From: Bifidobacterium boum
Lineage (GTDB): Bacteria > Actinomycetota > Actinomycetes > Actinomycetales > Bifidobacteriaceae
DNA: 64,000 nt
NCBI RefSeq assembly: GCF_000741535.1
Contig: NZ_JGYQ01000002.1
Coordinates: forward strand, 1 to 64,000
Direction: 5' to 3'
A program made the position numbers and the translations under genes. This document shows positions 1 through 64,000 of this stretch, in pieces (the first letter of the stretch is position 1; the number at the start of each line of letters is the position of its first letter). The notes beneath the pieces were generated by a model that worked only from the letters and a program-made list of their open reading frames with translations, did not search any database and was not told the origin of the DNA.

Positions 1-142
1 CGAAACAATCACTTTACTCGGACGACGGGGAGACACCCCGCGCATCACACTCCGATCCTTCAGCACACACGCGTCCACCATCCGGTCCCCAACCCACCAC
101 ACTCCCCCCGTATGCGAGGCGTGCGGGATGACAATCGAAGAT

Positions 143-260
143 TTGCGGCGGCCATGGCCCAGGGGAGACGCCCGGACCCATTCCGAACCCGGAAGCGAAG
201 ACCTGGCACGGCGATGGTACTGCACCCGACAGGATGTGGGAGAGTAGCACGCCGCCGCAC
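143..260 (+). rRNA. rrf: 5S ribosomal RNA
   Basis: The conserved 5S core is directly readable: CCCGGACCCATTCCGAACCC, then GGAAGCGAAG, GGTACTGCACCC and the 3' GTGGGAGAGTAG box. The ends TGCGGCGGC (144-152) and GCCGCCGCA (251-259) pair as helix I, which sets the limits to within a few bases. Positions 1-142 hold no recognisable 23S 3' end and are probably the 23S-5S spacer, so this is the tail of an rRNA operon whose larger genes lie outside the window. Confidence 0.93.
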
Positions 261-273
261 CAACACGTAACAC

Positions 274-311
274 GACGGCCCCGACAGGATCCAAACCCTG
301 CCGGGGCCGTC
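274..311 (+). terminator. Terminator hairpin of the rRNA operon
   Basis: A 15-bp GC-rich stem (GACGGCCCCGACAGG, 274-288, against 297-311) has one internal mismatch and an 8-nt loop. It lies 14 nt after the 5S gene. There is no long T tract behind it, so its strength rests on the stem. Confidence 0.75.
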
Positions 312-634
312 CCCATACGACCGGAACCCCCCACACACAACCACCCCCCGACACACGGGACACCCGGAAACACAACAGGGACAGCCCCGCGCGCGCCCGC
401 CGCAACAACACGACACAACAACCCACAACAACACAACAATAATTACCACCCCAGTAGAGACCGGGATCGGTTGTTTCCAAGACAGACATACACGATGTTC
501 GCGCGCGATACCATCACGCGTGTGTGCGAGATATCCGAAGTGCGATTAGACTGTTCTTGTACATTGTCCATACTTCATGGCCTCGGTCAACGAGCATACA
601 TGGCTGTCGACAACAGTGTTGTCAAGGAGAATTC
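312..634. other. Intergenic region between the rRNA operon and fadD
   Basis: The first half (312-445) is very rich in C and A, with short CACA/ACAACA runs and no plausible gene. The second half (446-634) is ordinary sequence that should hold the promoter of the acyl-CoA ligase. I could not find a well-spaced -35/-10 pair. The reading frame upstream of 635 is open by chance back to 524 but has no ribosome-binding site. Confidence 0.5.
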
Positions 635-2461
635 ATGACGAGTCAGATGATCAAGGAATACGCTGAGCCTCTCACTACCCCGATTGACTCCGATCGAGGC
701 ATCTTCACCATTCTTGAAGATCGTGCGGCGCGTACCCCGGAAGAAACCCTGATTGAGTATCGGGATGCTCAAGGCGTATGGCGGCATTTCACCGCGATGG
801 AATTCAAAGACAAGGTTGTCGCCTTGGCAAAAGGGCTTATTGCACGCGGTGTGATGCCCGGGGATTCCGTCGGCATCATCGCGCATACATCCTGGCAATG
901 GACGGCACTCGACCAGGCGATCATGGCTATCGGCGCGGTGACGGTTCCGGTGTATGAAACGAATTCACCTGCTCAAGTGCGTATGATTTTCAACGATTCC
1001 CACGTCCGGATGGCGTTCGCTGAGGATGACAAGCAGCGTGACAAGATTGAATCCGTGCGTGAGGAATGCCCCGAGTTGGGTGACGTGTATGTCATTGCCA
1101 TTGACGCGCTTGACGCGATCGAGGCGTTCGGCAAAGGCGTATCGGATCGTGAGTTCTATGAGCGTGCTCGCGCCGTGCGTGGCGATGATCTAGCCACTAT
1201 CGTCTACACTTCCGGCTCTACGGGAACCCCGAAAGGGATCGAACTGACCCATGGCAATTTCGTGTTTATTGTGATGTCCGGAACCATCACCATGCCCGAT
1301 GTTGTAACCAAGCCTGGCCGCAGGCTGTGGTTGTTCCTGCCGTTGGCTCACGTGTTCGCCCGATACATGCAGTATGTGTGTTTCGCCGGGAATGTGACGC
1401 TCGGCCTGTCCAGTAATTTCAAGACGATGCTCGCCGACTTCCAAGCGTTCAAACCCACGTTCGTGCTCGCAGTGCCTCGCGTGTTCGAAAAAATCTACAA
1501 TGCCGCATCGCAGAAAGCCGGTAAGGGCGTGAAAGGCCGTATTTTCGCGCGTGCCGCACGGACAGCGCGGGAATGGTCTCGGGCGCAGCAGTCAGACCAG
1601 GGTATTCCTGTCGGTCTCCAACTGCAGCATGCGATATACAATCGTCTGGTTTATCGTCAGATTATGGACGTATTCGGCGGTAGTTGCGAGTACGCGGTGT
1701 GCGGTGGCGCCCCGCTTGACATGTCAATCGCCCATTTCTTCAACGGTGTCGGCTTGCCTTTGCTGGAAGGCTATGGCATGACAGAAACCTGTGCGCCGGC
1801 GTGCGTGAACCCTACGGTCGGATATCGTATCGGCACGCTCGGTAAGCCGTTCCAAGGTGTGAGTTTCGCTGTCGCTGACGACGGCGAGTTGTGCATCAAG
1901 AGCCCGGCAGTGTGCAAGGGATACCATAATCATCCTGAAATCACGGAAAGCCAGATTGTTGACGGATGGTTGCATACCGGCGATCTTGGCGATATCAGTG
2001 ACGACGGTTATATCAAGGTCACCGGCCGTAAGAAGGATATCATCATCACTGCTGGCGGCAAGAACATGTCTCCGGGTGAGGTTGAGGCGAGTGTCATGAC
2101 ATCCCCCGTGGTGGACCAGTGCGTGGTGATTGGCGACCGTAAACCGTTCATCGCCGCGCTCGTCACCATTGATTTGGCGGATGCGAACGCTTGGCTTGAA
2201 TCACAAGGTGCGGAACCATGCAAGGATCTTGCCGAGGCGAGCCGTAACCCGATTATTTACGCGGAGGTCGAGCGTGCGGTCAACAAGGCGAATGAACTGG
2301 TGTCGCGTGCGGAATCCATCCGCAAGTTCGAAATCCTTCCCGACACGTTCACCGAACAGAACGGTTTGCTGACGGCGAGTCTCAAAGCGCGGCGACAGGC
2401 TATCGTCAAGCACTATCAGGATTTGATCGACAATACGATTTATGTGCCGCGGAAGAAATAA
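635..2461 (+). CDS. fadD: Long-chain fatty acid--CoA ligase (AMP-forming)
   Basis: This 608-residue member of the ANL adenylating superfamily should activate long-chain fatty acids to acyl-CoA through an acyl-adenylate at the membrane face. The phosphate-binding loop YTSGSTGTPKG is near residue 190, the adenine-binding GYGMTE motif near 379, the TGDLG motif with its catalytic Asp near 449, and the hinge/A8 segment GRKKDIIITAGGKNMSP near 465-481. Length and motif order match FadD15-type bacterial long-chain ligases. ATG 635 is chosen because AAGGAG lies 6 nt upstream, although the frame is open further back. The gene stands alone between the rRNA terminator and a terminator at 2495. Chain-length preference cannot be read from the sequence. 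Confidence 0.92.
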   Translation: MTSQMIKEYAEPLTTPIDSDRGIFTILEDRAARTPEETLIEYRDAQGVWRHFTAMEFKDKVVALAKGLIARGVMPGDSVGIIAHTSWQWTALDQAIMAIGAVTVPVYETNSPAQVRMIFNDSHVRMAFAEDDKQRDKIESVREECPELGDVYVIAIDALDAIEAFGKGVSDREFYERARAVRGDDLATIVYTSGSTGTPKGIELTHGNFVFIVMSGTITMPDVVTKPGRRLWLFLPLAHVFARYMQYVCFAGNVTLGLSSNFKTMLADFQAFKPTFVLAVPRVFEKIYNAASQKAGKGVKGRIFARAARTAREWSRAQQSDQGIPVGLQLQHAIYNRLVYRQIMDVFGGSCEYAVCGGAPLDMSIAHFFNGVGLPLLEGYGMTETCAPACVNPTVGYRIGTLGKPFQGVSFAVADDGELCIKSPAVCKGYHNHPEITESQIVDGWLHTGDLGDISDDGYIKVTGRKKDIIITAGGKNMSPGEVEASVMTSPVVDQCVVIGDRKPFIAALVTIDLADANAWLESQGAEPCKDLAEASRNPIIYAEVERAVNKANELVSRAESIRKFEILPDTFTEQNGLLTASLKARRQAIVKHYQDLIDNTIYVPRKK

Positions 2462-2494
2462 GAGGAACAGCAATACCTCAGCTTCATGATGATC

Positions 2495-2533
2495 AAGCCG
2501 CTTGGCGGTACCCATGCCGTCCGGCGGCTTTTT
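2495..2533 (+). terminator. Rho-independent terminator after fadD
   Basis: AAGCCGC...GCGGCTT arms enclose a weaker inner stem (GG...CC) and are followed directly by TTTTT. The hairpin lies inside the open frame upstream of azlC, which argues that azlC starts downstream of it. Confidence 0.75.
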
Positions 2534-2597
2534 CGTGCGTATCGTGAACGTTGTGCCTACACGGCGCACACCTGGCATCCATACGGGGAGGGAACAG

Positions 2598-3428
2598 TTG
2601 CCGAAAGAACATGCGAGGCTCGATCAGGTTGCCGCACGAGTCAATGAGGGGAACTTGACACAGGCGGAATCACCACAGTCCAGACGCAGCCGGATATTTA
2701 CCGCTTTACGTTGGGCTGTTCCGAATACAATACCCGTACTGACCGGATATCTGTTCCTCGGGCTGACATACGGGGTGCTGATGACGACCCACGGATTCCC
2801 GTTCTGGCTTCCGATCGTCACGGCACTGGTGATTTATACCGGATCGATGGAGTTCCTCCTGGTCGGGATTCTGTCCTCCTCGTTCAACCCGCTATCGGCA
2901 TTCCTGACCGCGGTGGTCGTTGGCGCCCGTCATCTGTTCTACGGAATCGCCATGCTGGGCAAATACCGGAACATGGGGTGGAAGAAAGCGTATCTTATCT
3001 ACACTACGAGTGATGAGACGTTTTCAGTGAACTATTCGGCGCACATTCCACAGGATCAGCATGTGGATCGTGGATGGTTCTACTTGTGGGTTTCCTTCCT
3101 TGACCAGATGTATTGGGTTATTGGCAGTGCAGTCGGAGGCTTGTTCGGCAGCCTGATCACCGTGGATGTCCGCGGGCTTGATTTCGTGATGACCGCCATG
3201 TTCATGGTGATTTTCCTGCAACAGTGGTTCCAGGATGGTACCTCACCCAGACGGATACTGCCGGACCATGTCTGTGAACTGATCGGCGTTCTGGGGTCGC
3301 TCGCCGCCCTGTTGGTATTCGGTCCGGATCGGTTCATGATACCGGCCATGGTCATTATTCTTGTGGCATTGCTGGCGATACGGCGTCCATGGGAACGCCG
3401 GGGTAAGAACACAGAGGAGAAGCGATGA
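2598..3428 (+). CDS. azlC: AzlC family branched-chain amino acid exporter, large subunit
   Basis: The product (276 residues from the TTG start) is an integral membrane protein with several hydrophobic segments beginning near residue 40. It carries the family features GLTYGVLM, YTGSMEFLLVG, a GARHLFYG segment and YLIYTTSDETFSVNY. AzlC pairs with AzlD to export branched-chain amino acids or analogues in Bacillus and Corynebacterium (BrnFE-like). TTG 2598 is preceded by GGGGAGGG with a 5-nt spacer; the upstream open frame contains the fadD terminator and is unlikely to be translated. The stop overlaps the azlD start (ATGA), so the two are co-translated. Confidence 0.9.
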   Translation: MPKEHARLDQVAARVNEGNLTQAESPQSRRSRIFTALRWAVPNTIPVLTGYLFLGLTYGVLMTTHGFPFWLPIVTALVIYTGSMEFLLVGILSSSFNPLSAFLTAVVVGARHLFYGIAMLGKYRNMGWKKAYLIYTTSDETFSVNYSAHIPQDQHVDRGWFYLWVSFLDQMYWVIGSAVGGLFGSLITVDVRGLDFVMTAMFMVIFLQQWFQDGTSPRRILPDHVCELIGVLGSLAALLVFGPDRFMIPAMVIILVALLAIRRPWERRGKNTEEKR

Positions 3429-3748
3429 CCTGGCAGCAGCAGCTGATTACCATCCTTGTTGTGATTCTCGGCACGGTGGCGACACGGTTCACCCCATACT
3501 TGGTGTTTTCCGAGACACGCCCGATACCGCCTGTCATCAAGTATCTTGGCAAAGTGCTGGCGCCCGCGGTATTCGGTCTGCTGGTCGTGTACTGTTTGAG
3601 GAATGTGAGTGTCACCGGCGGCTCTCACGGCGTGCCGGAACTCGTATCCCTGCTGGTTGTTACAGGATTGTATGTGTGGAAGCGTGACATGCTTGTTCCC
3701 ATGGCCGGCGGCACACTGTGCTACATGGTGCTCATCCACCTGATGTAA
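3425..3748 (+). CDS. azlD: AzlD family branched-chain amino acid exporter, small subunit
   Basis: This is a small (107-residue) hydrophobic protein with about four membrane segments (near 6-22, 42-60, 70-86 and 90-105). The conserved N-terminal TRFTPYLVF stretch is typical of AzlD/BrnE. It overlaps azlC by ATGA and has GAGGAGAAG just upstream, which indicates translational coupling in a two-gene operon. The substrate is inferred from the family to be branched-chain amino acids and is not shown by the sequence. Confidence 0.88.
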   Translation: MTWQQQLITILVVILGTVATRFTPYLVFSETRPIPPVIKYLGKVLAPAVFGLLVVYCLRNVSVTGGSHGVPELVSLLVVTGLYVWKRDMLVPMAGGTLCYMVLIHLM

Positions 3749-3775
3749 CGCACGTGCGCGACATGGTTGTGCACG

Positions 3776-3781
3776 TATAAT
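3776..3781 (+). promoter_or_regulatory. Candidate -10 box of the YbjQ-like gene
   Basis: A perfect TATAAT lies 65 nt before the start codon. No good -35 sits at 16-18 nt; TTGTGC is too close. It may be an extended -10 type promoter or chance. Confidence 0.35.
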
Positions 3782-3846
3782 GGCGGTAACCCGGCGCTAC
3801 GCGGTGGGATTCTGCACAACGCGCATACGTTCGAAAGGCGGCATTG

Positions 3847-4167
3847 ATGATTCTCACAACGACTCCGACAGTGGAAGGCCACCGGATTGTCGAATACAAG
3901 CCGATTGTTTTCGGCGAAGTGGTTTCCGGCGTGAACTTCGTCAAAGACATGTTCGCCGGTGCCAGGAATTTCTTCGGCGGCAGATCGCAAGCCTATGAGG
4001 ATGAGCTCACTCGTGCACGCGAGGAAGCTCTGAACGAGATGGCTCAGCGGGCGCAACAGTATGGCGCCAACGCGGTCGTCGGAGTGGATATCGACTATGA
4101 GACGCTCGGCGAGGGCGGTGGCATGCTCATGGTCACCGCAAGCGGTACCGCGGTTGTCGTCGCCTGA
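3847..4167 (+). CDS. YbjQ/UPF0145 family protein
   Basis: This 106-residue cytosolic protein belongs to the YbjQ (UPF0145, heavy-metal-binding-like) family. It opens with the family's [21 protein letters not shown] segment, continues with [20 protein letters not shown] and a charged helix, and ends with [16 protein letters not shown] and a hydrophobic beta strand. The biochemical role is not established and I infer none. ATG 3847 lies 9 nt after GAAAGG; an in-frame TTG at 3844 is an alternative. It is probably monocistronic, since the next gene has its own strong ribosome-binding site 131 nt later. Confidence 0.85.
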
Positions 4168-4298
4168 CCGCCTGATGCTTGGCAATGTCCGGTGCTGTCG
4201 GACACGGTGACGGTGAACGGTGGGGATACGCGTGGTCGACAGAAGATGACGACGTCGGAATCATCGGCCGATACATAATAGTGATAGGAGGTATACGC

Positions 4299-5183
4299 AT
4301 GTCGCGACAAGAGACGATTCACAAGAACGGGCAGACGGAGCCGACATCCGCGATTGCACTGTCAGACGTGGAATTCCGTCGGCGGGGACGCGTCATCCTC
4401 ACTGATGTCAACCTGACAATCAGACGTGGCGAGAAATGGGTGCTGTTCGGTCCTAACGGCATCGGCAAATCCACGCTGGTGAACATGATGAGCACCCGAG
4501 GATTCCCGTCGGAAGGCACCGTCGACATTCTGGGTAATCGGCTCGGCAAAGTCGATGTGTTCTCATACCGTCCGCTGATCGGATTGAGCTCGGCGTCGCT
4601 TGCACGTGAACTGCCGCCGGGGGAGGATCCGCTTGATGCGGTTGTCACTGCGCTTACGGCTACACTGGGTCGTTGGCGAGACTCGTATACGCCGCAGGAA
4701 TACGAGCAGGCCCGCCGGCTGATGGCCGAATTCAACATCTCCTATCTTGAAGGCAAACAAATGTACCGCCTGTCTGAAGGGGAACGTACCCGCGTGCTGA
4801 TTTGCAGGGCGCTTATGGCAGACCCGCAGCTGCTGATTTTGGATGAGCCGACTACAGGCCTTGACTTGGGCGGGCGTGAAATCGCGTTGCGGGCACTCGC
4901 CCGGATCGGCAGGGAGGATACCGAGCGTACCGTGGTACTGGTCACGCACCGGTTGGAAGAGATTCCCCAAGGATTCGACCATGTTGCGATGATGGGCAGA
5001 CTGTCGGGATCCGAGGCTGACGCATATGCGACGAATGTGGCGGGCGGCGATCCGCAACCCGGCACAATCGTGTACGCCGGCGACTTGGAGCACGGTTTTA
5101 CTTCCGAACGGCTCAGCGAGATTTTCGGGCTTGAACTGACCGTCACACACGAGCATGGTCGGTGGGGCGCGTACGCCCGTTGA
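4299..5183 (+). CDS. ABC transporter ATP-binding protein (YlmA/ModF-like)
   Basis: This is a single ABC ATPase domain of 294 residues: Walker A GPNGIGKST (51-59), signature LSEGE (158-162), Walker B LLILDE (178-183), D-loop TTGLDL, and the switch His in VLVTHRLEEIP. The extension after the H-loop (SGSEADAYAT...VYAGDLEHG) resembles stand-alone ATPases of the YlmA/molybdate-ModF type. No permease or binding protein is encoded nearby, so transport is unproven. ATG 4299 follows AGGAGG with a 7-nt spacer; the frame is open upstream to 4179 without a better site. The stop lies 76 nt before the trmI start. Confidence 0.85.
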   Translation: MSRQETIHKNGQTEPTSAIALSDVEFRRRGRVILTDVNLTIRRGEKWVLFGPNGIGKSTLVNMMSTRGFPSEGTVDILGNRLGKVDVFSYRPLIGLSSASLARELPPGEDPLDAVVTALTATLGRWRDSYTPQEYEQARRLMAEFNISYLEGKQMYRLSEGERTRVLICRALMADPQLLILDEPTTGLDLGGREIALRALARIGREDTERTVVLVTHRLEEIPQGFDHVAMMGRLSGSEADAYATNVAGGDPQPGTIVYAGDLEHGFTSERLSEIFGLELTVTHEHGRWGAYAR

Positions 5184-5259
5184 CGGGTTCACCCGGTCGC
5201 GGAAGATGATGGACAATATGCGTGGAAAAGTCCGCTGCATGAATTCAAGAAAGGACATT

Positions 5260-6375
5260 ATGCCGAATCGAGGGCCGTTACGGGCGGGGGAGAAAGTGCA
5301 ATTCACCGACCGGAAAGGGAAGCGGATCACCGACCAGCTGATTGTCGGAGGGACAACGCAGACCGAACACGGGCTGATCGTCCACGATCAAGTCATCGGC
5401 GCCAGTGAAGGAACCGTGGTGACGACGGTTCGGGCGAAACGTGAATCACAAGTCAATCAGGAGCATCCCGAGCGCGACAGCGGCAAGCCATGGAAGTCGG
5501 TTCGGGCGATCGGCGGATGGCAGTATGCCGTCATGCGGCCAAGACTCGCGGATTACGTGCTGTCCATGCCTCGCGGCGCCCAAATCATGTATCCCAAGGA
5601 TATTGCGCAGGTCATTCAACTGGGGGATATCCGCCGTGGAATGCGTGTGCTTGAATCCGGCGCCGGGTCCGGGGCGATGAGCTTGAACCTGCTGGATGCG
5701 GTCGGGCCTGACGGGGCGCTGACCACAATCGAGATGCGTCCGGAATTCGCGAAAGTCGCTGTGGGCAACGCCACCGTGTATTTCGGCGAACAGCCAGCAT
5801 GGTGGGATATGCGTGTCGGTGATTTCGATACTGTGGCGGCCACATTGCCGGAACATTCATACGACCGCATCATGCTGGACATGCTTGACCCGTGGAATCG
5901 TTTGGAGCAGGCGCATCGGGTCATCACCCCGGGCGGCGTGCTTGTCGCCTACATTACGACGACAACGCAGATGAGCCGCATGGTTGAAGCGTTGCGCGAG
6001 TCCGGCGTGTGGACTGAACCGGATATTCAAGAAACCCTTGAACGCAGTTGGAAAGCCCAGGGGCTCGCGGTCCGTCCAGACCATCAGATGATCGGACACA
6101 CCGGGTTCCTTGTAGTGTCACGCGCGATGGCGGACGGGTATGAGGCGCTGCGCAAACGTGACCGGGCGACCAAAGACACGACCACCGATATTGATGATCT
6201 GAGTGTAAGCCAGCGCGCCGAACAGCTTGAGGATTTGGAGCTCAGGGATATTTCAGATCGTAAACTGCGCAAAGTGCTGCGCGATTTGGATACGCAGGTG
6301 GCGAATCTACCGCACACCGATGATGCCGACAATACTGGCACCACTGATGCTGCTGGCAACTCAAGGGAGGTTTGA
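5260..6375 (+). CDS. trmI: tRNA (adenine(58)-N1)-methyltransferase
   Basis: The 371-residue protein has an N-terminal beta-rich domain (GPLRAGEKVQFTDRKGKR...), the IYPKDIAQV-like segment MYPKDIAQVIQLGDI before the Rossmann fold, SAM-binding motif I VLESGAGSGAMS near 130, and DMLDPW near 206. These are features of actinobacterial TrmI, which methylates A58 in the T-loop of tRNAs. An acidic, Asp/Thr-rich tail of about 40 residues is not needed for the fold. ATG 5260 is chosen for AAAGGA 5 nt upstream; the open frame begins earlier, inside the ABC gene. The next gene begins on the base after the stop, so they are co-transcribed. Confidence 0.9.
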   Translation: MPNRGPLRAGEKVQFTDRKGKRITDQLIVGGTTQTEHGLIVHDQVIGASEGTVVTTVRAKRESQVNQEHPERDSGKPWKSVRAIGGWQYAVMRPRLADYVLSMPRGAQIMYPKDIAQVIQLGDIRRGMRVLESGAGSGAMSLNLLDAVGPDGALTTIEMRPEFAKVAVGNATVYFGEQPAWWDMRVGDFDTVAATLPEHSYDRIMLDMLDPWNRLEQAHRVITPGGVLVAYITTTTQMSRMVEALRESGVWTEPDIQETLERSWKAQGLAVRPDHQMIGHTGFLVVSRAMADGYEALRKRDRATKDTTTDIDDLSVSQRAEQLEDLELRDISDRKLRKVLRDLDTQVANLPHTDDADNTGTTDAAGNSREV

Positions 6376-6936
6376 ATGGGACAATCGTTGAAGAAACTCG
6401 CCAAGAGAGTGGCGCAATACCAGTACGTGCTGCTGGTCATGCGGCATGCGAAAACCGAGCCTGCGAATATGTCCGGGGATAGGGCGCGTGAACTGACGGA
6501 CAAAGGACGCAAACAAGCCAAATCGGTGGGTAAAGGGCTTGACGCGTTCGGGTTGGTGCCCGACCGTATCGCTTGTTCGGGAGCCGTCCGTGCTGAACAG
6601 ACCCTCGACCGGATGCTGAAAGTGTTCGGCGACGGTCCGAAAGTCGATTACCGGCAAAGCCTGTACGAGGGTGGCGTTCAAGCGGTGTTCGACGAGATCG
6701 CTCGTACGCCGGACAAGTATCATACGTTGATGGTGGTCGGGCATGAGCCGACCGTATCATTGGCATGCGGGTGGATCGCTTCGGAAAACAGTGATCGGTC
6801 GATGCTCGATTTGTTGCAGTTGGGATTGTCCCCGGCATCTGTCGTGGTGCTCGCATCCAACGCCCCGTTCTCGACGTGGCAAGTCCACGCGGCGGACCTG
6901 TTGGCCGTGCTGAACCCCAAGGATTTCGACGATTAA
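6376..6936 (+). CDS. SixA-like histidine phosphatase
   Basis: This 186-residue histidine phosphatase has the branch-1 signature RHAKTE (Arg23, His24) and a second active-site His in VVGHEPTV (about 124). Both matter for the phosphohistidine mechanism. The size fits the SixA subfamily, which removes phosphate from phosphohistidine or small substrates; the substrate here is unknown. The start abuts the trmI stop with GGGAGG 5 nt upstream, so the two are translationally coupled. Confidence 0.85.
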   Translation: MGQSLKKLAKRVAQYQYVLLVMRHAKTEPANMSGDRARELTDKGRKQAKSVGKGLDAFGLVPDRIACSGAVRAEQTLDRMLKVFGDGPKVDYRQSLYEGGVQAVFDEIARTPDKYHTLMVVGHEPTVSLACGWIASENSDRSMLDLLQLGLSPASVVVLASNAPFSTWQVHAADLLAVLNPKDFDD

Positions 6937-7093
6937 CACCGTGCCGCATACGCTGAGGATGGTACAACGGTCCTGATGATATAAGACGGGTTTATAACGA
7001 CACCCCCAATCGGCTAATGACCTTGTTGCGCGGATTTTTGATATGGTAAGCGCGTTGCAATAGAGACCATTTCCGATTTTGGAGGACAGCCAT

Positions 7094-9400
7094 ATGACAG
7101 CACTGACGTCGGTATCAGGATTCCCGCGTATCGGCAGCAATCGCGAGCTCAAGAAAATCATCGAAGGATACTGGAAGGGCGCGAACACGCTCGACGATGT
7201 GCGCGCCACCGCCAAGCAGCTGCGCACCAAGCATTGGAAGCTGCAGCAGACTGCCGGCATCGACCTCATCCCGAGCAACGATTTCAGCTACTACGACCAG
7301 ATGCTTGATACCGCAATCCTGCTGGGTGCCGTCCCCGCACGCTACCAGCGTTTGGGCTTCGAGCAGCCTGAGGACACGCTGTTCGCCATCGGCCGCGGCT
7401 ATCAAGGCGACAAAGGCGATGTGACCGCCCTGCCGATGAAGAAATGGTTCACCACCAACTACCATTACATCGTGCCGGAGATCGAAAGCTCCACGCAGAT
7501 TCACCTGGCCAGCACCAAACCGTTCGACGAGTTCAACGAAGCGAAAGCGCTGGGCATCGTCACCAAGCCGGTGCTCATCGGCCCGTACACTTTCCTCAAA
7601 CTCGCCCGCGACCCGCAAGCTGAGGAACTCGAGTTCGACCGCGGCCTGATCAACGACATCGCCTCCGTCTACGCGCAAGTGCTCAGCAAGTTCGGCGAAC
7701 TGGGAGCCCAGTGGGTGCAATTCGACGAGCCATATCTCGTGCTCGACAAGGAAGACGGGGACGTCGAACTGTTCAAGAGCCTGTACGCCAAGATCCTGCC
7801 CGCCCGCGACGGCAAGGTCAAACTGCTGCTCAACACCTACTTCGGTCACATCGCCGACATCTACGAAACCGTCAACCTGCTCGGTTTCGACGGTATCGGG
7901 CTTGACCTGATTGAAGGCAAGGACGAAAACCTCGCAGCCGTAGACAAGTACGGTGTCGCCAAGGGGACGACCATCTTCGCCGGCGTCGTCAACGGCCGCA
8001 ACATCTGGCGCAACGATTACGCCATCAGCCTCGGCGTGATTGACGCGCTGCGCACCAAGACCGACAACATCGCCGTCTCCACCGCATGCTCCCTGCTGCA
8101 CGTGCCGTTCAGCACAGCAGGGGAGAACGGACTCGAACCGCAGGTTCTCAAGCATTTCGCATTCGCAGTCGAAAAGCTCGGCGAACTGCACGACATCGCT
8201 GTTCTCGCCGACCAGGATGATGCCGCACGCCGTGACGCCAAGGCGCTCGCCGACAATCAGGCGCTGTTCGACGGCACCCGCGTCACCCCGGACCAAGCGG
8301 TCGCCAAGCGTCTCGCCGCACTGACCGCAGACGATTTCGTCCGTCAGCCGGCGCGCGCCGAACGCCAGAGGCTGCAGCGCGAGGCACTCGGTTTGCCGCT
8401 GCTGCCCACTACCACCATCGGTTCCTTCCCGCAGACCAAGGAAGTGCGCGCCGAGCGCGCCCGCCTGCGCAAGGGCGAAATCACGCGTGACCAGTACGAC
8501 GAGTTCATCAAGCAGCAGATCGACGAGTGCATCAAGCATCAGGAGCAGATCGGCCTCGACGTCCTCGTCCACGGCGAATTCGAACGCAACGACATGGTCG
8601 AATACTTCGGCCAGCATCTCAACGGCTTCCTGTTCACCAAGAACGCTTGGGTGCAGTCCTACGGCACCCGCTGCGTCAAGCCTCCGATCGTGTGGGGCGA
8701 CGTTTCCCGCGCCGAGCCGATCACCGTCGCATGGAGCGCCTACGCGCAGTCCCGCACCAAGCACATCATGAAGGGCATGCTCACCGGCCCGGTGACCATC
8801 CTCAACTGGTCCTGGCCGCGTGAGGACGTCAGCCATGAGCTGCAAACCCAGCAGCTGGCGCTCGCCATCCGTGACGAAGTGCTCGACCTGGAGAAGGCCG
8901 GCATCAAGGTCATCCAGATCGATGAGGCGGCTTTGCGTGAGAAGCTGCCGCTGCGCAAGAGCGACTGGCACAAGAAGTACCTGGATTGGGCGATTCCGGC
9001 GTTCCGTCTGGTGCATTCCGCAGTCAAGCCCACAACCCAGATCCACACGCATATGTGTTATTCGGAGTTCAACGACATCATCCGTGATATCGACGCGATG
9101 GATGCGGATGTCATCTCCTTCGAAGCATCCCGCGGTGATCTTGTCGTGCTTGACGCGATCCATGACGCGAACTTTGAGACCGAAGCTGGCCCGGGCGTGT
9201 ATGACATCCACTCGCCGCGTATCCCGAGCGAAGCGGAAATCGAACACAGGATCGACGAGATCCTCGCCAAGATGGACGTCAACAAGGTGTGGATCAACCC
9301 GGATTGCGGTTTGAAGACCCGCGGCAACGCGGAAACCTGGCCGAGCCTGGAGCATCTGGTGGCTGCCGCCAAGGCGGTGCGCGCACGACTGGAGAAGTGA
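7094..9400 (+). CDS. metE: 5-methyltetrahydropteroyltriglutamate--homocysteine methyltransferase (B12-independent)
   Basis: MetE transfers the methyl group of 5-methyltetrahydrofolate to homocysteine without cobalamin. The 768-residue length and double-barrel layout fit: the N-terminal barrel begins [14 protein letters not shown], and the C-terminal barrel begins [12 protein letters not shown]. Zinc/homocysteine residues are visible in HTHMCYSEF (about 650) and [10 protein letters not shown] (about 735), with the [15 protein letters not shown] signature between the barrels. ATG 7094 follows GGAGG. metF starts one base after the stop, so both steps of methyl delivery share an operon. The 157-nt upstream gap is AT-richer than its surroundings and should hold the promoter, but I see no known riboswitch. 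Confidence 0.97.
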
Positions 9401-9401
9401 C

Positions 9402-10271
9402 ATGCATCAGCCGATGTTCTCCATCGAGGTGTTCCCGCCCAAGCGCAATGCGCCGGTGGGAACCATCTACGATACGCTCGACGGCTTGCAGGGACTCAAC
9501 CCCGACTTCATTTCGGTGACGTACGGGACCGGCAAATCCTCCGATCGGACGGCGACCGCGCGCATCGCGAACACCATCCGCAAGGAATACGACATTCCGG
9601 CAGTCGCCCACCTGACCGCGCAATATACGACACGCGAACAGGTTGACGAGGCGCTTGACATGTTCAAGCAGGCCGGAGTGTCCGCGGTGCTCGCGCTGCG
9701 CGGAGACCCGGTGCCGGGCCGCGAACCCGAAGGGGCATTCGAACATGCCAGTGATCTGGTCGCCTATATTCGCGAGCATGACCCAGACATGACGATTTTC
9801 GGGGCATGCTACCCGGAATGTCACCCCCAGGCCACCGACTTGGATGAGGACATCCGCAACCTCAAAATCAAAGTTGACGCTGGTGCAAGCCACTTGATCT
9901 CCCAGTTGTTCTACGACAACGCAGACTTCTACCATTTCCTTGACAAGGCGCGAGCCGCGGGTATTGATGTGCCGATTGAGGCTGGCATCATGCCCGTGAC
10001 CAACGCCAAGCAGATTCGTCGGATGGTGCGTATGTGCTCATCGCGTGTGCCGCTGCCGCTGGAATCCCTGCTCGACAAATGGGGCGACGACCCGAAGACA
10101 CTCAAGCAGGCGGGTGTCATCTATGCGTCGAACCAGATCGCCGATCTTGTCGCCCACGGGGTTGACGGTGTTCACCTGTACTCGATGAACAAGCCCGCTG
10201 TCACACGGCAGATATGGCATAACGTCGAGGATTTGTTCTCGCCCGCGCAAACGGGCACGGACTTCGCCTGA
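9402..10271 (+). CDS. metF: 5,10-methylenetetrahydrofolate reductase
   Basis: This 289-residue FAD-dependent TIM-barrel enzyme reduces methylene- to methyltetrahydrofolate for MetE. Family motifs are FSIEVFPPK near the N-terminus (the E is the conserved catalytic Glu), PDFISVTYG, ALRGDP, and ASHLISQLFYDN. Length is typical for bacterial MetF. The ATG lies one base after the metE stop. The run ends at a strong terminator 16 nt downstream. Confidence 0.96.
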   Translation: MHQPMFSIEVFPPKRNAPVGTIYDTLDGLQGLNPDFISVTYGTGKSSDRTATARIANTIRKEYDIPAVAHLTAQYTTREQVDEALDMFKQAGVSAVLALRGDPVPGREPEGAFEHASDLVAYIREHDPDMTIFGACYPECHPQATDLDEDIRNLKIKVDAGASHLISQLFYDNADFYHFLDKARAAGIDVPIEAGIMPVTNAKQIRRMVRMCSSRVPLPLESLLDKWGDDPKTLKQAGVIYASNQIADLVAHGVDGVHLYSMNKPAVTRQIWHNVEDLFSPAQTGTDFA

Positions 10272-10286
10272 GTAATCTATTGCAAC

Positions 10287-10337
10287 AAGCCGGCGGACGG
10301 TCGCATCATTCGTGGTGCATCGTCCGCCGGCTTTTTT
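10287..10337 (+). terminator. Rho-independent terminator after metEF
   Basis: A perfect 13-bp stem AAGCCGGCGGACG/CGTCCGCCGGCTT (10287-10299 with 10321-10333) and a 21-nt loop are followed by TTTT. It is placed 16 nt after the metF stop. Confidence 0.9.
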
Positions 10338-10542
10338 ATGCTGCGTGCGGGTGTGGCCGTTCGGGTGCGGCGGGCGGATGCCGCGCACCGGGAGTTAAGC
10401 CAAGCGGAGACGGTGAAAGCGACGGCAGACAAGCAGTCCGCGAGCGCCTTATTGCGCCGCCATGCGACTATTCAATCACATCACAAGCAGATAGATAGTT
10501 GGGCGGTACGCTCGCGTCCGCCACACTCCGCAACGGCTGGCG

Positions 10543-10548
10543 TATATT
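10543..10548 (+). promoter_or_regulatory. Candidate -10 of a leaderless glnE transcript
   Basis: TATATT ends 6 nt before the glnE ATG, the distance expected between a -10 box and +1. No Shine-Dalgarno sequence stands before the ATG. The transcript may therefore begin at the start codon. The -35 region is not convincing. Confidence 0.45.
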
Positions 10549-10554
10549 GGAAGT

Positions 10555-13500
10555 ATGGATTCTTCGCCGGCATATCCTTTCAGCACCCGTGACCTCATCC
10601 ATATCGGATTCCAACGGTTGGATGAGGCACGATCGGCGTTCACCACGCTCGATGCATACGGCGTGGATGCCGAGCATATCCGCCACATCGCCGACGCATT
10701 GGCGAGCGCCCTCGACCCGGACACCGCTCTCGACAACCTTGTCGGCATCATCGAAAGCTTGCCTGCCCACGATGACGGCCTGCACTCCATTCTCGAGGAT
10801 GATACCGCAGCTCGCAAGCTCATCGCCGTGCTCGGATCCAGCGACAAGCTGGGCAAACTCATGCGCACCCGACCCGATCTGATCCGCGCGGCAGCCCTTG
10901 ACCCATGCCGTAGCTGCGATTACAACCATGCGCAGCGGGTGGCCAAGCTTCTTGACGCCGTGCAGGCGGTAAGTCTCGAGTTGGGGGATGCGCAGTCGGA
11001 GGGCCAGACGCATCTGGCCTACGAATCATCCCTGCCGTTGGCTGAGGCTACCGACCGCCTGCGTGCCGCTTACCGTCGTCAACTCGCTGCCATCATCGCG
11101 GTCGATGCCACGGCGGAGCATCCTGATGATATTCAGCCGCGAATCAGCAAGGCACTCTCTGATCTCGCAGACGCCGCGCTTGAAGCGGCGCTCGCCATCG
11201 CCCGGCATGAGACCCCGGACAGCGCGCGATGCCGGTTCAGCATCATAGGCATGGGCAAGCTGGGAGCCCAAGAACTCAATTACGTCTCCGATGTCGATCT
11301 GATCTATGTGGTCGAACCCACCGACAGCGATACGAGTGCCACCATGCTCACGCGCATCGGCACCCGTCTAGGCACCATGCTGCAACGCGTCTGCCAATCC
11401 GTCATCGCGGGATCCACCGAACCGCCATTATGGCAGATCGACGGCGGTCTGAGACCTGAAGGCAAAGACGGCCCACTGGTCCGGCGTCTCGAATCGCACC
11501 GCACGTATTACGAGCAGTGGGCGCAGAACTGGGAATTCCAAGCGCTGCTCAAAGCCCGTCCCGCCGCAGGCGATAGCGAACTGGCGCAAGCCTACCTTGA
11601 CATGACCCGCCCGTTCGTCTGGTCCGCATCCAAACACGACAATTTCGTCCAAGACTGCCAGCAGATGCGTCAACGTGTCGAACGGCTCATCCCCGATAAT
11701 CTCAAAGACCGAGAAATCAAACTCGGCCGGGGCGGGCTCAGGGACGTCGAATTCACCGTGCAAATGCTGCAGCTGGTCCACGGGCGTTCCGACACGACAT
11801 TGCGCAAACGCGGCACGCTGGACGCGCTCAAAGCGCTCGCGGACGGCGGGTACGTCTCGCGCAAGCAATCCGTGAAACTCGCCGAGGACTACCGGTTCGA
11901 ACGCGTGCTCGAACATCGTCAGCAAATGTGGGAACTCAAACGCACCCACCTATTCCCCGATTTGGGGGCCGGCAGCATCGGCGGTCTTGAACGCAAGCGG
12001 GATATCGATCTCGACGCGTTGAACCACAACATGGAACTCCGACGGCTCGCACGCGTGTTCGGCCTGCATCCCGAAGAACTCGTCGAACGCTACGATGAGA
12101 CGCGACGCGAAGTCAGACGGTTGCATTTGGACATCTACTACCGGCCGATGCTGCCAATCAGCGCGCGCATGAACGACGACCAGATCACCCTGTCCGACCA
12201 GGCGACCCGCGAACGGTTCGAATCCATCGGCTTCGCCGACCCGGACGCCGCCATGCGGCACGTCAAAGCACTCACCTACGGGCTGTCACGCGCCGCGCGC
12301 ATCAACCGCATCATCCTTCCAGCCGTCCTCCAATGGCTCGGCGAAGGGCAGAATCCGGATATGGGATTGCTCAACTGGAGACGCTTGGAAGAACATTTCG
12401 GCGAGGACAGCGACTACTTGGGGTTCCTGCGTGACTCCCAATCCGCCGCACAACGGCTGTGCCACATCCTATCCAATTCGCGGTTCCTGGGTGATGCGCT
12501 CAACCGTTCGGTCGAATCCGTGACCTGGCTGGGCGATGACGACGAGCTCCGACCACGCACCCGAGCCAGTCTCGACGTACAATGCGACGGCATCATCACC
12601 CGCAACCAGTCAAGCTTGAAAGACGCCGCCACACTACTGCGAGCCATGAGACGACATGAAATCGAACGCATCGGCCTGGGTTGGATGAGCGGTGTAATCG
12701 ACGACGACGCCACCCTGACCGGCATGACCGACGTGTATGACGCGATCATCGACGCCGCCTTGTGCTGGGCATTGGAGCACCGCCGCGACATGATGGGCTT
12801 GGACGGGTATCCAGCGGACATCACGGTCATCGGCATGGGACGGTACGGCGGCAGGGAAATCAACTTCAGCTCCGATGCCGACGCGATACTCATCTACCGG
12901 GCAAATGACGCAGGAACAGACGGGCAGGAGACACCCGACGAGGCGCTCGCCGGCTCGTATGCCAGGCAGGTCACCGACGATGTCCGTGCGCTGCTGCAAG
13001 GACCGTCCACCTTGGAACCACGCATCGATTTGGATCTCGACCTGCGTCCGGAAGGCAAGAACGGGCCGCTGATTCGTTCCTACGCCTCCTGCGAGGAATA
13101 CTACGGGTCGTGGGCGAGCACGTGGGAGCGCCAAGCGTTGATCCGTGCGCGATTCGCCGCCGGGGACAGTGTGCTCGCGCATGATTTCCTGACAAACATC
13201 GCCGACCCGATGCGCTATCCGACCTCGCCGTTGACCGACCAGCAGATCGGCGAAATCCGCAAGCTCAAAGCCCGTATGGAAGCCGAACGCCTGCCGAGGG
13301 GAGTACGTCGCGACCGGCATCTGAAACTCGGCAAAGGCGGCTTGTCCGACGTGGAATGGACCGTGCAGCTGTTGCAGCTCGAACACGCCGGCACCTGCCC
13401 GCAGCTTCGCACCGGCTCCACGATGGGGGCGCTCGAGGCGCTTGAAGCCGAAGGAATCGTCGGGCGCAAAGATACGGACACGCTGCGTCGCGCATGGCGG

Positions 13501-13710
13501 ATTTGCACCGCCGCCCGCAACGGCAACTATCTGTGGTCGGGACGCGCCACCCGGGCGGACATCCTGCCTGACGATCTTGATTCCCTCGGCGGCATGGCGG
13601 TGTACCTCGGATACGGCGCGAATCGTGGTCAGCGTTTTGAAAACGACATTCTCGCGTTGATGCGCCAATGCCGAGAAGTTGTCGAACGCTTGTTCTACGG
13701 GCAGCAATAG
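10555..13710 (+). CDS. glnE: Bifunctional glutamine synthetase adenylyltransferase/deadenylase
   Basis: GlnE adjusts glutamine synthetase by adding or phosphorolytically removing AMP. The 1051-residue protein has two homologous nucleotidyltransferase domains. The N-terminal one carries GMGKLGAQELNYVSDVDL near residue 230 (deadenylylation), and the C-terminal one carries GMGRYGGREINFSSDADA near 760 (adenylylation). Each is followed by an LRPEGK...GPL motif and a (K)LGRGGLRDVE or LGKGGLSDVEW motif. Both catalytic Asp pairs are intact. No glnA or PII gene is adjacent. The ATG lacks a ribosome-binding site and may be leaderless. An imperfect inverted repeat follows the gene. Confidence 0.96.
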   Translation: MDSSPAYPFSTRDLIHIGFQRLDEARSAFTTLDAYGVDAEHIRHIADALASALDPDTALDNLVGIIESLPAHDDGLHSILEDDTAARKLIAVLGSSDKLGKLMRTRPDLIRAAALDPCRSCDYNHAQRVAKLLDAVQAVSLELGDAQSEGQTHLAYESSLPLAEATDRLRAAYRRQLAAIIAVDATAEHPDDIQPRISKALSDLADAALEAALAIARHETPDSARCRFSIIGMGKLGAQELNYVSDVDLIYVVEPTDSDTSATMLTRIGTRLGTMLQRVCQSVIAGSTEPPLWQIDGGLRPEGKDGPLVRRLESHRTYYEQWAQNWEFQALLKARPAAGDSELAQAYLDMTRPFVWSASKHDNFVQDCQQMRQRVERLIPDNLKDREIKLGRGGLRDVEFTVQMLQLVHGRSDTTLRKRGTLDALKALADGGYVSRKQSVKLAEDYRFERVLEHRQQMWELKRTHLFPDLGAGSIGGLERKRDIDLDALNHNMELRRLARVFGLHPEELVERYDETRREVRRLHLDIYYRPMLPISARMNDDQITLSDQATRERFESIGFADPDAAMRHVKALTYGLSRAARINRIILPAVLQWLGEGQNPDMGLLNWRRLEEHFGEDSDYLGFLRDSQSAAQRLCHILSNSRFLGDALNRSVESVTWLGDDDELRPRTRASLDVQCDGIITRNQSSLKDAATLLRAMRRHEIERIGLGWMSGVIDDDATLTGMTDVYDAIIDAALCWALEHRRDMMGLDGYPADITVIGMGRYGGREINFSSDADAILIYRANDAGTDGQETPDEALAGSYARQVTDDVRALLQGPSTLEPRIDLDLDLRPEGKNGPLIRSYASCEEYYGSWASTWERQALIRARFAAGDSVLAHDFLTNIADPMRYPTSPLTDQQIGEIRKLKARMEAERLPRGVRRDRHLKLGKGGLSDVEWTVQLLQLEHAGTCPQLRTGSTMGALEALEAEGIVGRKDTDTLRRAWRICTAARNGNYLWSGRATRADILPDDLDSLGGMAVYLGYGANRGQRFENDILALMRQCREVVERLFYGQQ

Positions 13711-13718
13711 GCGATCAT

Positions 13719-13797
13719 CGGCGAGTCCACGGCAAGCGCCCGCACAACGGACCCTCCCATTCGGCCGGGGTTCGCCGGCATCCGTGGACACTCGCCG
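13719..13797 (+). terminator. Inverted repeat after glnE, possible terminator
   Basis: CGGCGAGTCCACGG (13719-13732) pairs with CCGTGGACACTCGCCG (13782-13797) except for a 2-nt bulge. The intervening 49 nt contain smaller CCGG-type pairings. There is no T tract, so a terminator role is only likely from position. Confidence 0.4.
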
Positions 13798-13847
13798 ACG
13801 GTCGTCGGCATGTCCCTGAATCGTCCTACAGTTGGCTAGGTCACATA

Positions 13848-13859
13848 AGGTGGCCACCT
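13848..13859. promoter_or_regulatory. 12-bp palindrome upstream of pyrB
   Basis: AGGTGGCCACCT is a perfect palindrome 19 nt before the pyrB start codon, next to the Shine-Dalgarno region. It could be an operator or an RNA hairpin touching the ribosome-binding site. No PyrR-type anti-antiterminator or attenuator is evident. Confidence 0.35.
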
Positions 13860-13878
13860 GTCAACAGGAAGGTGAGCC

Positions 13879-14910
13879 TTGTCTGAACACAGCACCCAGT
13901 TACCGACATCCGGCGTTCCCCAAGATACCGAGCCGTCCATGGTCGGCAAAAGCGTGGTCACGCTCGATGATTTGACGACATCCCAAATCGTCGATCTGCT
14001 GCATAAAGCGCAATACATCGAAACACATCGTCATGAGGTGGCGCATACCTGCGACGGCAGGGTGCTGGCCACCCTTTTTTATGAGCCCAGCACGCGTACC
14101 CGACTGAGCTTTGAAACGGCTATGCTCCGGCTCGGCGGCCACGTGATCGGTTTCGCCGGCGCTCAATTGTCTTCAGTGACCAAGGGTGAATCCATCGCCG
14201 ACACCGTCAAAACCGTATCCAATCTCGTCGATGTCATCGCGATGCGCCACCCCAAAGAAGGCGCCGCACTCGTGGCTGCCCGTGCGGCCAAGGATTTCGG
14301 CATCCCCGTCATCAACGCCGGTGACGGCGGCCACATGCACCCCACCCAGACGCTCGCCGACCTTGCCACCATCACATCACGCTACGGCAGGATCACCGGC
14401 CTGACCATCGGCCTGTGCGGCGATCTGACGTTCGGCCGTACCGTGCATTCGCTGGTCGAGACGCTGTGCCGGTTCGGCAACGTGAACTTCGTGCTCATCA
14501 GCCCCGACGAGCTCAAGATGCCCCGGTATGTGATCGACCGCATCAAACGCGCCCCCTCGTGCACATACACCGAAGTGCGCGACCTCGCTGCCGTGATCGG
14601 CGACCTTGACGTGCTGTACATGACCCGCGTGCAGAAGGAACGCTTCTTCAACGAGGACGATTACCTGCGTCTGCGCGACACCTATATTCTCGACGAAGCG
14701 AAACTCCAGCGCGCCAAGCCGGACATGGCCGTGCTTCACCCGCTGCCGCGCGTCAACGAAATCTCCGTAGACGTCGACCATGACCCGCGCGCCGCCTACT
14801 TCGAACAGGTGCACAACGGCATGCTCATGCGCATGGCTTTGGAAAGCTCGGTGGTCGGCGACACGCTGCCCGGATATGAGGAATGGAAGAACCAGGAGGT
14901 CCACGCCTGA
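13879..14910 (+). CDS. pyrB: Aspartate carbamoyltransferase catalytic chain
   Basis: PyrB condenses carbamoyl phosphate with aspartate, the first committed step of pyrimidine synthesis. The carbamoyl-phosphate motif FYEPSTRTRLSF lies near residue 67, the GESIADT loop near 107, and HPLPR near 287. The 343-residue length includes a slightly long N-terminus. The start is TTG 13879, with AGGAAGG about 6 nt upstream. The gene overlaps pyrI by one base (TGATG), so catalytic and regulatory chains are translated together. It begins the seven-gene pyr run. Confidence 0.96.
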   Translation: MSEHSTQLPTSGVPQDTEPSMVGKSVVTLDDLTTSQIVDLLHKAQYIETHRHEVAHTCDGRVLATLFYEPSTRTRLSFETAMLRLGGHVIGFAGAQLSSVTKGESIADTVKTVSNLVDVIAMRHPKEGAALVAARAAKDFGIPVINAGDGGHMHPTQTLADLATITSRYGRITGLTIGLCGDLTFGRTVHSLVETLCRFGNVNFVLISPDELKMPRYVIDRIKRAPSCTYTEVRDLAAVIGDLDVLYMTRVQKERFFNEDDYLRLRDTYILDEAKLQRAKPDMAVLHPLPRVNEISVDVDHDPRAAYFEQVHNGMLMRMALESSVVGDTLPGYEEWKNQEVHA

Positions 14911-15329
14911 TGGAAGTCACCAGCATTCGCAACGGCATCATCATCGACCATGTGCCTGCGGGCACCGCACTCAAGGTCCTGCAATACTTGAGGATCGACC
15001 CGACCAGTACGAAGCTGGCGCTCATTATGAACACCGACAGCAAGCAGTATGGTTCGAAGGACATCATCAAAATCGAGGACGCGGGGGACTTGAACCTTGA
15101 CGTGCTCGGTTTCATCGCCCGCCAAGCGACCATCGACATCGTGCGCGGCGGCAAGATCGTGCGCAAGGAGAAGCCGAACCTGCCTGAGCATATGGTCAAT
15201 GTCATCACCTGCAAGAATCCGCGGTGCGTGACCACCACCGAACGCGGCATCGACCAGATGTTCCATCTGGTGCATTCGGAACGCCAGGAATACCGTTGCG
15301 ACTATTGCGACGAGGAAGCCAAGCTCTAA
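14910..15329 (+). CDS. pyrI: Aspartate carbamoyltransferase regulatory chain
   Basis: PyrI binds nucleotide effectors and assembles with PyrB into the allosteric ATCase. The 139-residue protein has the N-terminal effector domain (IDHVPAGTALKVL, LIMNTDSKQYGSKDIIKIE) and a C-terminal zinc domain with Cys101, Cys106, Cys130 and Cys133. All four ligands are present. ATG 14910 shares a base with the pyrB stop and has AGGAGG about 9 nt upstream. Presence of PyrI predicts feedback control of the pathway at protein level. Confidence 0.95.
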   Translation: MEVTSIRNGIIIDHVPAGTALKVLQYLRIDPTSTKLALIMNTDSKQYGSKDIIKIEDAGDLNLDVLGFIARQATIDIVRGGKIVRKEKPNLPEHMVNVITCKNPRCVTTTERGIDQMFHLVHSERQEYRCDYCDEEAKL

Positions 15330-15369
15330 GCCACGTGCCGCAGGCGCGCCGACGAAAGGAACCAAGAGT

Positions 15370-16800
15370 ATGCTCACGCTGCATGACATCCGCGTATGGG
15401 ATACGGGGGAGAGAATCGATCTGGTCATCCCCGGCACGGACAGCCGGCGATTCTTCGACGAGCCCGGCGCGGTGTCCGAAGGCGCGTTTGACGCTTCAAC
15501 GCTGACGGTCGCTCCCGGATTCGCCGACCCGCACGTCCACTTCCGCGACCCCGGACAGACCTATAAGGAATCCATGCGTTCCGGGTGCGCCGCAGCGGCT
15601 TCCGGAGGGTACACGCGGGTGCTGATCATGCCGAACACGTTGCCTGCGATGGACGGCAAACCAGTCCGTGCGGGCGCGCCTGGCGCCGATGACGTGTTGG
15701 CCGCCCAAGCGCGCGACACCATCGATTATCTCCAGCATTACGACGCGACCCATGATGGCATGCTGCCGGTGCGCTATGACTTGTGCGTATGCGCTTCGGT
15801 GGACCGTGCCGGAGGGGAGGCGAGCGACCCCAAAGACTGGCAAGACCAGTTGCCCGGCGTGAATGATGACAGCAAGGATCCGTACCAGCGGGCGCACCCG
15901 GTCACCGCGATCAGCGATGACGGCGCTGCCGTGCCGGACGCGATTCTCGACCAGGTGCTCGCCAATGCGCAAGCCACCGGGCTGTATCTCATCGAGCATT
16001 GCGAGCATCATGACAGCGGCATCATCAACGAGGGACCGGTCAGCCATAAGCTCGGCGTACCCGGCATCCCCGAAGACACTGAGCTGCGCATCGTCACGCG
16101 CGATATCGAAGCGGCGCGCCGTACCGGCGTACACATCCACTTCCAACACGTCAGCACCGCCGGATCCTTCGAAGCGATCCGCGCAGCCAAGTCGGAAGGC
16201 CTGCCCATCACCTGCGAAACCGCACCGCATTATCTGGCGTTGAACGATGAGGCGATCTTCAAGTACGGCGTCATGGCGAAAATGAACCCGCCGCTACGGT
16301 CCGAGGCCGACCGTCGCGCCACGGTCGCGGCGATCGCGGACGGGACGGTCGACCTGATCGCCACCGATCATGCCCCGCACGCGCAATCGGAGAAGGAAGC
16401 AGGCTTGGAACAGGCGCCGAACGGCATCATCGGGCTGGAATGCGCTTACGGCGTATGCCATCGGGTGCTGGTGGACGGCGGATATATTTCCGACCGTCGG
16501 CTCATCGAACTCATGTCCACGGCTCCCGAACATCTCATGGGGCACACGCCGACCGACATCGCCGGACTGTTGAACACGACCGCGCGTTGCGCGACCAAGC
16601 GTACGCTCGACCTGACGGCGGTCGAGCATCCCGAAACCGTGGACCTGGTGATCCTCGACACGTCCCGCCATTGGACGGTGGACAAGAACCGCTTCCACTC
16701 CAAGGCACGCAACACGCCATTCGACGGCTGGCAGGTCACCGGCATGCCGCTCGCCACGGTCATCGGTTCGCAGCTGGTGTTTTCCCGTATCGGCGCCTGA
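15370..16800 (+). CDS. pyrC: Dihydroorotase
   Basis: This class I dihydroorotase closes carbamoyl aspartate to dihydroorotate. In the 476-residue protein the metal-binding motif DPHVHFRDPG supplies His55 and His57, the LIMPNT segment follows, a HFQHVST motif carries a further metal His, and LIATDHAPH contains the catalytic Asp. It is longer than the usual 420-430 residues because of insertions around 130-165 (VDRAGGEASDPKDWQDQLPG...). GAAAGGA precedes ATG 15370. It lies 40 nt after pyrI in the same run. Confidence 0.95.
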   Translation: MLTLHDIRVWDTGERIDLVIPGTDSRRFFDEPGAVSEGAFDASTLTVAPGFADPHVHFRDPGQTYKESMRSGCAAAASGGYTRVLIMPNTLPAMDGKPVRAGAPGADDVLAAQARDTIDYLQHYDATHDGMLPVRYDLCVCASVDRAGGEASDPKDWQDQLPGVNDDSKDPYQRAHPVTAISDDGAAVPDAILDQVLANAQATGLYLIEHCEHHDSGIINEGPVSHKLGVPGIPEDTELRIVTRDIEAARRTGVHIHFQHVSTAGSFEAIRAAKSEGLPITCETAPHYLALNDEAIFKYGVMAKMNPPLRSEADRRATVAAIADGTVDLIATDHAPHAQSEKEAGLEQAPNGIIGLECAYGVCHRVLVDGGYISDRRLIELMSTAPEHLMGHTPTDIAGLLNTTARCATKRTLDLTAVEHPETVDLVILDTSRHWTVDKNRFHSKARNTPFDGWQVTGMPLATVIGSQLVFSRIGA

Positions 16801-16842
16801 CCCGGCATCTTGACACGTTCCGTTCAGAAAAGAGAAGACAAC

Positions 16843-17808
16843 ATGGACAAGCTTATCGAAGCGATCAAGGCGACACAGAATCCGAGCGTGGTCGGGCTCG
16901 ACCCGACCGACCAGGTGGTTCCTGCGGCACTGATCGACTCTTTCCGCGAGGAGGTCGCCGACCAGGTTGATGACCCCGCTGAAATCCCCGCCATGCAGCG
17001 GGCGGTCGCCTACTTCGAATTCAACCGTGCGATCATCGACGCGATCGCAGGCATCGTTCCGGCTGTCAAACCGCAGATCGCCATGTATGAGGCGTTGGGA
17101 CCGGCCGGCGTCGACACCTACGAGATGACATGCGAATACGCGCAATCCCAAGGCCTGTACGTGCTGGGGGATGTCAAACGCGGCGATATCGGCTCGACAG
17201 CCGCCGCATACGCCAAGCATCTGGGCGGACTTGCCGCCAACAACGGTGAAGCGCTCGACCTGTGGCATGAGGACGCCGTCACCGTCAACCCGTACTTGGG
17301 TACGGACGGCATCACCCCGTTCGTTGATGCCGCCCAAGCCGCCGACAAGGACATGTTCGTACTGGTACGCACTTCCAACCCGTCAAGCAAGGAAATCCAA
17401 GAGCTGGAACTCGCCGACGGCACCCGCCTGTATGAGCGGGTCGCCGACTTGGTCGAAGGATGGGGCGCCGACACGATCGGCGCATCCGGATATTCACGTG
17501 TCGGCGCGGTCGTGGGCGCCACCCATCCTGAGCAGGGCAAGCAATTACGCGAACGTATGCCACACACGTTCTTCCTGGTTCCCGGCTACGGGGCGCAAGG
17601 CGGTACCGCAGCCGATGTCGCCGGCATGTTCGACGAGCAGGGTTCCGGTGCAATCGTCAACTCGTCACGTGGCATCATCGGCGCATGGCGCAAGAACGGC
17701 GGATACAGCGACGGCATGTCCGCCGACGACATGCTCGGCCTTGTCGCCTCCAGCGCCCGGGACGCGGCGCTCGCCATGCGCGACGACCTCGAGGCCGCGC
17801 TCGCCTGA
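16843..17808 (+). CDS. pyrF: Orotidine 5'-phosphate decarboxylase
   Basis: This enzyme makes UMP from OMP. The catalytic DVKRGD tetrad motif (Asp110, Lys112, Asp115) identifies the long, actinobacterial/type-2 form, and 321 residues is larger than the 230-240 of E. coli PyrF, as expected for that type. GATTIGASGY-like WGADTIGASGYSRVG and the phosphate-binding PGYGAQGG follow. ATG 16843 is preceded by AGAGAAG; an upstream in-frame ATG at 16810 lacks a ribosome-binding site. Confidence 0.95.
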   Translation: MDKLIEAIKATQNPSVVGLDPTDQVVPAALIDSFREEVADQVDDPAEIPAMQRAVAYFEFNRAIIDAIAGIVPAVKPQIAMYEALGPAGVDTYEMTCEYAQSQGLYVLGDVKRGDIGSTAAAYAKHLGGLAANNGEALDLWHEDAVTVNPYLGTDGITPFVDAAQAADKDMFVLVRTSNPSSKEIQELELADGTRLYERVADLVEGWGADTIGASGYSRVGAVVGATHPEQGKQLRERMPHTFFLVPGYGAQGGTAADVAGMFDEQGSGAIVNSSRGIIGAWRKNGGYSDGMSADDMLGLVASSARDAALAMRDDLEAALA

Positions 17809-17908
17809 CACACCCGTAACATAGCGAAACAACAAGCCCCGTACAATGCGGGCGTCGGCTCCGGCCGTGATCGAGCTTTTATCAGCTACCAAGCCCAAAG
17901 GAGAGGCA

Positions 17909-18733
17909 ATGGCTAACGCAACGTTCATCCCGACCTTCGACGTGACCGCCGAAGCGTCCCGCGCGGGACGCTTCCCCGGCAGGCGTACCGTACCGGTGGT
18001 GGATAACCGCAGACTGTCCGACGGTATTTACCGTTTGACGTTCCGTGACAGCTATATCGCCGGTCACGCCAAGCCTGCACAATTCGTCGACGTGTATTCC
18101 GCTGACCCTACGCGCCTGATGCCGCGGCCGTTCGGCGTCAGCGAGGTCGAGGGTGATGATGTCAGCCTGATTTTCGCAGTCGTCGGCAAAGGCACCGAAG
18201 AGTTCTCCCATCTTGCCGCCGGCGACACGGTTGACGTGATGGGCCCGTTGGGCAAGGGGTTCGATATGAAAGCGCCGGCCAACTATGTGCTGGTGGCTGG
18301 CGGTCTTGGCGTGCCGCCGCTGTTGTATGCCGCGCAGAAGCTTGCGCTGCGTGATGACGCGACCGCGACCGCGGCTTTCGGGTATCGTGACGAACGCTTC
18401 GCCGATGATCTGGTCGCCAAATACGCTGAACGAGTGGAAAGCATCACCAACGCGCAAGGCAATGTCGTTGATTTGCTCAACTCGATTGAGGATTCTCTGA
18501 TCCACGGCGACCTGCCCCCGGTGATCTTGTCGTGTGGGCCGATGCCGATGATGCGCGCCGTCGCCTCATGGGCTCTCGCGCGTGGTATCCCATGCCAGCT
18601 GAGCCTCGAGGCGCGCATGGGCTGCGGGTACGGCACCTGCTACGTGTGCGTCGTCGATACGGCCGCGGGACGCCAGAAGGTGTGTGTCGCCGGCCCGGTA
18701 TTCACACCGGAACAACTCGGATGGGACAAGTAG
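17909..18733 (+). CDS. pyrK: Dihydroorotate dehydrogenase electron transfer subunit
   Basis: PyrK carries FAD and a 2Fe-2S cluster and passes electrons from the class 1B dihydroorotate dehydrogenase to NAD+. The 274-residue protein has the ferredoxin-reductase-like FAD domain (RPFGVSEVEGD), the NAD domain start LVAGGLGVPPLLYAA, and a C-terminal cluster motif CGYGTCYVC with a further Cys in KVCVAGPVF (about 238-260). ATG 17909 follows AAAGGAG; the upstream in-frame start at 17846 has none. It directly precedes pyrD, its partner. Confidence 0.95.
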   Translation: MANATFIPTFDVTAEASRAGRFPGRRTVPVVDNRRLSDGIYRLTFRDSYIAGHAKPAQFVDVYSADPTRLMPRPFGVSEVEGDDVSLIFAVVGKGTEEFSHLAAGDTVDVMGPLGKGFDMKAPANYVLVAGGLGVPPLLYAAQKLALRDDATATAAFGYRDERFADDLVAKYAERVESITNAQGNVVDLLNSIEDSLIHGDLPPVILSCGPMPMMRAVASWALARGIPCQLSLEARMGCGYGTCYVCVVDTAAGRQKVCVAGPVFTPEQLGWDK

Positions 18734-18758
18734 AGGTCACGGGATGCAGGAGCAGCAG

Positions 18759-19700
18759 ATGAACAAGCAGGTCAACGTGTATGAGCCGCACGAGTGGAAG
18801 CACAGCACCATTGTCGCCGGCGTCGAGTGGAAAAACCCGGTGGGCACGGCTTCCGGCACCTTCCAGTATGACGCATGCCACTGGTTCTATGATGTCAGCC
18901 AGATGGGCGCGGTCACCACCAAGGGTGTTTCCCCGGTCCCATGGGAAGGTAATCCTGGTCCGCGCACCACGGAAAGCCCTTCGGGCACGGTCAATTCGGT
19001 CGGCTTACAGAACCCCGGTGTCGACCATTATCTCGTCGACGAACTGCCCAAGCTCAAGAAGGAAGGCGCAACCGTCATCACCAACGTGGCTGGCCATTGC
19101 GATGACGATTATGCCGAAGTGGTCGCCAAGCTTGCCGACTGTCCGGCGGACATGCTGGAAATCAACGTCAGCTGCCCGAACGTCACGCATGGCGGGATGA
19201 GCGTGGGCACCGACCCGGTGGCGTTGAACCGGTTGATCACCCGGCTGCGCCATATCACGTCGAAGCCTCTGATTGTCAAACTCACCCCGAACGTGACTGA
19301 TATCGTTTCCATTGCGAAAGCCGCGGTGGATGGTGGCGCCGACGCGTTGAGCATGATCAACACGCTGGTCGGTATGCGTATCGATATCCGTACCGGCGAG
19401 CCGATTCTCGCGAACCGTACCGGTGGCGTGTCCGGACCGGCGGTGCTCCCGGTGGGGTTGAGCTTCGTGTGGCGTGTCCGGCAGGCGTTGCCTGATATTC
19501 CGATCATCGGCATCGGTGGTATTGATTCGGGGGAGAAGGCGCTGGAATACTTGTATGCCGGCGCGAACGCCGTCGAAGTCGGCGCCGCAGCATTGTATGA
19601 GCCGACCGCTCCGATGCGTGTGGCGCGTGAGCTTGACGACCTGCTCGATTCGAGGCCGCAACTGGCTGCGAAACTCGCCGCCGGCCAGACTTGGCGCTGA
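18759..19700 (+). CDS. pyrD: Dihydroorotate dehydrogenase, class 1B catalytic subunit
   Basis: PyrD oxidises dihydroorotate to orotate with FMN and works with PyrK. Motifs in the 313-residue protein are [22 protein letters not shown], the active-site Cys segment INVSCPNV (Cys as base marks class 1), VKLTPNV, and the FMN phosphate loop GIGGIDSG...[10 protein letters not shown]. Two starts are possible: ATG 18759 (AGGAG, 6-nt spacer), chosen here, and ATG 18744 (GAGG, 7-nt spacer), five residues longer. Only 25 nt separate it from pyrK. Confidence 0.95.
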
Positions 19701-19801
19701 CCGGTCACCCCCTTCGCGGTACGCTTGATTGTGGTACGCCATGCGTTCATGCCGGTTCTGGTGTGCGCGCATGGCTGGATACAGAAAGGACAGTCTCGCA
19801 T

Positions 19802-20503
19802 ATGACTGAGAACATGCCGCTTGACCGCAGGTTCACCGCGTTCCTCCTGCAGTCGCAGGCGTTGAAATTCGGGGATTTCACGTTGAAATCAGGGCGTCGT
19901 TCCCCGTATTTCATCAACGCGGGAGCCTTCGACACCGGCCGGAAGATCGCGTTGCTCGGCTCGTTCTACGCTGAGAAGATCAACGAGGCGATTGCCGACG
20001 GGACTTTGCCTGAGGATATCGATACCGTGTTCGGACCGGCCTACAAGGGTATCCCGCTGGCGGTTTCCACAGCGATCGCGCTGACCGCGCAATACGATAG
20101 GGGTGTCGGCTACACGTTCGACCGTAAGGAACGTAAGGATCATGGGGACGGCGGCATGTTCGTCGGCACCCAGTTGCGTGACGGGATGAAGGTTCTGCTG
20201 GTTGATGATGTGATGACCGCCGGCACCGCCGTGCGTGAAGTCGTTCCGAAACTTCGTGAAGCGGCCGATGTCCAGATCGTCGGACTTGTTCTGTCAGTCG
20301 ACCGTATGGAGAAAACGCGCGACAGTGATATGTCCGCTGTGGCCGCGGTACGGCAGGAGTTCGGCTTCCCGGTCGTTTCCATCGCGAATGTGCGCGAGAT
20401 CTTCGACGCCGCATCACAGATGACCGGCGATGATGGTCTGCCGCTGCTTGACGAGGACATCAAGACGCGTGCCAAAGAGTATCTCGATACGTATGGTGCG
20501 TGA
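19802..20503 (+). CDS. pyrE: Orotate phosphoribosyltransferase
   Basis: PyrE adds ribose phosphate from PRPP to orotate to give OMP. The 233-residue protein has [21 protein letters not shown] at the N-terminus, [18 protein letters not shown] in the flexible loop, and the PRPP motif [12 protein letters not shown] near 132-143. ATG 19802 has GAAAGGA about 12 nt upstream; a longer open frame starting at 19691 overlaps pyrD and lacks support. It is the last gene of the pyr run and ends at a 26-bp hairpin. Confidence 0.95.
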
Positions 20504-20514
20504 CCGCGTACACT

Positions 20515-20575
20515 GCTGAAACGGCGTTCGGCCGGGAACCTCCGCACAGGGTTCCCGGCCGAACGCCGTTTCAGC
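20515..20575. terminator. Bidirectional hairpin between pyrE and the LysR gene
   Basis: A perfect 26-bp stem (20515-20540 with 20550-20575) closes a 9-nt loop between convergent genes. Neither side has a T tract. It can serve both strands. Confidence 0.8.
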
Positions 20576-20609
20576 GGGCAGGGGTCGACGCCTCGCGCCG
20601 GTCGGTGGC

Positions 20610-21533
20610 CTAGTCGATGAGCTTGTAGCCGTGCGAGGCGATCACCGTGCGCAGCTTGTCCAGATAGGTCTGCGCCGCGGTCGACAGTTTCGCCCGCTCG
20701 TTGGTGATCCACCCGAGCAGCATCGTCTCGTCCGTGTCCAACGGCACGGTGACGATTTTCTCATTGTTGAGGTCGCCGTTGTCGATGCCCGTGCACACGG
20801 TGTACCCGTTGAGGCCGATGATGAAATTGAGGATTGTCGCCCGGTCGGTCACGTTGATCTGCTTGGGGGAGTATTCCGGCCACACCGCTTCCTCGGCGAA
20901 ATAGAAGCTGCCTTCGGCACCCTGCTCGTATTGGATGAACGGGAAGGGTTTCAAATCCTCCATGGTGACTTTTTTCTTGCCGGCCAGCGGGTTGTTGCGT
21001 GAGATGAACACGTGCAGGTTCGCGCGGAACAGCGGGTGGAATACGAGATGCTTTTCGCGCAGCAGCTTGTTGATCACGTTCTTGTTGAAATCGGACAGAT
21101 ACAGGATGCCGATTTCGGACTGCATGTTGGCGACCTGGTTGATGATGTCCTTGGTGCGCGTCTCGCGGATGGTGAACTCGTATTCGTCGGATTTGATCGA
21201 GTTAATCATCTCGACGAACGCTTCGACGGCGAACATGTAATGCTGGGTGGAGACGCTGCACAGCTGCTTGCGGGGCTTCGCGTTCTTGTAGCGTTCCTCG
21301 AGCAGGGAAGCCTGGTCAAGGACCTGACGGGCATAGGTGAGGAATTCCGCGCCGTCCACGGTCAACGCGATGCCTTGGGAGGAGCGGGTGAAAATCTCAA
21401 TGCCCAGCTCATGCTCCAGCTCCTTGACTGACGAGCTCAGCGCGGGCTGGGAGACGTACAGTTCATGGGAAGCTTCGTTCATCGAACCGCATTCGACGAT
21501 TTTGACGATATACTTCAATTGCAGCAGAGTCAT
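20610..21533 (-). CDS. LysR family transcriptional regulator
   Basis: This 307-residue LysR-type regulator has the N-terminal winged helix MTLLQLKYIVKIVECGSMNE...LYVSQPALSSSVKELEHELG (about 1-60) and a periplasmic-binding-like effector domain, with GIEIFTRSSQGI at the junction. The effector domain resembles the CysB/CpsY-like group that tracks sulfur or amino-acid metabolites, but the ligand cannot be assigned. ATG 21533 has AAGG about 8 nt upstream. Its own codons and the short 69-nt gap to the HAD gene suggest it may be co-transcribed with that upstream minus-strand gene. Confidence 0.88.
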   Translation of the reverse strand: MTLLQLKYIVKIVECGSMNEASHELYVSQPALSSSVKELEHELGIEIFTRSSQGIALTVDGAEFLTYARQVLDQASLLEERYKNAKPRKQLCSVSTQHYMFAVEAFVEMINSIKSDEYEFTIRETRTKDIINQVANMQSEIGILYLSDFNKNVINKLLREKHLVFHPLFRANLHVFISRNNPLAGKKKVTMEDLKPFPFIQYEQGAEGSFYFAEEAVWPEYSPKQINVTDRATILNFIIGLNGYTVCTGIDNGDLNNEKIVTVPLDTDETMLLGWITNERAKLSTAAQTYLDKLRTVIASHGYKLID

Positions 21534-21602
21534 AAAGGAACCTTATATCACGGTAATGTCAAGAACGGGTTACTTATATCCGTATGCCGGCCGGCGGTTC
21601 AC

Positions 21603-22280
21603 TCAGACCCGCACGCCCAATGATTGCAAGTCATGGCGGGCGCGGGACGCGTTCTCGAACACGAACGCTCGCATACCCGCGGATTGTGCGCCAGCGACAT
21701 TACGCGGCGTATCGTCAAAGAACACGCTGGACGCCGGTTCGATACCGAACCGGTCCATCGCCAGACGGTAGAACCCGGTATTGGGTTTGAACTGCTTCTC
21801 CACACCGGACACCACGGTCCCGTCCAACAGTTCCTCAAGCCGGGGGAACTTCTCGAACGCGAAATGAAACGTCTCATACGACCAGTTCGTCAACCCCCAC
21901 ACACCGTATCCGGCGGCTTTCAAATCCTCAAGCAGAGCTTGCATACCCGGGACGATACGCGTCAGGGAATCATCATACCGGGCGATGTAATCGGCGAAGA
22001 TATCCGCGATCTCATCGCCATGATCGTTCCTGACATCCGGAAGAATATCCGCGAGCGCTTCACCATGATCCATCCGATCCTCGTAATCGAAAAAGCCGTA
22101 CGGATCATCCGCGGCGCAAATCCGGTCCACCAAACTATCGGGGTAGTGACCGCGCAACGCGGCGGCGCACTGCCAGTCAATCAGTACACCGCAAAAATCG
22201 AACACGACATCGCTGATGCCGGTCGGCGTTGATGCCGTCTCCTGCCGTCCTGCCAACGTGTGACTTGCCGGTGTTGTCAT
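21603..22280 (-). CDS. HAD family hydrolase, subclass IA
   Basis: The 225-residue protein has HAD motif I as DFCGVLID, motif II in GLTNWS, motif III Lys in EKQFKPNTGFY, and motif IV FFDDTPRNV. The second Asp of the usual DxD is replaced by Cys, as in the DFGGVL-type IA variant 3 members, so phosphatase activity may be low or the substrate unusual. ATG 22280 follows AGGAAGGGA. The substrate is unknown. Transcription probably runs on into the LysR gene. Confidence 0.82.
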   Translation of the reverse strand: MTTPASHTLAGRQETASTPTGISDVVFDFCGVLIDWQCAAALRGHYPDSLVDRICAADDPYGFFDYEDRMDHGEALADILPDVRNDHGDEIADIFADYIARYDDSLTRIVPGMQALLEDLKAAGYGVWGLTNWSYETFHFAFEKFPRLEELLDGTVVSGVEKQFKPNTGFYRLAMDRFGIEPASSVFFDDTPRNVAGAQSAGMRAFVFENASRARHDLQSLGVRV

Positions 22281-22456
22281 GCTGTCCCTTCCTGATGGGC
22301 CTCGGTCGTGGTCGCCGACGGCGCGTCAAATGATCAGTCGGCTCCGCCGCTGACGAAGCCCGCACCACAGTCTAGTGGCAACAGCCCCCCGGACCGTTTA
22401 GACCGGCGTATCGTGGACATGAACGGATCGGAAAACGTATCGCAAACAGGGCTTCC

Positions 22457-23184
22457 TCACTCCTCGCCTTGTTGGAAGACCTGGACGTACAGAATCTGGG
22501 TGTCACCGTTCGCGCACCCGGTGATGCCCGTGGCATCGATGCTGATGGATTCCTTCTGATCCGGCGGATAGATGAGCATCGTGTCCGCATCTGTCGGCGT
22601 GCAAGCCGAAGAGTCGAAATTCCCCGCGTTCACAATTCGCAGAGCGCTGTGCGCGGATTGCCCCGGTTGGAGTGTGATCGTGGAGGCGTCGACCGTGCGG
22701 TCGCGTTCCGCCGCCGCTCCGATTTGCGTGTCCCCGTGGCGTAAGGAAACGCCTGGATATCCGCGAAGCGTGCAGGTTCGCGAACCGGAGTTGGTCAATA
22801 CCAGATACGGGTAAGAGCTTCCCGCTCCGCCGCCTGCGCCTTGCGTCAGCTTCGCGGTCAGTTCCTTCGTAGTGCATGCACTCGATACCGCGGCGGAAGC
22901 CGAGGATGACGCCGAGGCTGACGGCGAGGATGACGAGGCGGATGGCGAGGACGCCGAGGCAGTGGAGAGGGGGATTGCGACGCAGCAGGGGATGATGCCG
23001 AGGCGGACGGGCTCGCGCCATCACCGGACGTCGAGCCGCACGCACACAGGGAACCGGCCAGCAACATCGCGGTCAACACAATCGCCAAACGTGCCCGACC
23101 CGGGGAATGCAACCCGAATCGTTGCGATGAACCGATACCGGCCGACAAACTGTCGGAATCATTGTGATACCGGGAAACCATCAT
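22457..23184 (-). pseudogene. DUF4232 lipoprotein split by a frameshift
   Basis: The N-terminal part starts at ATG 23184 after GGAAGGA. It has a positive n-region, a hydrophobic stretch (LAIVLTAMLLAGSLC) and the lipobox LAGSLC, then a Ser/Pro/Ala linker. In this frame the linker turns into an Arg/Pro-rich stretch and stops at 22858. The next frame continues the Ser/Ala linker and then encodes an intact DUF4232-like domain (CTTKELTAKL..., LVLTNSGSRTCTLRGYPGVSL, ending ILYVQVFQQGEE at 22457). One extra C in the C5 run (G5 on the plus strand, 22969-22973) would restore a 242-residue lipoprotein. It is either a true frameshift, a phase-variable tract or a sequencing error. Confidence 0.75.
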
Positions 23185-23265
23185 GATATGTCCTTCCTCT
23201 GTGAAGCGCGCAAACCCTGCTACCGTTCTCCCTGCCATTGACGCGTGCGACCACGCCATGGCTTC

Positions 23266-23271
23266 ATTGTA
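23266..23271 (-). promoter_or_regulatory. Candidate -10 of the lipoprotein gene
   Basis: TACAAT is read on the minus strand about 80 nt before the lipoprotein start, in the gap after the NAD(P)HX gene. No clear -35 is visible at the right distance. Confidence 0.3.
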
Positions 23272-23314
23272 CCTGTACCTTCGCTGAAAGCGGGGAACCT
23301 GACGTGCGCGGGTC

Positions 23315-25117
23315 TCAGCCGATGAGCTCGGCGATCGCACGCGGAATCGCGCGCACCACGTCGCTGGCGATAATCGGCTCCCCGCCATCATATCGTGCGC
23401 CGCGCTCGCTGACGCCGTAGATTTCCGGTGCATCCCACCCGCATTGCGTCGAATGCGAAGCGATGGCGGCGGCAAGACCGTGCACGTACACCGCGGCGGC
23501 GACGGTATCGGCTATCGCAGCGTCATCGGACGATCCGGATACATCGGATTGGGCCAGCAACGCCCCGATGATGCCTGCGAGCACATCTCCCGCACCGGCA
23601 GTGCCCAGCCATGCCGGAGCGCGACCGCACAGGAGCACCCGCGTACGGCCGCTGTCGTAGGGGTCTGTTCCGGCGATAACGCTGACCGCACCCTTGAGCA
23701 CGACGGTCGCACCGGTCAACTCATGCGCAAGCTGTGCATAATGCATGGGGGCCGCCGCCACTTGGCTGGCGTCCACCGACCCGTCCGCAGCGTCAAGCCT
23801 GGTCAGCAGCCCCGCCAGTTCCCCGGCATGCGGTGTGATCACCACGTTGGCCGGAACCCGTGCGGGCAGCAGGTCGAGCGCACCGGCGTCCACGACAATC
23901 GGCGGCATCGCGTCGGGACGGGTGCCCTGTGCCGACGAATCCTCTCCCTGAGACTTATCCTCGTCGGTGCGCGCATAATGGGCGAGGAGTCTTGTAATCG
24001 TCTCCCGCTGAATATCCTCACCGTCGGCCGTGTCCGCTGATGCGGGAACTCCAGAACCGACAACCCAGGCGTTCACATGTCCTTTGCCGATGACGGCTTC
24101 AGGCAGCGCGTGCAGCACCAAGTCCTGTGTGCGCTGCGGCCCCAAGTAACGGACCATGCCGATGCCGGATTTCGCTGCCGCGCATGAACCGAGCACCGCG
24201 GCTCCCGGATATCGCGTGGACCCGGTGACCAGACCCACGACCCCGCGCGTGTATTTCATATCACGTACGGACGGTACAAGAATCGAGGATGACGCTAGGT
24301 CGGCGTCCATCATCTCCGCGGCGGGCTCCGCCTCATCGATATCGAATCCGAAATCGACCAGCGTGACCTTGCCGCAGGCGTACGATGCCGGAGGCAGCAT
24401 GGCACAAGGTTTGAGAGCACCGAACATCACCGTCCGGTCGGCAGGCAGACACGGACCGGGAACTGTGCCGTCGTCCACGCCGATTCCTGAAGGCGTGTCC
24501 ACGGCAAGGATCAGCGGCCGGTCGTTCGTCTGGGTGTGCGCGGCTTCGATATCAGCCCCTCCGTCAGGATTCCACGAGTCAAGCAGCGCTGAGGCGAGCG
24601 TCGCCGCGATACCATGCAATGCGCCCGAAACGCCGATACCCGTCATCGCATCCACAATCAGATCCGCGTGATTGGCAAGCTCGACGGCTACGCGGAGCCG
24701 TTCTCCGGCTTCGCCTGCGGAAAAGCCGCTCACACAGCCGGGGATCTCGGCTTCCGGGTCGAGCACCAGCACGTGTCCGCCGCTGTGCGCGAACGCCGCA
24801 AAGCCATCGTCATGCAGGGCGCGTCCCACGGCGACCACGGTGACTTGGACGTCATCGCCGGCGAGTTGCGCTGCTGCGAACAGGCCATCGCCGCCGTTGT
24901 CACCGGCTCCGGCGAGGACAACCACATTGGCGTCCTCGAGCGCGACCGCCTGGCTGCCCAGCATGCGTTCCGCCTCATGCGCTGCAGCTGCCGCCGCCAT
25001 ACGCATCAGCGGCACGCCGTCGTCCAGCAGCGGCCGCTCCAATTCGCGTACCGTGTCTGCGGCGTACGCGTTGAACTTGAGCATTTGCAGACGTTCGTGA
25101 TCGATGCTTCCACCCAT
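23315..25117 (-). CDS. nnr: Bifunctional NAD(P)H-hydrate repair enzyme (epimerase and dehydratase)
   Basis: The protein (600 residues) fuses an N-terminal YjeF epimerase domain and a C-terminal ADP/ATP-dependent NAD(P)HX dehydratase. Together they repair hydrated NADH and NADPH. The N-domain shows VVVLAGAGDNGGDGL and LILAVDTPSGIGVDDG; the C-domain, from about 280, shows RGVVGLVTGS, the NVVITPHAGE segment and the GTAGAGDVLAGII nucleotide motif. Linkers contain low-complexity Asp/Ser stretches. ATG 25117 has AGGAAAGGGG upstream. The gene is divergent from the SGNH hydrolase across a 344-nt gap. Confidence 0.92.
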   Translation of the reverse strand: MGGSIDHERLQMLKFNAYAADTVRELERPLLDDGVPLMRMAAAAAAHEAERMLGSQAVALEDANVVVLAGAGDNGGDGLFAAAQLAGDDVQVTVVAVGRALHDDGFAAFAHSGGHVLVLDPEAEIPGCVSGFSAGEAGERLRVAVELANHADLIVDAMTGIGVSGALHGIAATLASALLDSWNPDGGADIEAAHTQTNDRPLILAVDTPSGIGVDDGTVPGPCLPADRTVMFGALKPCAMLPPASYACGKVTLVDFGFDIDEAEPAAEMMDADLASSSILVPSVRDMKYTRGVVGLVTGSTRYPGAAVLGSCAAAKSGIGMVRYLGPQRTQDLVLHALPEAVIGKGHVNAWVVGSGVPASADTADGEDIQRETITRLLAHYARTDEDKSQGEDSSAQGTRPDAMPPIVVDAGALDLLPARVPANVVITPHAGELAGLLTRLDAADGSVDASQVAAAPMHYAQLAHELTGATVVLKGAVSVIAGTDPYDSGRTRVLLCGRAPAWLGTAGAGDVLAGIIGALLAQSDVSGSSDDAAIADTVAAAVYVHGLAAAIASHSTQCGWDAPEIYGVSERGARYDGGEPIIASDVVRAIPRAIAELIG

Positions 25118-25461
25118 GGCATGGCCCCTTTCCTATCAATGGCGTTCAGGCCTGCTGCGCCCGGCACCAGGACCGCTATCTCCACTCTAGTCCCTCCTTG
25201 GGCGGTTCAGCATCCGACGCCGCGGACGGGATGATCTGGCTGGTTCCGTATGCGCTGCATCGGTCTGACGGTGACGGTCCATCGCACGGGACGGTGTGAG
25301 GGCTCCGGCTACGTTCATATCCGCTCGGCGAGGCTTGCGGACACATCTCGAGCCGCTTGCATGGCGGCATCGGATGTCACGCATGGCGCTCGTCGCCCCG
25401 TGAACGGTACAGTGGTGGCATGAGCGTCGGCGTATCGCCGGGAGAAGACAGGAGTATGGGC
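25118..25461. other. Divergent intergenic region
   Basis: This gap separates nnr (minus) from the SGNH hydrolase (plus). It holds a possible -10 TACAGT at 25408-25413, placed 6 nt before an in-frame ATG at 25420, which could be a leaderless start of the hydrolase. No RNA gene or repeat was seen. Confidence 0.4.
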
Positions 25462-26166
25462 ATGAATATTGTGGCGGCTGCTGAGGCGTTGTGGGCGCAG
25501 CATACGATACATCTTGATCCAGAGCCGCAGGGGGAGCGGCATGGTGTCGTCAATGCGTCGGCGGATGGCGAAGCGTTGTCGTTCGTCGCGGTCGGCGATT
25601 CCATGATCGCCGGTTGCGGGGTCGAAGACCAGTCTGAGGGATTCACCCCGGCTATGGCATCTGTGTTCTCAGATATGCTCGACAGGCCGGTTGACTGGCG
25701 CGCCGTCGGCAAGCTCGGCGCCACGATGCGCCGTGTACGCTACCGCTTGCTCCCGCAAGTCGATGATCATGCGGATCTCATGGTGCTGTGCGCCGGATCG
25801 AACGACCTGATGGCCCGCAGGACCATCGCCCAGTGGTGCGACGACTTGTCGGCTTCGCTTGATCTGGCCAAGGACCGCGCTGACCATGTGGTCGTATTCA
25901 GCGCTGCCCAGCTGTACCGCAGTCCTTCCTTGGGAAAGTCCTTGCGCCATGTGATCGAAGGCATGACCGATGAACAGACCCAGGCAAGCCGCGAAATCTG
26001 CGAGCGCTACGGCGTCAGATTCCTTGACATGACCCATGAGGATGTGCATGCGGACCGCGACAGGTTCTACGCGCATGACAGGTTCCACCCCAGCGTATAC
26101 GGATACCAGTGCATGGCGGAACGGGTCGGGCAACTGCTCGGCGGGTGGATGACCTCCGAACTGTGA
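25462..26166 (+). CDS. SGNH/GDSL family hydrolase
   Basis: The 234-residue protein has the SGNH blocks in order: GDSMIAG (nucleophile Ser), a Gly in GKLGATMRR, AGSNDL (Asn) and HDRFHPSVYGY (Asp and His dyad). It is probably a cytosolic esterase or lipase-like enzyme: no signal peptide is visible. ATG 25462 follows AGGAG with a 7-nt spacer. In-frame ATGs at 25456 and 25420 are alternatives, the latter compatible with leaderless translation. The substrate is not predictable. Confidence 0.82.
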   Translation: MNIVAAAEALWAQHTIHLDPEPQGERHGVVNASADGEALSFVAVGDSMIAGCGVEDQSEGFTPAMASVFSDMLDRPVDWRAVGKLGATMRRVRYRLLPQVDDHADLMVLCAGSNDLMARRTIAQWCDDLSASLDLAKDRADHVVVFSAAQLYRSPSLGKSLRHVIEGMTDEQTQASREICERYGVRFLDMTHEDVHADRDRFYAHDRFHPSVYGYQCMAERVGQLLGGWMTSEL

Positions 26167-26198
26167 ATACAGGGCCGAGACGACCCCGAAATCACTGA

Positions 26199-27800
26199 TC
26201 ACTCTTCGGCGACGAGCTCCAGATAGCCGTCGCTCCACAGGTCCTCGTCGCCGTCAGGCATGAGCAGCACGCGCTCGGGGTTCAACGCCTCAACGGCGCC
26301 CTCATCGTGGGTGACCAGCACGATTGCGCCTTCGTATTTCGCGATCGCTTTGAGGATTTCATCGCGTGACACCGGATCGAGGTTGTTGGTCGGCTCATCC
26401 AGCAAGAGCACGTTCGCGCGTGATGTCACCAGCGTGGCGAGCGCCAGTCTGGTTTTCTCGCCGCCGGAAAGCACTTTCGTCGGTTTCATCACGTCATCGC
26501 CGGAGAACAGGAAGCTGCCCAGGATTGAACGCGTATGCGTGTCATCGAGTTCAGGCGCGACATGCTGCAGATTCTCCAGCACGGTCGCATCCATGTCCAG
26601 CGTGTCGTGCTCCTGCGCGAAATAGCCGATCTTGCAGCCGTGACCATACACCACCTCACCGGTATCCGGCTGCTCTTCGCCCGCCAAAATGCGCAAGGTT
26701 GTCGTCTTTCCGGCGCCGTTGTACCCGAGGATCACGACGCGCGAGCCTTTATCGATGGCAAGATTGATGCCGGCGAACACGATATTCGATCCGAAAGCCT
26801 TGGAGATGTCCTTCGCCATAATCGGGGTGCGGCCGCAAGGCGCCGGTTCCGGGAAACGGATATCGGCGACTTTCTCCTTCTTCTCCGCCTCGCTCGTCTC
26901 AGCCAGCAACCGTTCGGCGCGCCGCATCATATTCTGGGCGGCGACCGCCTTCGTGGCCTTCGCATGCAGGCGAATACCCTGTTTCATCAGCCGCTCGGCC
27001 TTCTTCTCCGCCACCTCGCGTTCACGGCGGCGGCGCTCCTCGTCGACCACCCGCTGATGCAGGTAGGCTTTCCAGCCAAGTGAGTACATATCAATTTGGC
27101 CGAGTTGGGCATCGAGATGCCACACCTTGTTCACGACCTCGTCAAGCAGCTCGGTGGAATGGGAAATCACCAGGAAGCCGCCTTCGAAACGCTTGAGATA
27201 GCCGCGCAGCCATTCAATGGAATCCGCGTCCAGATGGTTCGTCGGCTCGTCAAGAATCAACGTGTCCGCATCGGAGAACAGGATGCGCGCCAATTCGATG
27301 CGCCGCCGTTGACCGCCGGACAGCGTGCCAAGCTGCTGCTGCATCACTTCCTGCGGCAAGCCAAGGCTGTCGGCCATGGAAATCGCCTCGGACTGGGCGG
27401 CGTACCCGCCTGCCTTGTCAAAATCCTGCATGGCTTTGTCATACCGGTTCATCGCTTTGTTCATCACGTCGGGGTCGGGATCGGTCATATCCTTTTCCGC
27501 TTTGCGCAAACGTGAAATGATCGTCGCGATGTCTCGAGCGCTCATCATCCTGTCCAACGCGGTCTGCGTCGGGTCGGCGGCATGAGTGTCCTGGGGCAGA
27601 TACCCGAGTTTCCCGGAGATGCGCACAGAACCCGCGGCAGGGAGCATATCGCCGGTGATCACACGCGTCAGCGTCGTCTTACCTGCACCATTACGGCCGA
27701 CCAGACCGATCTTGTCGCCCTTGACGACATGGAAGTCGGTGGGATGCAGCAATGTACGCGCACCGATCTGAATCTCCAGTCCCTTCGCCTCGATAGCCAT
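26199..27800 (-). CDS. ABC-F family ATP-binding protein
   Basis: This soluble protein (533 residues) has two ABC domains and no membrane segments. Walker [10 protein letters not shown] and signature [12 protein letters not shown] with Walker [12 protein letters not shown] are in the first half; [21 protein letters not shown] and [11 protein letters not shown] are in the second. Between them is a charged linker of basic and acidic helices. ABC-F proteins act on ribosomes as translation factors or in target-protection antibiotic resistance; nothing here separates these roles. ATG 27800 is used; a GTG at 27806 is possible. It is divergent from uvrA. Confidence 0.9.
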
Positions 27801-27925
27801 GCCCACCTGCCGTTTCTTTCATCGTCGGGTCAAAGTCCAACGGCATATCTTACCCATGAGGAGCCGACGTGCCGATCGTACCGTGGCGCGACACGCACAA
27901 CGCACTCCGACGACACGACGCATCA

Positions 27926-27941
27926 TCGAACAAATGTTCGA
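27926..27941. promoter_or_regulatory. LexA (SOS) box upstream of uvrA
   Basis: TCGAACAAATGTTCGA is a perfect 16-bp palindrome matching the Gram-positive/actinobacterial LexA box (CGAAC-N4-GTTCG). It overlaps the position of the -35 of a candidate promoter with -10 TATCCT at 27961-27966. LexA should block uvrA and release it after DNA damage. Confidence 0.88.
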
Positions 27942-27999
27942 TTTTCGTCGTGCTTGGCTGTATCCTAGAACCCAGTACCACACCTATCGGAGGCAAGAC

Positions 28000-30990
28000 G
28001 TGAGCACAGCACAACAGGCGCAACACCAGCACCGCCCCACCGCGACCGAGCATATCCTCGACAGCGATTCATTCCTACACAAGGAGCTCGCCAAAGCGCC
28101 GCTGCGGGAACACGACGGTTCCCTCATCGCCGATATCAGCCGCATCCCCAACGACCTGAAAATCACCATCCAAGGCGCTCGCGAACACAACCTTAAGAAC
28201 GTCGATCTGTCCATTCCCCGCAACCGTATGGTGGTGTTCACCGGGCTGTCAGGATCAGGCAAATCGTCTCTGGCGTTCGACACTCTGTTCGCCGAGGGGC
28301 AACGCCGGTATGTCGAATCCTTGAGCGCTTACGCCCGTCAATTCTTGGGACGCATGGACAAACCGAACGTCGATTTCATCGAAGGACTCAGCCCCGCAGT
28401 GTCCATCGACCAGAAAACCACGAACCGCAACCCGCGTTCGACGGTCGGCACCATCACTGAAATCTACGATTACCTGCGCCTGCTGTTCGCGCGCACCGGC
28501 GAACCTCACTGCACGGTGTGCGGTGAGCCGGTGAGCGCACAAACCCCGCAGCAGATGGTCGACGCGCTGCTTGCCATGCCGGAACGTACACGATTCCAGA
28601 TTCTGGCACCGGTCGTGCGCGGACGCAAAGGCGAATTCGTCGACCTGCTCGAATTGCTGCGCTCCGACGGCTACGCCCGTGCGCTGATCGACGGCGAAAT
28701 GCGGCAGCTGTCCGATGACATCAAACTCACCAAGCAGAAGAAACACACCATCGAGGTCGTGGTCGACCGCTTGGTCATCAGGGATGGTATCCGCCAGCGC
28801 CTGACCGATTCCATCGAAACCGCACTGAAACTGTCCAAAGGCTTGGTCATCGCCGATTTCGTGGACCTCGACGAGCATGACCCCGCACGCAGGCGTCCGT
28901 TCTCCGAAAAACGGGCGTGCCCGAACGGCCATCAACTTGAGCTCGATGAAATCGAGCCGCGCACATTCTCCTTCAATGCCCCTTATGGGGCATGCCCCGA
29001 ATGCACCGGTATAGGGTATAACCTGGAAATCGATCCGGATCTGGTCATCCCGGACCCGTCAAAAACACTCAACGAAGGCGCCATCGAACCGTGGGGGCTG
29101 ACCAAGGGAACCGGCGACTACTACCGGCATGTGTTGGAAGGCCTCGGCGAAGAGATGGGCTTCGACCTTGATACGCCATGGCAGGACCTGCCCGAGGATG
29201 TCCGACATGCCATCATGTACGGCCATGATTTCCAAGTCAAAGTCTCCTATCGCAACCGTTGGGGGCGACTGCGCGAGTATTCGACCGGTTTCGAAGGCGT
29301 CGTGCGCACGCTGATGCGTCGCCATGACGAGACGGACTCCGACCAGATGAAACAATATTACGAATCGTATATGCGTGAAGTGCCCTGCCAGGCGTGCGGC
29401 GGCAAACGCTTGCGGCCGGAGGTGCTTGCCGTCACCGTCGGCGGCAAATCCATCGCCGACGTGTGCGACATGCCGGTCGAACGAAGCCTCGCGTGGATCA
29501 GAGAACTCCATTTGGAGGGTTCCGCCGCTGAAATCGCCGGTGAAGTGGTCAAGGAAATCAAAGCCCGTCTCGCGTTTCTCCACGATGTCGGTCTTGGATA
29601 TCTCAGCCTGTCCCGTGCGGCGAAAACCCTGTCCGGCGGCGAGGCGCAGCGTATCCGGCTCGCCACGCAAATCGGATCGGGACTCGTCGGCGTCATGTAT
29701 GTGTTGGACGAGCCTTCCATCGGGCTGCATCAGCGGGACAACAAGCGGCTGATCGACACCCTGCACCATTTGCGCGACTTGGGCAACACCCTGATTGTCG
29801 TAGAGCATGACCAGGAGACGATCGAAACCGCGGATTGGCTGGTCGATATCGGCCCGGGCGCCGGCGAACACGGTGGTGAGGTCGTCTATTCCGGTCCGGC
29901 CGCGCATATCGTCGACGCGCCACGTTCCATCACCGGGGATTACATCGCCGGGCGCCGCGCGATTGAAGTGCCGAAACGCCGTCGCCGTACCCACGCGGAT
30001 CGGCGGCTCACCGTTGTTGGAGCCAGAGAGAACAATCTCAAGAACATCAACGTGAACTTCCCGCTCGGAGTCATGACCTGCGTGACGGGTGTATCCGGTT
30101 CAGGCAAATCCACGCTGGTGAACACGATCCTCTATCCGGTGCTCGCCGACAAGCTCAACGGCGCACGCATGGTCCCGGGCAAACATACCAGGATCGAAGG
30201 CATCGAACAGTGCGACAAAGTCATCCATGTCGATCAGAACCCCATCGGCAGAACACCGCGATCGAATCCTGCCACGTACACGGGGGTGTGGGATAAGATC
30301 CGTACCCTGTTCGCCAAGACCCCCGAAGCTCAGGTGAGAGGCTACGGTCCGGGACGATTCTCGTTCAACGTCAAAGGCGGCCGCTGCGAAGCCTGCCATG
30401 GTGACGGCACGTTGAAAATCGAGATGAACTTCCTGCCGGATGTCTATGTTCAGTGCGAAGAATGCCATGGCAAGCGATACAACCGTGAAACCTTGGAAGT
30501 CAAGTACAACGGCAAATCGGTCGCCGACGTTCTCGACATGCCCATTGAAGAGGCGGCACGCTTCTTCAAAGCGTATCCGTCCATCTCCCGGTATCTTGAC
30601 ACCCTCACCCAGGTCGGTCTTGGCTATATTCGGCTTGGTCAGCCTGCGACCACGCTGTCGGGCGGCGAATCGCAACGTGTCAAACTCGCTACGGAACTGC
30701 AGCGCCGTTCCACCGGCAAAACCGTGTACATTCTCGACGAACCGACCACCGGTCTGCATTTCGAAGATGTCCGCAAGCTGCTGCTGGTACTCCAAGGATT
30801 GGTCGATAAAGGCAACACGGTCATTGTCATCGAACACAACCTCGATGTCATCAAGTCAGCCGATTGGATCATTGATTTGGGGCCTGAAGGCGGTGACGGC
30901 GGCGGTACGGTCGTCGCGCAGGGCACTCCTGAGCAAGTCGCCAGGAACGAAAACAGTTGGACAGGACGATTCCTCAAGGACATGCTCTGA
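28000..30990 (+). CDS. uvrA: Excinuclease ABC subunit A
   Basis: UvrA is the damage-sensing ATPase of nucleotide excision repair, acting as a dimer with UvrB. The 996-residue protein contains two ABC modules: Walker [10 protein letters not shown] near 81 and GVSGSGKST near 697, with signatures [12 protein letters not shown] and [12 protein letters not shown]. Zinc-finger cysteines are visible at CTVCGEP, ACPNGHQ...CPEC, and CEACHGDG...[10 protein letters not shown]. An N-terminal extension of about 40 residues precedes the canonical [18 protein letters not shown] 28000 follows GGAGG with a 6-nt spacer; the open frame reaches back to 27799 but crosses the promoter. uvrC follows after 66 nt. 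Confidence 0.97.
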
Positions 30991-31001
30991 TTGACGGATG
31001 A

Positions 31002-31029
31002 TTGACGCAGGACGGTTGTTCTGTACTGT
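31002..31029 (+). promoter_or_regulatory. Candidate promoter of uvrC
   Basis: TTGACG (31002-31007), a 16-nt spacer and TACTGT (31024-31029) lie 28 nt before the uvrC start. This would let uvrC be expressed apart from uvrA; no LexA box accompanies it. Confidence 0.55.
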
Positions 31030-31056
31030 ACCGGGACTGAAAGGAATACGAATCGT

Positions 31057-33420
31057 ATGGGCATCATCGAACGGCATAGCCCCGAACGCTGGCAAGCTAC
31101 GGCGGACGCCATGCTTGCCTCCCAATCCGGTGCCGAGACGACCACGGCATCGGATGGTGCCACCGACGCCAAACGAGGGGTGAACGCTAACGGGGCTCCG
31201 CTGCTCGGTGATTCCCGGGACCTGTTCCGTCCCAAAACCAGCGATATTCCGGCCGAGCCCGGCGTCTACAAGTGGCGTGACGGCGAAGGTCGCGTCATTT
31301 ATGTCGGCAAAGCGAAGAACCTGCGCAATCGTCTGACGAACTATTTCCAGCCGCTTGACCAGTTGCACCCGCGCACCCAGACCATGGTGCTCACCGCCCG
31401 CAGCCTCGAGTGGACCGTTGTCGGCACGGAGTTGGAGGCGCTGACCCTCGAATACACGTGGATCAAAGAGTTCGATCCCCGCTTCAACGTCGTGTTCCGT
31501 GACGATAAAACCTACCCGTATCTCGCGGTTTCCGTCGGCGAAAGCGTGCCGCGGGTATGGATCACACGCAATCGCAAGCGTCGGGACACCAGATACTTCG
31601 GACCCTACGCGAAAGTATGGGATCTGCGGCACAGTCTGGACCGGCTGCTGAAAACCTTCCCCGTGCGCACTTGCTCGGACGGCGTGTTCCGCAAAGCCCA
31701 ATTGACCGGCAGGCCGTGCCTGCTGGCATCCATCGGCAAATGTTCAGCGCCCTGCGTCGGACGTATCGGCGAACAGGACCATCGTAAACAATGCGAACGG
31801 CTTGTCGGCGTCCTCACCGGCAGGATCGGCAAATCGTATGTCGCCCAACTGAATCGCGACATGAAAGCCGCCAGCGACGACCTTGACTTCGAGCGTGCCG
31901 CACGCCTGAGGGATGAGATCGCCATGCTGCAAACCGTCATGCAACAGAATTCCGTCGTCCTTGACCAAGATGTCGACGCCGACGTGTTCGGCCTTTGCTC
32001 TGACGAACTCGAAGCCTCTGTCCACGTGTTTTTCGTCAGGGATGGCTCCATCCGGGGGGAACGCAACTGGACCGTCGAACGGGTCGAAGACATTGATGAT
32101 GCCGACCTGATGGCCGACCTCATCATGCAGGTGTATTCCGACCTGCTGCACGAGCAGGACCACACAGACCGTGATGACAACACAGGCGCGACGTCCCAGA
32201 TTCATGTACTTGAACGCCGGGACGCCATCGGGGCGACGCAGCGCGTGACCGCCTCAGACAGCCTCGCCAGGGCGCAGGCGACCAGAACCCGCCATGAGCG
32301 GATGGAACAGACCGGTCGCGCCGACCTGCTGGCACCGATCGCCCCGGTCCCACGCGAAATCCTCATGCCGATAGAGCCCTCACGACGGGAAGACCTTGAA
32401 GCATGGCTCAGTGCCCAACGCGGATCGCTTGTTACCATCCGCGTTCCCGGTCGAGGCGAGAAACGCACTTTGATGGAACGCGCCAACGACAACGCCGCTC
32501 AAGCGTTGCAGCGCAGCAAGATGAGCCGGATCAGCGATATTGGCGCCCGCAGCGAGGCGATGAACGATGTTGCGAACGCTCTCGGACTGCCGCAGGCGCC
32601 ACTGCGCATCGAATGCTATGACATCTCCAACACTGTCGGTGGGGCCTTCCAGGTCGCGTCCATGGTCGTGTTCGAAGACGCGATCGCGAAAAAATCCGAA
32701 TATCGCCGTTTCGCCATCAAAGGTAGCGACGGTAATGGCGCGCTTGATGATTTGAGCGCATTGTATGAAACCCTGACCCGCCGATTCCGTCACGGCAACA
32801 TCGCCGGAGACTCCGGCGACAGCATGGACAACGAGCGCCGCATCGAGCATGCGACGAACGACCAGGACAGCCGGACAGGCGAGTCCGGTCGGAACCGTCA
32901 GGCGGCAGACGGCGATTCGGACAGCATCATCCAACAGAACACGCAGCGCAGGCATTTCGCCTATAAGCCCAATCTTGTCGTGGTCGACGGCGGCAAGCCG
33001 CAAGTCATGGCCGCCGCTCAAGCATTGCACGATTGCGGCGTGGATGATGTCGCCGTATGCGGCCTGGCGAAACGACTCGAAGAAGTCTGGGTCCCGGATG
33101 ACGATTATCCGATCATCCTCAAACGACAGTCCGAAGGCATGTACCTGTTGCAACGTGTGCGCGACGAGTCGCACCGATTCGCCATCACCTATCACCGGCA
33201 AACACGACGCAAAGGCATGTTGCGTTCCGCGTTGGATGACATTCCCGGTATCGGACCGGCATACCAGAAACGACTGCTCAACGCCTTCGGGTCCGTGCGC
33301 GCCATGCGGGCGGCGAGCATCGAGCAGCTCGAACACGTCAAAGGCATCGGCCATGCCAAAGCACAAGCCATCTACCAAGCATTACACGCGGAAGACAAAC
33401 CTACCGATTACCATGGGTGA
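31057..33420 (+). CDS. uvrC: Excinuclease ABC subunit C
   Basis: UvrC makes both incisions in excision repair. In the 787-residue protein the GIY-YIG nuclease begins at GVY (69-71) and IYVGKAKNLRNRL (81-93), and a Cys-rich CSAPCVGRI segment follows. The UVR domain DLDFERAARLRDEI lies near 273, the RNase H-like endonuclease has ECYDIS and VVVDGGKPQ, and tandem helix-hairpin-helix motifs (IPGIGPAYQ, VKGIGHAKA) end the protein. A hydrophilic insert of about 50 residues (roughly 588-640) sits inside the endonuclease domain, and there is a 55-residue N-terminal extension; both are common in actinobacterial UvrC. AAAGGA precedes ATG 31057. Confidence 0.96.
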   Translation: MGIIERHSPERWQATADAMLASQSGAETTTASDGATDAKRGVNANGAPLLGDSRDLFRPKTSDIPAEPGVYKWRDGEGRVIYVGKAKNLRNRLTNYFQPLDQLHPRTQTMVLTARSLEWTVVGTELEALTLEYTWIKEFDPRFNVVFRDDKTYPYLAVSVGESVPRVWITRNRKRRDTRYFGPYAKVWDLRHSLDRLLKTFPVRTCSDGVFRKAQLTGRPCLLASIGKCSAPCVGRIGEQDHRKQCERLVGVLTGRIGKSYVAQLNRDMKAASDDLDFERAARLRDEIAMLQTVMQQNSVVLDQDVDADVFGLCSDELEASVHVFFVRDGSIRGERNWTVERVEDIDDADLMADLIMQVYSDLLHEQDHTDRDDNTGATSQIHVLERRDAIGATQRVTASDSLARAQATRTRHERMEQTGRADLLAPIAPVPREILMPIEPSRREDLEAWLSAQRGSLVTIRVPGRGEKRTLMERANDNAAQALQRSKMSRISDIGARSEAMNDVANALGLPQAPLRIECYDISNTVGGAFQVASMVVFEDAIAKKSEYRRFAIKGSDGNGALDDLSALYETLTRRFRHGNIAGDSGDSMDNERRIEHATNDQDSRTGESGRNRQAADGDSDSIIQQNTQRRHFAYKPNLVVVDGGKPQVMAAAQALHDCGVDDVAVCGLAKRLEEVWVPDDDYPIILKRQSEGMYLLQRVRDESHRFAITYHRQTRRKGMLRSALDDIPGIGPAYQKRLLNAFGSVRAMRAASIEQLEHVKGIGHAKAQAIYQALHAEDKPTDYHG

Positions 33421-33486
33421 TGTCTGTCTGCATGATATGCCGGCCTCATGCCGACACCACATGCATGAGAAAAGCGAGCGACAACC

Positions 33487-34509
33487 ATGATCACCATTCC
33501 CGATTCCTTCGGCGCACCGACCTGCGCCAACCAGTGTGCGGTGCTCGGCAAACCCATCGCACACTCCCTGTCACCTGTGCTCCATCAAGCCGCCTACCGT
33601 GCGCTTGGCCTCGAACAATCATGGTCGTATCACCGTTACGAGGTGGGAGAGGACGCGCTGGCGGGATTCCTCGGGTCCCTTGATGACAGTTGGCGTGGTT
33701 TGAGTTTGACCATGCCATTGAAGCGCACCATCCAGCCATACGGTGTCCCGTCGAACACCTGGGCGACAACCCTGCATGTTGCCAACACCGTCGTCTTCGA
33801 CTGGGATACTCCCGCACATTCCGCCCCGGCGCGCAATGCGGGGCTGCCGCTCATGCGGCTATATAACACCGACGTCGATGGCATCGACTTGGCGGTGCGC
33901 CACGCATGGCAGTCCCAAGGAACATACCCGCGCACGAGCGGCGACATCAGCGCACTGGTCATCGGCAACGGCAACACGGCCATGTCCGCCATAGCGGCGC
34001 TTGCCCAACTGCGCACGCCGCAAGACGTATCCGTGGACGGCATCACCGTGGCGGCACGGCACCCGGAACGCAACCGTGACATCGTTGCCTTACATGAGCA
34101 TCCAGACTCGGCAGGCATGCCCGGCATGCCAAGGATTGATGACATCATCAGCCTTGAAGCCGCGGCGGGAAGAATCCAAGATTATCAGATCATCATCAGC
34201 ACACTGCCCGCGCATGCCGCGGATGGTCTTGCACACCAACTCGTGGCATCTGATCTGCACGTCGAAGGCACCCTGCTTGACGTTGCCTACGATCCCCATC
34301 CGAGCGAGCTCAACCACGCGTGGAGCCAAGCGGGCGGCATATCGATCGGGGGAGAGGAGATGCTCCTGTATCAGGCCATCGGCCAAGTCTGTCTCATGAC
34401 CGGTCGCGGAGCACAGGCCTGGACAGCCGGCAAACCAGTGGATATGGATGAAGTCGATGGCACACTGGAAGATGCAATGAGAGCAGCGTTACGGGAGGCA
34501 ATGAAATGA
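33487..34509 (+). CDS. aroE: Shikimate dehydrogenase
   Basis: AroE interconverts 3-dehydroshikimate and shikimate in aromatic amino acid synthesis. The 340-residue protein has the shikimate-binding IAHSLSPVLH, the catalytic Lys in LTMPLK, NTD, and a GNGNTA nucleotide loop in place of the common GAGGA/GGGAT, which may alter cofactor preference. It has a 55-residue longer-than-usual length, partly from the Ala/Pro-rich stretch around 98-110. The Shine-Dalgarno region before ATG 33487 is weak. The stop overlaps the rapZ start. Confidence 0.88.
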   Translation: MITIPDSFGAPTCANQCAVLGKPIAHSLSPVLHQAAYRALGLEQSWSYHRYEVGEDALAGFLGSLDDSWRGLSLTMPLKRTIQPYGVPSNTWATTLHVANTVVFDWDTPAHSAPARNAGLPLMRLYNTDVDGIDLAVRHAWQSQGTYPRTSGDISALVIGNGNTAMSAIAALAQLRTPQDVSVDGITVAARHPERNRDIVALHEHPDSAGMPGMPRIDDIISLEAAAGRIQDYQIIISTLPAHAADGLAHQLVASDLHVEGTLLDVAYDPHPSELNHAWSQAGGISIGGEEMLLYQAIGQVCLMTGRGAQAWTAGKPVDMDEVDGTLEDAMRAALREAMK

Positions 34510-35447
34510 TCGAGGCCAGCACACAGCATCGTCAAGAAGCAACCGCCGGTAAGGACGACCAGCCAAACCCCGCCGATTCATTCGAAGTCATGCTCATCAC
34601 TGGTATGAGCGGCGCCGGACGTACCCATGCCGCCGACGCTTTGGAAGACATGGGCTGGTATGTTGTCGACAATCTTCCCCCGAAGCTGCTGATCCCGCTG
34701 GTCGACATGATGACCTCATCCGGTTCAAAAGTCCACAAACTCGCCGCGGTCATCGATGTCAGATCAAGAAGCTACTTCGACGACCTGTCCGAAGTCATCA
34801 GCCATTTGGATGATCTTGGCGTCAAGACGCGCATCCTGTTCCTCGACGCCAACAATGAGGTACTCATCAAACGCTACGAGTCAGTCCGACGCCCGCACCC
34901 GCTGCAACACGGCAACCGTCTTATCGACGGTATCCTCGAGGAGCGTTCACTGTTGGCGAATCTCAAGGAGCGTGCTGATCTTGTCATCGATACATCCTCA
35001 CTGAGCATCCATCAGCTGTCGACCAAACTGTACGAATCCATGCTCGGTTCAGGGCCGAGCACGGTATCGGTGCATATTTTCAGCTTCGGCTTCAAATACG
35101 GCATCCCCATTGACGCCGATTTCGTCGCCGACGTGAGATTCCTGCCCAATCCGTACTGGGTCCCATCATTGCGTGAACTCACCGGGCTTGACCAACCTGT
35201 CAGCGATTACGTGCTGTCAAGCAAGGGTGCCCAGGAATTCCTTGACGCTTATCAGAAAGCCATCAGCATCGCCATTGAAGGCTACGCCCAAGAAGACAAG
35301 CACTATGTGACCATCGCCATCGGGTGTACCGGGGGGCAGCACCGCTCGGTTGCCATGAGCAATGCTCTGGCGCAGCGCTTGCGCTCACAGGGCTTGTCCG
35401 TCACGGTCTCAGCGAGGGAACTTCACCGTCATCTCCGTCAGTCTTGA
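34506..35447 (+). CDS. rapZ: RNase adapter protein RapZ (YvcJ family nucleotide-binding protein)
   Basis: This 313-residue P-loop protein starts its domain at MLITGMSGAGRTHAADALEDMGWYVVDNLPP. The Walker A Lys is replaced by Arg39, as in other actinobacterial homologues. The C-terminal part has the conserved SFGFKYGIP, DVRFLPNPYW, and IAIGCTGGQHRSVA. RapZ guides RNase E to GlmZ in E. coli; in Gram-positives YvcJ binds GTP and hydrolyses it, and its role is less clear. It overlaps aroE (ATGA). whiA follows after 153 nt; the uvrC-rapZ-whiA order is conserved in Actinobacteria. Confidence 0.92.
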   Translation: MIEASTQHRQEATAGKDDQPNPADSFEVMLITGMSGAGRTHAADALEDMGWYVVDNLPPKLLIPLVDMMTSSGSKVHKLAAVIDVRSRSYFDDLSEVISHLDDLGVKTRILFLDANNEVLIKRYESVRRPHPLQHGNRLIDGILEERSLLANLKERADLVIDTSSLSIHQLSTKLYESMLGSGPSTVSVHIFSFGFKYGIPIDADFVADVRFLPNPYWVPSLRELTGLDQPVSDYVLSSKGAQEFLDAYQKAISIAIEGYAQEDKHYVTIAIGCTGGQHRSVAMSNALAQRLRSQGLSVTVSARELHRHLRQS

Positions 35448-35600
35448 CCGAATGACGAAAGCTGACAGAAGAATTTACACGGCTTGACGTACTCTTGTCC
35501 AAGATATTGGATATGACAGATAGCCGTTGCCGACCTGCCGGGATACCACCGTTGCAGGAACGGTCAATACGAAGAGAAACAGGAAGTAGGAGGTTGGCTC

Positions 35601-36623
35601 TTGGCTCTTCTCGATGATGTCAATAGCGAACTCGCCACAATCGACGATGACTTGCCAGCCGCGATGGTGGCCCAAGCTGCCGCCATGTTCCAATTTGGCG
35701 GCGGTCTTCGCCAGACCAGCAACAAGCAGATAGTGCTGTTCGCGCAATTTGACTCGCTTGAAGCCGCGAAATGGTTGCATAACGCTATTGTCAATCAATT
35801 CCAGCATCAGGCGCAGGAAGTCGCGAAGAGACAACCCGTGCACGAACAGAATGCCGCGAAACAGCCGAAGTTCGACGCGAAAATCAAGTCGGTACGTCAT
35901 CAGACCCCGCAAGGCCAGATTCTTCAACGGTACAATGTGGTGGTCGAACGTGGAGCGATGGGTCTTGCCGTATGGCTTGGACTGTATAATCCGCGTACCC
36001 GTCGCGTCGTGCGGGGGCTCCCGTCTGAAATCGTGAACGGCAAGATCCCGCAGATCAAAGCCGCTTGGCGTGGTGCGTTCATGGCCCATGGCCTCATTTC
36101 AGACATCGGTACGGCCAGCTATCTCGAAGTCGTATGCCCAACCCATGAAGCGTCACTCGCTTTGCAAGGGGCGGCGCATCGTCTTGGTATCAGCGCGAAA
36201 ACCCGCAAAGTGCGCAGCTCAGAGCGCGTCACGTTGCGTGACCCTGACGCCATCGAACGGCTGCTGATTCTTCTCGGTGCTCCCCGCTCCGCCAGGGAGT
36301 GGACGGGGAAACGCACTGATGGCGAGCCACGTGGCAAGACGAATCGTCTGGCGAACTTTGATGATGCGAATATGCGTCGCAGCGCCAAAGCGGCGGAGGA
36401 AGCCACCAAGAAGGTACGAGAGGCGTTCGAGATTCTGGGCGACGATATTCCGCCCAAGCTCAGGGCAGCAGGTCAGCTCCGTCTCGACCATAGTGAGGCG
36501 AGCCTTGAAGAATTGGGGCGTCTTGCCGATCCGCCGATCAGTAAGGATGCCATCGCCGGCCGTATTCGTCGCCTTCTCCAGAAAGCCGAGAAAGCGCAGA
36601 AAATCCAACGGCAGGCCGAATAA
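35601..36623 (+). CDS. whiA: DNA-binding protein WhiA
   Basis: WhiA combines a LAGLIDADG homing-endonuclease-like fold with a C-terminal helix-turn-helix and controls cell division and developmental genes in Streptomyces. In non-sporulating relatives it affects growth and division. The 340-residue protein shows [19 protein letters not shown]-like [22 protein letters not shown], and the C-terminal [14 protein letters not shown] and HTH segment [25 protein letters not shown] 35601 is used: TAGGAGG lies 7 nt upstream and no ATG fits the conserved MALLDDV start. Confidence 0.95.
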
Positions 36624-36669
36624 GGCATACCGGGGCAATACCGGTCAAACACCTCAAACAGCACCCGTG

Positions 36670-36704
36670 ACCGCCATTCGCAGCTTGCGAATGGCGGTTT
36701 CTTT
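36670..36704 (+). terminator. Terminator after whiA
   Basis: A perfect 13-bp stem ACCGCCATTCGCA with a 3-nt loop (36670-36698) is followed by TTCTTTG. It ends the transcript that includes whiA. Confidence 0.85.
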
Positions 36705-36719
36705 GTTCGTTGTTGCCTG

Positions 36720-36725
36720 TATTAT
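36720..36725 (+). promoter_or_regulatory. Candidate -10 of pgk
   Basis: TATTAT lies 70 nt before the pgk ATG and just after the whiA terminator. The -35 is weak (TTTCTT at about 16 nt). Confidence 0.4.
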
Positions 36726-36795
36726 CGCAAGTGGCGTACCAACGTCACCATCTTCCCGCATGGCTTGTGTGGCATGCGGTTAGGAAAGGATATTC

Positions 36796-38001
36796 ATGAA
36801 GACACTGAAGGATCTTGGAGATCTCAAGGGCAAGCGCGTACTGGTTCGCGCAGATTTCAATGTTCCGCTGGATGGCACCACCATCACCGATGACGGCCGT
36901 ATTCGCGCCGCTTTGCCGACTATCGAGGCTCTGCGCGCTGACGGTGCGAAGGTTATTCTGATGGCTCATCTCGGCCGTCCGAAGGGCAAGGTCGTTCCCG
37001 AACTGTCTTTGGCGCCGGTCGCCAAGCGTCTGGGTGAACTGCTCGGTGTGAACGTCCCGCTTGCTGAGGATACGTATGGCGCTGATGCCCATGCCAAGGT
37101 CGCGGCGATGAACGACGGCGATGTTGTTCTGCTCCAGAATGTGCGCTTCAACCCGGAAGAAACCAGCAAGGACGAGGCTGAGCGTGACGCCTATGCCAAG
37201 AAGATCGCCGAACTCGGCGATGTCTTCGTTTCCGATGGCTTCGGCGTTGTGCACCGCGCGCAGGGATCCAACTATTCTGTCGCGAAGTTCCTGCCTTCTG
37301 CCGCCGGCCTGCTCGTTGAGAAGGAAGTCAAGGCACTGTCCCGCGCTACTGAGAACCCTGAGCGTCCGTTGACCGTCGTGCTCGGCGGCTCCAAGGTGTC
37401 GGACAAGCTTGGCGTGATCGAGAATCTTCTCGGCAGCGCCAACCGTCTGGTTATCGGCGGCGGCATGGTGTACACCTTCCTCAAGGCCAAGGGCTACGAG
37501 GTGGGTACCTCGCTGCTGGAAGAAGATCAGCTGGAAACCGTCAAGGGATATATCGAGACCGCTGAGAAGACCGGTGTTGAGCTCGTTCTGCCGACGGATA
37601 TCGTCGTCAACGCCGGATTCCCGGCCGGTGACACTCCGATTGCTCCGGAAGTCGTGAAGGCGGATGCCATTCCGGCCGACAAGATGGGTCTCGATATCGG
37701 CCCGGAGTCCCAGAAGCTGTTCCACGATAAGATCGTCGATTCCAAGACGGTCGTGTGGAACGGTCCGATGGGCGTGTTCGAAGTCGCCCAGTTCGCTGAA
37801 GGCACTCGCGCCGTGGCTCAGGGTCTTGTCGACGCGACCAAGGCGGGCGCGTTCACTATCGTCGGTGGCGGCGATTCCGCTTCCGCAGTGCGTAACCTCG
37901 GTTTCCCGGAGGACGGCTTCTCGCATATCTCCACCGGTGGCGGCGCTTCCCTCGAATTCCTCGAGGGCAAGGAACTGCCTGGCTTGAAGGTGCTCGAGTA
38001 A
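36796..38001 (+). CDS. pgk: Phosphoglycerate kinase
   Basis: Pgk makes ATP from 1,3-bisphosphoglycerate in the lower part of the bifid shunt. The 401-residue protein has [20 protein letters not shown], the hinge region, [10 protein letters not shown], and the nucleotide loop GGGDSASAV. Length is typical. ATG 36796 follows GGAAAGGA. Codons are biased (frequent GGC, GTC, AAG), as expected for a highly expressed gene. A hairpin separates it from tpiA. The usual gap gene is not upstream. Confidence 0.97.
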
Positions 38002-38030
38002 AGGCCGCTTCGCGGTAGAGTGCAATATCG

Positions 38031-38067
38031 ATGTGCGGGCATGCATGGTTTGTGCATGCCCGCACAT
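38031..38067. terminator. Hairpin between pgk and tpiA
   Basis: A perfect 15-bp stem ATGTGCGGGCATGCA (38031-38045 with 38053-38067) has a 7-nt loop. No T tract follows, so partial read-through to tpiA is possible. Confidence 0.7.
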
Positions 38068-38137
38068 GCGTTTGTGATGCGATTGCGGGCGAGCGGGATA
38101 TAGTTGGAGAAGCAACCGAAAATGATGGGAGCTGTGC

Positions 38138-38938
38138 ATGGCGGTGAGACGTATTCCTTTGGTGGCAGGCAACTGGAAGATGAACTTCAACCATCTCGAA
38201 GCGACGTACTTCGTGCAGAAGTTCGCTTGGCTGCTGCGTGATGCCCGTATCGATTACCGGCGTTGTGAAGTCGCATTGATGCCGTCGTTCACGTCGATTC
38301 GCAGCGTGCAAGTGCTTGTCGAAGCGGATGATCTTCCTATCTCCTATGGGGCGCAATCCGTTTCCGTGACATCACAAGGCGCGTTCACCGGGGACGTGTC
38401 CGCTGATATGCTTGCCGCACTCGGCTGCTCGTATGTGATTGTCGGCCATTCGGAACGCCGCAAATATCATCCTGAGGACGATGCGAATATCGTCGACCAG
38501 GTTCGAGCGGTGCTGGCGGCGGGAATGAGTCCGATTCTGTGTGTCGGTGAAAGTTATGAGGAGCGCAAACAGGGGATCGAGCTTGATTTCGCTGTCGGAC
38601 AGGTCCGCGATGTCACTAGGGACCTGTCCATAGAGGAGGCTTCGCGGCTGTTGGTGGCCTATGAGCCTGTGTGGGCGATCGGCACCGGTATGGTTGCCAC
38701 GCCGCAGTCCGCGCAGGATGCGGCGAAAGCGATTCGTGATGACATCCGTGCAACGTTCGGAGGTCAAACAGCCGACAATCTTCGCATCCTATACGGTGGA
38801 TCGGTGACGTCAAAGAACGCGGACCAGCTCATTCGCCAGCCTGATGTTGATGGTTTCCTTGTGGGGGGCGCCTCGCTGCACGCCGAAGAACTCGCCGATA
38901 TCGTCGCAATCGTAGCCAAGTCCGACGTGTCCGCATGA
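38138..38938 (+). CDS. tpiA: Triosephosphate isomerase
   Basis: This TIM-barrel enzyme interconverts dihydroxyacetone phosphate and glyceraldehyde 3-phosphate. In 266 residues it has the catalytic Lys in AGNWKMN, the His in VIVGHSERR, the active-site Glu in AYEPVWAIGTG, and the phosphate loop YGGSV. Loop residues match the family. A -10-like TATAGT stands at 38099-38104, 33 nt before ATG 38138; the Shine-Dalgarno GGGAGC precedes the ATG. Confidence 0.97.
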   Translation: MAVRRIPLVAGNWKMNFNHLEATYFVQKFAWLLRDARIDYRRCEVALMPSFTSIRSVQVLVEADDLPISYGAQSVSVTSQGAFTGDVSADMLAALGCSYVIVGHSERRKYHPEDDANIVDQVRAVLAAGMSPILCVGESYEERKQGIELDFAVGQVRDVTRDLSIEEASRLLVAYEPVWAIGTGMVATPQSAQDAAKAIRDDIRATFGGQTADNLRILYGGSVTSKNADQLIRQPDVDGFLVGGASLHAEELADIVAIVAKSDVSA

Positions 38939-39062
38939 TACTCGGACAGGGTGAATGATGGTACGCATCGTGAGCCGGCAATCATGGCATACGCCACACG
39001 CGTGCAATAATCCGGCCGTTGCGCTATGCTGGGATAAGTTTCACACAATGGAGGTTCAACTC

Positions 39063-39323
39063 GTGTCAGGTTTGGCTGTTCTTAAGCTGGTTATCCAGAT
39101 TCTTCTTGTCATCCTCAGCTTCCTGCTGACGTTGCTTATCCTCATGCACAAGGGTAAGGGAGGCGGCCTGTCCGATATGTTCGGCGGTGGTCTGACGCAG
39201 AATGCAGGCTCCTCCGGTGTCGCTGAGAAGAACCTGAATCGCTGGACGGTTATCATCGCTTTGTTGTGGGTCGCGCTGATTATCACGCTTGACCTGTTCA
39301 TGAAGTTCAACATCGGCGGCTGA
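39063..39323 (+). CDS. secG: Preprotein translocase subunit SecG
   Basis: SecG joins SecYE in the membrane channel and aids secretion. The 86-residue protein has two membrane spans (near 5-26 and 58-78) separated by HKGKGGGLSDMFGGGL, a clear SecG signature. GTG 39063 follows GGAGG with an 8-nt spacer; an ATG at 39048, inside the GGAGG region, is five codons longer and less likely. The pgk-tpiA-secG order is common in Gram-positive bacteria. Confidence 0.93.
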   Translation: MSGLAVLKLVIQILLVILSFLLTLLILMHKGKGGGLSDMFGGGLTQNAGSSGVAEKNLNRWTVIIALLWVALIITLDLFMKFNIGG

Positions 39324-39347
39324 ATCCAACGGTTCGGCAAATGCCAG

Positions 39348-39395
39348 ACGCAAATCCGCCCTGCCTTCAATGTGGGAGGCAGGGCGGATTTGCGT
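39348..39395. terminator. Terminator hairpin after secG
   Basis: A perfect 18-bp stem (39348-39365 with 39378-39395) encloses a 12-nt loop, 24 nt after the secG stop. There is no T tract. Confidence 0.75.
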
Positions 39396-39480
39396 ATACG
39401 CGGGTAAGGTGACCGAGGCCAGCGGCATAATCCGGCATGAACCGGTTATTGTTGGTATAGAGCGATACGGAAGGATACGA

Positions 39481-40362
39481 ATGGGCAGGCAAGCATATAC
39501 AATGCGGACGGGAACATTCCCGAATACGGTTCGCGATGTTCGGCTCGTGGTGGCCGACTTGGACGGGACGCTCATGCATGACGCGCCGACATTCGAAGAG
39601 CGGTTCCTCACAAGCCGCGCGGTCGATACCATATGGCGTATGCATGATGAGTACGGCGTGAGGTTTGCCGTCGCAACCGCTCGACCCGTCAGCACCGGAT
39701 ATGACGTGGTTTCTCGCTTACCGGTAGACGCTTGCGTATATCTCAATGGCGCGCTTATTGATATGAATCCAATGTCATCCGACGTGGACATGCTGACCAG
39801 TGGTGTGCTTCCCGATGACGGGCATCTGCTGAAAATCGGTTTCTCCTCACAGCGAGCCTGCGAAGTCTGTCGTTTTCTGGTACATGAGCTTCCCGGTCTG
39901 AAGATCGGTATCGTGATGGATGACGTGCGGTACACGAATTTCGATGTGAGTGTGTATTGGAAAACCCAGACTTTTGTCATCACGGACTTCACCGACGTGC
40001 CGCAAGGTGTCGCCGATAAAATCATCATCTTCCCTGACCCACAGCAGTGGACGGTGCTGGGTTCGCTGGTTCCCGACGATTTCTCCGTGAGTATTTCCGA
40101 AGGATCGATGTGGATGCTCATGAACCCGCTGGCGAACAAGGAGCAATCGCTGAACACTATCTGTGCGGCGATGGATATTCCGCTCACCCAAACGGTTGCG
40201 TTCGGCGATGACCTTATCGATATCGCCATGATGCGGCGGTCGGGAACCGGTGTGGCGGTGTCAAATGCCAATCCGAAAGTACTCGCCATCGCCGATGACA
40301 TCTGCCCATCCAACAATGAGGATGGCGTAGCCCAGTGGATTGAACGATACTGGCGTTTCTAA
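39481..40362 (+). CDS. Cof-type HAD family hydrolase
   Basis: This 293-residue class IIB HAD protein has motif I DLDGTLMHD (Asp26, Asp28), the GVRFAVATARP segment, a cap domain in the middle, and motif IV FGDDLIDIAMM followed by GVAVSNANPKV. It is likely a sugar-phosphate or nucleotide-related phosphatase, but the substrate is unknown. ATG 39481 follows GGAAGGA; the longer upstream frame crosses the secG hairpin. The gene stands by itself and is followed by the operator-rich region of the aminotransferase fusion. Confidence 0.85.
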   Translation: MGRQAYTMRTGTFPNTVRDVRLVVADLDGTLMHDAPTFEERFLTSRAVDTIWRMHDEYGVRFAVATARPVSTGYDVVSRLPVDACVYLNGALIDMNPMSSDVDMLTSGVLPDDGHLLKIGFSSQRACEVCRFLVHELPGLKIGIVMDDVRYTNFDVSVYWKTQTFVITDFTDVPQGVADKIIIFPDPQQWTVLGSLVPDDFSVSISEGSMWMLMNPLANKEQSLNTICAAMDIPLTQTVAFGDDLIDIAMMRRSGTGVAVSNANPKVLAIADDICPSNNEDGVAQWIERYWRF

Positions 40363-40389
40363 AAGGATTTCGCCTTGTGCCAACAGGAT

Positions 40390-40509
40390 TTGAACGGTTT
40401 GTGATTTGAACCCTGTCGATAAGCGATGAAAAGTTCAATGTTTGGACACGAGGTTCAACGATGTACGGTCGGTGATATAGTATCTTCTAAGATTGAACCA
40501 AACTTGAAC
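40390..40509. promoter_or_regulatory. Promoter region with six TTGAAC/GTTCAA half-sites
   Basis: Half-sites are TTGAAC at 40390, 40406, 40493 and 40504, and the reverse complement GTTCAA at 40433 and 40453. The promoter is probably GTTCAA (40453-40458) as a poor -35, a 17-nt spacer and TATAGT (40476-40481). One half-site lies over the -35 and two follow +1, 11 nt apart, one DNA turn. The fused HTH of the downstream gene is the obvious candidate ligand. Confidence 0.6.
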
Positions 40510-40520
40510 TTTGGAGTGCC

Positions 40521-42068
40521 ATGGCAGAAGGAACTTTCGCGCAACGTCTCACTGAGGCGATGCGGCAACGCGGCCTCAAGCAGATAGACGTTGTCAGGCG
40601 CGCACCACAATACGGTATCCATCTCGGCAAAAGCCACGTCAGTCAGTATGTCAGCGGAAAAACCGTTCCGCGCGCCGATACGGCCCGCGCTCTGGCCGCG
40701 ATGCTCGGGGTCAACCAGGCTTGGCTGCTAGGGGAGAGCGACACAATGGCCCCGTCACAAGACGCGTCTTCTTTCAACACCGAGGACGCGCCATCGGTTT
40801 CTTCCCCATCTGATCCATCGCCCGCCACGTCTGCATCTACGAAAGGAACCACCATGCGGCATTTCGGCAAATCATCAAAGCTTGACAATGTGCTCTATGA
40901 CGTCAGGGGGCCGGTCGTCGATGAAGCCGCCCGCATGGAAGCAGCCGGCACGCATGTGCTCAAGCTCAATATCGGCAACCCCGCGCCATTCGGCTTCCGT
41001 ACCCCGGATGAGGTCGTGTACGACATGGCGCAGCAGCTTACCGATTGTGAAGGCTACTCTGATTCCAAAGGCCTGTTCTCCGCTCGTAAAGCCATCATGC
41101 AATATGCGCAGATCAAAAACATCCCGAACGTCAGTATCGACGGCATCTACACCGGTAACGGTGTCAGCGAGTTGATTAACCTGAGCATGTCAGCACTGTT
41201 GGATAATGGTGACGAAGTGCTCGTCCCTTCGCCTGATTATCCGCTGTGGACGGCTTGCGTCACGCTTGCCGGCGGAACAGCAGTTCACTACGTGTGTGAC
41301 GAACAGTCGGAATGGTATCCGGATATCGAGGATATGCGACGTAAGATCACCGATCATACCAAGGCGATTGTCATCATCAACCCCAATAATCCGACGGGTG
41401 CCCTGTATCCGCCCGAAGTCCTCCAACAGATTGTGGATCTTGCCAGGGAACATCAGCTGATGATTTTCTCCGACGAAATTTATGACCGTCTGGTCATGGA
41501 CGGCCTCAAACATGTCTCCATTGCGTCGATGGCTCCCGACCTGTTCTGTGTGACGTTCTCCGGGCTGTCAAAATCGCACATGATTGCCGGGTACCGTGTC
41601 GGATGGATGGTGCTCAGCGGCAACAAAGCGATTGCAAAGGATTATATTGAAGGCTTGAACATGCTCACCAACATGCGGATCTGCTCGAATGTGCCTGCGC
41701 AATCGATTATTCAGACGGCACTCGGCGGCCATCAAAGTGTCAACGATTATATTGTGCCGGGAGGCAGGATTTATGAGCAGCGCGAATACATCTATCAGGC
41801 GCTGAACTCCATTCCTGGAGTATCCGCAGTCAAACCGAAAGCTGCATTCTATATCTTCCCCAAGCTTGATGTCAAACGTTTCGGCATCAAGAACGACGAG
41901 AAGTTCGCACTCGACCTGCTTCGTGAGCAAAAGCTGCTCATCGTCCAAGGCAGCGGCTTCAACTGGCAGCATCCCGATCATTTCCGTGTCGTATATCTGC
42001 CACGTATCGAAGTGCTGAAGGATGCAACCAGCAAGTTGGAGACCTTCCTGTCAACCTATCACCAGTGA
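40521..42068 (+). CDS. HTH domain-aminotransferase fusion (AlaA-like)
   Basis: Residues 5-65 form a Cro/C1-type helix-turn-helix (FAQRLTEAMRQRGLKQIDV...SHVSQYVSGKTVPRADTARALAAML). A Ser/Pro/Thr linker (about 75-110) follows. The rest is a class I PLP aminotransferase with NPNNPTG, SDEIYDRLV and the PLP Lys351 in SGLSKSHMIAGYRVGW. From residue 112 it matches alanine transaminase AlaA (KSSKLDNVLYDVRGPV). GAAAGGA stands 7 nt before an internal ATG at 40854 (codon 112), so a 404-residue free enzyme may also be made. The full start is ATG 40521 after GGAG. The enzyme probably makes alanine and senses or regulates its own gene. Confidence 0.88.
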   Translation: MAEGTFAQRLTEAMRQRGLKQIDVVRRAPQYGIHLGKSHVSQYVSGKTVPRADTARALAAMLGVNQAWLLGESDTMAPSQDASSFNTEDAPSVSSPSDPSPATSASTKGTTMRHFGKSSKLDNVLYDVRGPVVDEAARMEAAGTHVLKLNIGNPAPFGFRTPDEVVYDMAQQLTDCEGYSDSKGLFSARKAIMQYAQIKNIPNVSIDGIYTGNGVSELINLSMSALLDNGDEVLVPSPDYPLWTACVTLAGGTAVHYVCDEQSEWYPDIEDMRRKITDHTKAIVIINPNNPTGALYPPEVLQQIVDLAREHQLMIFSDEIYDRLVMDGLKHVSIASMAPDLFCVTFSGLSKSHMIAGYRVGWMVLSGNKAIAKDYIEGLNMLTNMRICSNVPAQSIIQTALGGHQSVNDYIVPGGRIYEQREYIYQALNSIPGVSAVKPKAAFYIFPKLDVKRFGIKNDEKFALDLLREQKLLIVQGSGFNWQHPDHFRVVYLPRIEVLKDATSKLETFLSTYHQ

Positions 42069-42160
42069 CAGGAATCAACCTATCAGCGTTGATTCAGGGG
42101 GCGTGGCGGGAATCGTCACGCCCCAACGCGTATTGGTAGGAACGCGCTTGACCAATAATA

Positions 42161-42203
42161 CGACTGGGCTCCTTCCCGTATTTCGCGGGAAGGAGCCCAG
42201 TCG
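42161..42203. terminator. Bidirectional terminator between the aminotransferase and tal
   Basis: A perfect 18-bp stem CGACTGGGCTCCTTCCCG (42161-42178 with 42186-42203) has a 7-nt loop. It lies between convergent genes. Confidence 0.85.
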
Positions 42204-42253
42204 TTGTGGACGAGTTGACGCTTACACCATCAGCTCAGTCGTTTCAACTTGTC

Positions 42254-43357
42254 TCAGCCGTTGACGCGGTCGATGCCGGACTGCACGTCGGCGATCACGG
42301 AATCCCAAGATGCGATGAACTTGGCGACACCGTCGGCCTCGAGCTGGTCGGTGACATCCTTGATGTTGATGCCGAGCTCAGCGAGCTTGTCCATGATGGC
42401 CTGGCTCTCCTCATAGGTGCCCTTGATGGACGGAGCGCCGTTGCCGTGGTCGGCGAGAGCGTTCAGCGTCTTCTCCGGCATGGTGTTCACCACGTTCGGA
42501 GCCACGAGCTCGTCGACATACTTGCAATCGGAGTACGCGGCGTTCTTGGTGCCGGTGGAAGCCCACAGCGGACGCTGCTTCTTGGCGCCCTTGGCCTCGA
42601 GAGCGGCCCAGCGAGGATCGTTCGCGAACTTCTCTTCGAAGAGCTTGTAAGCGAGACGAGCGTTGGCGACAGCAGCCTTGCCTTCGAGAGCCTTGGCCTC
42701 GTCGGAGCCGTTGGCTTCGAGCAGCTTGTCGACAGCGGTGTCCACGCGGGACACGAAGAAGGAAGCCACGGAGCCGATGTGCTTGAGATCATGGCCGTTG
42801 GCGTCAGCCTGGGCGATGCCTTCGATGAAGGCGTCGATGACCTGCTCGTAACGCTCGATGGAGAAGATCAGCGTCACGTTGACGGAGATACCCTTGGCGA
42901 GCGTAGCGGTGATAGCCGGCAGACCTTCGAGGGTGGCCGGGATCTTGATCATGGCGTTCGGGCGGTTGACCTTCTCCCACAGTTCCACAGCCTGCTTCTC
43001 AGTGGCTTCGGTCTCGTGGGCGAGGCGCGGATCGACTTCGATGGAGACGCGGCCGTCGACGAAGTCGGTGGCCTCAGCGATGTCGCGGAAGATATCCGTG
43101 GCGTTGCGCACGTCGGTGGTGGTCAGCTCGCGGATGGCGGTCTCGACGTCGACCTTGCCAAGCTCCTTGAGCTGCGCATCGTACGGGCCGACCTGGGAGA
43201 GGGCCTTCTGGAAGATGGACGGGTTGGTGGTCACGCCAACGACGTTCTTGTTCTTGATGAGGTCCTGCAGGGAGCCGGACTCGATGCGGGTGCGGGACAG
43301 GTCATCCAGCCAGATGGACACGCCATTGTCGCTGGTGCGCTGAGTTGCTTCAGTCAT
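42254..43357 (-). CDS. tal: Transaldolase
   Basis: Transaldolase moves a dihydroxyacetone unit between sugar phosphates; in bifidobacteria it works with transketolase in the fructose-6-phosphate shunt. The 367-residue protein has [10 protein letters not shown], the [15 protein letters not shown] segment and the Schiff-base Lys138 in [20 protein letters not shown] lies 9 nt before ATG 43357. Codon use is strongly biased toward a few GC codons, as in the neighbouring tkt. It is downstream of tkt in the same direction, but a hairpin lies between. Confidence 0.97.
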
Positions 43358-43375
43358 ATTGTGTTACTCCTTATA

Positions 43376-43389
43376 TTCCAATGTTGGAA
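43376..43389. promoter_or_regulatory. Inverted repeat before tal
   Basis: TTCCAATGTTGGAA has 6-nt inverted arms around TG, about 19-32 nt before the tal ATG and next to its Shine-Dalgarno site. It may be an operator, or a small hairpin in the leader. Confidence 0.35.
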
Positions 43390-43407
43390 CACATTGATTC
43401 TACATGA

Positions 43408-43450
43408 AAGGGTACCTTGAGGTCTCCTGTGCGAAGGTCAAGGTACCCTT
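43408..43450 (-). terminator. Hairpin after tkt
   Basis: A perfect 13-bp stem AAGGGTACCTTGA (43408-43420 with 43438-43450) has a 17-nt loop, 23 nt beyond the tkt stop. No T tract follows; it may attenuate read-through into tal. Confidence 0.6.
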
Positions 43451-43472
43451 CATACCGGCAAGAGAACGTGAA

Positions 43473-45572
43473 TCAGGCGTTCACTTCGGCGATGGAAGCC
43501 TTGGCGGCCTCCACGACGTGCTCGGCGGTGATGCCCAGATCGATCATGTTCTGAGCGCCGTCACCCTGCAGGCCGAACTGCTCGATGGAGATGGCCTTGC
43601 CGTAAGCGCCGAGGTACTTGTACCACGGCATGGCAACGCCGGCTTCGATGGAGACGCGGGCCTTGACGCCGGCCGGGAGGATCTCCTCCTTGTACTCGTC
43701 GTCCTGCTCCTCGAACCATTCCATCGACGGGAAGGACACGACGCGGGCCTTGATGCCTTCGGCGGCGAGGGTCTTGGCGGCGGCCACGGCCCACTGGACC
43801 TCAGAACCGGAAGCCATGACGATCACATCCGGGGTGCCTTCGGTGTCGACCAGCACGTAAGCGCCCTTACGCACGCCGTCCTTGGCCTTGTCCTTGGTCT
43901 CGGCGAGCGTCGGCACACCCTGGCGGGTGAGGATCATCGCGGTCGGGAGGGTGTTCTTCTTCTCGAAGAAGTAACGGTAGGCTTCAGCGGTCTCGTAGGC
44001 ATCGGCAGGACGCACGACCTCGAGCTGCGGCATGGCGCGGAAGGCGGCCAGATGTTCGATCGGCTGGTGGGTCGGACCATCCTCGCCGAGGGCGACGGAA
44101 TCGTGGGTCCACACGTACAGGTTCGGGATCTCCATGAGGGCGGCCAGACGCACTGCCGGACGCTCGTAATCAGAGAACTGGAAGAAGGTGCCGTTGAACG
44201 GACGGGTGTCGGAGCCCAGCAGGATGCCGTTCGTGATGGCGCCCATGGCGAACTCGCGCACGCCGAAGTGCAGCTGACGGCCGTACTCGGACTGCTCAGG
44301 CCACGTGCGGGTCTCGTCGGAGGACGGGCCGAAGGACTTGGCGCCGTTGATGTTGGTGTTGTTGGAGCCACCGAGATCGGCGGAACCGCCCCACAGCTCA
44401 GGCATAACCTCAGCGATGGCGTTGAGGACCTGTCCGGAGGACTTACGGGTTGCGACGCCCTTGCCGACTTCCTGAGCGGCCTCGAACTTGTCGATGGCCT
44501 CGTCGAAGCCTTCAGGCAGCTTGTGCGCCTTGATGCGCTCGTACAGGGCGGCCTTGTCCGGGTTGGCCTTCTGCCAGGCGGCGAACTTCTCGTCCCATTC
44601 CTTGTGGGCTTCGAGACCGCGCTCGGCGACCTTACGGGCATGGGCGAGGGCTTCCTCGTCGATCGGGAAGTCGACATCAGGGTCGAAGCCGAGTTCCTTC
44701 TTCAGGCCGGCAACGGCTTCGGCGCCGAGCTTGGAGCCGTGGGACGCCTCGTTGTTGGTCTTGCCCGGGGTCGGCCATGCGATGAGCGTATCGACCTTGA
44801 TGAAGTGCGGACGGTCGGTGACAGCTTCCGCCTTGTCGATGGCAGCGGCGAGCGCCTCGACGTCCTCCTTGTAGGAGCCGTCAGGCTGGATGAAGGACAC
44901 TTCGTCGGTGTACCAGCCGTAAGCTTCGTAACGCTTGAGGATGTCCTCGGAGAAGGTGAGCTTGGTGTCGCCTTCGATCTGGATGTGGTTCGCATCGAAG
45001 ATCACGAAGAGGTTGCCGAGCTTCTGGTTGCCCGCGAGCGAGCCGGCCTCGGAGGAAACGCCCTCTTCGACATCGCCTTCGCCACAGATGACCCACACCT
45101 TGTGGTCGAACGGGGAGGTGCCTTCAGCGGCATCCGGGTCGAGCAGGCCGCGCTCGAAGCGCTGGCCATAGGCGAAGCCGACCGCGGAGGCGAGACCCTG
45201 GCCGAGCGGGCCGGTGGTCATTTCGATGCCCGGGGTCAGGCCGTATTCCGGATGGCCCGGGGTGCGGGTGTCGGCGCCGCCACGGAAGTACTTGAGGTCG
45301 TCCAGCGTCAGGCCATAGCCGGAGAAGAACAGCTGCACGTATTGCGTGAGCGAAGCATGGCCACCGGAGAGGATGAAGCGATCACGTCCGGCCCACTTGG
45401 GATCGTTCGGATCGTGCTTGATGTAGTGCTGATACAGCGTGTAGGCAATCGGAGCCAGGGACACTGGGGAGCCAGGGTGGCCGTGTCCAGCACGCTCGAC
45501 GGCGTCGGCGGAGAGGACCTTCGCCATCTTGACGGCGCGCTCGTCCAATTCAGACCAGGTGAAATCGGTCAT
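43473..45572 (-). CDS. tkt: Transketolase
   Basis: Transketolase is a thiamine diphosphate enzyme that transfers two-carbon units and feeds pentose phosphates to phosphoketolase in the bifid shunt. The 699-residue protein has AGHGHPGSPVSLAP, the cofactor motif GEGDVEEG...NLFVIFDANHIQIEG, and the pyrimidine-domain stretch GRQLHFGVREFAMGAITNGI. ATG 45572 is taken because it starts at MTDFTW and has GGAAAG about 10 nt upstream; the frame is open 14 codons earlier without support. Codon bias is strong, which predicts high expression. Confidence 0.97.
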   Translation of the reverse strand: MTDFTWSELDERAVKMAKVLSADAVERAGHGHPGSPVSLAPIAYTLYQHYIKHDPNDPKWAGRDRFILSGGHASLTQYVQLFFSGYGLTLDDLKYFRGGADTRTPGHPEYGLTPGIEMTTGPLGQGLASAVGFAYGQRFERGLLDPDAAEGTSPFDHKVWVICGEGDVEEGVSSEAGSLAGNQKLGNLFVIFDANHIQIEGDTKLTFSEDILKRYEAYGWYTDEVSFIQPDGSYKEDVEALAAAIDKAEAVTDRPHFIKVDTLIAWPTPGKTNNEASHGSKLGAEAVAGLKKELGFDPDVDFPIDEEALAHARKVAERGLEAHKEWDEKFAAWQKANPDKAALYERIKAHKLPEGFDEAIDKFEAAQEVGKGVATRKSSGQVLNAIAEVMPELWGGSADLGGSNNTNINGAKSFGPSSDETRTWPEQSEYGRQLHFGVREFAMGAITNGILLGSDTRPFNGTFFQFSDYERPAVRLAALMEIPNLYVWTHDSVALGEDGPTHQPIEHLAAFRAMPQLEVVRPADAYETAEAYRYFFEKKNTLPTAMILTRQGVPTLAETKDKAKDGVRKGAYVLVDTEGTPDVIVMASGSEVQWAVAAAKTLAAEGIKARVVSFPSMEWFEEQDDEYKEEILPAGVKARVSIEAGVAMPWYKYLGAYGKAISIEQFGLQGDGAQNMIDLGITAEHVVEAAKASIAEVNA

Positions 45573-45962
45573 AGGTGATCTACTTTCCTTCCAATACTTC
45601 GGGTGGCCGCGCATTCGGCTTGTGCCGCGCCACGGACGCCCTCACATTGCCCTACCATGCTATCTATTGCATCAGACTTCGGGGTTCGCTTTTGGCGTGT
45701 TATGACACATTCATGTGCTCTTGATCACGCAAACGAACATCCCGGATGTGCGGATTTCCCTGTCGATGAACCGATTAGCACTCTAGCCGCGAGAGTGCTA
45801 AGACAATACGTATCGACCGCGCATACGAGATCCAGCCGTTCTTGCCCCCTTGCGCACGCCAGGCACGACCTGCGACTCACAGACAAGACGGACAGGATTC
45901 TCGCGAGGGATACATAGAAAATATAGAAAAACAAGACCGAACACAAACAAGGAGGCGCGCAT
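45573..45962. other. Divergent tkt-hrcA intergenic region
   Basis: This 390-nt gap holds the promoters of tkt (minus) and hrcA (plus). The only clear element is the CIRCE repeat at 45775-45801. The 5' untranslated region of hrcA is A-rich (GAAAATATAGAAAAACAAG near 45918-45936). Exact -35/-10 sites were not resolved. Confidence 0.6.
45775..45801. promoter_or_regulatory. CIRCE element (HrcA operator)
   Basis: TTAGCACTC, a 9-nt spacer and GAGTGCTAA match the CIRCE consensus exactly. It stands 162 nt before hrcA. HrcA should bind here and repress its own operon at normal temperature. Confidence 0.95.
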
Positions 45963-47045
45963 ATGACGCAATCACGCCGCATGCTGGTCCTGCGCGCCGT
46001 GGTGGAGGATTACATCCGTTCACAGGAACCAGTCGGCTCAACATCGCTGACACGGAACCACCATCTCGGTGTCAGCTCGGCGACCGTCCGTAACGATATG
46101 GCCGCGTTGGAAGATGAAGGCTACCTGATCCAGCCCCACACCTCAGCCGGACGAGTGCCGACCGAAAAAGGATACCGGTACTTCGTCGACCGCTTGGCGA
46201 CAGTCGTGCCGTTATCGCCCGCGCAGCGCAGAGCGATCGGCAATTTCCTCGGCGGATCTGTCAGCCTCGAAGACACCTTGCAACGTGCCGCCAGACTGCT
46301 CGCCCGCATCACCGGACAGGTGGCGGTCGTCGCCTCCCCGGCGTTGTCCAAATCAACCCTGCGTCACGTCGAAATCGTCCCCGTATCCATGAGCAAGCTG
46401 CTCGCCGTCATCATCACCGATACCGGAAGAGTTGCCCAACACACGCTGGAAGTGCGGCCGTTGCCGTCCACCGATCTGCTCACCTCCTTCTCGGAAACGG
46501 TCAATGCGCGCTGCTGCGGACAATCCCTGCCCCTGGCCGCGAAAACCATCATCACTGTGGGAACCACGGTCGAGCACGGCGAACTGTCGGCACTGGCCGA
46601 AGCGCTCTCCAGCACGCTGGCCAGTATGGCCGAAGACGAACAAGCCACAGACATGTACATGGCTGGTACATCGAAACTCGCTCATCAGCATTCCGGCACG
46701 GAGATGGCTCCGCTCCTCGACGCGCTCGAAGAACAAGTCGTCATCATGAGACTGATGAATTCGTTGAGCGAAGAAGTGACGGAAAACGGAGTGGGGGTCG
46801 CCATCGGCTCGGAAACGCATACGCCGGAACTCATGCACGCCTCCGTCGTCACCAGCGGATACGGGCATACCAACGCGACGGCATCCGACGGTTCAGCCAC
46901 CGCGCAAACCGGCAAGCCGGTCGCATTCGTCGGTTCAATCGGCCCGACACACATGGACTATGTCACCACCATGGCCGCGGTCAGGGCGGTCGCCAGATAC
47001 CTCACCGGCATCATCGGCGAAGACACCACCGGCACAGACAGCTGA
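45963..47045 (+). CDS. hrcA: Heat-inducible transcription repressor HrcA
   Basis: HrcA binds CIRCE and represses heat-shock genes, with GroEL helping it fold. The 360-residue protein has the N-terminal winged helix RMLVLRAVVEDYI...QEPVGSTSL...GVSSATVRNDMAALEDEGYLIQPHTSAGRVPTEKGYR, a central domain and the C-terminal VAFVGSIGPTHMDYVTTMAAVRAVARYL segment. ATG 45963 follows AAGGAGG. dnaJ follows after 50 nt; there is no dnaK or grpE beside it, so this is the hrcA-dnaJ2 arrangement of actinobacteria. Confidence 0.95.
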   Translation: MTQSRRMLVLRAVVEDYIRSQEPVGSTSLTRNHHLGVSSATVRNDMAALEDEGYLIQPHTSAGRVPTEKGYRYFVDRLATVVPLSPAQRRAIGNFLGGSVSLEDTLQRAARLLARITGQVAVVASPALSKSTLRHVEIVPVSMSKLLAVIITDTGRVAQHTLEVRPLPSTDLLTSFSETVNARCCGQSLPLAAKTIITVGTTVEHGELSALAEALSSTLASMAEDEQATDMYMAGTSKLAHQHSGTEMAPLLDALEEQVVIMRLMNSLSEEVTENGVGVAIGSETHTPELMHASVVTSGYGHTNATASDGSATAQTGKPVAFVGSIGPTHMDYVTTMAAVRAVARYLTGIIGEDTTGTDS

Positions 47046-47095
47046 CATAGGCCTGTGACACAATACTTGCAGAAACCAACCAAAGGAAATAAGCA

Positions 47096-48241
47096 GTGGC
47101 AGACTACTACGAAGTCCTGGGCGTGGAACGCACGGCCAGCGAAGAGGAAATCAAAAAAGCCTATCGCAAGATGAGCCGCAAATACCATCCCGACATCGCC
47201 GGGCCGGAATTCGAAGACAAATTCAAGGAAGTCAACAGCGCCTACGAAGTGCTGTCCAACCCGGATAAACGCAGGATGTACGACCAAGGGGTCGATCCAA
47301 ACGACCCATCCAGCGGTTTCGGATCAGGCGCAGCAGGTTTCGACATGGGCGATGTCGGCGACATCTTCGGACAATTCTTCGGCAGCGCCTTCGGATCGGG
47401 AGCCGGCCAAGGACCGACCCCACGCACCCAACCGGGCAGGGATGCCCTGGCGAGAACGACGATTGATTTGAAAACCGCCGTATTCGGCGGTGTCGCCCAC
47501 GTGAAAATCAACACCTTCGGCCTGTGCCAGGAGTGTGGCGGCTCCGGAGCCACCGAAGGCTCCCAGCCCGTGACATGCCCCGACTGCCATGGCCAAGGGT
47601 ACCGGCAGAAAGTCGTGCGCACCATGCTCGGCCAGATGATGACATCCGCGCCATGCGAACGTTGCGAAGGGCACGGCACGATCATCGAGCATCCCTGCCC
47701 GACATGCATGGGGCATGGTCGTGTGCGCACCACACGTGACGTCGGAGTCACCGTACCCGCCGGCGTCCATGATGAAACTAGGCTGCGGTTGCCTCACCAG
47801 GGTGAGGTCGGCGAAGGTGGCGGCGCCGCAGGCGATTTGTACGTCGATATCCGCATCAAGCCCGACAAGCAATTCACACGCGACGGCGACGATTTGCACT
47901 GCTGGGTGCAGATTCCCATGAGTTGGGCGGTACTCGGTCACGAACTCGATATCGACACCTTCGACGGGTCGCAGCATCTCGATATTCCTCAAGGCTGCCA
48001 GCCCGAGCAGACTGTGACACTCAAAGGGCTTGGATCGACCAAGCTCGGTGATTCCACAAGAGGTGACCTCATCGTCCACGTCAATGTGGTCATCCCGACC
48101 AAGCTCAAAGACGATGAGCGTGATCTTATCGAACAATTCGCGCAGAAGCATGACGGCACACAAGCGCAGGTCTCCCAAAGTTGCAAACCATTGAACGGGA
48201 AGAAGGGATTCTTCAGCAAACTCAAGGATGCGCTGAGCTGA
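47096..48241 (+). CDS. dnaJ: Molecular chaperone DnaJ
   Basis: This type I J-protein (381 residues) stimulates DnaK ATPase. The J-domain has HPD at 31-33. A Gly/Phe-rich region follows (about 70-110). Four zinc-finger repeats are seen ([32 protein letters not shown]), then the two C-terminal beta domains ([19 protein letters not shown]). GTG 47096 has AAAGGA 8 nt upstream. It belongs to the CIRCE/HrcA transcript. Confidence 0.96.
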
Positions 48242-48249
48242 CCGGCCGG

Positions 48250-48315
48250 TCAACAATCCGATGGCGTGCCGTCTCGCGGTATAACTCGCGAGACGGCACG
48301 CCATCGGATTGTTGA
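48250..48315. terminator. Bidirectional hairpin between dnaJ and the fructosamine-kinase gene
   Basis: A perfect 29-bp stem (48250-48278 with 48287-48315) with an 8-nt loop lies between convergent genes. It is the longest perfect hairpin in the window. No T tract. Confidence 0.85.
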
Positions 48316-48330
48316 CGGAAAGTCCCAGGA

Positions 48331-49122
48331 TTATTTAAGCAGAGATCGGCACATCGACCGGTACTCGCTGACATAACCGCCGCCGAAGAACACGCAATGT
48401 CCGGCAATCGGGTAGAGCTGCCAGATAGTGATGCGGTCCTCCCATCCGGCTTTCAATGGATGGACTCGCTGGTACCCGTCAATGATTTCGCGCAGATATG
48501 ACATGCCGAACAGGTTGAGCATCGCCAAATCCTCTTCACGATGTCCACCATGGGCGGCGGGGTCGATAAGCACCGCTTCGACGTCCCCGCTATCCCGGGT
48601 CCACATGACATTGCCGCTCCATAGGTCACCGTGGACGCGAGCCGGCTTGTCTTCGGCGGCACGTCCCAGAAGGTCGGGCAGCCGGTCGATGACTTGGTTG
48701 GTCAATGCGAGATCGTCGTCGGTGAGCTCTCCGCGCTGAATGCCCAGCTCGACCATCGGCCTCAGACGGCCATCAGCGAGATACGTGACAGGGTCGGTCC
48801 ATTCGCCGGTATCCATCTTGACCGGATCCTGCAACGGTCCGAAATAGCATGTCCCTGCGTATCCTTCAGGCGCGGACCCGAAATACGGTGCGCCGGCATC
48901 ATGCATATGTGCGAGCGCCGCACCGAAATCATATGCGGCTTTCGGCGTGGGGGAGCAGCCTTCGACGCGTTCGATGTCCAGCCAGTTGTCGCCCCAATCG
49001 TATACGTCGACGACGCGCGGTCCGCCTTGTGCATGTGCTGCACCCAGCCATTGCAATCCGCGGCCTTCACACTCGAAGAATCCGGCGGGTGCGAACATCC
49101 TGCTTTTGCGATACTTCGCCAT
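48331..49122 (-). CDS. Fructosamine kinase family protein
   Basis: This protein-kinase-like fold enzyme of 263 residues shows the catalytic HGDLWSGNVMW loop (His164, Asp166, Asn171) and the metal Asp in LIDPAAHGGHREEDLAML, both typical of fructosamine-3-kinase-like proteins. These phosphorylate ketoamines on glycated proteins or small amines as a deglycation step; activity here is inferred. Family members usually have about 290 residues, so the N-lobe looks slightly short. ATG 49122 follows AGGAGG; the open frame reaches further to 49191 with no site. Confidence 0.87.
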   Translation of the reverse strand: MAKYRKSRMFAPAGFFECEGRGLQWLGAAHAQGGPRVVDVYDWGDNWLDIERVEGCSPTPKAAYDFGAALAHMHDAGAPYFGSAPEGYAGTCYFGPLQDPVKMDTGEWTDPVTYLADGRLRPMVELGIQRGELTDDDLALTNQVIDRLPDLLGRAAEDKPARVHGDLWSGNVMWTRDSGDVEAVLIDPAAHGGHREEDLAMLNLFGMSYLREIIDGYQRVHPLKAGWEDRITIWQLYPIAGHCVFFGGGYVSEYRSMCRSLLK

Positions 49123-49329
49123 ATGGCACCTCCTGTTGAGTCTTCTTCTAGTGTATGTCTTTCTCCTGCGGCATTCCGCTGCGACCGGCATGATTGTGTG
49201 CCGTCCTTGCGTTGAAAACCGGGGGAGTGTGCGGAATATTCCCGTCTACGGATAGAGTAGTCACGTCATCTGCTCAGTGATCATACGGATGAACAACTCA
49301 ATGAACGATTAGTAGTGATAAGAGGGATC

Positions 49330-50250
49330 ATGAATTTCTTCCAAGCGATTATCCTCGGCTTGGTGCAGGCGCTTACCGAATATTTGCCGGTATCGTCAAG
49401 CGCCCATATCCGCATCATCGGCGATCTGATGCTCGGCACCGACCCCGGCGCGGCGTTCACCGCGATTATCCAGCTTGGTACCGAACTGGCAGTGCTGTTG
49501 TATTTCCGCGATGATATCGCTCGTATCTTGTCGCACTGGTTCCGTTGCCTGTTCACTCGTCCGGTTACGGGGGACTGGAAAGAACGGTTCGGCACGCGTG
49601 ACCGTGACGCTGCGATGGGATGGTACATCATCGTCGGTACCATCCCTATCGTGGTCGCCGGTCTGCTGTTCCAGGACGCGATTGAGACTACGCTGAGGAA
49701 TCTGTGGATCACGGTCACCGTGCTTATCGTGTTCGGTGTACTGCTCTGGATTATCGATGCGAGAGCCCCGCAGCGGAAAACCATTCGCGAGATGAACGTC
49801 AAAGAAGCGATTATCTTCGGTCTCGGACAGATGCTTGCGCTCATCCCGGGGGTGTCACGTTCCGGCGGCACCATCACCTTCGGCCGGGCTATGGGCTACA
49901 CTCGTGAAGCCGCTGTGCGCGTGAGCTTCCTGATGGCCATTCCCGCGGTGTTCGGCGCGGGAATCCTCGAGACCGTGAAATCGGTTGGTTCTGCGGCTTC
50001 CGATCCGACGTTCCCCGGCTGGGGCGCGACCATCGCCGCGACGATTGTGAGCTTCCTTGTCGGCTATGTCGTCATCATCGGCTTCCTGAAATTCGTGTCA
50101 ACGTTCTCCTATAGGGCGTTCGCGATTTACCGTATTGTTATTGCCGTTATTGTCGCGATTCTGCTTATCGCCGGTGCATTGCACCCGATGGAGCAGGCCA
50201 CGAAGACGGCGGCCGTCGAGATGGTGAACACCGTAATCACCATGTTCTAG
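49330..50250 (+). CDS. uppP: Undecaprenyl-diphosphatase
   Basis: UppP (BacA) recycles undecaprenyl pyrophosphate for peptidoglycan synthesis and gives low-level bacitracin tolerance. The 306-residue integral membrane protein has about eight spans, the motif EYLPVSSSAHIRI (18-28), and PGVSRSGGTITFGR near 173. Both conserved active-site motifs are intact. ATG 49330 follows AGAGGG; the ORF opens at a GTG 5 codons earlier. It precedes a strong hairpin and stands as a single gene. Confidence 0.95.
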   Translation: MNFFQAIILGLVQALTEYLPVSSSAHIRIIGDLMLGTDPGAAFTAIIQLGTELAVLLYFRDDIARILSHWFRCLFTRPVTGDWKERFGTRDRDAAMGWYIIVGTIPIVVAGLLFQDAIETTLRNLWITVTVLIVFGVLLWIIDARAPQRKTIREMNVKEAIIFGLGQMLALIPGVSRSGGTITFGRAMGYTREAAVRVSFLMAIPAVFGAGILETVKSVGSAASDPTFPGWGATIAATIVSFLVGYVVIIGFLKFVSTFSYRAFAIYRIVIAVIVAILLIAGALHPMEQATKTAAVEMVNTVITMF

Positions 50251-50272
50251 CGCCATCGCTGATCGCATATCG

Positions 50273-50326
50273 AACAGTCAGACGGGCGTCATGCGTGACC
50301 TCACGCATGACGCCCGTCTGACTGTT
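50273..50326 (+). terminator. Hairpin after uppP
   Basis: A perfect 25-bp stem AACAGTCAGACGGGC... (50273-50297 with 50302-50326) has a 4-nt loop, 22 nt after the uppP stop. Confidence 0.85.
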
Positions 50327-50364
50327 ATGGGTTCTGACATGCTCGGGTCGTACTATGAATTGCC

Positions 50365-50886
50365 GTGGTACAGCATGTGATTCACGGTTTTGGTCCGGTC
50401 TGGGATTCATCCTCGACGGTTCTGGTATTGGGCAGTATGCCTAGTCCGGTATCGCGGAAACAAGGCTTTTACTATATGCATCCGAGAAATAGGTTCTGGC
50501 CTGTGATGGCGGCGGTATTTTCGGATGATCCGGGAGCGTCCGTTCGAGAACGTGAGGCTTTCGCTTTGCGTCATCATATGGCGTTGTGGGATGTGCTGGC
50601 TTCATGTGATATCGATGGCGCGAACGACTCCAGTATTCGCAATCCCCATCCGAATGATATCGGTGTGATTCTTCGATCTGCCCCGATACGGGTGGTTGTC
50701 ACCACCGGCACCAAGGCGGGCCAGTTGTATCGGAGCCTGATTGAGCCGGGACTGCGGCGCCAGGGTATCGCCACACCCATGATGACGCTCGCATCAACGA
50801 GTCCGGCGAACGCATCCAAGTCGTTGGAGGATTTGATTGCCATATATCACGATGCTTTCACACAGGCAGGAGTGTTGACGGAATAG
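50365..50886 (+). CDS. DNA-deoxyinosine glycosylase-like protein
   Basis: The 173-residue protein belongs to the uracil-DNA glycosylase superfamily and resembles the hypoxanthine/deoxyinosine glycosylase group (GSMPSPVSRKQGFYYMHPRNRFWPV at 23-47, then LWDVL and the C-terminal ASTSPAN motif where the UDG fold has its catalytic loop). It would excise deaminated or mismatched bases. The start is uncertain: GTG 50365 lacks a Shine-Dalgarno sequence but lies 8 nt after TACTAT, fitting a leaderless transcript; GTG 50377 is possible. Confidence 0.8.
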   Translation: MVQHVIHGFGPVWDSSSTVLVLGSMPSPVSRKQGFYYMHPRNRFWPVMAAVFSDDPGASVREREAFALRHHMALWDVLASCDIDGANDSSIRNPHPNDIGVILRSAPIRVVVTTGTKAGQLYRSLIEPGLRRQGIATPMMTLASTSPANASKSLEDLIAIYHDAFTQAGVLTE

Positions 50887-50920
50887 CACTGATGAGAGAA
50901 TCTGTGAGGAGGGGAATATG

Positions 50921-50944
50921 AAAAATCCCGGAAGAATCCGGGAT
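50921..50944 (-). terminator. Terminator of the minus-strand tRNA-Gly
   Basis: On the minus strand ATCCCGGA, TTCT-type loop, TCCGGGAT and a T5 run form a compact terminator just beyond the tRNA 3' end. Confidence 0.85.
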
Positions 50945-50948
50945 CTGG

Positions 50949-51021
50949 AGCGGACAACGGGACTCGAACCCGCGGTCTCGACCTTGGCAAGGTCGCGCTT
51001 TACCAACTAAGCTATGTCCGC
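50949..51021 (-). tRNA. tRNA-Gly (GCC)
   Basis: Cloverleaf: acceptor GCGGACA/TGTCCGC, anticodon loop TTGCCAA (GCC), T-arm GGGTTCGAGTCCC, discriminator T. The 3' CCA is not encoded. It is identical to the copy at 52177-52249 in the other orientation. Confidence 0.95.
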
Positions 51022-51136
51022 GACTGCTCGACAAGCGCACTGCGCTTGGAACACAGGACACTATAATGGTCCAAGCCAAAGCATGCAAACTGTACGGCGA
51101 GTCGTCAAGCCGCACAAGGGATTGGCTGATGTATGG

Positions 51137-51967
51137 CTAAGGTTCCATCCGTTTGAGGAAGGCTTCGGCTTCTTTGACAAGCTGTTCGGCTTGTGGGGCT
51201 CCTGGCGATGCAACGGTCCGTGCGTGCTGGGCGAGATCATACTCATGCTCAAGGCGTGTGACGTACGAGGAGAGGCTATCGTCGCAAGCGGCGATTGTGG
51301 CCGCCTTGGTTTTCCAGGCTTCTGCCTTGCTTTGCAGGTCTTTGGTATCGAGCGGCGTGTTGAGCAAGGTGGACAATCCGTGCATCAGTTGGAGTGTGCC
51401 TTGGGCGCAGATGTCAGTATCCATGTATTCCGGTATGGAAACCCACATTGAAGTGGTGGCTGCGCCGGTCTTGCATGCCATCTGGTCCAATACTGTGGTG
51501 ATGCCGATAGGACCGTTGTATTCCCGATCGAGCTCGCATGTGCAAGTGGCGCTGGATATGTCGATGGGGAGCGGCCGGGTATGCGGACAAGATGCGTACA
51601 TGGCGCCCAAGGTGATGATATGGGTGATGTCGAACGCTTGTGCGGTGCGGAGCACTTCCGCGCAGTAGTCCTTCCAATGGTAGTTCGGTTCGGGGGCAAT
51701 CTGCGCCAGAACCTGCACGGTGGGGGAGAGCTGGATTTCATAGAATGAGGTGTGCGGCCAGATGATACGCGTATGCCCGGTGATATGGCACAGCATCGGA
51801 CGGGTGCTTTGATAGTCGTAATACCCGTCCGAATTGATTTCGTAAACCAATCTGGATTCGTAATGGCTGATGAGGTAGTGGATGACCTCGCTTGCGGCTT
51901 GGCTGGCATCGTTCCAGCCTTCGAAGGCTGAAATCATGAACTTCTCTTGCATCGGTCCTGCAGTCAT
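51137..51967 (-). CDS. PAC2 family protein
   Basis: This 276-residue protein belongs to the proteasome assembly chaperone 2 (PAC2)-like family, with FEGWNDASQAASEVIHYL near the N-terminus and the family's central beta-sheet stretch (ITLGAMYASCPHTRPLPI...). The C-terminal third is helical and charged. Actinobacteria carry several PAC2 homologues without a settled function. ATG 51967 lacks a strong Shine-Dalgarno sequence; TACATT stands 7 nt before it on the minus strand, consistent with leaderless initiation. ATG 51952 is an alternative. The gene lies between two identical tRNA-Gly genes in inverted orientation. Confidence 0.8.
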   Translation of the reverse strand: MTAGPMQEKFMISAFEGWNDASQAASEVIHYLISHYESRLVYEINSDGYYDYQSTRPMLCHITGHTRIIWPHTSFYEIQLSPTVQVLAQIAPEPNYHWKDYCAEVLRTAQAFDITHIITLGAMYASCPHTRPLPIDISSATCTCELDREYNGPIGITTVLDQMACKTGAATTSMWVSIPEYMDTDICAQGTLQLMHGLSTLLNTPLDTKDLQSKAEAWKTKAATIAACDDSLSSYVTRLEHEYDLAQHARTVASPGAPQAEQLVKEAEAFLKRMEP

Positions 51968-52108
51968 AGCTTCTAATGTAACCGGTCGCCCCGTTCGGCA
52001 CGTGTGCTTATGCCACTGGTGAATCCCCTCAGCCCTTGGAAATACTAGGTTTTATACAGGTCATATCGCCACGGGACGAAAAACGACACGCCGATGGTTC
52101 CATTCGAT

Positions 52109-52137
52109 TTGGCAGATTGCCCGAGTGCGGTTATAGT
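52109..52137 (+). promoter_or_regulatory. Promoter of the tRNA operon
   Basis: TTGGCA (52109-52114), a 17-nt spacer and TATAGT (52132-52137) precede the first tRNA by 39 nt. This is the best-formed promoter in the window. Confidence 0.75.
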
Positions 52138-52176
52138 AATTACTCGTTGCTTCAAACACAGCAATGTGGTTGAAAC

Positions 52177-52249
52177 GCGGACATAGCTTAGTTGGTAAAG
52201 CGCGACCTTGCCAAGGTCGAGACCGCGGGTTCGAGTCCCGTTGTCCGCT
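52177..52249 (+). tRNA. tRNA-Gly (GCC)
   Basis: Acceptor GCGGACA pairs with TGTCCGC; the anticodon loop is TTGCCAA (GCC); the T-arm is GGGTTCGAGTCCC; discriminator T. No encoded CCA. It is the first of four tRNAs in one transcript. Confidence 0.96.
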
Positions 52250-52277
52250 CTAAGGTCCGATGAGTTGACGACCTTAC

Positions 52278-52348
52278 GGTGGGTTAGCCAAGCGGTTAGG
52301 CAGCGGCCTGCAAAGCCGTATAGACGAGTTCGACTCTCGTACCCACCT
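52278..52348 (+). tRNA. tRNA-Cys (GCA)
   Basis: Acceptor GGTGGGT pairs with ACCCACC; anticodon loop CTGCAAA (GCA) in the stem CGGC/GCCG; discriminator T, the expected identity base for tRNA-Cys. 71 nt, no encoded CCA. Confidence 0.96.
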
Positions 52349-52390
52349 CTGGTGAGGAAGGTGCAAACTTTCCAAACCAAGACACAACCT

Positions 52391-52462
52391 GGGCGGTTGG
52401 CGCAGAGGTAGCGCACTTCCCTGACACGGAAGGGGTCACAAGTTCGAATCTTGTATCGCCCA
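52391..52462 (+). tRNA. tRNA-Val (GAC)
   Basis: Acceptor GGGCGGT pairs with ATCGCCC (one G-U); anticodon loop CTGACAC (GAC); T-arm AGTTCGAATCT; discriminator A. 72 nt. Confidence 0.95.
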
Positions 52463-52494
52463 CGAGTCCGGAGGAATCCGGCATTCCACCAATC

Positions 52495-52567
52495 GGGTGA
52501 TTGGCGCAGCGGCTAGCGCACTTCCTTCACACGGAAGGGGTCGCAGGTTCGATTCCTGCATCACCCA
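52495..52567 (+). tRNA. tRNA-Val (CAC)
   Basis: Acceptor GGGTGAT pairs with ATCACCC; anticodon loop TTCACAC (CAC, reads GUG); T-arm GGTTCGATTCC; discriminator A. Close in sequence to the Val-GAC gene just upstream, suggesting an old tandem duplication. Confidence 0.95.
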
Positions 52568-52577
52568 CAATGATTGA

Positions 52578-52604
52578 ACGTCACGCACAGCGTGGCGTTT
52601 TTTT
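52578..52604 (+). terminator. Terminator of the tRNA operon
   Basis: ACGTCACGC pairs with GCGTGGCGT (one wobble) around a 3-nt loop and runs into seven T residues. Confidence 0.9.
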
Positions 52605-53011
52605 GTATTATTGAGCAATCCGCTGCGGTTACGGTGATTTCCTCGGCTATCGACGACGCACGCGTTCAATGGCGGTAAGTCTCTCGCATGCGCAACCTTC
52701 TGCCGACGCTGAGACATGCCGCAGCGTCAGCAGAAGCGGATGCTGACGGCGGCATCCCGGACAATCGGTTTGTCGGTACTCTGTCGTTTCCTCGGCACCA
52801 CGGTCGTATTTCGGAGCGGGTGATTATTCCGTGCGGACAATGCCTGGACGATACATCGCACACTGTACGTAAGCACACCTCGCTGCGGACACCTGACACG
52901 CGCGGGCGGGGATCGGTTGCAATGTCGTGTCCCGCATTTACCGTAAACGAGGTAACACACAGTCCAGGCCTGCACCTTAGTACCGCGGGCCCCGATAGCA
53001 AAGGACACCTC
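52605..53011. other. Long leader/intergenic region upstream of thrS
   Basis: These 407 nt separate the tRNA terminator from thrS. A 7-bp hairpin GACGCTG/CAGCGTC (52704-52727) is visible. The frame of thrS is open back to 52688 but without a ribosome-binding site or family similarity. TTGCAA (52917) and TACCGT (52939) form a possible promoter with a 16-nt spacer. TAGTACCGCGG near 52978-52989 recalls part of a T-box but lacks the required TGGN. Confidence 0.4.
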
Positions 53012-55045
53012 ATGGCAGAACAAACCATCTCCATAACAGTCAACGGCGAAGTGAAGGAGGTGGATGCAAGCCAGACCGGCGTCGACCTGTTCAGCGACAA
53101 CAAGGACATCATCGCAGTACGTCTCAATGGCCAACCGCGTGACCTCTACACTCCGCTTCACGACGGTGACACAGTGGAACCGATCGCGCTTGATTCCGAA
53201 GACGGTCTCGCAATCATGCGTCATTCCGCAACCCACGTCATGGCTCAGGCCGTGCAGGAGATCCGCCCGGACGCCAAGCTCGGCATCGGTCCTGTCATCA
53301 AGGATGGCTTCTACTATGATTTCGACGTCAAGGATCCGTTCACTCCGGAGGATCTCAAGGAAATCGAGAAGCGCATGCAGCGCATCATCAAGTCCTCGCA
53401 GGCTTTCCGCCGGCGCGTGGTCACTGAAGATGAAGCGCGTGCCGAAGAAGTCGGACAGCCGTACAAGCTTGAGTTGATTGGCGCTAAGGAAGCCGAAATC
53501 GATGAAGCTGCCGCCACGGAGGTTTCCGGTAAAGGCGAGCTGACCATGTATGACAACGTCGATCGCGACGGCAACGTGGTTTGGAAGGACTTGTGCCGCG
53601 GCCCACACCTGCCGAATACGCGTTACATCAAGGCGTTTAAGCTGGAACGTACCGCTGCCGCATACTGGCGTGGCGACGAGAAGAACCCGATGCTTCAGCG
53701 CATCTACGGTACCGCTTGGGCAAGCAAGGACGATCTCAAAGCCTACATGTCCCGTATGGAGGAGGCCGCCAAACGCGACCACCGCAAGCTCGGACAGGAA
53801 ATGGATCTGTTCTCCTTCCCGGAGGAGATCGGCCCCGGTCTCGCGGTATTCCACCCCAAGGGCGCCGCGGTCATCAACGCGATGGAGGACTACTCCCGCG
53901 AAATGCATCGCAAAGCCCATTACAGCTTCGTACAGACCCCACATATCACCAAGGGCGGCCTGTATGAGACTTCCGGGCATCTGCATTGGTACAAGGACAA
54001 TATGTATCCGCCGATGCGCGTTGATGAGGAACGTGATGCCGACGGTAACGTCACCAAGCAGGGCTTCGACTACTACCTCAAGCCGATGAACTGCCCGATG
54101 CACAATCTGATCTTCAAGTCCCGTCAGCGTTCTTATCGTGAGCTGCCGTTGCGGCTGTTCGAATTCGGTACGGTGTACCGCTATGAGAAGTCCGGTGTCG
54201 TCCACGGACTGACTCGTGTGCGCGGCCTGACTCAGGATGATTCGCATATCTACTGCACACGCGAGCAGATGAAGCCCGAGCTCCGCCGTCTGCTCACCTT
54301 CGTGCTCAAGGTGCTCAAGGACTTCGGCTTGAACGACTTCTATCTGGAGTTGTCGACCAAGGATCCTCACAAGTTCGTCGGCTCTGACGAGATCTGGGAG
54401 GAGGCGACCAACACGCTCGCCGAGGTCGCTAAGGAGTCCGGTCTTGAACTCGTCGACGACCCGGCCGGTGCCGCGTTCTACGGGCCGAAGATCTCAGTCC
54501 AGGCACGCGACGCCATCGGGCGCACCTGGCAGGTGTCCACTATCCAGCTGGACTTCAATCTGCCTGAGCGTTTCGGCCTTGAATACATCGCTGCGGATGG
54601 CACACATCAGCGTCCGGTGATGATTCACCGTGCACTGTTCGGCTCCATCGAGCGTTTCTTCGCGATTCTGCTTGAGCACTATGCCGGTGCTTTCCCGGTG
54701 TGGCTTGCGCCGGTCCAGGTCACGGGCATTCCGGTCGCCGACGAGTTCGCCCCGCATCTGCAGTCCTTCATCGATGATCTTGAAGAGAATCTCGTACGCT
54801 GCGAGATGGACAACTCCGATGACCGCTTCGGCAAGAAGATCCGCAACGCTTCGAAGTCCAAGGTGCCGTTCACGCTGATTGCCGGTGAAGAGGATGTCAG
54901 CAAGAACGCGGTGAGCTTCAGGTTCCGCGATGGCAGCCAGCTCAATGGTGTTCCCGTGGATCAGGCCAAGGCGTGGATTCTCGAGGTCATCAAGAAGCGC
55001 GTTCAGGTGAACACTGCTGAGGATTTCGCCGAGGCGACGAAGTAA
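53012..55045 (+). CDS. thrS: Threonyl-tRNA synthetase
   Basis: ThrRS charges tRNA-Thr. The 677-residue protein has an N-terminal TGS domain (about 1-62), an editing/SAD domain with [11 protein letters not shown] (His71, His75), then class II motif 1 and a core containing the zinc Cys in [10 protein letters not shown] (about 360), motif 2 FRYE-like [23 protein letters not shown], and motif 3 [14 protein letters not shown], with the anticodon domain at the end. ATG 53012 has AAAGGA 6 nt upstream. Upstream in-frame extension is not supported. Confidence 0.97.
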
Positions 55046-55143
55046 ACCCGACGGATTCACACTGATGTCGGTTCGGGCGGTGTCGGAGTTGTTCCGGCGC
55101 CGCCCGAATGCTTGCAGTCATGTGAAGAAAGGTATTGTAAACA

Positions 55144-55833
55144 ATGCTGGAACATTGCCGCGGTCTGTGGAAAAAACTGATTGAGCCCATCGCCAAGGCA
55201 TGCGTATCGATGCATCTGAGCGCGAACGCTATCACGGTTACGGGGTCGATTCTCGCGATTGGGCTGTCGATTCTCATCGGGGTGACCGGTAACATCATCC
55301 CCCTGGTGTTCCTTCTCGCGCTGGTGGTCATGTTCGACTCTTTGGATGGCTCAGTTGCCATGCTGACCAATGGTGGCACGAAATTCGGAGCGTTTCTTGA
55401 CTCGACGCTTGACCGTATCGCCGATTGGGCGGTGCTGATCGGGTGCATCCTGATTTTCTATCTTCATCACGGTTGGTGGACCAAAAACGCTTTGCGTGGC
55501 GATATGGTTTCCGAAGTCGGCATCGCCTGCGCGCTGGTGGGCATCATGACATCCTTTGTCACTTCTTATGCGCGAGCGCGTGCCGAATCGGTCGGATATG
55601 AAGCGAAGAACGGCATCGCTACACGTGCCGATCGGCTGTGCATCATCCTTGTTGGTATGTTGATTACCGGATTGACGCATCAGGGGGTGTGGCTGGCCGT
55701 CGCGATGGTACTGCTTGCGGTACTCGGACTGATTACTGTATTCCAGCGGATCTTTGAAGTCCGCAGACAAATGAGGGGTAATACGGTGCCTGTTGGGGAC
55801 GCGAATGCTCCAGAACATGATACCGTGAGATAG
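55144..55833 (+). CDS. CDP-alcohol phosphatidyltransferase family protein (PI-phosphate synthase-like)
   Basis: This 229-residue membrane protein has about six spans and the CDP-alcohol motif DSLDGSVAMLTNGGTKFG then AFLDSTLDRIAD. The four catalytic Asp and the Gly residues are present, but the Arg of the usual DG-x2-AR is Met. Context (a PatA-like acyltransferase and a PimA-like mannosyltransferase directly downstream) points to phosphatidylinositol phosphate synthase, which makes the lipid anchor for mannosides. ATG 55144 follows GAAAGG with a longish spacer. thrS is 98 nt upstream. Confidence 0.8.
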   Translation: MLEHCRGLWKKLIEPIAKACVSMHLSANAITVTGSILAIGLSILIGVTGNIIPLVFLLALVVMFDSLDGSVAMLTNGGTKFGAFLDSTLDRIADWAVLIGCILIFYLHHGWWTKNALRGDMVSEVGIACALVGIMTSFVTSYARARAESVGYEAKNGIATRADRLCIILVGMLITGLTHQGVWLAVAMVLLAVLGLITVFQRIFEVRRQMRGNTVPVGDANAPEHDTVR

Positions 55834-55840
55834 GACAGTC

Positions 55841-56860
55841 TTGTTCGACCGGATTCTTGTCTTCATCGCCCGGCATGCCGGGGCTGTTCCCGAACGATTG
55901 GTCCGCGGCATGTTCCTTGTCGCCGCGGATGTGGCATGGCTGTTCCGGGTTGGTGGTGTCCGCCAGCTTGAACGGAATCTCCGGCGTGTTCTTCGTGCGA
56001 GGCAGCGTCGCGTGGCGGGAACGTCGCCATCCGCCGCGTGGCTTCATCTCCATGTGCGTATGATGTCGCATCGAGGTATGCGCTCGTACTTCACGTATTT
56101 TTCCGAAGCCATGACTGTAGGCGGGCGAAGTGATGAATGTCTTCTGGCGCGTGTTCGCGGGGAAGGCCCGGGACTCGAACAGCTTATCGAACAGACTCGG
56201 AAGCAAGCCGGTTCGGCCCCGCTTGCCCTTGGGCATCAAGGCAACTGGGATTATGCCGGGTATTGGGCCCACCATGCTGTCGCTCCGGTCACTACCGTGG
56301 CGGAGCGGTTGAGTAACGAGCATCTTCTGAAGACGTTCATCGATATCCGGCAATCCTTGGGAATCAACATTCTGCTTACCGGGCGCCATGGTCTCATCGG
56401 TCAATTGGAGCAGGAGCTCGGCAAACCACATGTGCTGGTTCCGTTGCTCGCCGATCGTGATTTGAGCAGGCATGGCGAGTTCGTCCATGCCTTCGATTCG
56501 ATGATTCGTGTGGCACGAGGCCCCGCGACATTGGCATTGGACACGGGATTGCCCTTGTATGTGGTCAATATGTATCGTGAACGGCTCGATCGGAACCGTC
56601 GCAAGCTCGCCCATACGCCGTACGGGTATGTATGCTGGATCAGTGAGCCGATTGATGTCGCCGCATACCGCGGATTGCCGCGGGAGGAAGCCATACGAGC
56701 CATCAGTCAAGCTTGGGTCGATGTGTGGTCCGAAGGTATTGAGCGGCATCCTCAGGATTGGCATATGCTTCAGCCGATTTTCCTTGAAGATCTTGATTTT
56801 TCGCGGCTCAGCGACATTCCCGATGATGTCCGCCGGCTGATCGAAGCGCGCGCACGGTGA
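55841..56860 (+). CDS. Phosphatidylinositol mannoside acyltransferase (PatA-like)
   Basis: This is a lysophospholipid-acyltransferase-like protein of 339 residues. The HTB/LABLAT-type motif LGHQGNWDYAG near 130-140 supplies the His-x4-Asp pair, and VPLLADRDLSRHG is the conserved follow-on motif. It probably acylates the mannose of phosphatidylinositol mannosides. TTG 55841 is the likely start (AGGA upstream), 7 nt after the preceding stop. It lies between the phosphatidyltransferase and the PimA-like gene in one run. Confidence 0.85.
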   Translation: MFDRILVFIARHAGAVPERLVRGMFLVAADVAWLFRVGGVRQLERNLRRVLRARQRRVAGTSPSAAWLHLHVRMMSHRGMRSYFTYFSEAMTVGGRSDECLLARVRGEGPGLEQLIEQTRKQAGSAPLALGHQGNWDYAGYWAHHAVAPVTTVAERLSNEHLLKTFIDIRQSLGINILLTGRHGLIGQLEQELGKPHVLVPLLADRDLSRHGEFVHAFDSMIRVARGPATLALDTGLPLYVVNMYRERLDRNRRKLAHTPYGYVCWISEPIDVAAYRGLPREEAIRAISQAWVDVWSEGIERHPQDWHMLQPIFLEDLDFSRLSDIPDDVRRLIEARAR

Positions 56861-56935
56861 CGAATATCGTCTGTGGCGCACGGTTTGTACGTGTACGCTA
56901 AGGCATATCGATTGATCACGAAGAGAAAGGACATG

Positions 56936-58141
56936 ATGGCCAACGACTTTCGGCATGTTCAAGCCGATTCGCACATTGGTGACATTCCCGATCCGTTGCA
57001 TGGGCGCAAGCTGAGAGTTGGAATCATCTCTCCGTATTCTTTCGAAACTCCCGGGGGAGTGCAGTTTCACATCCGGGATTTCGCACAAGAATTAATCGCC
57101 CGCGGACATCAGGTCGAGGTCCTTGCCCCTGGGCGCAGAACGAACGACATGCCGTTGTGGGTGCAGACGAATGGCACGTCATTCGCCATTCCTTACAATG
57201 GTTCGGTATCACGGTTAAGTTATTTCGGTTTTGTCGGCGCCCAAGTCCGCAGATGGGTCAGGCAAGGGCATTTCGATATCGTGCATCTGCATGAGCCGGA
57301 AGCGCCGTCATTGAGTCATAAGCCGTTGACGATGACGCGGCATCCGCCGCTGGTCGGCACGTTCCATGCCGCATTCAACACGTATCCTCTCGCATTGAGG
57401 TTCTTCCAGACATACCTCAACCGTTATCTTGCCCCGTTGTCGTATGCGATATGCGTCAGCGATTCCGCGCGTGCCACGGCGGACCGGTACATGCCTGAGC
57501 ATATTCCGACGACAATCATCCCCAACGGCATTTCATGCCGTAGGTTCGCACAAGCCTCACCTTCACCCCGATGGGTGGGGACGGATGACATGCCGACGAT
57601 TGGATTCCTCGGACGCATCGGCGAGGAGCGCAAAGGATTCTCTGTGTTTTGTGAAGCGGCTTTGAAGATTCTTGACCGATATCCGCAAGCCCGGTTCCTG
57701 TGCGTCGGGGATGGGGAACGACAAGGGCGCGACATGATCGCGGATCTCGACCCGAGCGGTGTGCTTGAAGCGCATATGGAGTTTCTCGGCAGAATCAGTG
57801 ATGAAGACAAGGAGCGTTTCTACCGTTCGCTGAGTGTGTATGTGGCTCCGCAACGCGGCGGCGAGAGTTTCGGCATCGTATTGGCTGAAGCGATGGCCGC
57901 GCGATGCCCTGTGGTCGCGTCAGATTTGCCCGCGTTCGTTGATGTGTCGGACCAGGGGCGTGCGGCGGCGTTGTTTTCAAATGGTGATGCCGCGGATTGC
58001 GCTTCGGTGGTTTGTTCGCTGCTCGCTGATGCCGAACGTCGATCAGCGCTCGGAGCTGCAGGGCAACAACGGTCATTCCGGTATGATTGGTCGACCGTGG
58101 TCGACCAGGTGCTCAACGTGTATGCGCAGGTCTTGTCTTGA
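56936..58141 (+). CDS. GT4 family glycosyltransferase, PimA-like
   Basis: This 401-residue GT-B glycosyltransferase begins its domain with LRVGIISPYSFETPGGVQFHI, then FDIVHLHEPEAPSL, FHAAFNTYPL, IPNGIS, GRIGEERKGF, and the E-x7-E motif in GGESFGIVLAEAMA (about 308-322). These match PimA, which adds the first mannose to phosphatidylinositol from GDP-mannose. It follows the PatA-like gene by 75 nt. ATG 56936 has GAAAGG 5 nt upstream; ATG 56933 is adjacent and equally in frame. Confidence 0.88.
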   Translation: MANDFRHVQADSHIGDIPDPLHGRKLRVGIISPYSFETPGGVQFHIRDFAQELIARGHQVEVLAPGRRTNDMPLWVQTNGTSFAIPYNGSVSRLSYFGFVGAQVRRWVRQGHFDIVHLHEPEAPSLSHKPLTMTRHPPLVGTFHAAFNTYPLALRFFQTYLNRYLAPLSYAICVSDSARATADRYMPEHIPTTIIPNGISCRRFAQASPSPRWVGTDDMPTIGFLGRIGEERKGFSVFCEAALKILDRYPQARFLCVGDGERQGRDMIADLDPSGVLEAHMEFLGRISDEDKERFYRSLSVYVAPQRGGESFGIVLAEAMAARCPVVASDLPAFVDVSDQGRAAALFSNGDAADCASVVCSLLADAERRSALGAAGQQRSFRYDWSTVVDQVLNVYAQVLS

Positions 58142-58192
58142 AAGCGCTTTACAATCGGTGTGTTTATCATACCCGTATCTGCTAGGAGCATT

Positions 58193-58951
58193 ATGTCAGG
58201 GCATTCCAAGTGGGCGACCACCAAGCATAAGAAGGCCGCCATTGACGCCAAGCGCGGCAAGCTGTTCGCCAAGCTGATCAAGAACATCGAGATTGCAGCC
58301 CGTTTGGGCGGTGGCGATCCTGATGGCAATCCGACGCTGTATGATGCGATCGTCAAGGCCAAGAAGGCTTCCATGCCTGCCGATAACATCAAGCGCGCCG
58401 TCAAGCGTGGCTCTGGTGAAGAAGATGGCGCAGCCAATTACGAGGATATCGTGTATGAGGGGTATGCGCCCGCCGGCGTCGGTCTGATTATCGAATGCCT
58501 TACCGATAACCGTAATCGTGCGGCGGCTGAAGTTCGTTCCACGCTGACCAAGGGCAACGGCTCCCTTGCCACTTCGGGCGCTGTGAGCTTCAACTTTGAG
58601 CGTAAGGGCCAGATCGTGGTTCCGGCTGAAGGCATGGATTATGACAAGCTCTTCGAAATCGCGGCTGAAGCTGGTGCCGAAGACGTATCTGATGACGGCG
58701 ACGTGTTCAGCGTTATCACCGATCCGAGCGATTTGGTCACCGTTCGTAAGGGACTGCAGGATGCCGGCATCGATTATGACTCCGCTGATCTGGTCATGAT
58801 TCCGAAGAACGAGGTCGAACTCAGCCTTGATGATGCGCGCAAGGTGTCCAAGCTGATCGACAACTTGGATGATCTTGATGACGTCCAGAACATTTACAGC
58901 AATTGGACTGCGTCCGATGAGGTCATGGCCCAGTTGGAGGAAGAGGAGTGA
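58193..58951 (+). CDS. yebC: YebC/PmpR family transcriptional regulator/translation factor
   Basis: This 252-residue protein has the N-terminal signature [27 protein letters not shown] and ends in an acidic QLEEEE tail. YebC proteins were described as regulators and more recently as factors that relieve ribosome stalling at proline runs. ATG 58193 follows TAGGAG. It is linked to ruvC in most Gram-positive and many other bacteria, here by only 4 nt to the ruvC start. A TACAAT (58150-58155) is a possible -10. Confidence 0.95.
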
Positions 58952-58955
58952 TCTG

Positions 58956-59537
58956 TTGATCATTCTTGGCGTTGACCCCGGATTGACTCGGTGCGGGGTC
59001 GGCGTGGTGGAAGCCGGCGCATCACGCCGGCTTTCTTTTATCCACGTCGATGTCATCCGCACCAGTCCGGACATGTCCCAGGACTTGCGGCTTCTGTCGA
59101 TTTATAACGGTCTTGTCGATAAGCTCGAGCTGTTCGCCCCCGACACGGTGTCCATCGAGCGGGTATTTGCGCAGGACAATCGCAATACCGTACTTGGTAC
59201 CGCCCAGGCGGCGGGCATGGCCATGCTGGCTGCGGCACAGCGTAGGATACCCGTCGCGTTGCACACGCCGACCGAAGTCAAACTTGCCATCACAGGTAAT
59301 GGCAAAGCTGACAAACTTCAGGTAGAGCGTATGGTGATGCGGATTTTGAATTTGTCTGAAATGCCGAAACCGCCTGACGCTGCTGATGCGTTGGCACAGG
59401 CGATGTGCCATGCGCTTCGTCCGGCCGGTGCGTTGCAGGGCGGTGAGCGCGAGCAGCATTTGACTGCCGCCCAACGGCAGTGGGCATTGGCTGCACAGCA
59501 AGCTAAACGTCGTCGCGGCGTCGACCGCGGCATGTAA
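58956..59537 (+). CDS. ruvC: Crossover junction endodeoxyribonuclease RuvC
   Basis: RuvC resolves Holliday junctions by dual incision. The 193-residue protein has all four acidic residues: Asp7 ([10 protein letters not shown]), Glu68 ([10 protein letters not shown]), Asp141 and Asp144 ([13 protein letters not shown]). The start is TTG 58956, 4 nt after the yebC stop, with GAGGAG 7 nt upstream; no ATG fits. It is separated from ruvA by the LexA box. Confidence 0.96.
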
Positions 59538-59541
59538 ACTA

Positions 59542-59557
59542 TCGAACATGTGTTCGA
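59542..59557. promoter_or_regulatory. LexA (SOS) box upstream of ruvA
   Basis: TCGAACATGTGTTCGA is a perfect 16-bp palindrome of the actinobacterial LexA type, 30 nt before the ruvA ATG. A -10-like TATGTA starts 2 nt after it (59559-59564), so LexA would cover the promoter spacer. ruvAB is therefore DNA-damage inducible separately from yebC-ruvC. Confidence 0.9.
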
Positions 59558-59586
59558 ATATGTAAGAGTGCGATGAAGGAGGCATC

Positions 59587-60207
59587 ATGATCGCCATGTT
59601 GAACGGGCAAGTCGAGTCCGTCGATCAGGCGGGGGCCATTCTCGACGTCCACGGCATCGGTTTTGGCGTGCGCATGCCCCAAACCGACGTGTCGTCATTG
59701 CATGCCGGCCAGCATGTTGTGCTGTACACCTCGATGGTTGTGACTCAGGATGCGATGACATTGTACGGGTTCCTTTCCTCCGCTGAGAAGAAAATGTTCT
59801 TGCAGCTGCAGAAAGTCAGTGGCATAGGTCCTAAAGTCGCGTTGTCTTTGCTGTCCACGTTGCCGCCTGACCGTCTGGCGCGCGCCGTGGCGGATGGCGA
59901 TGCCACGGCATTGTCCAAGGCGCCTGGTCTAGGGAAAAAGGGTGCTCAGAAAATCATTCTCGAGTTGAAAGGGTCGCTTGATCTCACGCAGATTGAAGGA
60001 TCGGCGGCGGCGTCCTCGGCGACTGCCGTTGACACCGGTTCGCAACAGGTGATTGAAGGTCTGATGTCTTTGGGGTGGCGTCAACAGGATGCCAAGGACG
60101 CCGTCGAGCGCGCATGCCGGGATCATGATATCAAGACGCCGCTCGCGTCCCAGGACGTACCGGGCGTGTTGAAACTCGCATTGACTGAGCTGGATCGGGG
60201 AAGGTGA
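59587..60207 (+). CDS. ruvA: Holliday junction DNA helicase subunit RuvA
   Basis: RuvA binds the four-way junction and loads RuvB. The 206-residue protein has the N-terminal OB fold ([14 protein letters not shown]), two helix-hairpin-helix motifs ([30 protein letters not shown]), and the flexible C-terminal domain III that contacts RuvB. ATG 59587 follows AAGGAGG. The stop is one base before the ruvB start. Confidence 0.96.
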
Positions 60208-60208
60208 T

Positions 60209-61312
60209 ATGGCAATGAAGACGAACGAGTCCGGCAGTCGTGCCATCGGCAACGTCGGCGACATGATGGTCAGCAATGATGGCGCCCGGGAGGAATCACT
60301 GCGCATGGTCTCTTCCCAGCCGCTGGATAATGAGCCGGTCAGTGACGAAGAACTCCGGCCGCATGTCCTTGACGGATTCATCGGTCAGCCGCGGCTGAAG
60401 GCGCAGCTGCAATTATTCCTTGAAGCTGCACGGAAACGGGATGTGCCGCCGGATCACTTTTTGCTCGCCGGCCCTCCCGGATTAGGGAAGACCACGCTCG
60501 CGATGATCGTAGCCAATGAGTTGGGGGTGCCGATTCGTGTGACATCCGGTCCGGCGATTCAGCATGCTGGCGATTTGGCGTCCATTCTCAGTTCGTTGGA
60601 TGCGGGGGAGGTCTTGTTCATTGATGAGATCCACCGTTTGCCTCGCCCAGCGGAAGAATTGCTGTATATCGCGATGGAGGATTTCCGTGTCGATGTTATG
60701 GTCGGCAAGGGCCCCGGCGCTTCATCGATTCCGCTGACGCTGCCACGCTTTACTGTCATCGGCGCTACAACGCGGGAGGGTATGCTGCCATCGCCGTTAC
60801 GTGCGCGATTCGGGTTTACTGCACATCTTGATTTCTATCCGCATGAGGAGCTTGAGAAGCTGATCGAGCGTTCAGCTTCCGTTCTTGGCGTCACCCTTGG
60901 TCCGGGGGCCGCACATCAGCTGTCGTTACGGTCTCGAGGCACACCGCGTATCGCTAATCGTTTGCTCCGACGAGTCCGGGACTGGGCAATCGTCCATGAT
61001 TTGCACGAGGTTGATGTCAATGCGGTACGCGATGCCCTCGCGTTGTACCAGATTGATTCCGAAGGACTCGATCGTCTGGATATCGCAGTACTGAAAGCAA
61101 TTTGCACGAACTTCGCAGGTGGGCCGGTCGGGTTGAACAACCTGTCCGCCATGGTCGGTGAGGAGTCCGAGACCGTGGAGACGGTTTGCGAACCGTACCT
61201 CGTCCGTGAAGGGTTCCTTATCCGTACGCCGAAAGGGCGTGTGGCAACAGCAAAAGCATGGACCCATCTCGGCCTCGAACCGCAAGAAAACGATGTCAAC
61301 AAGCTATTCTAA
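60209..61312 (+). CDS. ruvB: Holliday junction DNA helicase subunit RuvB
   Basis: RuvB is the AAA+ motor that drives branch migration. The 367-residue protein has an N-terminal extension of about 45 residues, [11 protein letters not shown], Walker [10 protein letters not shown] (88-96), Walker B LFIDEIH near 135, sensor ATTREG, the arginine-finger region SPLRARFG, and the winged helix [23 protein letters not shown] 60209 is one base after ruvA and has GGGGAAGG upstream; a second ATG follows at 60215. Confidence 0.97.
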
Positions 61313-61354
61313 AATACATATTTTGGATAGCCCGCAGCACATGTCAGGAGCCTC

Positions 61355-61813
61355 ATGAATCAGAATCTCGATCCGAATCTCATTATGATCCTTGTCCTTG
61401 TCCTGTTCATCGTCATGATGTGGATGAGCTCGCGGCGTATGAAGAAGCAGCAGCAACAGCAGCAGGAAGAGCTTCGCCAATCCTTGGTGCCGGGAACCCT
61501 TGTTGTACTGGCCGGCGGCATCATCGCCACCATTGTTTCCGTGGATGAGAAGTATGAAGAGGTTGTCGTCGATTCCGAAGGCAGCCGTATGCGCGTCAAA
61601 ATGCAATCCGTTCGTGGCAAATATATTCGTCCGGCATTTATCGATGATGATGACGAGCAGCAGTCGGACAACGAGTCACCGGCCGGTCTCCCCGTCGACA
61701 ATGATGCGGACGCCGCACAGGCTTCTGGTGAGGACACGTCGTCAACAGCCCAACCTGCTGCCGTGAACTCGGAACACACGCAAACCGCAACAGCGGAACC
61801 CGAAACCAAGTAG
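61355..61813 (+). CDS. yajC: Preprotein translocase subunit YajC
   Basis: YajC joins SecDF in the translocon. The 152-residue protein has one N-terminal membrane span (about 9-24), a basic, Gln-rich stretch (RRMKKQQQQQQEEL), the YajC core LVPGTLVVLAGGIIATIVSVDEKYEEVVVDS, and an unusually long acidic, Thr/Ala-rich C-terminal tail (about 95-152). GTCAGGAG stands 7 nt before ATG 61355. secD/secF are not in the window. Confidence 0.92.
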   Translation: MNQNLDPNLIMILVLVLFIVMMWMSSRRMKKQQQQQQEELRQSLVPGTLVVLAGGIIATIVSVDEKYEEVVVDSEGSRMRVKMQSVRGKYIRPAFIDDDDEQQSDNESPAGLPVDNDADAAQASGEDTSSTAQPAAVNSEHTQTATAEPETK

Positions 61814-61871
61814 TATCCGCGAAGCCGTTTGATGCGACGACACTGGCAATCAGAAAGATCAGGTTATTTCT

Positions 61872-62450
61872 ATGGCATCCGATATCCATATCAGGCAGCT
61901 TGAACTCGTTGGCCACGAGCGGGCGGAATTCTTGACTTCACTGTTCCGTTCCATCAAAGGATTCCCCAAAGAAGGCATTAATTTCCGTGATTTCATGCCT
62001 GTTCTGGAGAACGCCGAAGGACTGCAGATCATGCTTGAAGGCCTTGAGAAGGCTCTGCCTATCCCTGCCGACGAATTCGATTCCGTGGCTGGGTTGGAAG
62101 CACGAGGATTCCTGTTTGGCCCAGCACTTGCCGCCCGTCTGGGCAAAGGCTTCATCGCGGTACGAAAAGCGGGCAAGCTCCCTCCGGAAGTCATCGGTGA
62201 AGATTACACCTTGGAATACGGTACGGCACGTGTTGAAGTCGAAGCCGATGCCGTGAGCAGGGGAGAGCGCGTACTGATCGTCGACGATTTGATCGCCACC
62301 GGCGGGACCGCCAAGGCCGCTGCCGACTTGATTCGCAAGTGTGGAGGCACGGTGGCTGGTTTCAGTTTCGTCATGCAGCTCGAAGGCCTGAGTGGGATTG
62401 AAGAGCTGGGCGATTATCCGACCAGTACCTTGGTCTCGATGCCGGCGTAA
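61872..62450 (+). CDS. apt: Adenine phosphoribosyltransferase
   Basis: Apt salvages adenine to AMP with PRPP. In 192 residues it has the FPKEGINFRDFMPVL N-terminal motif, GLEARGFLFGPALA, and the PRPP loop ERVLIVDDLIATGGTA (about 131-146). The ribosome-binding site (AGG) is about 10 nt upstream of ATG 61872. It follows yajC by 58 nt and is followed by sucC by 22 nt, so the run yajC-apt-sucC-sucD may be one transcript. Confidence 0.93.
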   Translation: MASDIHIRQLELVGHERAEFLTSLFRSIKGFPKEGINFRDFMPVLENAEGLQIMLEGLEKALPIPADEFDSVAGLEARGFLFGPALAARLGKGFIAVRKAGKLPPEVIGEDYTLEYGTARVEVEADAVSRGERVLIVDDLIATGGTAKAAADLIRKCGGTVAGFSFVMQLEGLSGIEELGDYPTSTLVSMPA

Positions 62451-62472
62451 CGAATTCAGGAAGAAGGAAGCC

Positions 62473-63681
62473 ATGGATCTTTATGAATATCAAGCGCGTC
62501 AACTGCTTGACGAGCAAGGCATCGCGACTCCGAACGGGATTTTCGCCCGAGATGTCGATGAAGTCGCCCAGGCTGCAGACACTATTGGATATCCGTGTGT
62601 CATCAAGGCGCAGGTCAAAATTGGACATCGTGGGCAGGCAGGCGGTGTGAAGATCGCTCACACTCGCGAAGAAGCGGTCGCTGCAGCGAACGCCATCTTC
62701 CCCATGGTCATCCATGGCCATAAGGTGCGTGGCGTTCTTGTAGCGGAAGCCAAAAACGTCATCCACGAGTACTACGTCTCCATTTCCGTTGACCGTACTT
62801 CGCGTGATTTCGACGTCCTCGCGACCGCCAACGGCGGCACCGAAGTCGAGGAGATCGCCAAGGCGCATCCCGAATCGGTGAAGCGTCTGCATATCAATGC
62901 GCTGGATACTTTTGATCTCGATGCCGCCACCGAAATGGCGAAGAACATCGGATTCTACCATGCGGATGTCGATCAGGCCGCACGGATTCTTCTGAACATG
63001 TGGCAGTGTTTCAAAGCCAATGACGCAACACTTGTGGAAATTAATCCTCTCGCCAAGATCGGCGATCCCGACGACGAGTCCAGCAAATCGTTGTGCGCCC
63101 TTGACGCGAAGATTTCACTTGACGATAATGCCGCGTTCCGCCACGATGGGTGGAAGCGTTTCGCGGGTGCGTCCCAGCTTGACCCCTACGAGCAGCGGGC
63201 CAAAGAGCTCGGCTTGCACTACGTGCATCTGCAGGGGCAGGTTGGCGTCATCGGCAACGGCGCCGGTTTGGTTATGAGCTCGCTCGACGCGGTGTCCGGT
63301 GCCGGCGAGGAACAGGGGATGGGCATCAAGCCTGCCAACTTCCTTGACATTGGCGGCGGTGCTTCGTCTGAAGTCATGCGTAACAGTTTGGAGATCGTTC
63401 TGTCTGATCCCCAAGTGAAATCGGTGTTCGTCAACGTGTACGGTGGTATCACGTCATGTGAGCAAGTCGCCGCCGGCATTCTGGGAGCGTTGCAGGCGAT
63501 TGAGACCGTCAAGCCGATTGTCGTGCGTTTTGACGGCAACGCGGCCCAAGAAGGGTTGAGAATGCTTTCTGACGCCAACGATCCGCATCTCCACGTGTTT
63601 GACACGATGGAGGAAGCCGCACAGCAGGCTGCCCATATCGCTGCCCTCGCACAAGCTGCAGACAAGGAGACCAACAAATGA
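62473..63681 (+). CDS. sucC: Succinate--CoA ligase subunit beta
   Basis: SucC is the nucleotide-binding subunit of succinyl-CoA synthetase. The 402-residue protein opens with MDLYEYQARQLLDEQGI, has the ATP-grasp stretch (PCVIKAQVKIGHRGQAGGVK), and C-terminal NVYGGITSCEQVAAGIL and VRFDGNAAQEG. AGGAAG lies before ATG 62473; longer starts have none. The stop overlaps the sucD start (ATGA). With no complete TCA cycle expected in a bifidobacterium, it may supply succinyl-CoA for biosynthesis. Confidence 0.96.
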   Translation: MDLYEYQARQLLDEQGIATPNGIFARDVDEVAQAADTIGYPCVIKAQVKIGHRGQAGGVKIAHTREEAVAAANAIFPMVIHGHKVRGVLVAEAKNVIHEYYVSISVDRTSRDFDVLATANGGTEVEEIAKAHPESVKRLHINALDTFDLDAATEMAKNIGFYHADVDQAARILLNMWQCFKANDATLVEINPLAKIGDPDDESSKSLCALDAKISLDDNAAFRHDGWKRFAGASQLDPYEQRAKELGLHYVHLQGQVGVIGNGAGLVMSSLDAVSGAGEEQGMGIKPANFLDIGGGASSEVMRNSLEIVLSDPQVKSVFVNVYGGITSCEQVAAGILGALQAIETVKPIVVRFDGNAAQEGLRMLSDANDPHLHVFDTMEEAAQQAAHIAALAQAADKETNK

Positions 63682-64000
63682 CGTTGTTTGTAGAAGATGG
63701 CGCACCGGTTATCGTTCAAGGCATGACCGGACACCAAGGCATGACACACACCGCTCGCATGCTGAAGGCAGGAACGAATATCGTCGGCGGTGTGAATCCT
63801 CGCAAGGCAGGAACCTCAGTCACGTATCCCAACGCGAAGAACGGGAAGGATGCAGTCATCCCGGTCTATGCGACATGCAGCGAAGCATCCAAGGCGACCG
63901 GTGCCCACGCCAGTGTCATCTTCGTCCCACCTCGTTTCGCCAAGGATGCGGTTGTCGAAGCGATCCAAGCGGGAATCAGCACCATCGTGGTCATCACTGA
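63678..64000 (+). CDS. sucD: Succinate--CoA ligase subunit alpha (partial, runs off the window)
   Basis: The N-terminal 107 codons are present: MTLFVEDGAPVIVQGMTGHQGMTHTARMLKAG, then the CoA-binding Rossmann part (VGGVNPRKAG, PVYATCSEA, SVIFVPPRFAKDAVVEAIQAGI). This is the CoA-binding alpha subunit, which holds the phosphorylated His further on. The start overlaps the sucC stop. The gene continues beyond 64000. Confidence 0.95.
   Translation, partial: MTLFVEDGAPVIVQGMTGHQGMTHTARMLKAGTNIVGGVNPRKAGTSVTYPNAKNGKDAVIPVYATCSEASKATGAHASVIFVPPRFAKDAVVEAIQAGISTIVVIT

Follow-up and report, generated by a model that had tools for sequence, protein, structure and literature searches.

An array of putative operator half-sites before a gene joining a phage-CI-type DNA-binding domain to an alanine aminotransferase-like domain in Bifidobacterium boum

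In the 64,000-nt stretch of Bifidobacterium boum DNA analysed here (the window), four copies of the hexamer TTGAAC and two of its complement GTTCAA are crowded into 120 nt (40390–40509), between a HAD-type hydrolase gene (39370–40362) and a gene (40521–42068) encoding a 515-residue fusion of an XRE-type helix-turn-helix (HTH) domain, a linker and a class I aminotransferase domain. Why is the gene of a probable enzyme preceded by such repeats, and which protein would read them? An earlier note on this DNA had taken them for the operator of a multimeric repressor and named the HTH of the next gene as the nearest candidate reader.

The array, its promoter and the fusion protein

The six half-sites were reproduced in exact count, position and orientation, and their expected number by chance, put at ~0.06 in the earlier note, was recomputed as about 0.05–0.09 per 120 nt; across the whole window, TTGAAC/GTTCAA occurs 46 times where shuffles expect 27.7. 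Local conservation was assessed by aligning four B. thermophilum-group genomes, the window's included. Half-site 1 (TTGAAC; 40390–40395, + strand) is absent from the three nearest relatives, and half-site 2 (TTGAAC; 40406–40411, +) and half-site 3 (GTTCAA on the + strand; 40433–40438, −) are kept in 4/4 genomes. Half-site 4 (GTTCAA on the + strand; 40453–40458, −), which is GTTCAA in two of the four genomes and GTTCAT in two, stands at the −35 position, 17 nt ahead of a likely −10 box (TATAGT; 40476–40481, +; kept in 4/4). The promoter of the fusion gene is therefore likely to consist of GTTCAA, a 17-nt spacer and TATAGT, with a predicted +1 at about 40488. Half-site 5 (TTGAAC; 40493–40498, +) lies just past this predicted +1, and half-site 6 (TTGAAC; 40504–40509, +) follows 11 bp later, shortly before a likely ribosome-binding site recognized by eye (GGAG; 40513–40516, +); both are kept in 4/4 genomes. 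Thus the claims that one half-site covers the likely −35 and that two lie past +1 with an 11-nt period agree with the sequence, given the predicted +1. A generic promoter scan returned no match at the array, since GTTCAA makes a poor −35. A seventh TTGAAC (40340–40345, +), inside the 3′ end of the preceding HAD-type gene, is doubtful as a part of the operator.

The encoded protein, which is 88–90% identical to those of B. thermophilum and B. apri, comprises three parts: (i) the HTH domain (residues 1–73; 40521–40739, +), with the recognition-helix motif GKSHVSQY; (ii) a linker of low model confidence (residues about 74–110; 40740–40850, +); and (iii) an AlaA-like aminotransferase domain (residues 111–515, with the stop codon; 40851–42068, +), assigned by Pfam and PDB matches. 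In the Pfam search the N terminus matched HTH_31, HTH_3 and HTH_19, all just below their curated cut-offs, and no GntR-type HTH was listed; the C-terminal part matched PF00155, the class I aminotransferase fold, with an E value of 1.8e-53. The best solved relative of residues 111–515 is the glutamate-pyruvate aminotransferase AlaA of Escherichia coli (PDB 4cvq; E 1.5e-170), which matches these residues only and has no HTH part, and the NCBIfam alanine aminotransferase model scored 372.7 bits, under its cut-off of 534 bits. The motif GLSK, which we take to hold the PLP (Schiff-base) lysine, was found in 69/69 full-length fusions and in 34/34 HTH-less proteins, so that the aminotransferase part is probably active. 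A full-length structure model, with a mean pLDDT of 66 in the aminotransferase part, was used for the linker only.

Distribution and geometry of the array among relatives

Loci for comparison were picked by protein similarity, independently of the motif. A fusion orthologue was found in 83 of the 112 genomes of the genus (in G077 as two pieces), and all 83 carry 3–12 half-sites within 250 nt upstream; 12 of them (L152–L163) come from small genomes of 1.5–1.8 Mb, presumably Gardnerella-like. The best 80 relatives in named genomes comprise 43 fusions (9 from Bifidobacterium) and 37 proteins without HTH. The other 34 of these fusions belong to Lachnospiraceae, Coriobacteriia and further Clostridia, many being metagenome-assembled genomes, with Coprococcus comes, Butyribacter intestini, Thermophilibacter mediterraneus and others as isolates; within 250 nt upstream, at least one TTGAAC was found in 34/34, at least two in 30/34 and at least three in 27/34.

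Before counting, upstreams of identical sequence were removed together with L001 (which duplicates L002), and L077 and L092, in which no start was found, were left out; the start of L137 was placed a few codons late. The protein sets omit identical proteins and the short frames L064 and L108. Half-sites per 200 nt averaged 4.49 in 118 distinct fusion upstreams vs 0.18 elsewhere in the same loci, with 0.19 expected from a Markov model. One fusion upstream (L058) has no TTGAAC in 200 nt, the nearest being at −217. For the 35 HTH-less AlaA orthologues the mean was 0.11 per 200 nt (31 with none, 4 with one); this set includes L076 and L087, both site-free, the latter with a frame broken at its start and a match to query residues 48–515, and leaving out these two gives none in 29/33 and one in 4/33. 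The conservation in relatives on which the earlier proposal depended was thus found, in two phyla and parallel to the presence of the HTH domain, and a role as an operator for the next gene's HTH is strongly supported by this sequence comparison. Chance, or shared descent alone among close relatives, is the least probable of all explanations, close to negligible: many of the 83 orthologues are indeed near relatives and counts of sequences differ from counts of events, but the array is present in 32 thinned non-bifidobacterial upstreams that share <5% of 12-mers and differ in positions and spacings, and chance would provide only 0.18 half-sites per 200 nt.

On a tree of 84 aminotransferase domains, some HTH-less rows fall among the fusions, and the HTH label needs six changes, at least four of them by well-supported branches. 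The tree covers 84 of 103 full-length proteins, including 11 of the 30 in L002–L031 and none of L112–L164 (upstream parts only), and its root is a midpoint only, so gains and losses of the HTH are not separable. The presence of the HTH matches that of the array in 82 of 83 rows under a criterion loosened after a first trial, from at least two TTGAAC (under which L034, L040, L048 and L058 were misses) to TTGAAC plus TGAACT counts of at least three; L076, with 162 nt upstream, was excluded from the contrast and phasing analyses. Only three well-supported independent contrasts are available, all in the expected direction, which puts significance out of reach. The case rests on the size of the enrichment and on its recurrence in dissimilar upstreams of two phyla.

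The spacing of the half-sites was consistent with recognition from one face of the helix. Same-strand spacings concentrate at 11, 21–22, 40–44, 53–54 and 62 bp, and a 10.5-bp phase was found for same-strand pairs both in 32 thinned non-bifidobacterial arrays (R 0.374; 100 pairs) and in 38 thinned Bifidobacteriaceae arrays (R 0.305; 184 pairs), with jittered controls as high in 0/2000 for each. Opposite-strand pairs were phased in the non-bifidobacterial set (6/2000 controls as high), and in the Bifidobacteriaceae set their phasing was not significant (339/2000). The 70 thinned arrays contain 247 neighbouring pairs, of which 162 have both half-sites on one strand and 6 form CI-like palindromes; no neighbouring half-sites of the window form such a palindrome. 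The ‘multimeric' repressor of the earlier note fits such phasing.

In 11 fusions of the Bifidobacterium genus (L142, L144, L066, L149, L146, L148, L052, L151, L138, L133 and L055), 4–11 TTGAAC/GTTCAA lie within the DNA coding for the linker. The observed count was matched in 0–33 of 1000 shuffles of synonymous codons inside the linker, and in 0–4 of 1000 when codons followed the usage of that gene's aminotransferase part, figures that are optimistic as these 11 were picked because of their linker sites. The sites stand in more than one frame or orientation in 10/11 fusions, and in L142 part of them form a perfect 36-nt tandem repeat. This excess, together with the several frames and orientations, suggests that the linker half-sites are kept by selection on DNA. 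Linkers outside a hand-picked set of loci of this kind carry 0.36 sites per 200 nt, near the 0.26 of the aminotransferase part, and the window's own linker has zero.

Relation to phage CI repressors and aminotransferase-based regulators

A PDB sequence search with the HTH domain gave only four matches, all to the CI repressor of Lactococcus phage TP901-1 (E 9e-10 to 6e-9). Its structure model (pLDDT 91.8) likewise placed TP901-1 CI at ranks 1–4 of a fold search (best E 6.6e-4), of which rank 3 is a CI structure with a bound operator half-site; as the HTH is a small common fold, E falls below 0.001 for rank 1 only. The published CI half-site consensus is AGTTCAYR, and a change of its central C to G is reported to have severely weakened binding by the phi13 CI (PMC8516035); the OL operator is given as AGTTCATGAAACGTGAACT (PMC4941734). 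The window's TTGAAC(T), equivalent to (A)GTTCAA, is identical in its core to the published CI half-site AGTTCA/TGAACT, a core common to TP901-1, O1205 and phi13, whose CI HTH domains are homologous to that of the fusion and which also have several half-sites around promoters.

A phage search yielded 100 records with a related HTH. In 14 of 15 phage repressor regions examined, 4–9 NTGAAC were found in about 450 nt upstream, with most of the remainder sparser; FP_Brigit, whose recognition helix is different, is the exception. Phages O1205, Javan220, phiNJ2, Javan536 and Javan271 (GKSALSQY) have mainly TTGAAC, and TP901-1, bIL285, phi13 and phiEf11 (SKSTLSQY) mainly ATGAAC or GTGAAC. The idea that one recognition-helix residue determines which base comes first in the half-site is contradicted by Javan377 (GKSALSQY; 3 TTGAAC vs 4 ATGAAC), Javan235 (5 vs 3), Lj928 (TKTDLSQY; TTGAAC predominant) and the KSQL fusions: fusions with KSH helices have 4.6–5.1 TTGAAC per region, six KSQM fusions 1.67 TTGAAC and 1.50 ATGAAC, and 18 KSQL fusions 3.28 and 0.06, respectively. 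Given these mixed counts from phages and fusions, the first base varies with lineage, unexplained by any single residue; the motif [KRN][SN]xxSQY is present in 118/118 fusions.

Two further observations came from the phage records. In O1205-type Streptococcus phages (L168, L169, L172, L173 and L176), TTGAAC lies upstream of the CI gene, mostly as GTTCAA-N4-TTGAAC palindromes, and by this comparison these sites appear to be variants of the TP901-1 operator. The two records with the best HTH match, L165 (MT839198.1) and L166 (MT839381.1), both labelled ‘Bacteriophage sp.', were rejected as phage relatives, as they carry the whole fusion gene and look bacterial; they are short unverified records from human faeces and probably mislabelled bacterial DNA.

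The nomination of the next gene's HTH as the reader therefore gains from its homology to a phage repressor domain with the same half-site core. The fusion as a whole is no CI repressor: the C-terminal part of phage CI is an oligomerisation domain whereas residues 111–515 of the fusion are an aminotransferase, and phage CI half-sites pair mostly as palindromes with a start distance of 10–11, whereas those of the fusion are mostly direct repeats. We consider it well supported, with a probability of about 0.87, that the repeats are operator half-sites read by the HTH of the gene they precede, which would make the product an autorepressing aminotransferase with a phage-CI-type DNA reader.

The closest logic, by analogy, is that of the MocR regulators, described in PMC5320631 as head-to-tail aminotransferase dimers with a flexible linker, whose direct repeats lie on a single face of the DNA at a distance of two or three turns. 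MocR/GabR proteins resemble the fusion in combining an HTH, a linker and a class I aminotransferase fold, and in having direct repeats at whole helical turns. However, their HTH is of GntR type and that of the fusion of XRE/CI type, so the fusion is not a MocR; furthermore, its aminotransferase part is AlaA-like with the lysine motif, and its arrays reach 12 half-sites. In the open-licence PubMed Central literature, no account of such a fusion or of its operator was found. Enzymes that also regulate genes, such as PutA, are known as trigger enzymes. The fusion would be akin to these as a probable enzyme with a DNA-binding head on its own gene, but differs by its phage-CI-type head and its phased multi-site array.

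Targets and a possible mechanism of autorepression

Elsewhere in its own genome, half-site pairs 10–40 bp apart (three orientations) were found at 22 places, with no three linked: 20 of these places fall within long ORFs, one holds an inverted repeat in the gap separating two ORFs and the remaining one, at 11987 of the window, is inside a 1071-codon open frame. A wider regulon of such closely spaced pairs in this genome was therefore set aside, all of these pairs but the intergenic inverted repeat being in open frames. Within these pair patterns there is no second half-site cluster, so one dedicated target, the fusion's own gene, is the simplest reading. It is very improbable that the array is the operator of a separately encoded regulator, the HTH of the fusion being incidental: in a comparison that covered, among the XRE proteins of the genome, the HTH of the fusion, the array accompanies this domain of the fusion protein itself, the family of this HTH has the same half-site, and the pair patterns revealed no second array.

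Over the 112 genomes, a three-site pattern had matches in at least 63; among the matches listed, many are at the fusion locus and others lie away from it, some repeat-like or apparently coding. Two three-site TTGAAC clusters distant from the fusion gene (G056:C17:22352-22414 and G044:C4:52163-52206), in two relatives, might represent second targets or have arisen by chance. TTGAAC clusters also stem from a repeat of roughly 21 nt resembling TTGAACACTGACTGTAGG (G020:C1:60212, G020:C14:47614, G031:C14:341445, G070:C3:354182 and G070:C7:240118), seemingly unrelated to the fusion locus.

At the promoter, TTGAAC stands exactly 17 nt before a TATAAT-like hexamer (at least 5/6 letters) in 23 of the 34 non-bifidobacterial fusions among the best 80 relatives, vs at most 6 of these 34 for any other spacer from 0 to 59, and in those 23 the half-site is the −35 box; the −35 of the window is a reversed half-site. 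A loose −10 follows at 17 nt for 10% of + sites over all 118 regions (about 3% at other spacers), and at 16–18 nt in 46/118 regions. A resemblance of TTGAAC to TTGACA, together with the −35-like placement of one copy in many relatives, could make the repeats overlapping −35 boxes or a 5′ untranslated RNA element with no operator. This is hardly credible, since both orientations are present, a −10-like box follows at 17 nt for only 10% of + sites, the sites are helically phased and depend on the HTH, and there is no Rfam match. An RNA element was discarded as no Rfam family was found at E up to 1 within 40200–40700, and a tRNA-like repeat as ARAGORN found none within 39500–41500.

As the array recurs before fusions of two phyla and is nearly absent without the HTH, the enzyme most likely represses its own gene. 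Mechanistically, the aminotransferase part would dimerise, as its class does, and carry two HTH heads on flexible linkers; these heads would hold pairs of half-sites on one DNA face, for the most part direct repeats separated by one, two, four or more turns. Half-sites over the −35 and just past +1 would block RNA polymerase, from which repression of its own gene would follow, and the flanking half-sites may contribute avidity or looping. Finally, the HTH heads may shift with active-site state (PLP, amino acid, keto acid), so that the enzyme would double as a sensor. Repression in preference to activation we infer from the site positions alone, and ligand control of the fusion is a guess, by analogy with MocR regulators only.

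Another reading retains the same HTH and the same sites, with activation, or with repression but no sensing, the aminotransferase being a dimerisation scaffold or an independent enzyme. The many half-sites upstream of the promoter speak for it; however, a half-site as the −35 in 23/34 of the above fusions and the two window half-sites past the predicted +1 suit repression, and we regard this alternative as less likely than not, though more probable than a separate regulator. The fullest form of the autorepression reading is held tentatively, at somewhat less than even odds: a phage-CI-type reader joined to a working alanine aminotransferase would act at once as an enzyme, as a sensor of metabolites and as a repressor of the gene encoding it, common to Actinomycetota and Bacillota together with its operator code; its MocR-like binding of direct repeats would have arisen separately from that of the GntR-type MocR proteins; and the operator would, in some Bifidobacterium, have spread into the DNA that encodes the linker.

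Read as an operator, the array would provide a specific DNA code for a regulator that 83 of the genus's 112 genomes carry, as do other gut bacteria. The comparison suggests that phage repressor heads can be re-employed in metabolic sensors, and points to at least two origins for regulators that combine an aminotransferase fold with direct-repeat operators. The link of aminotransferase dimer geometry to operator layout thereby becomes directly testable.
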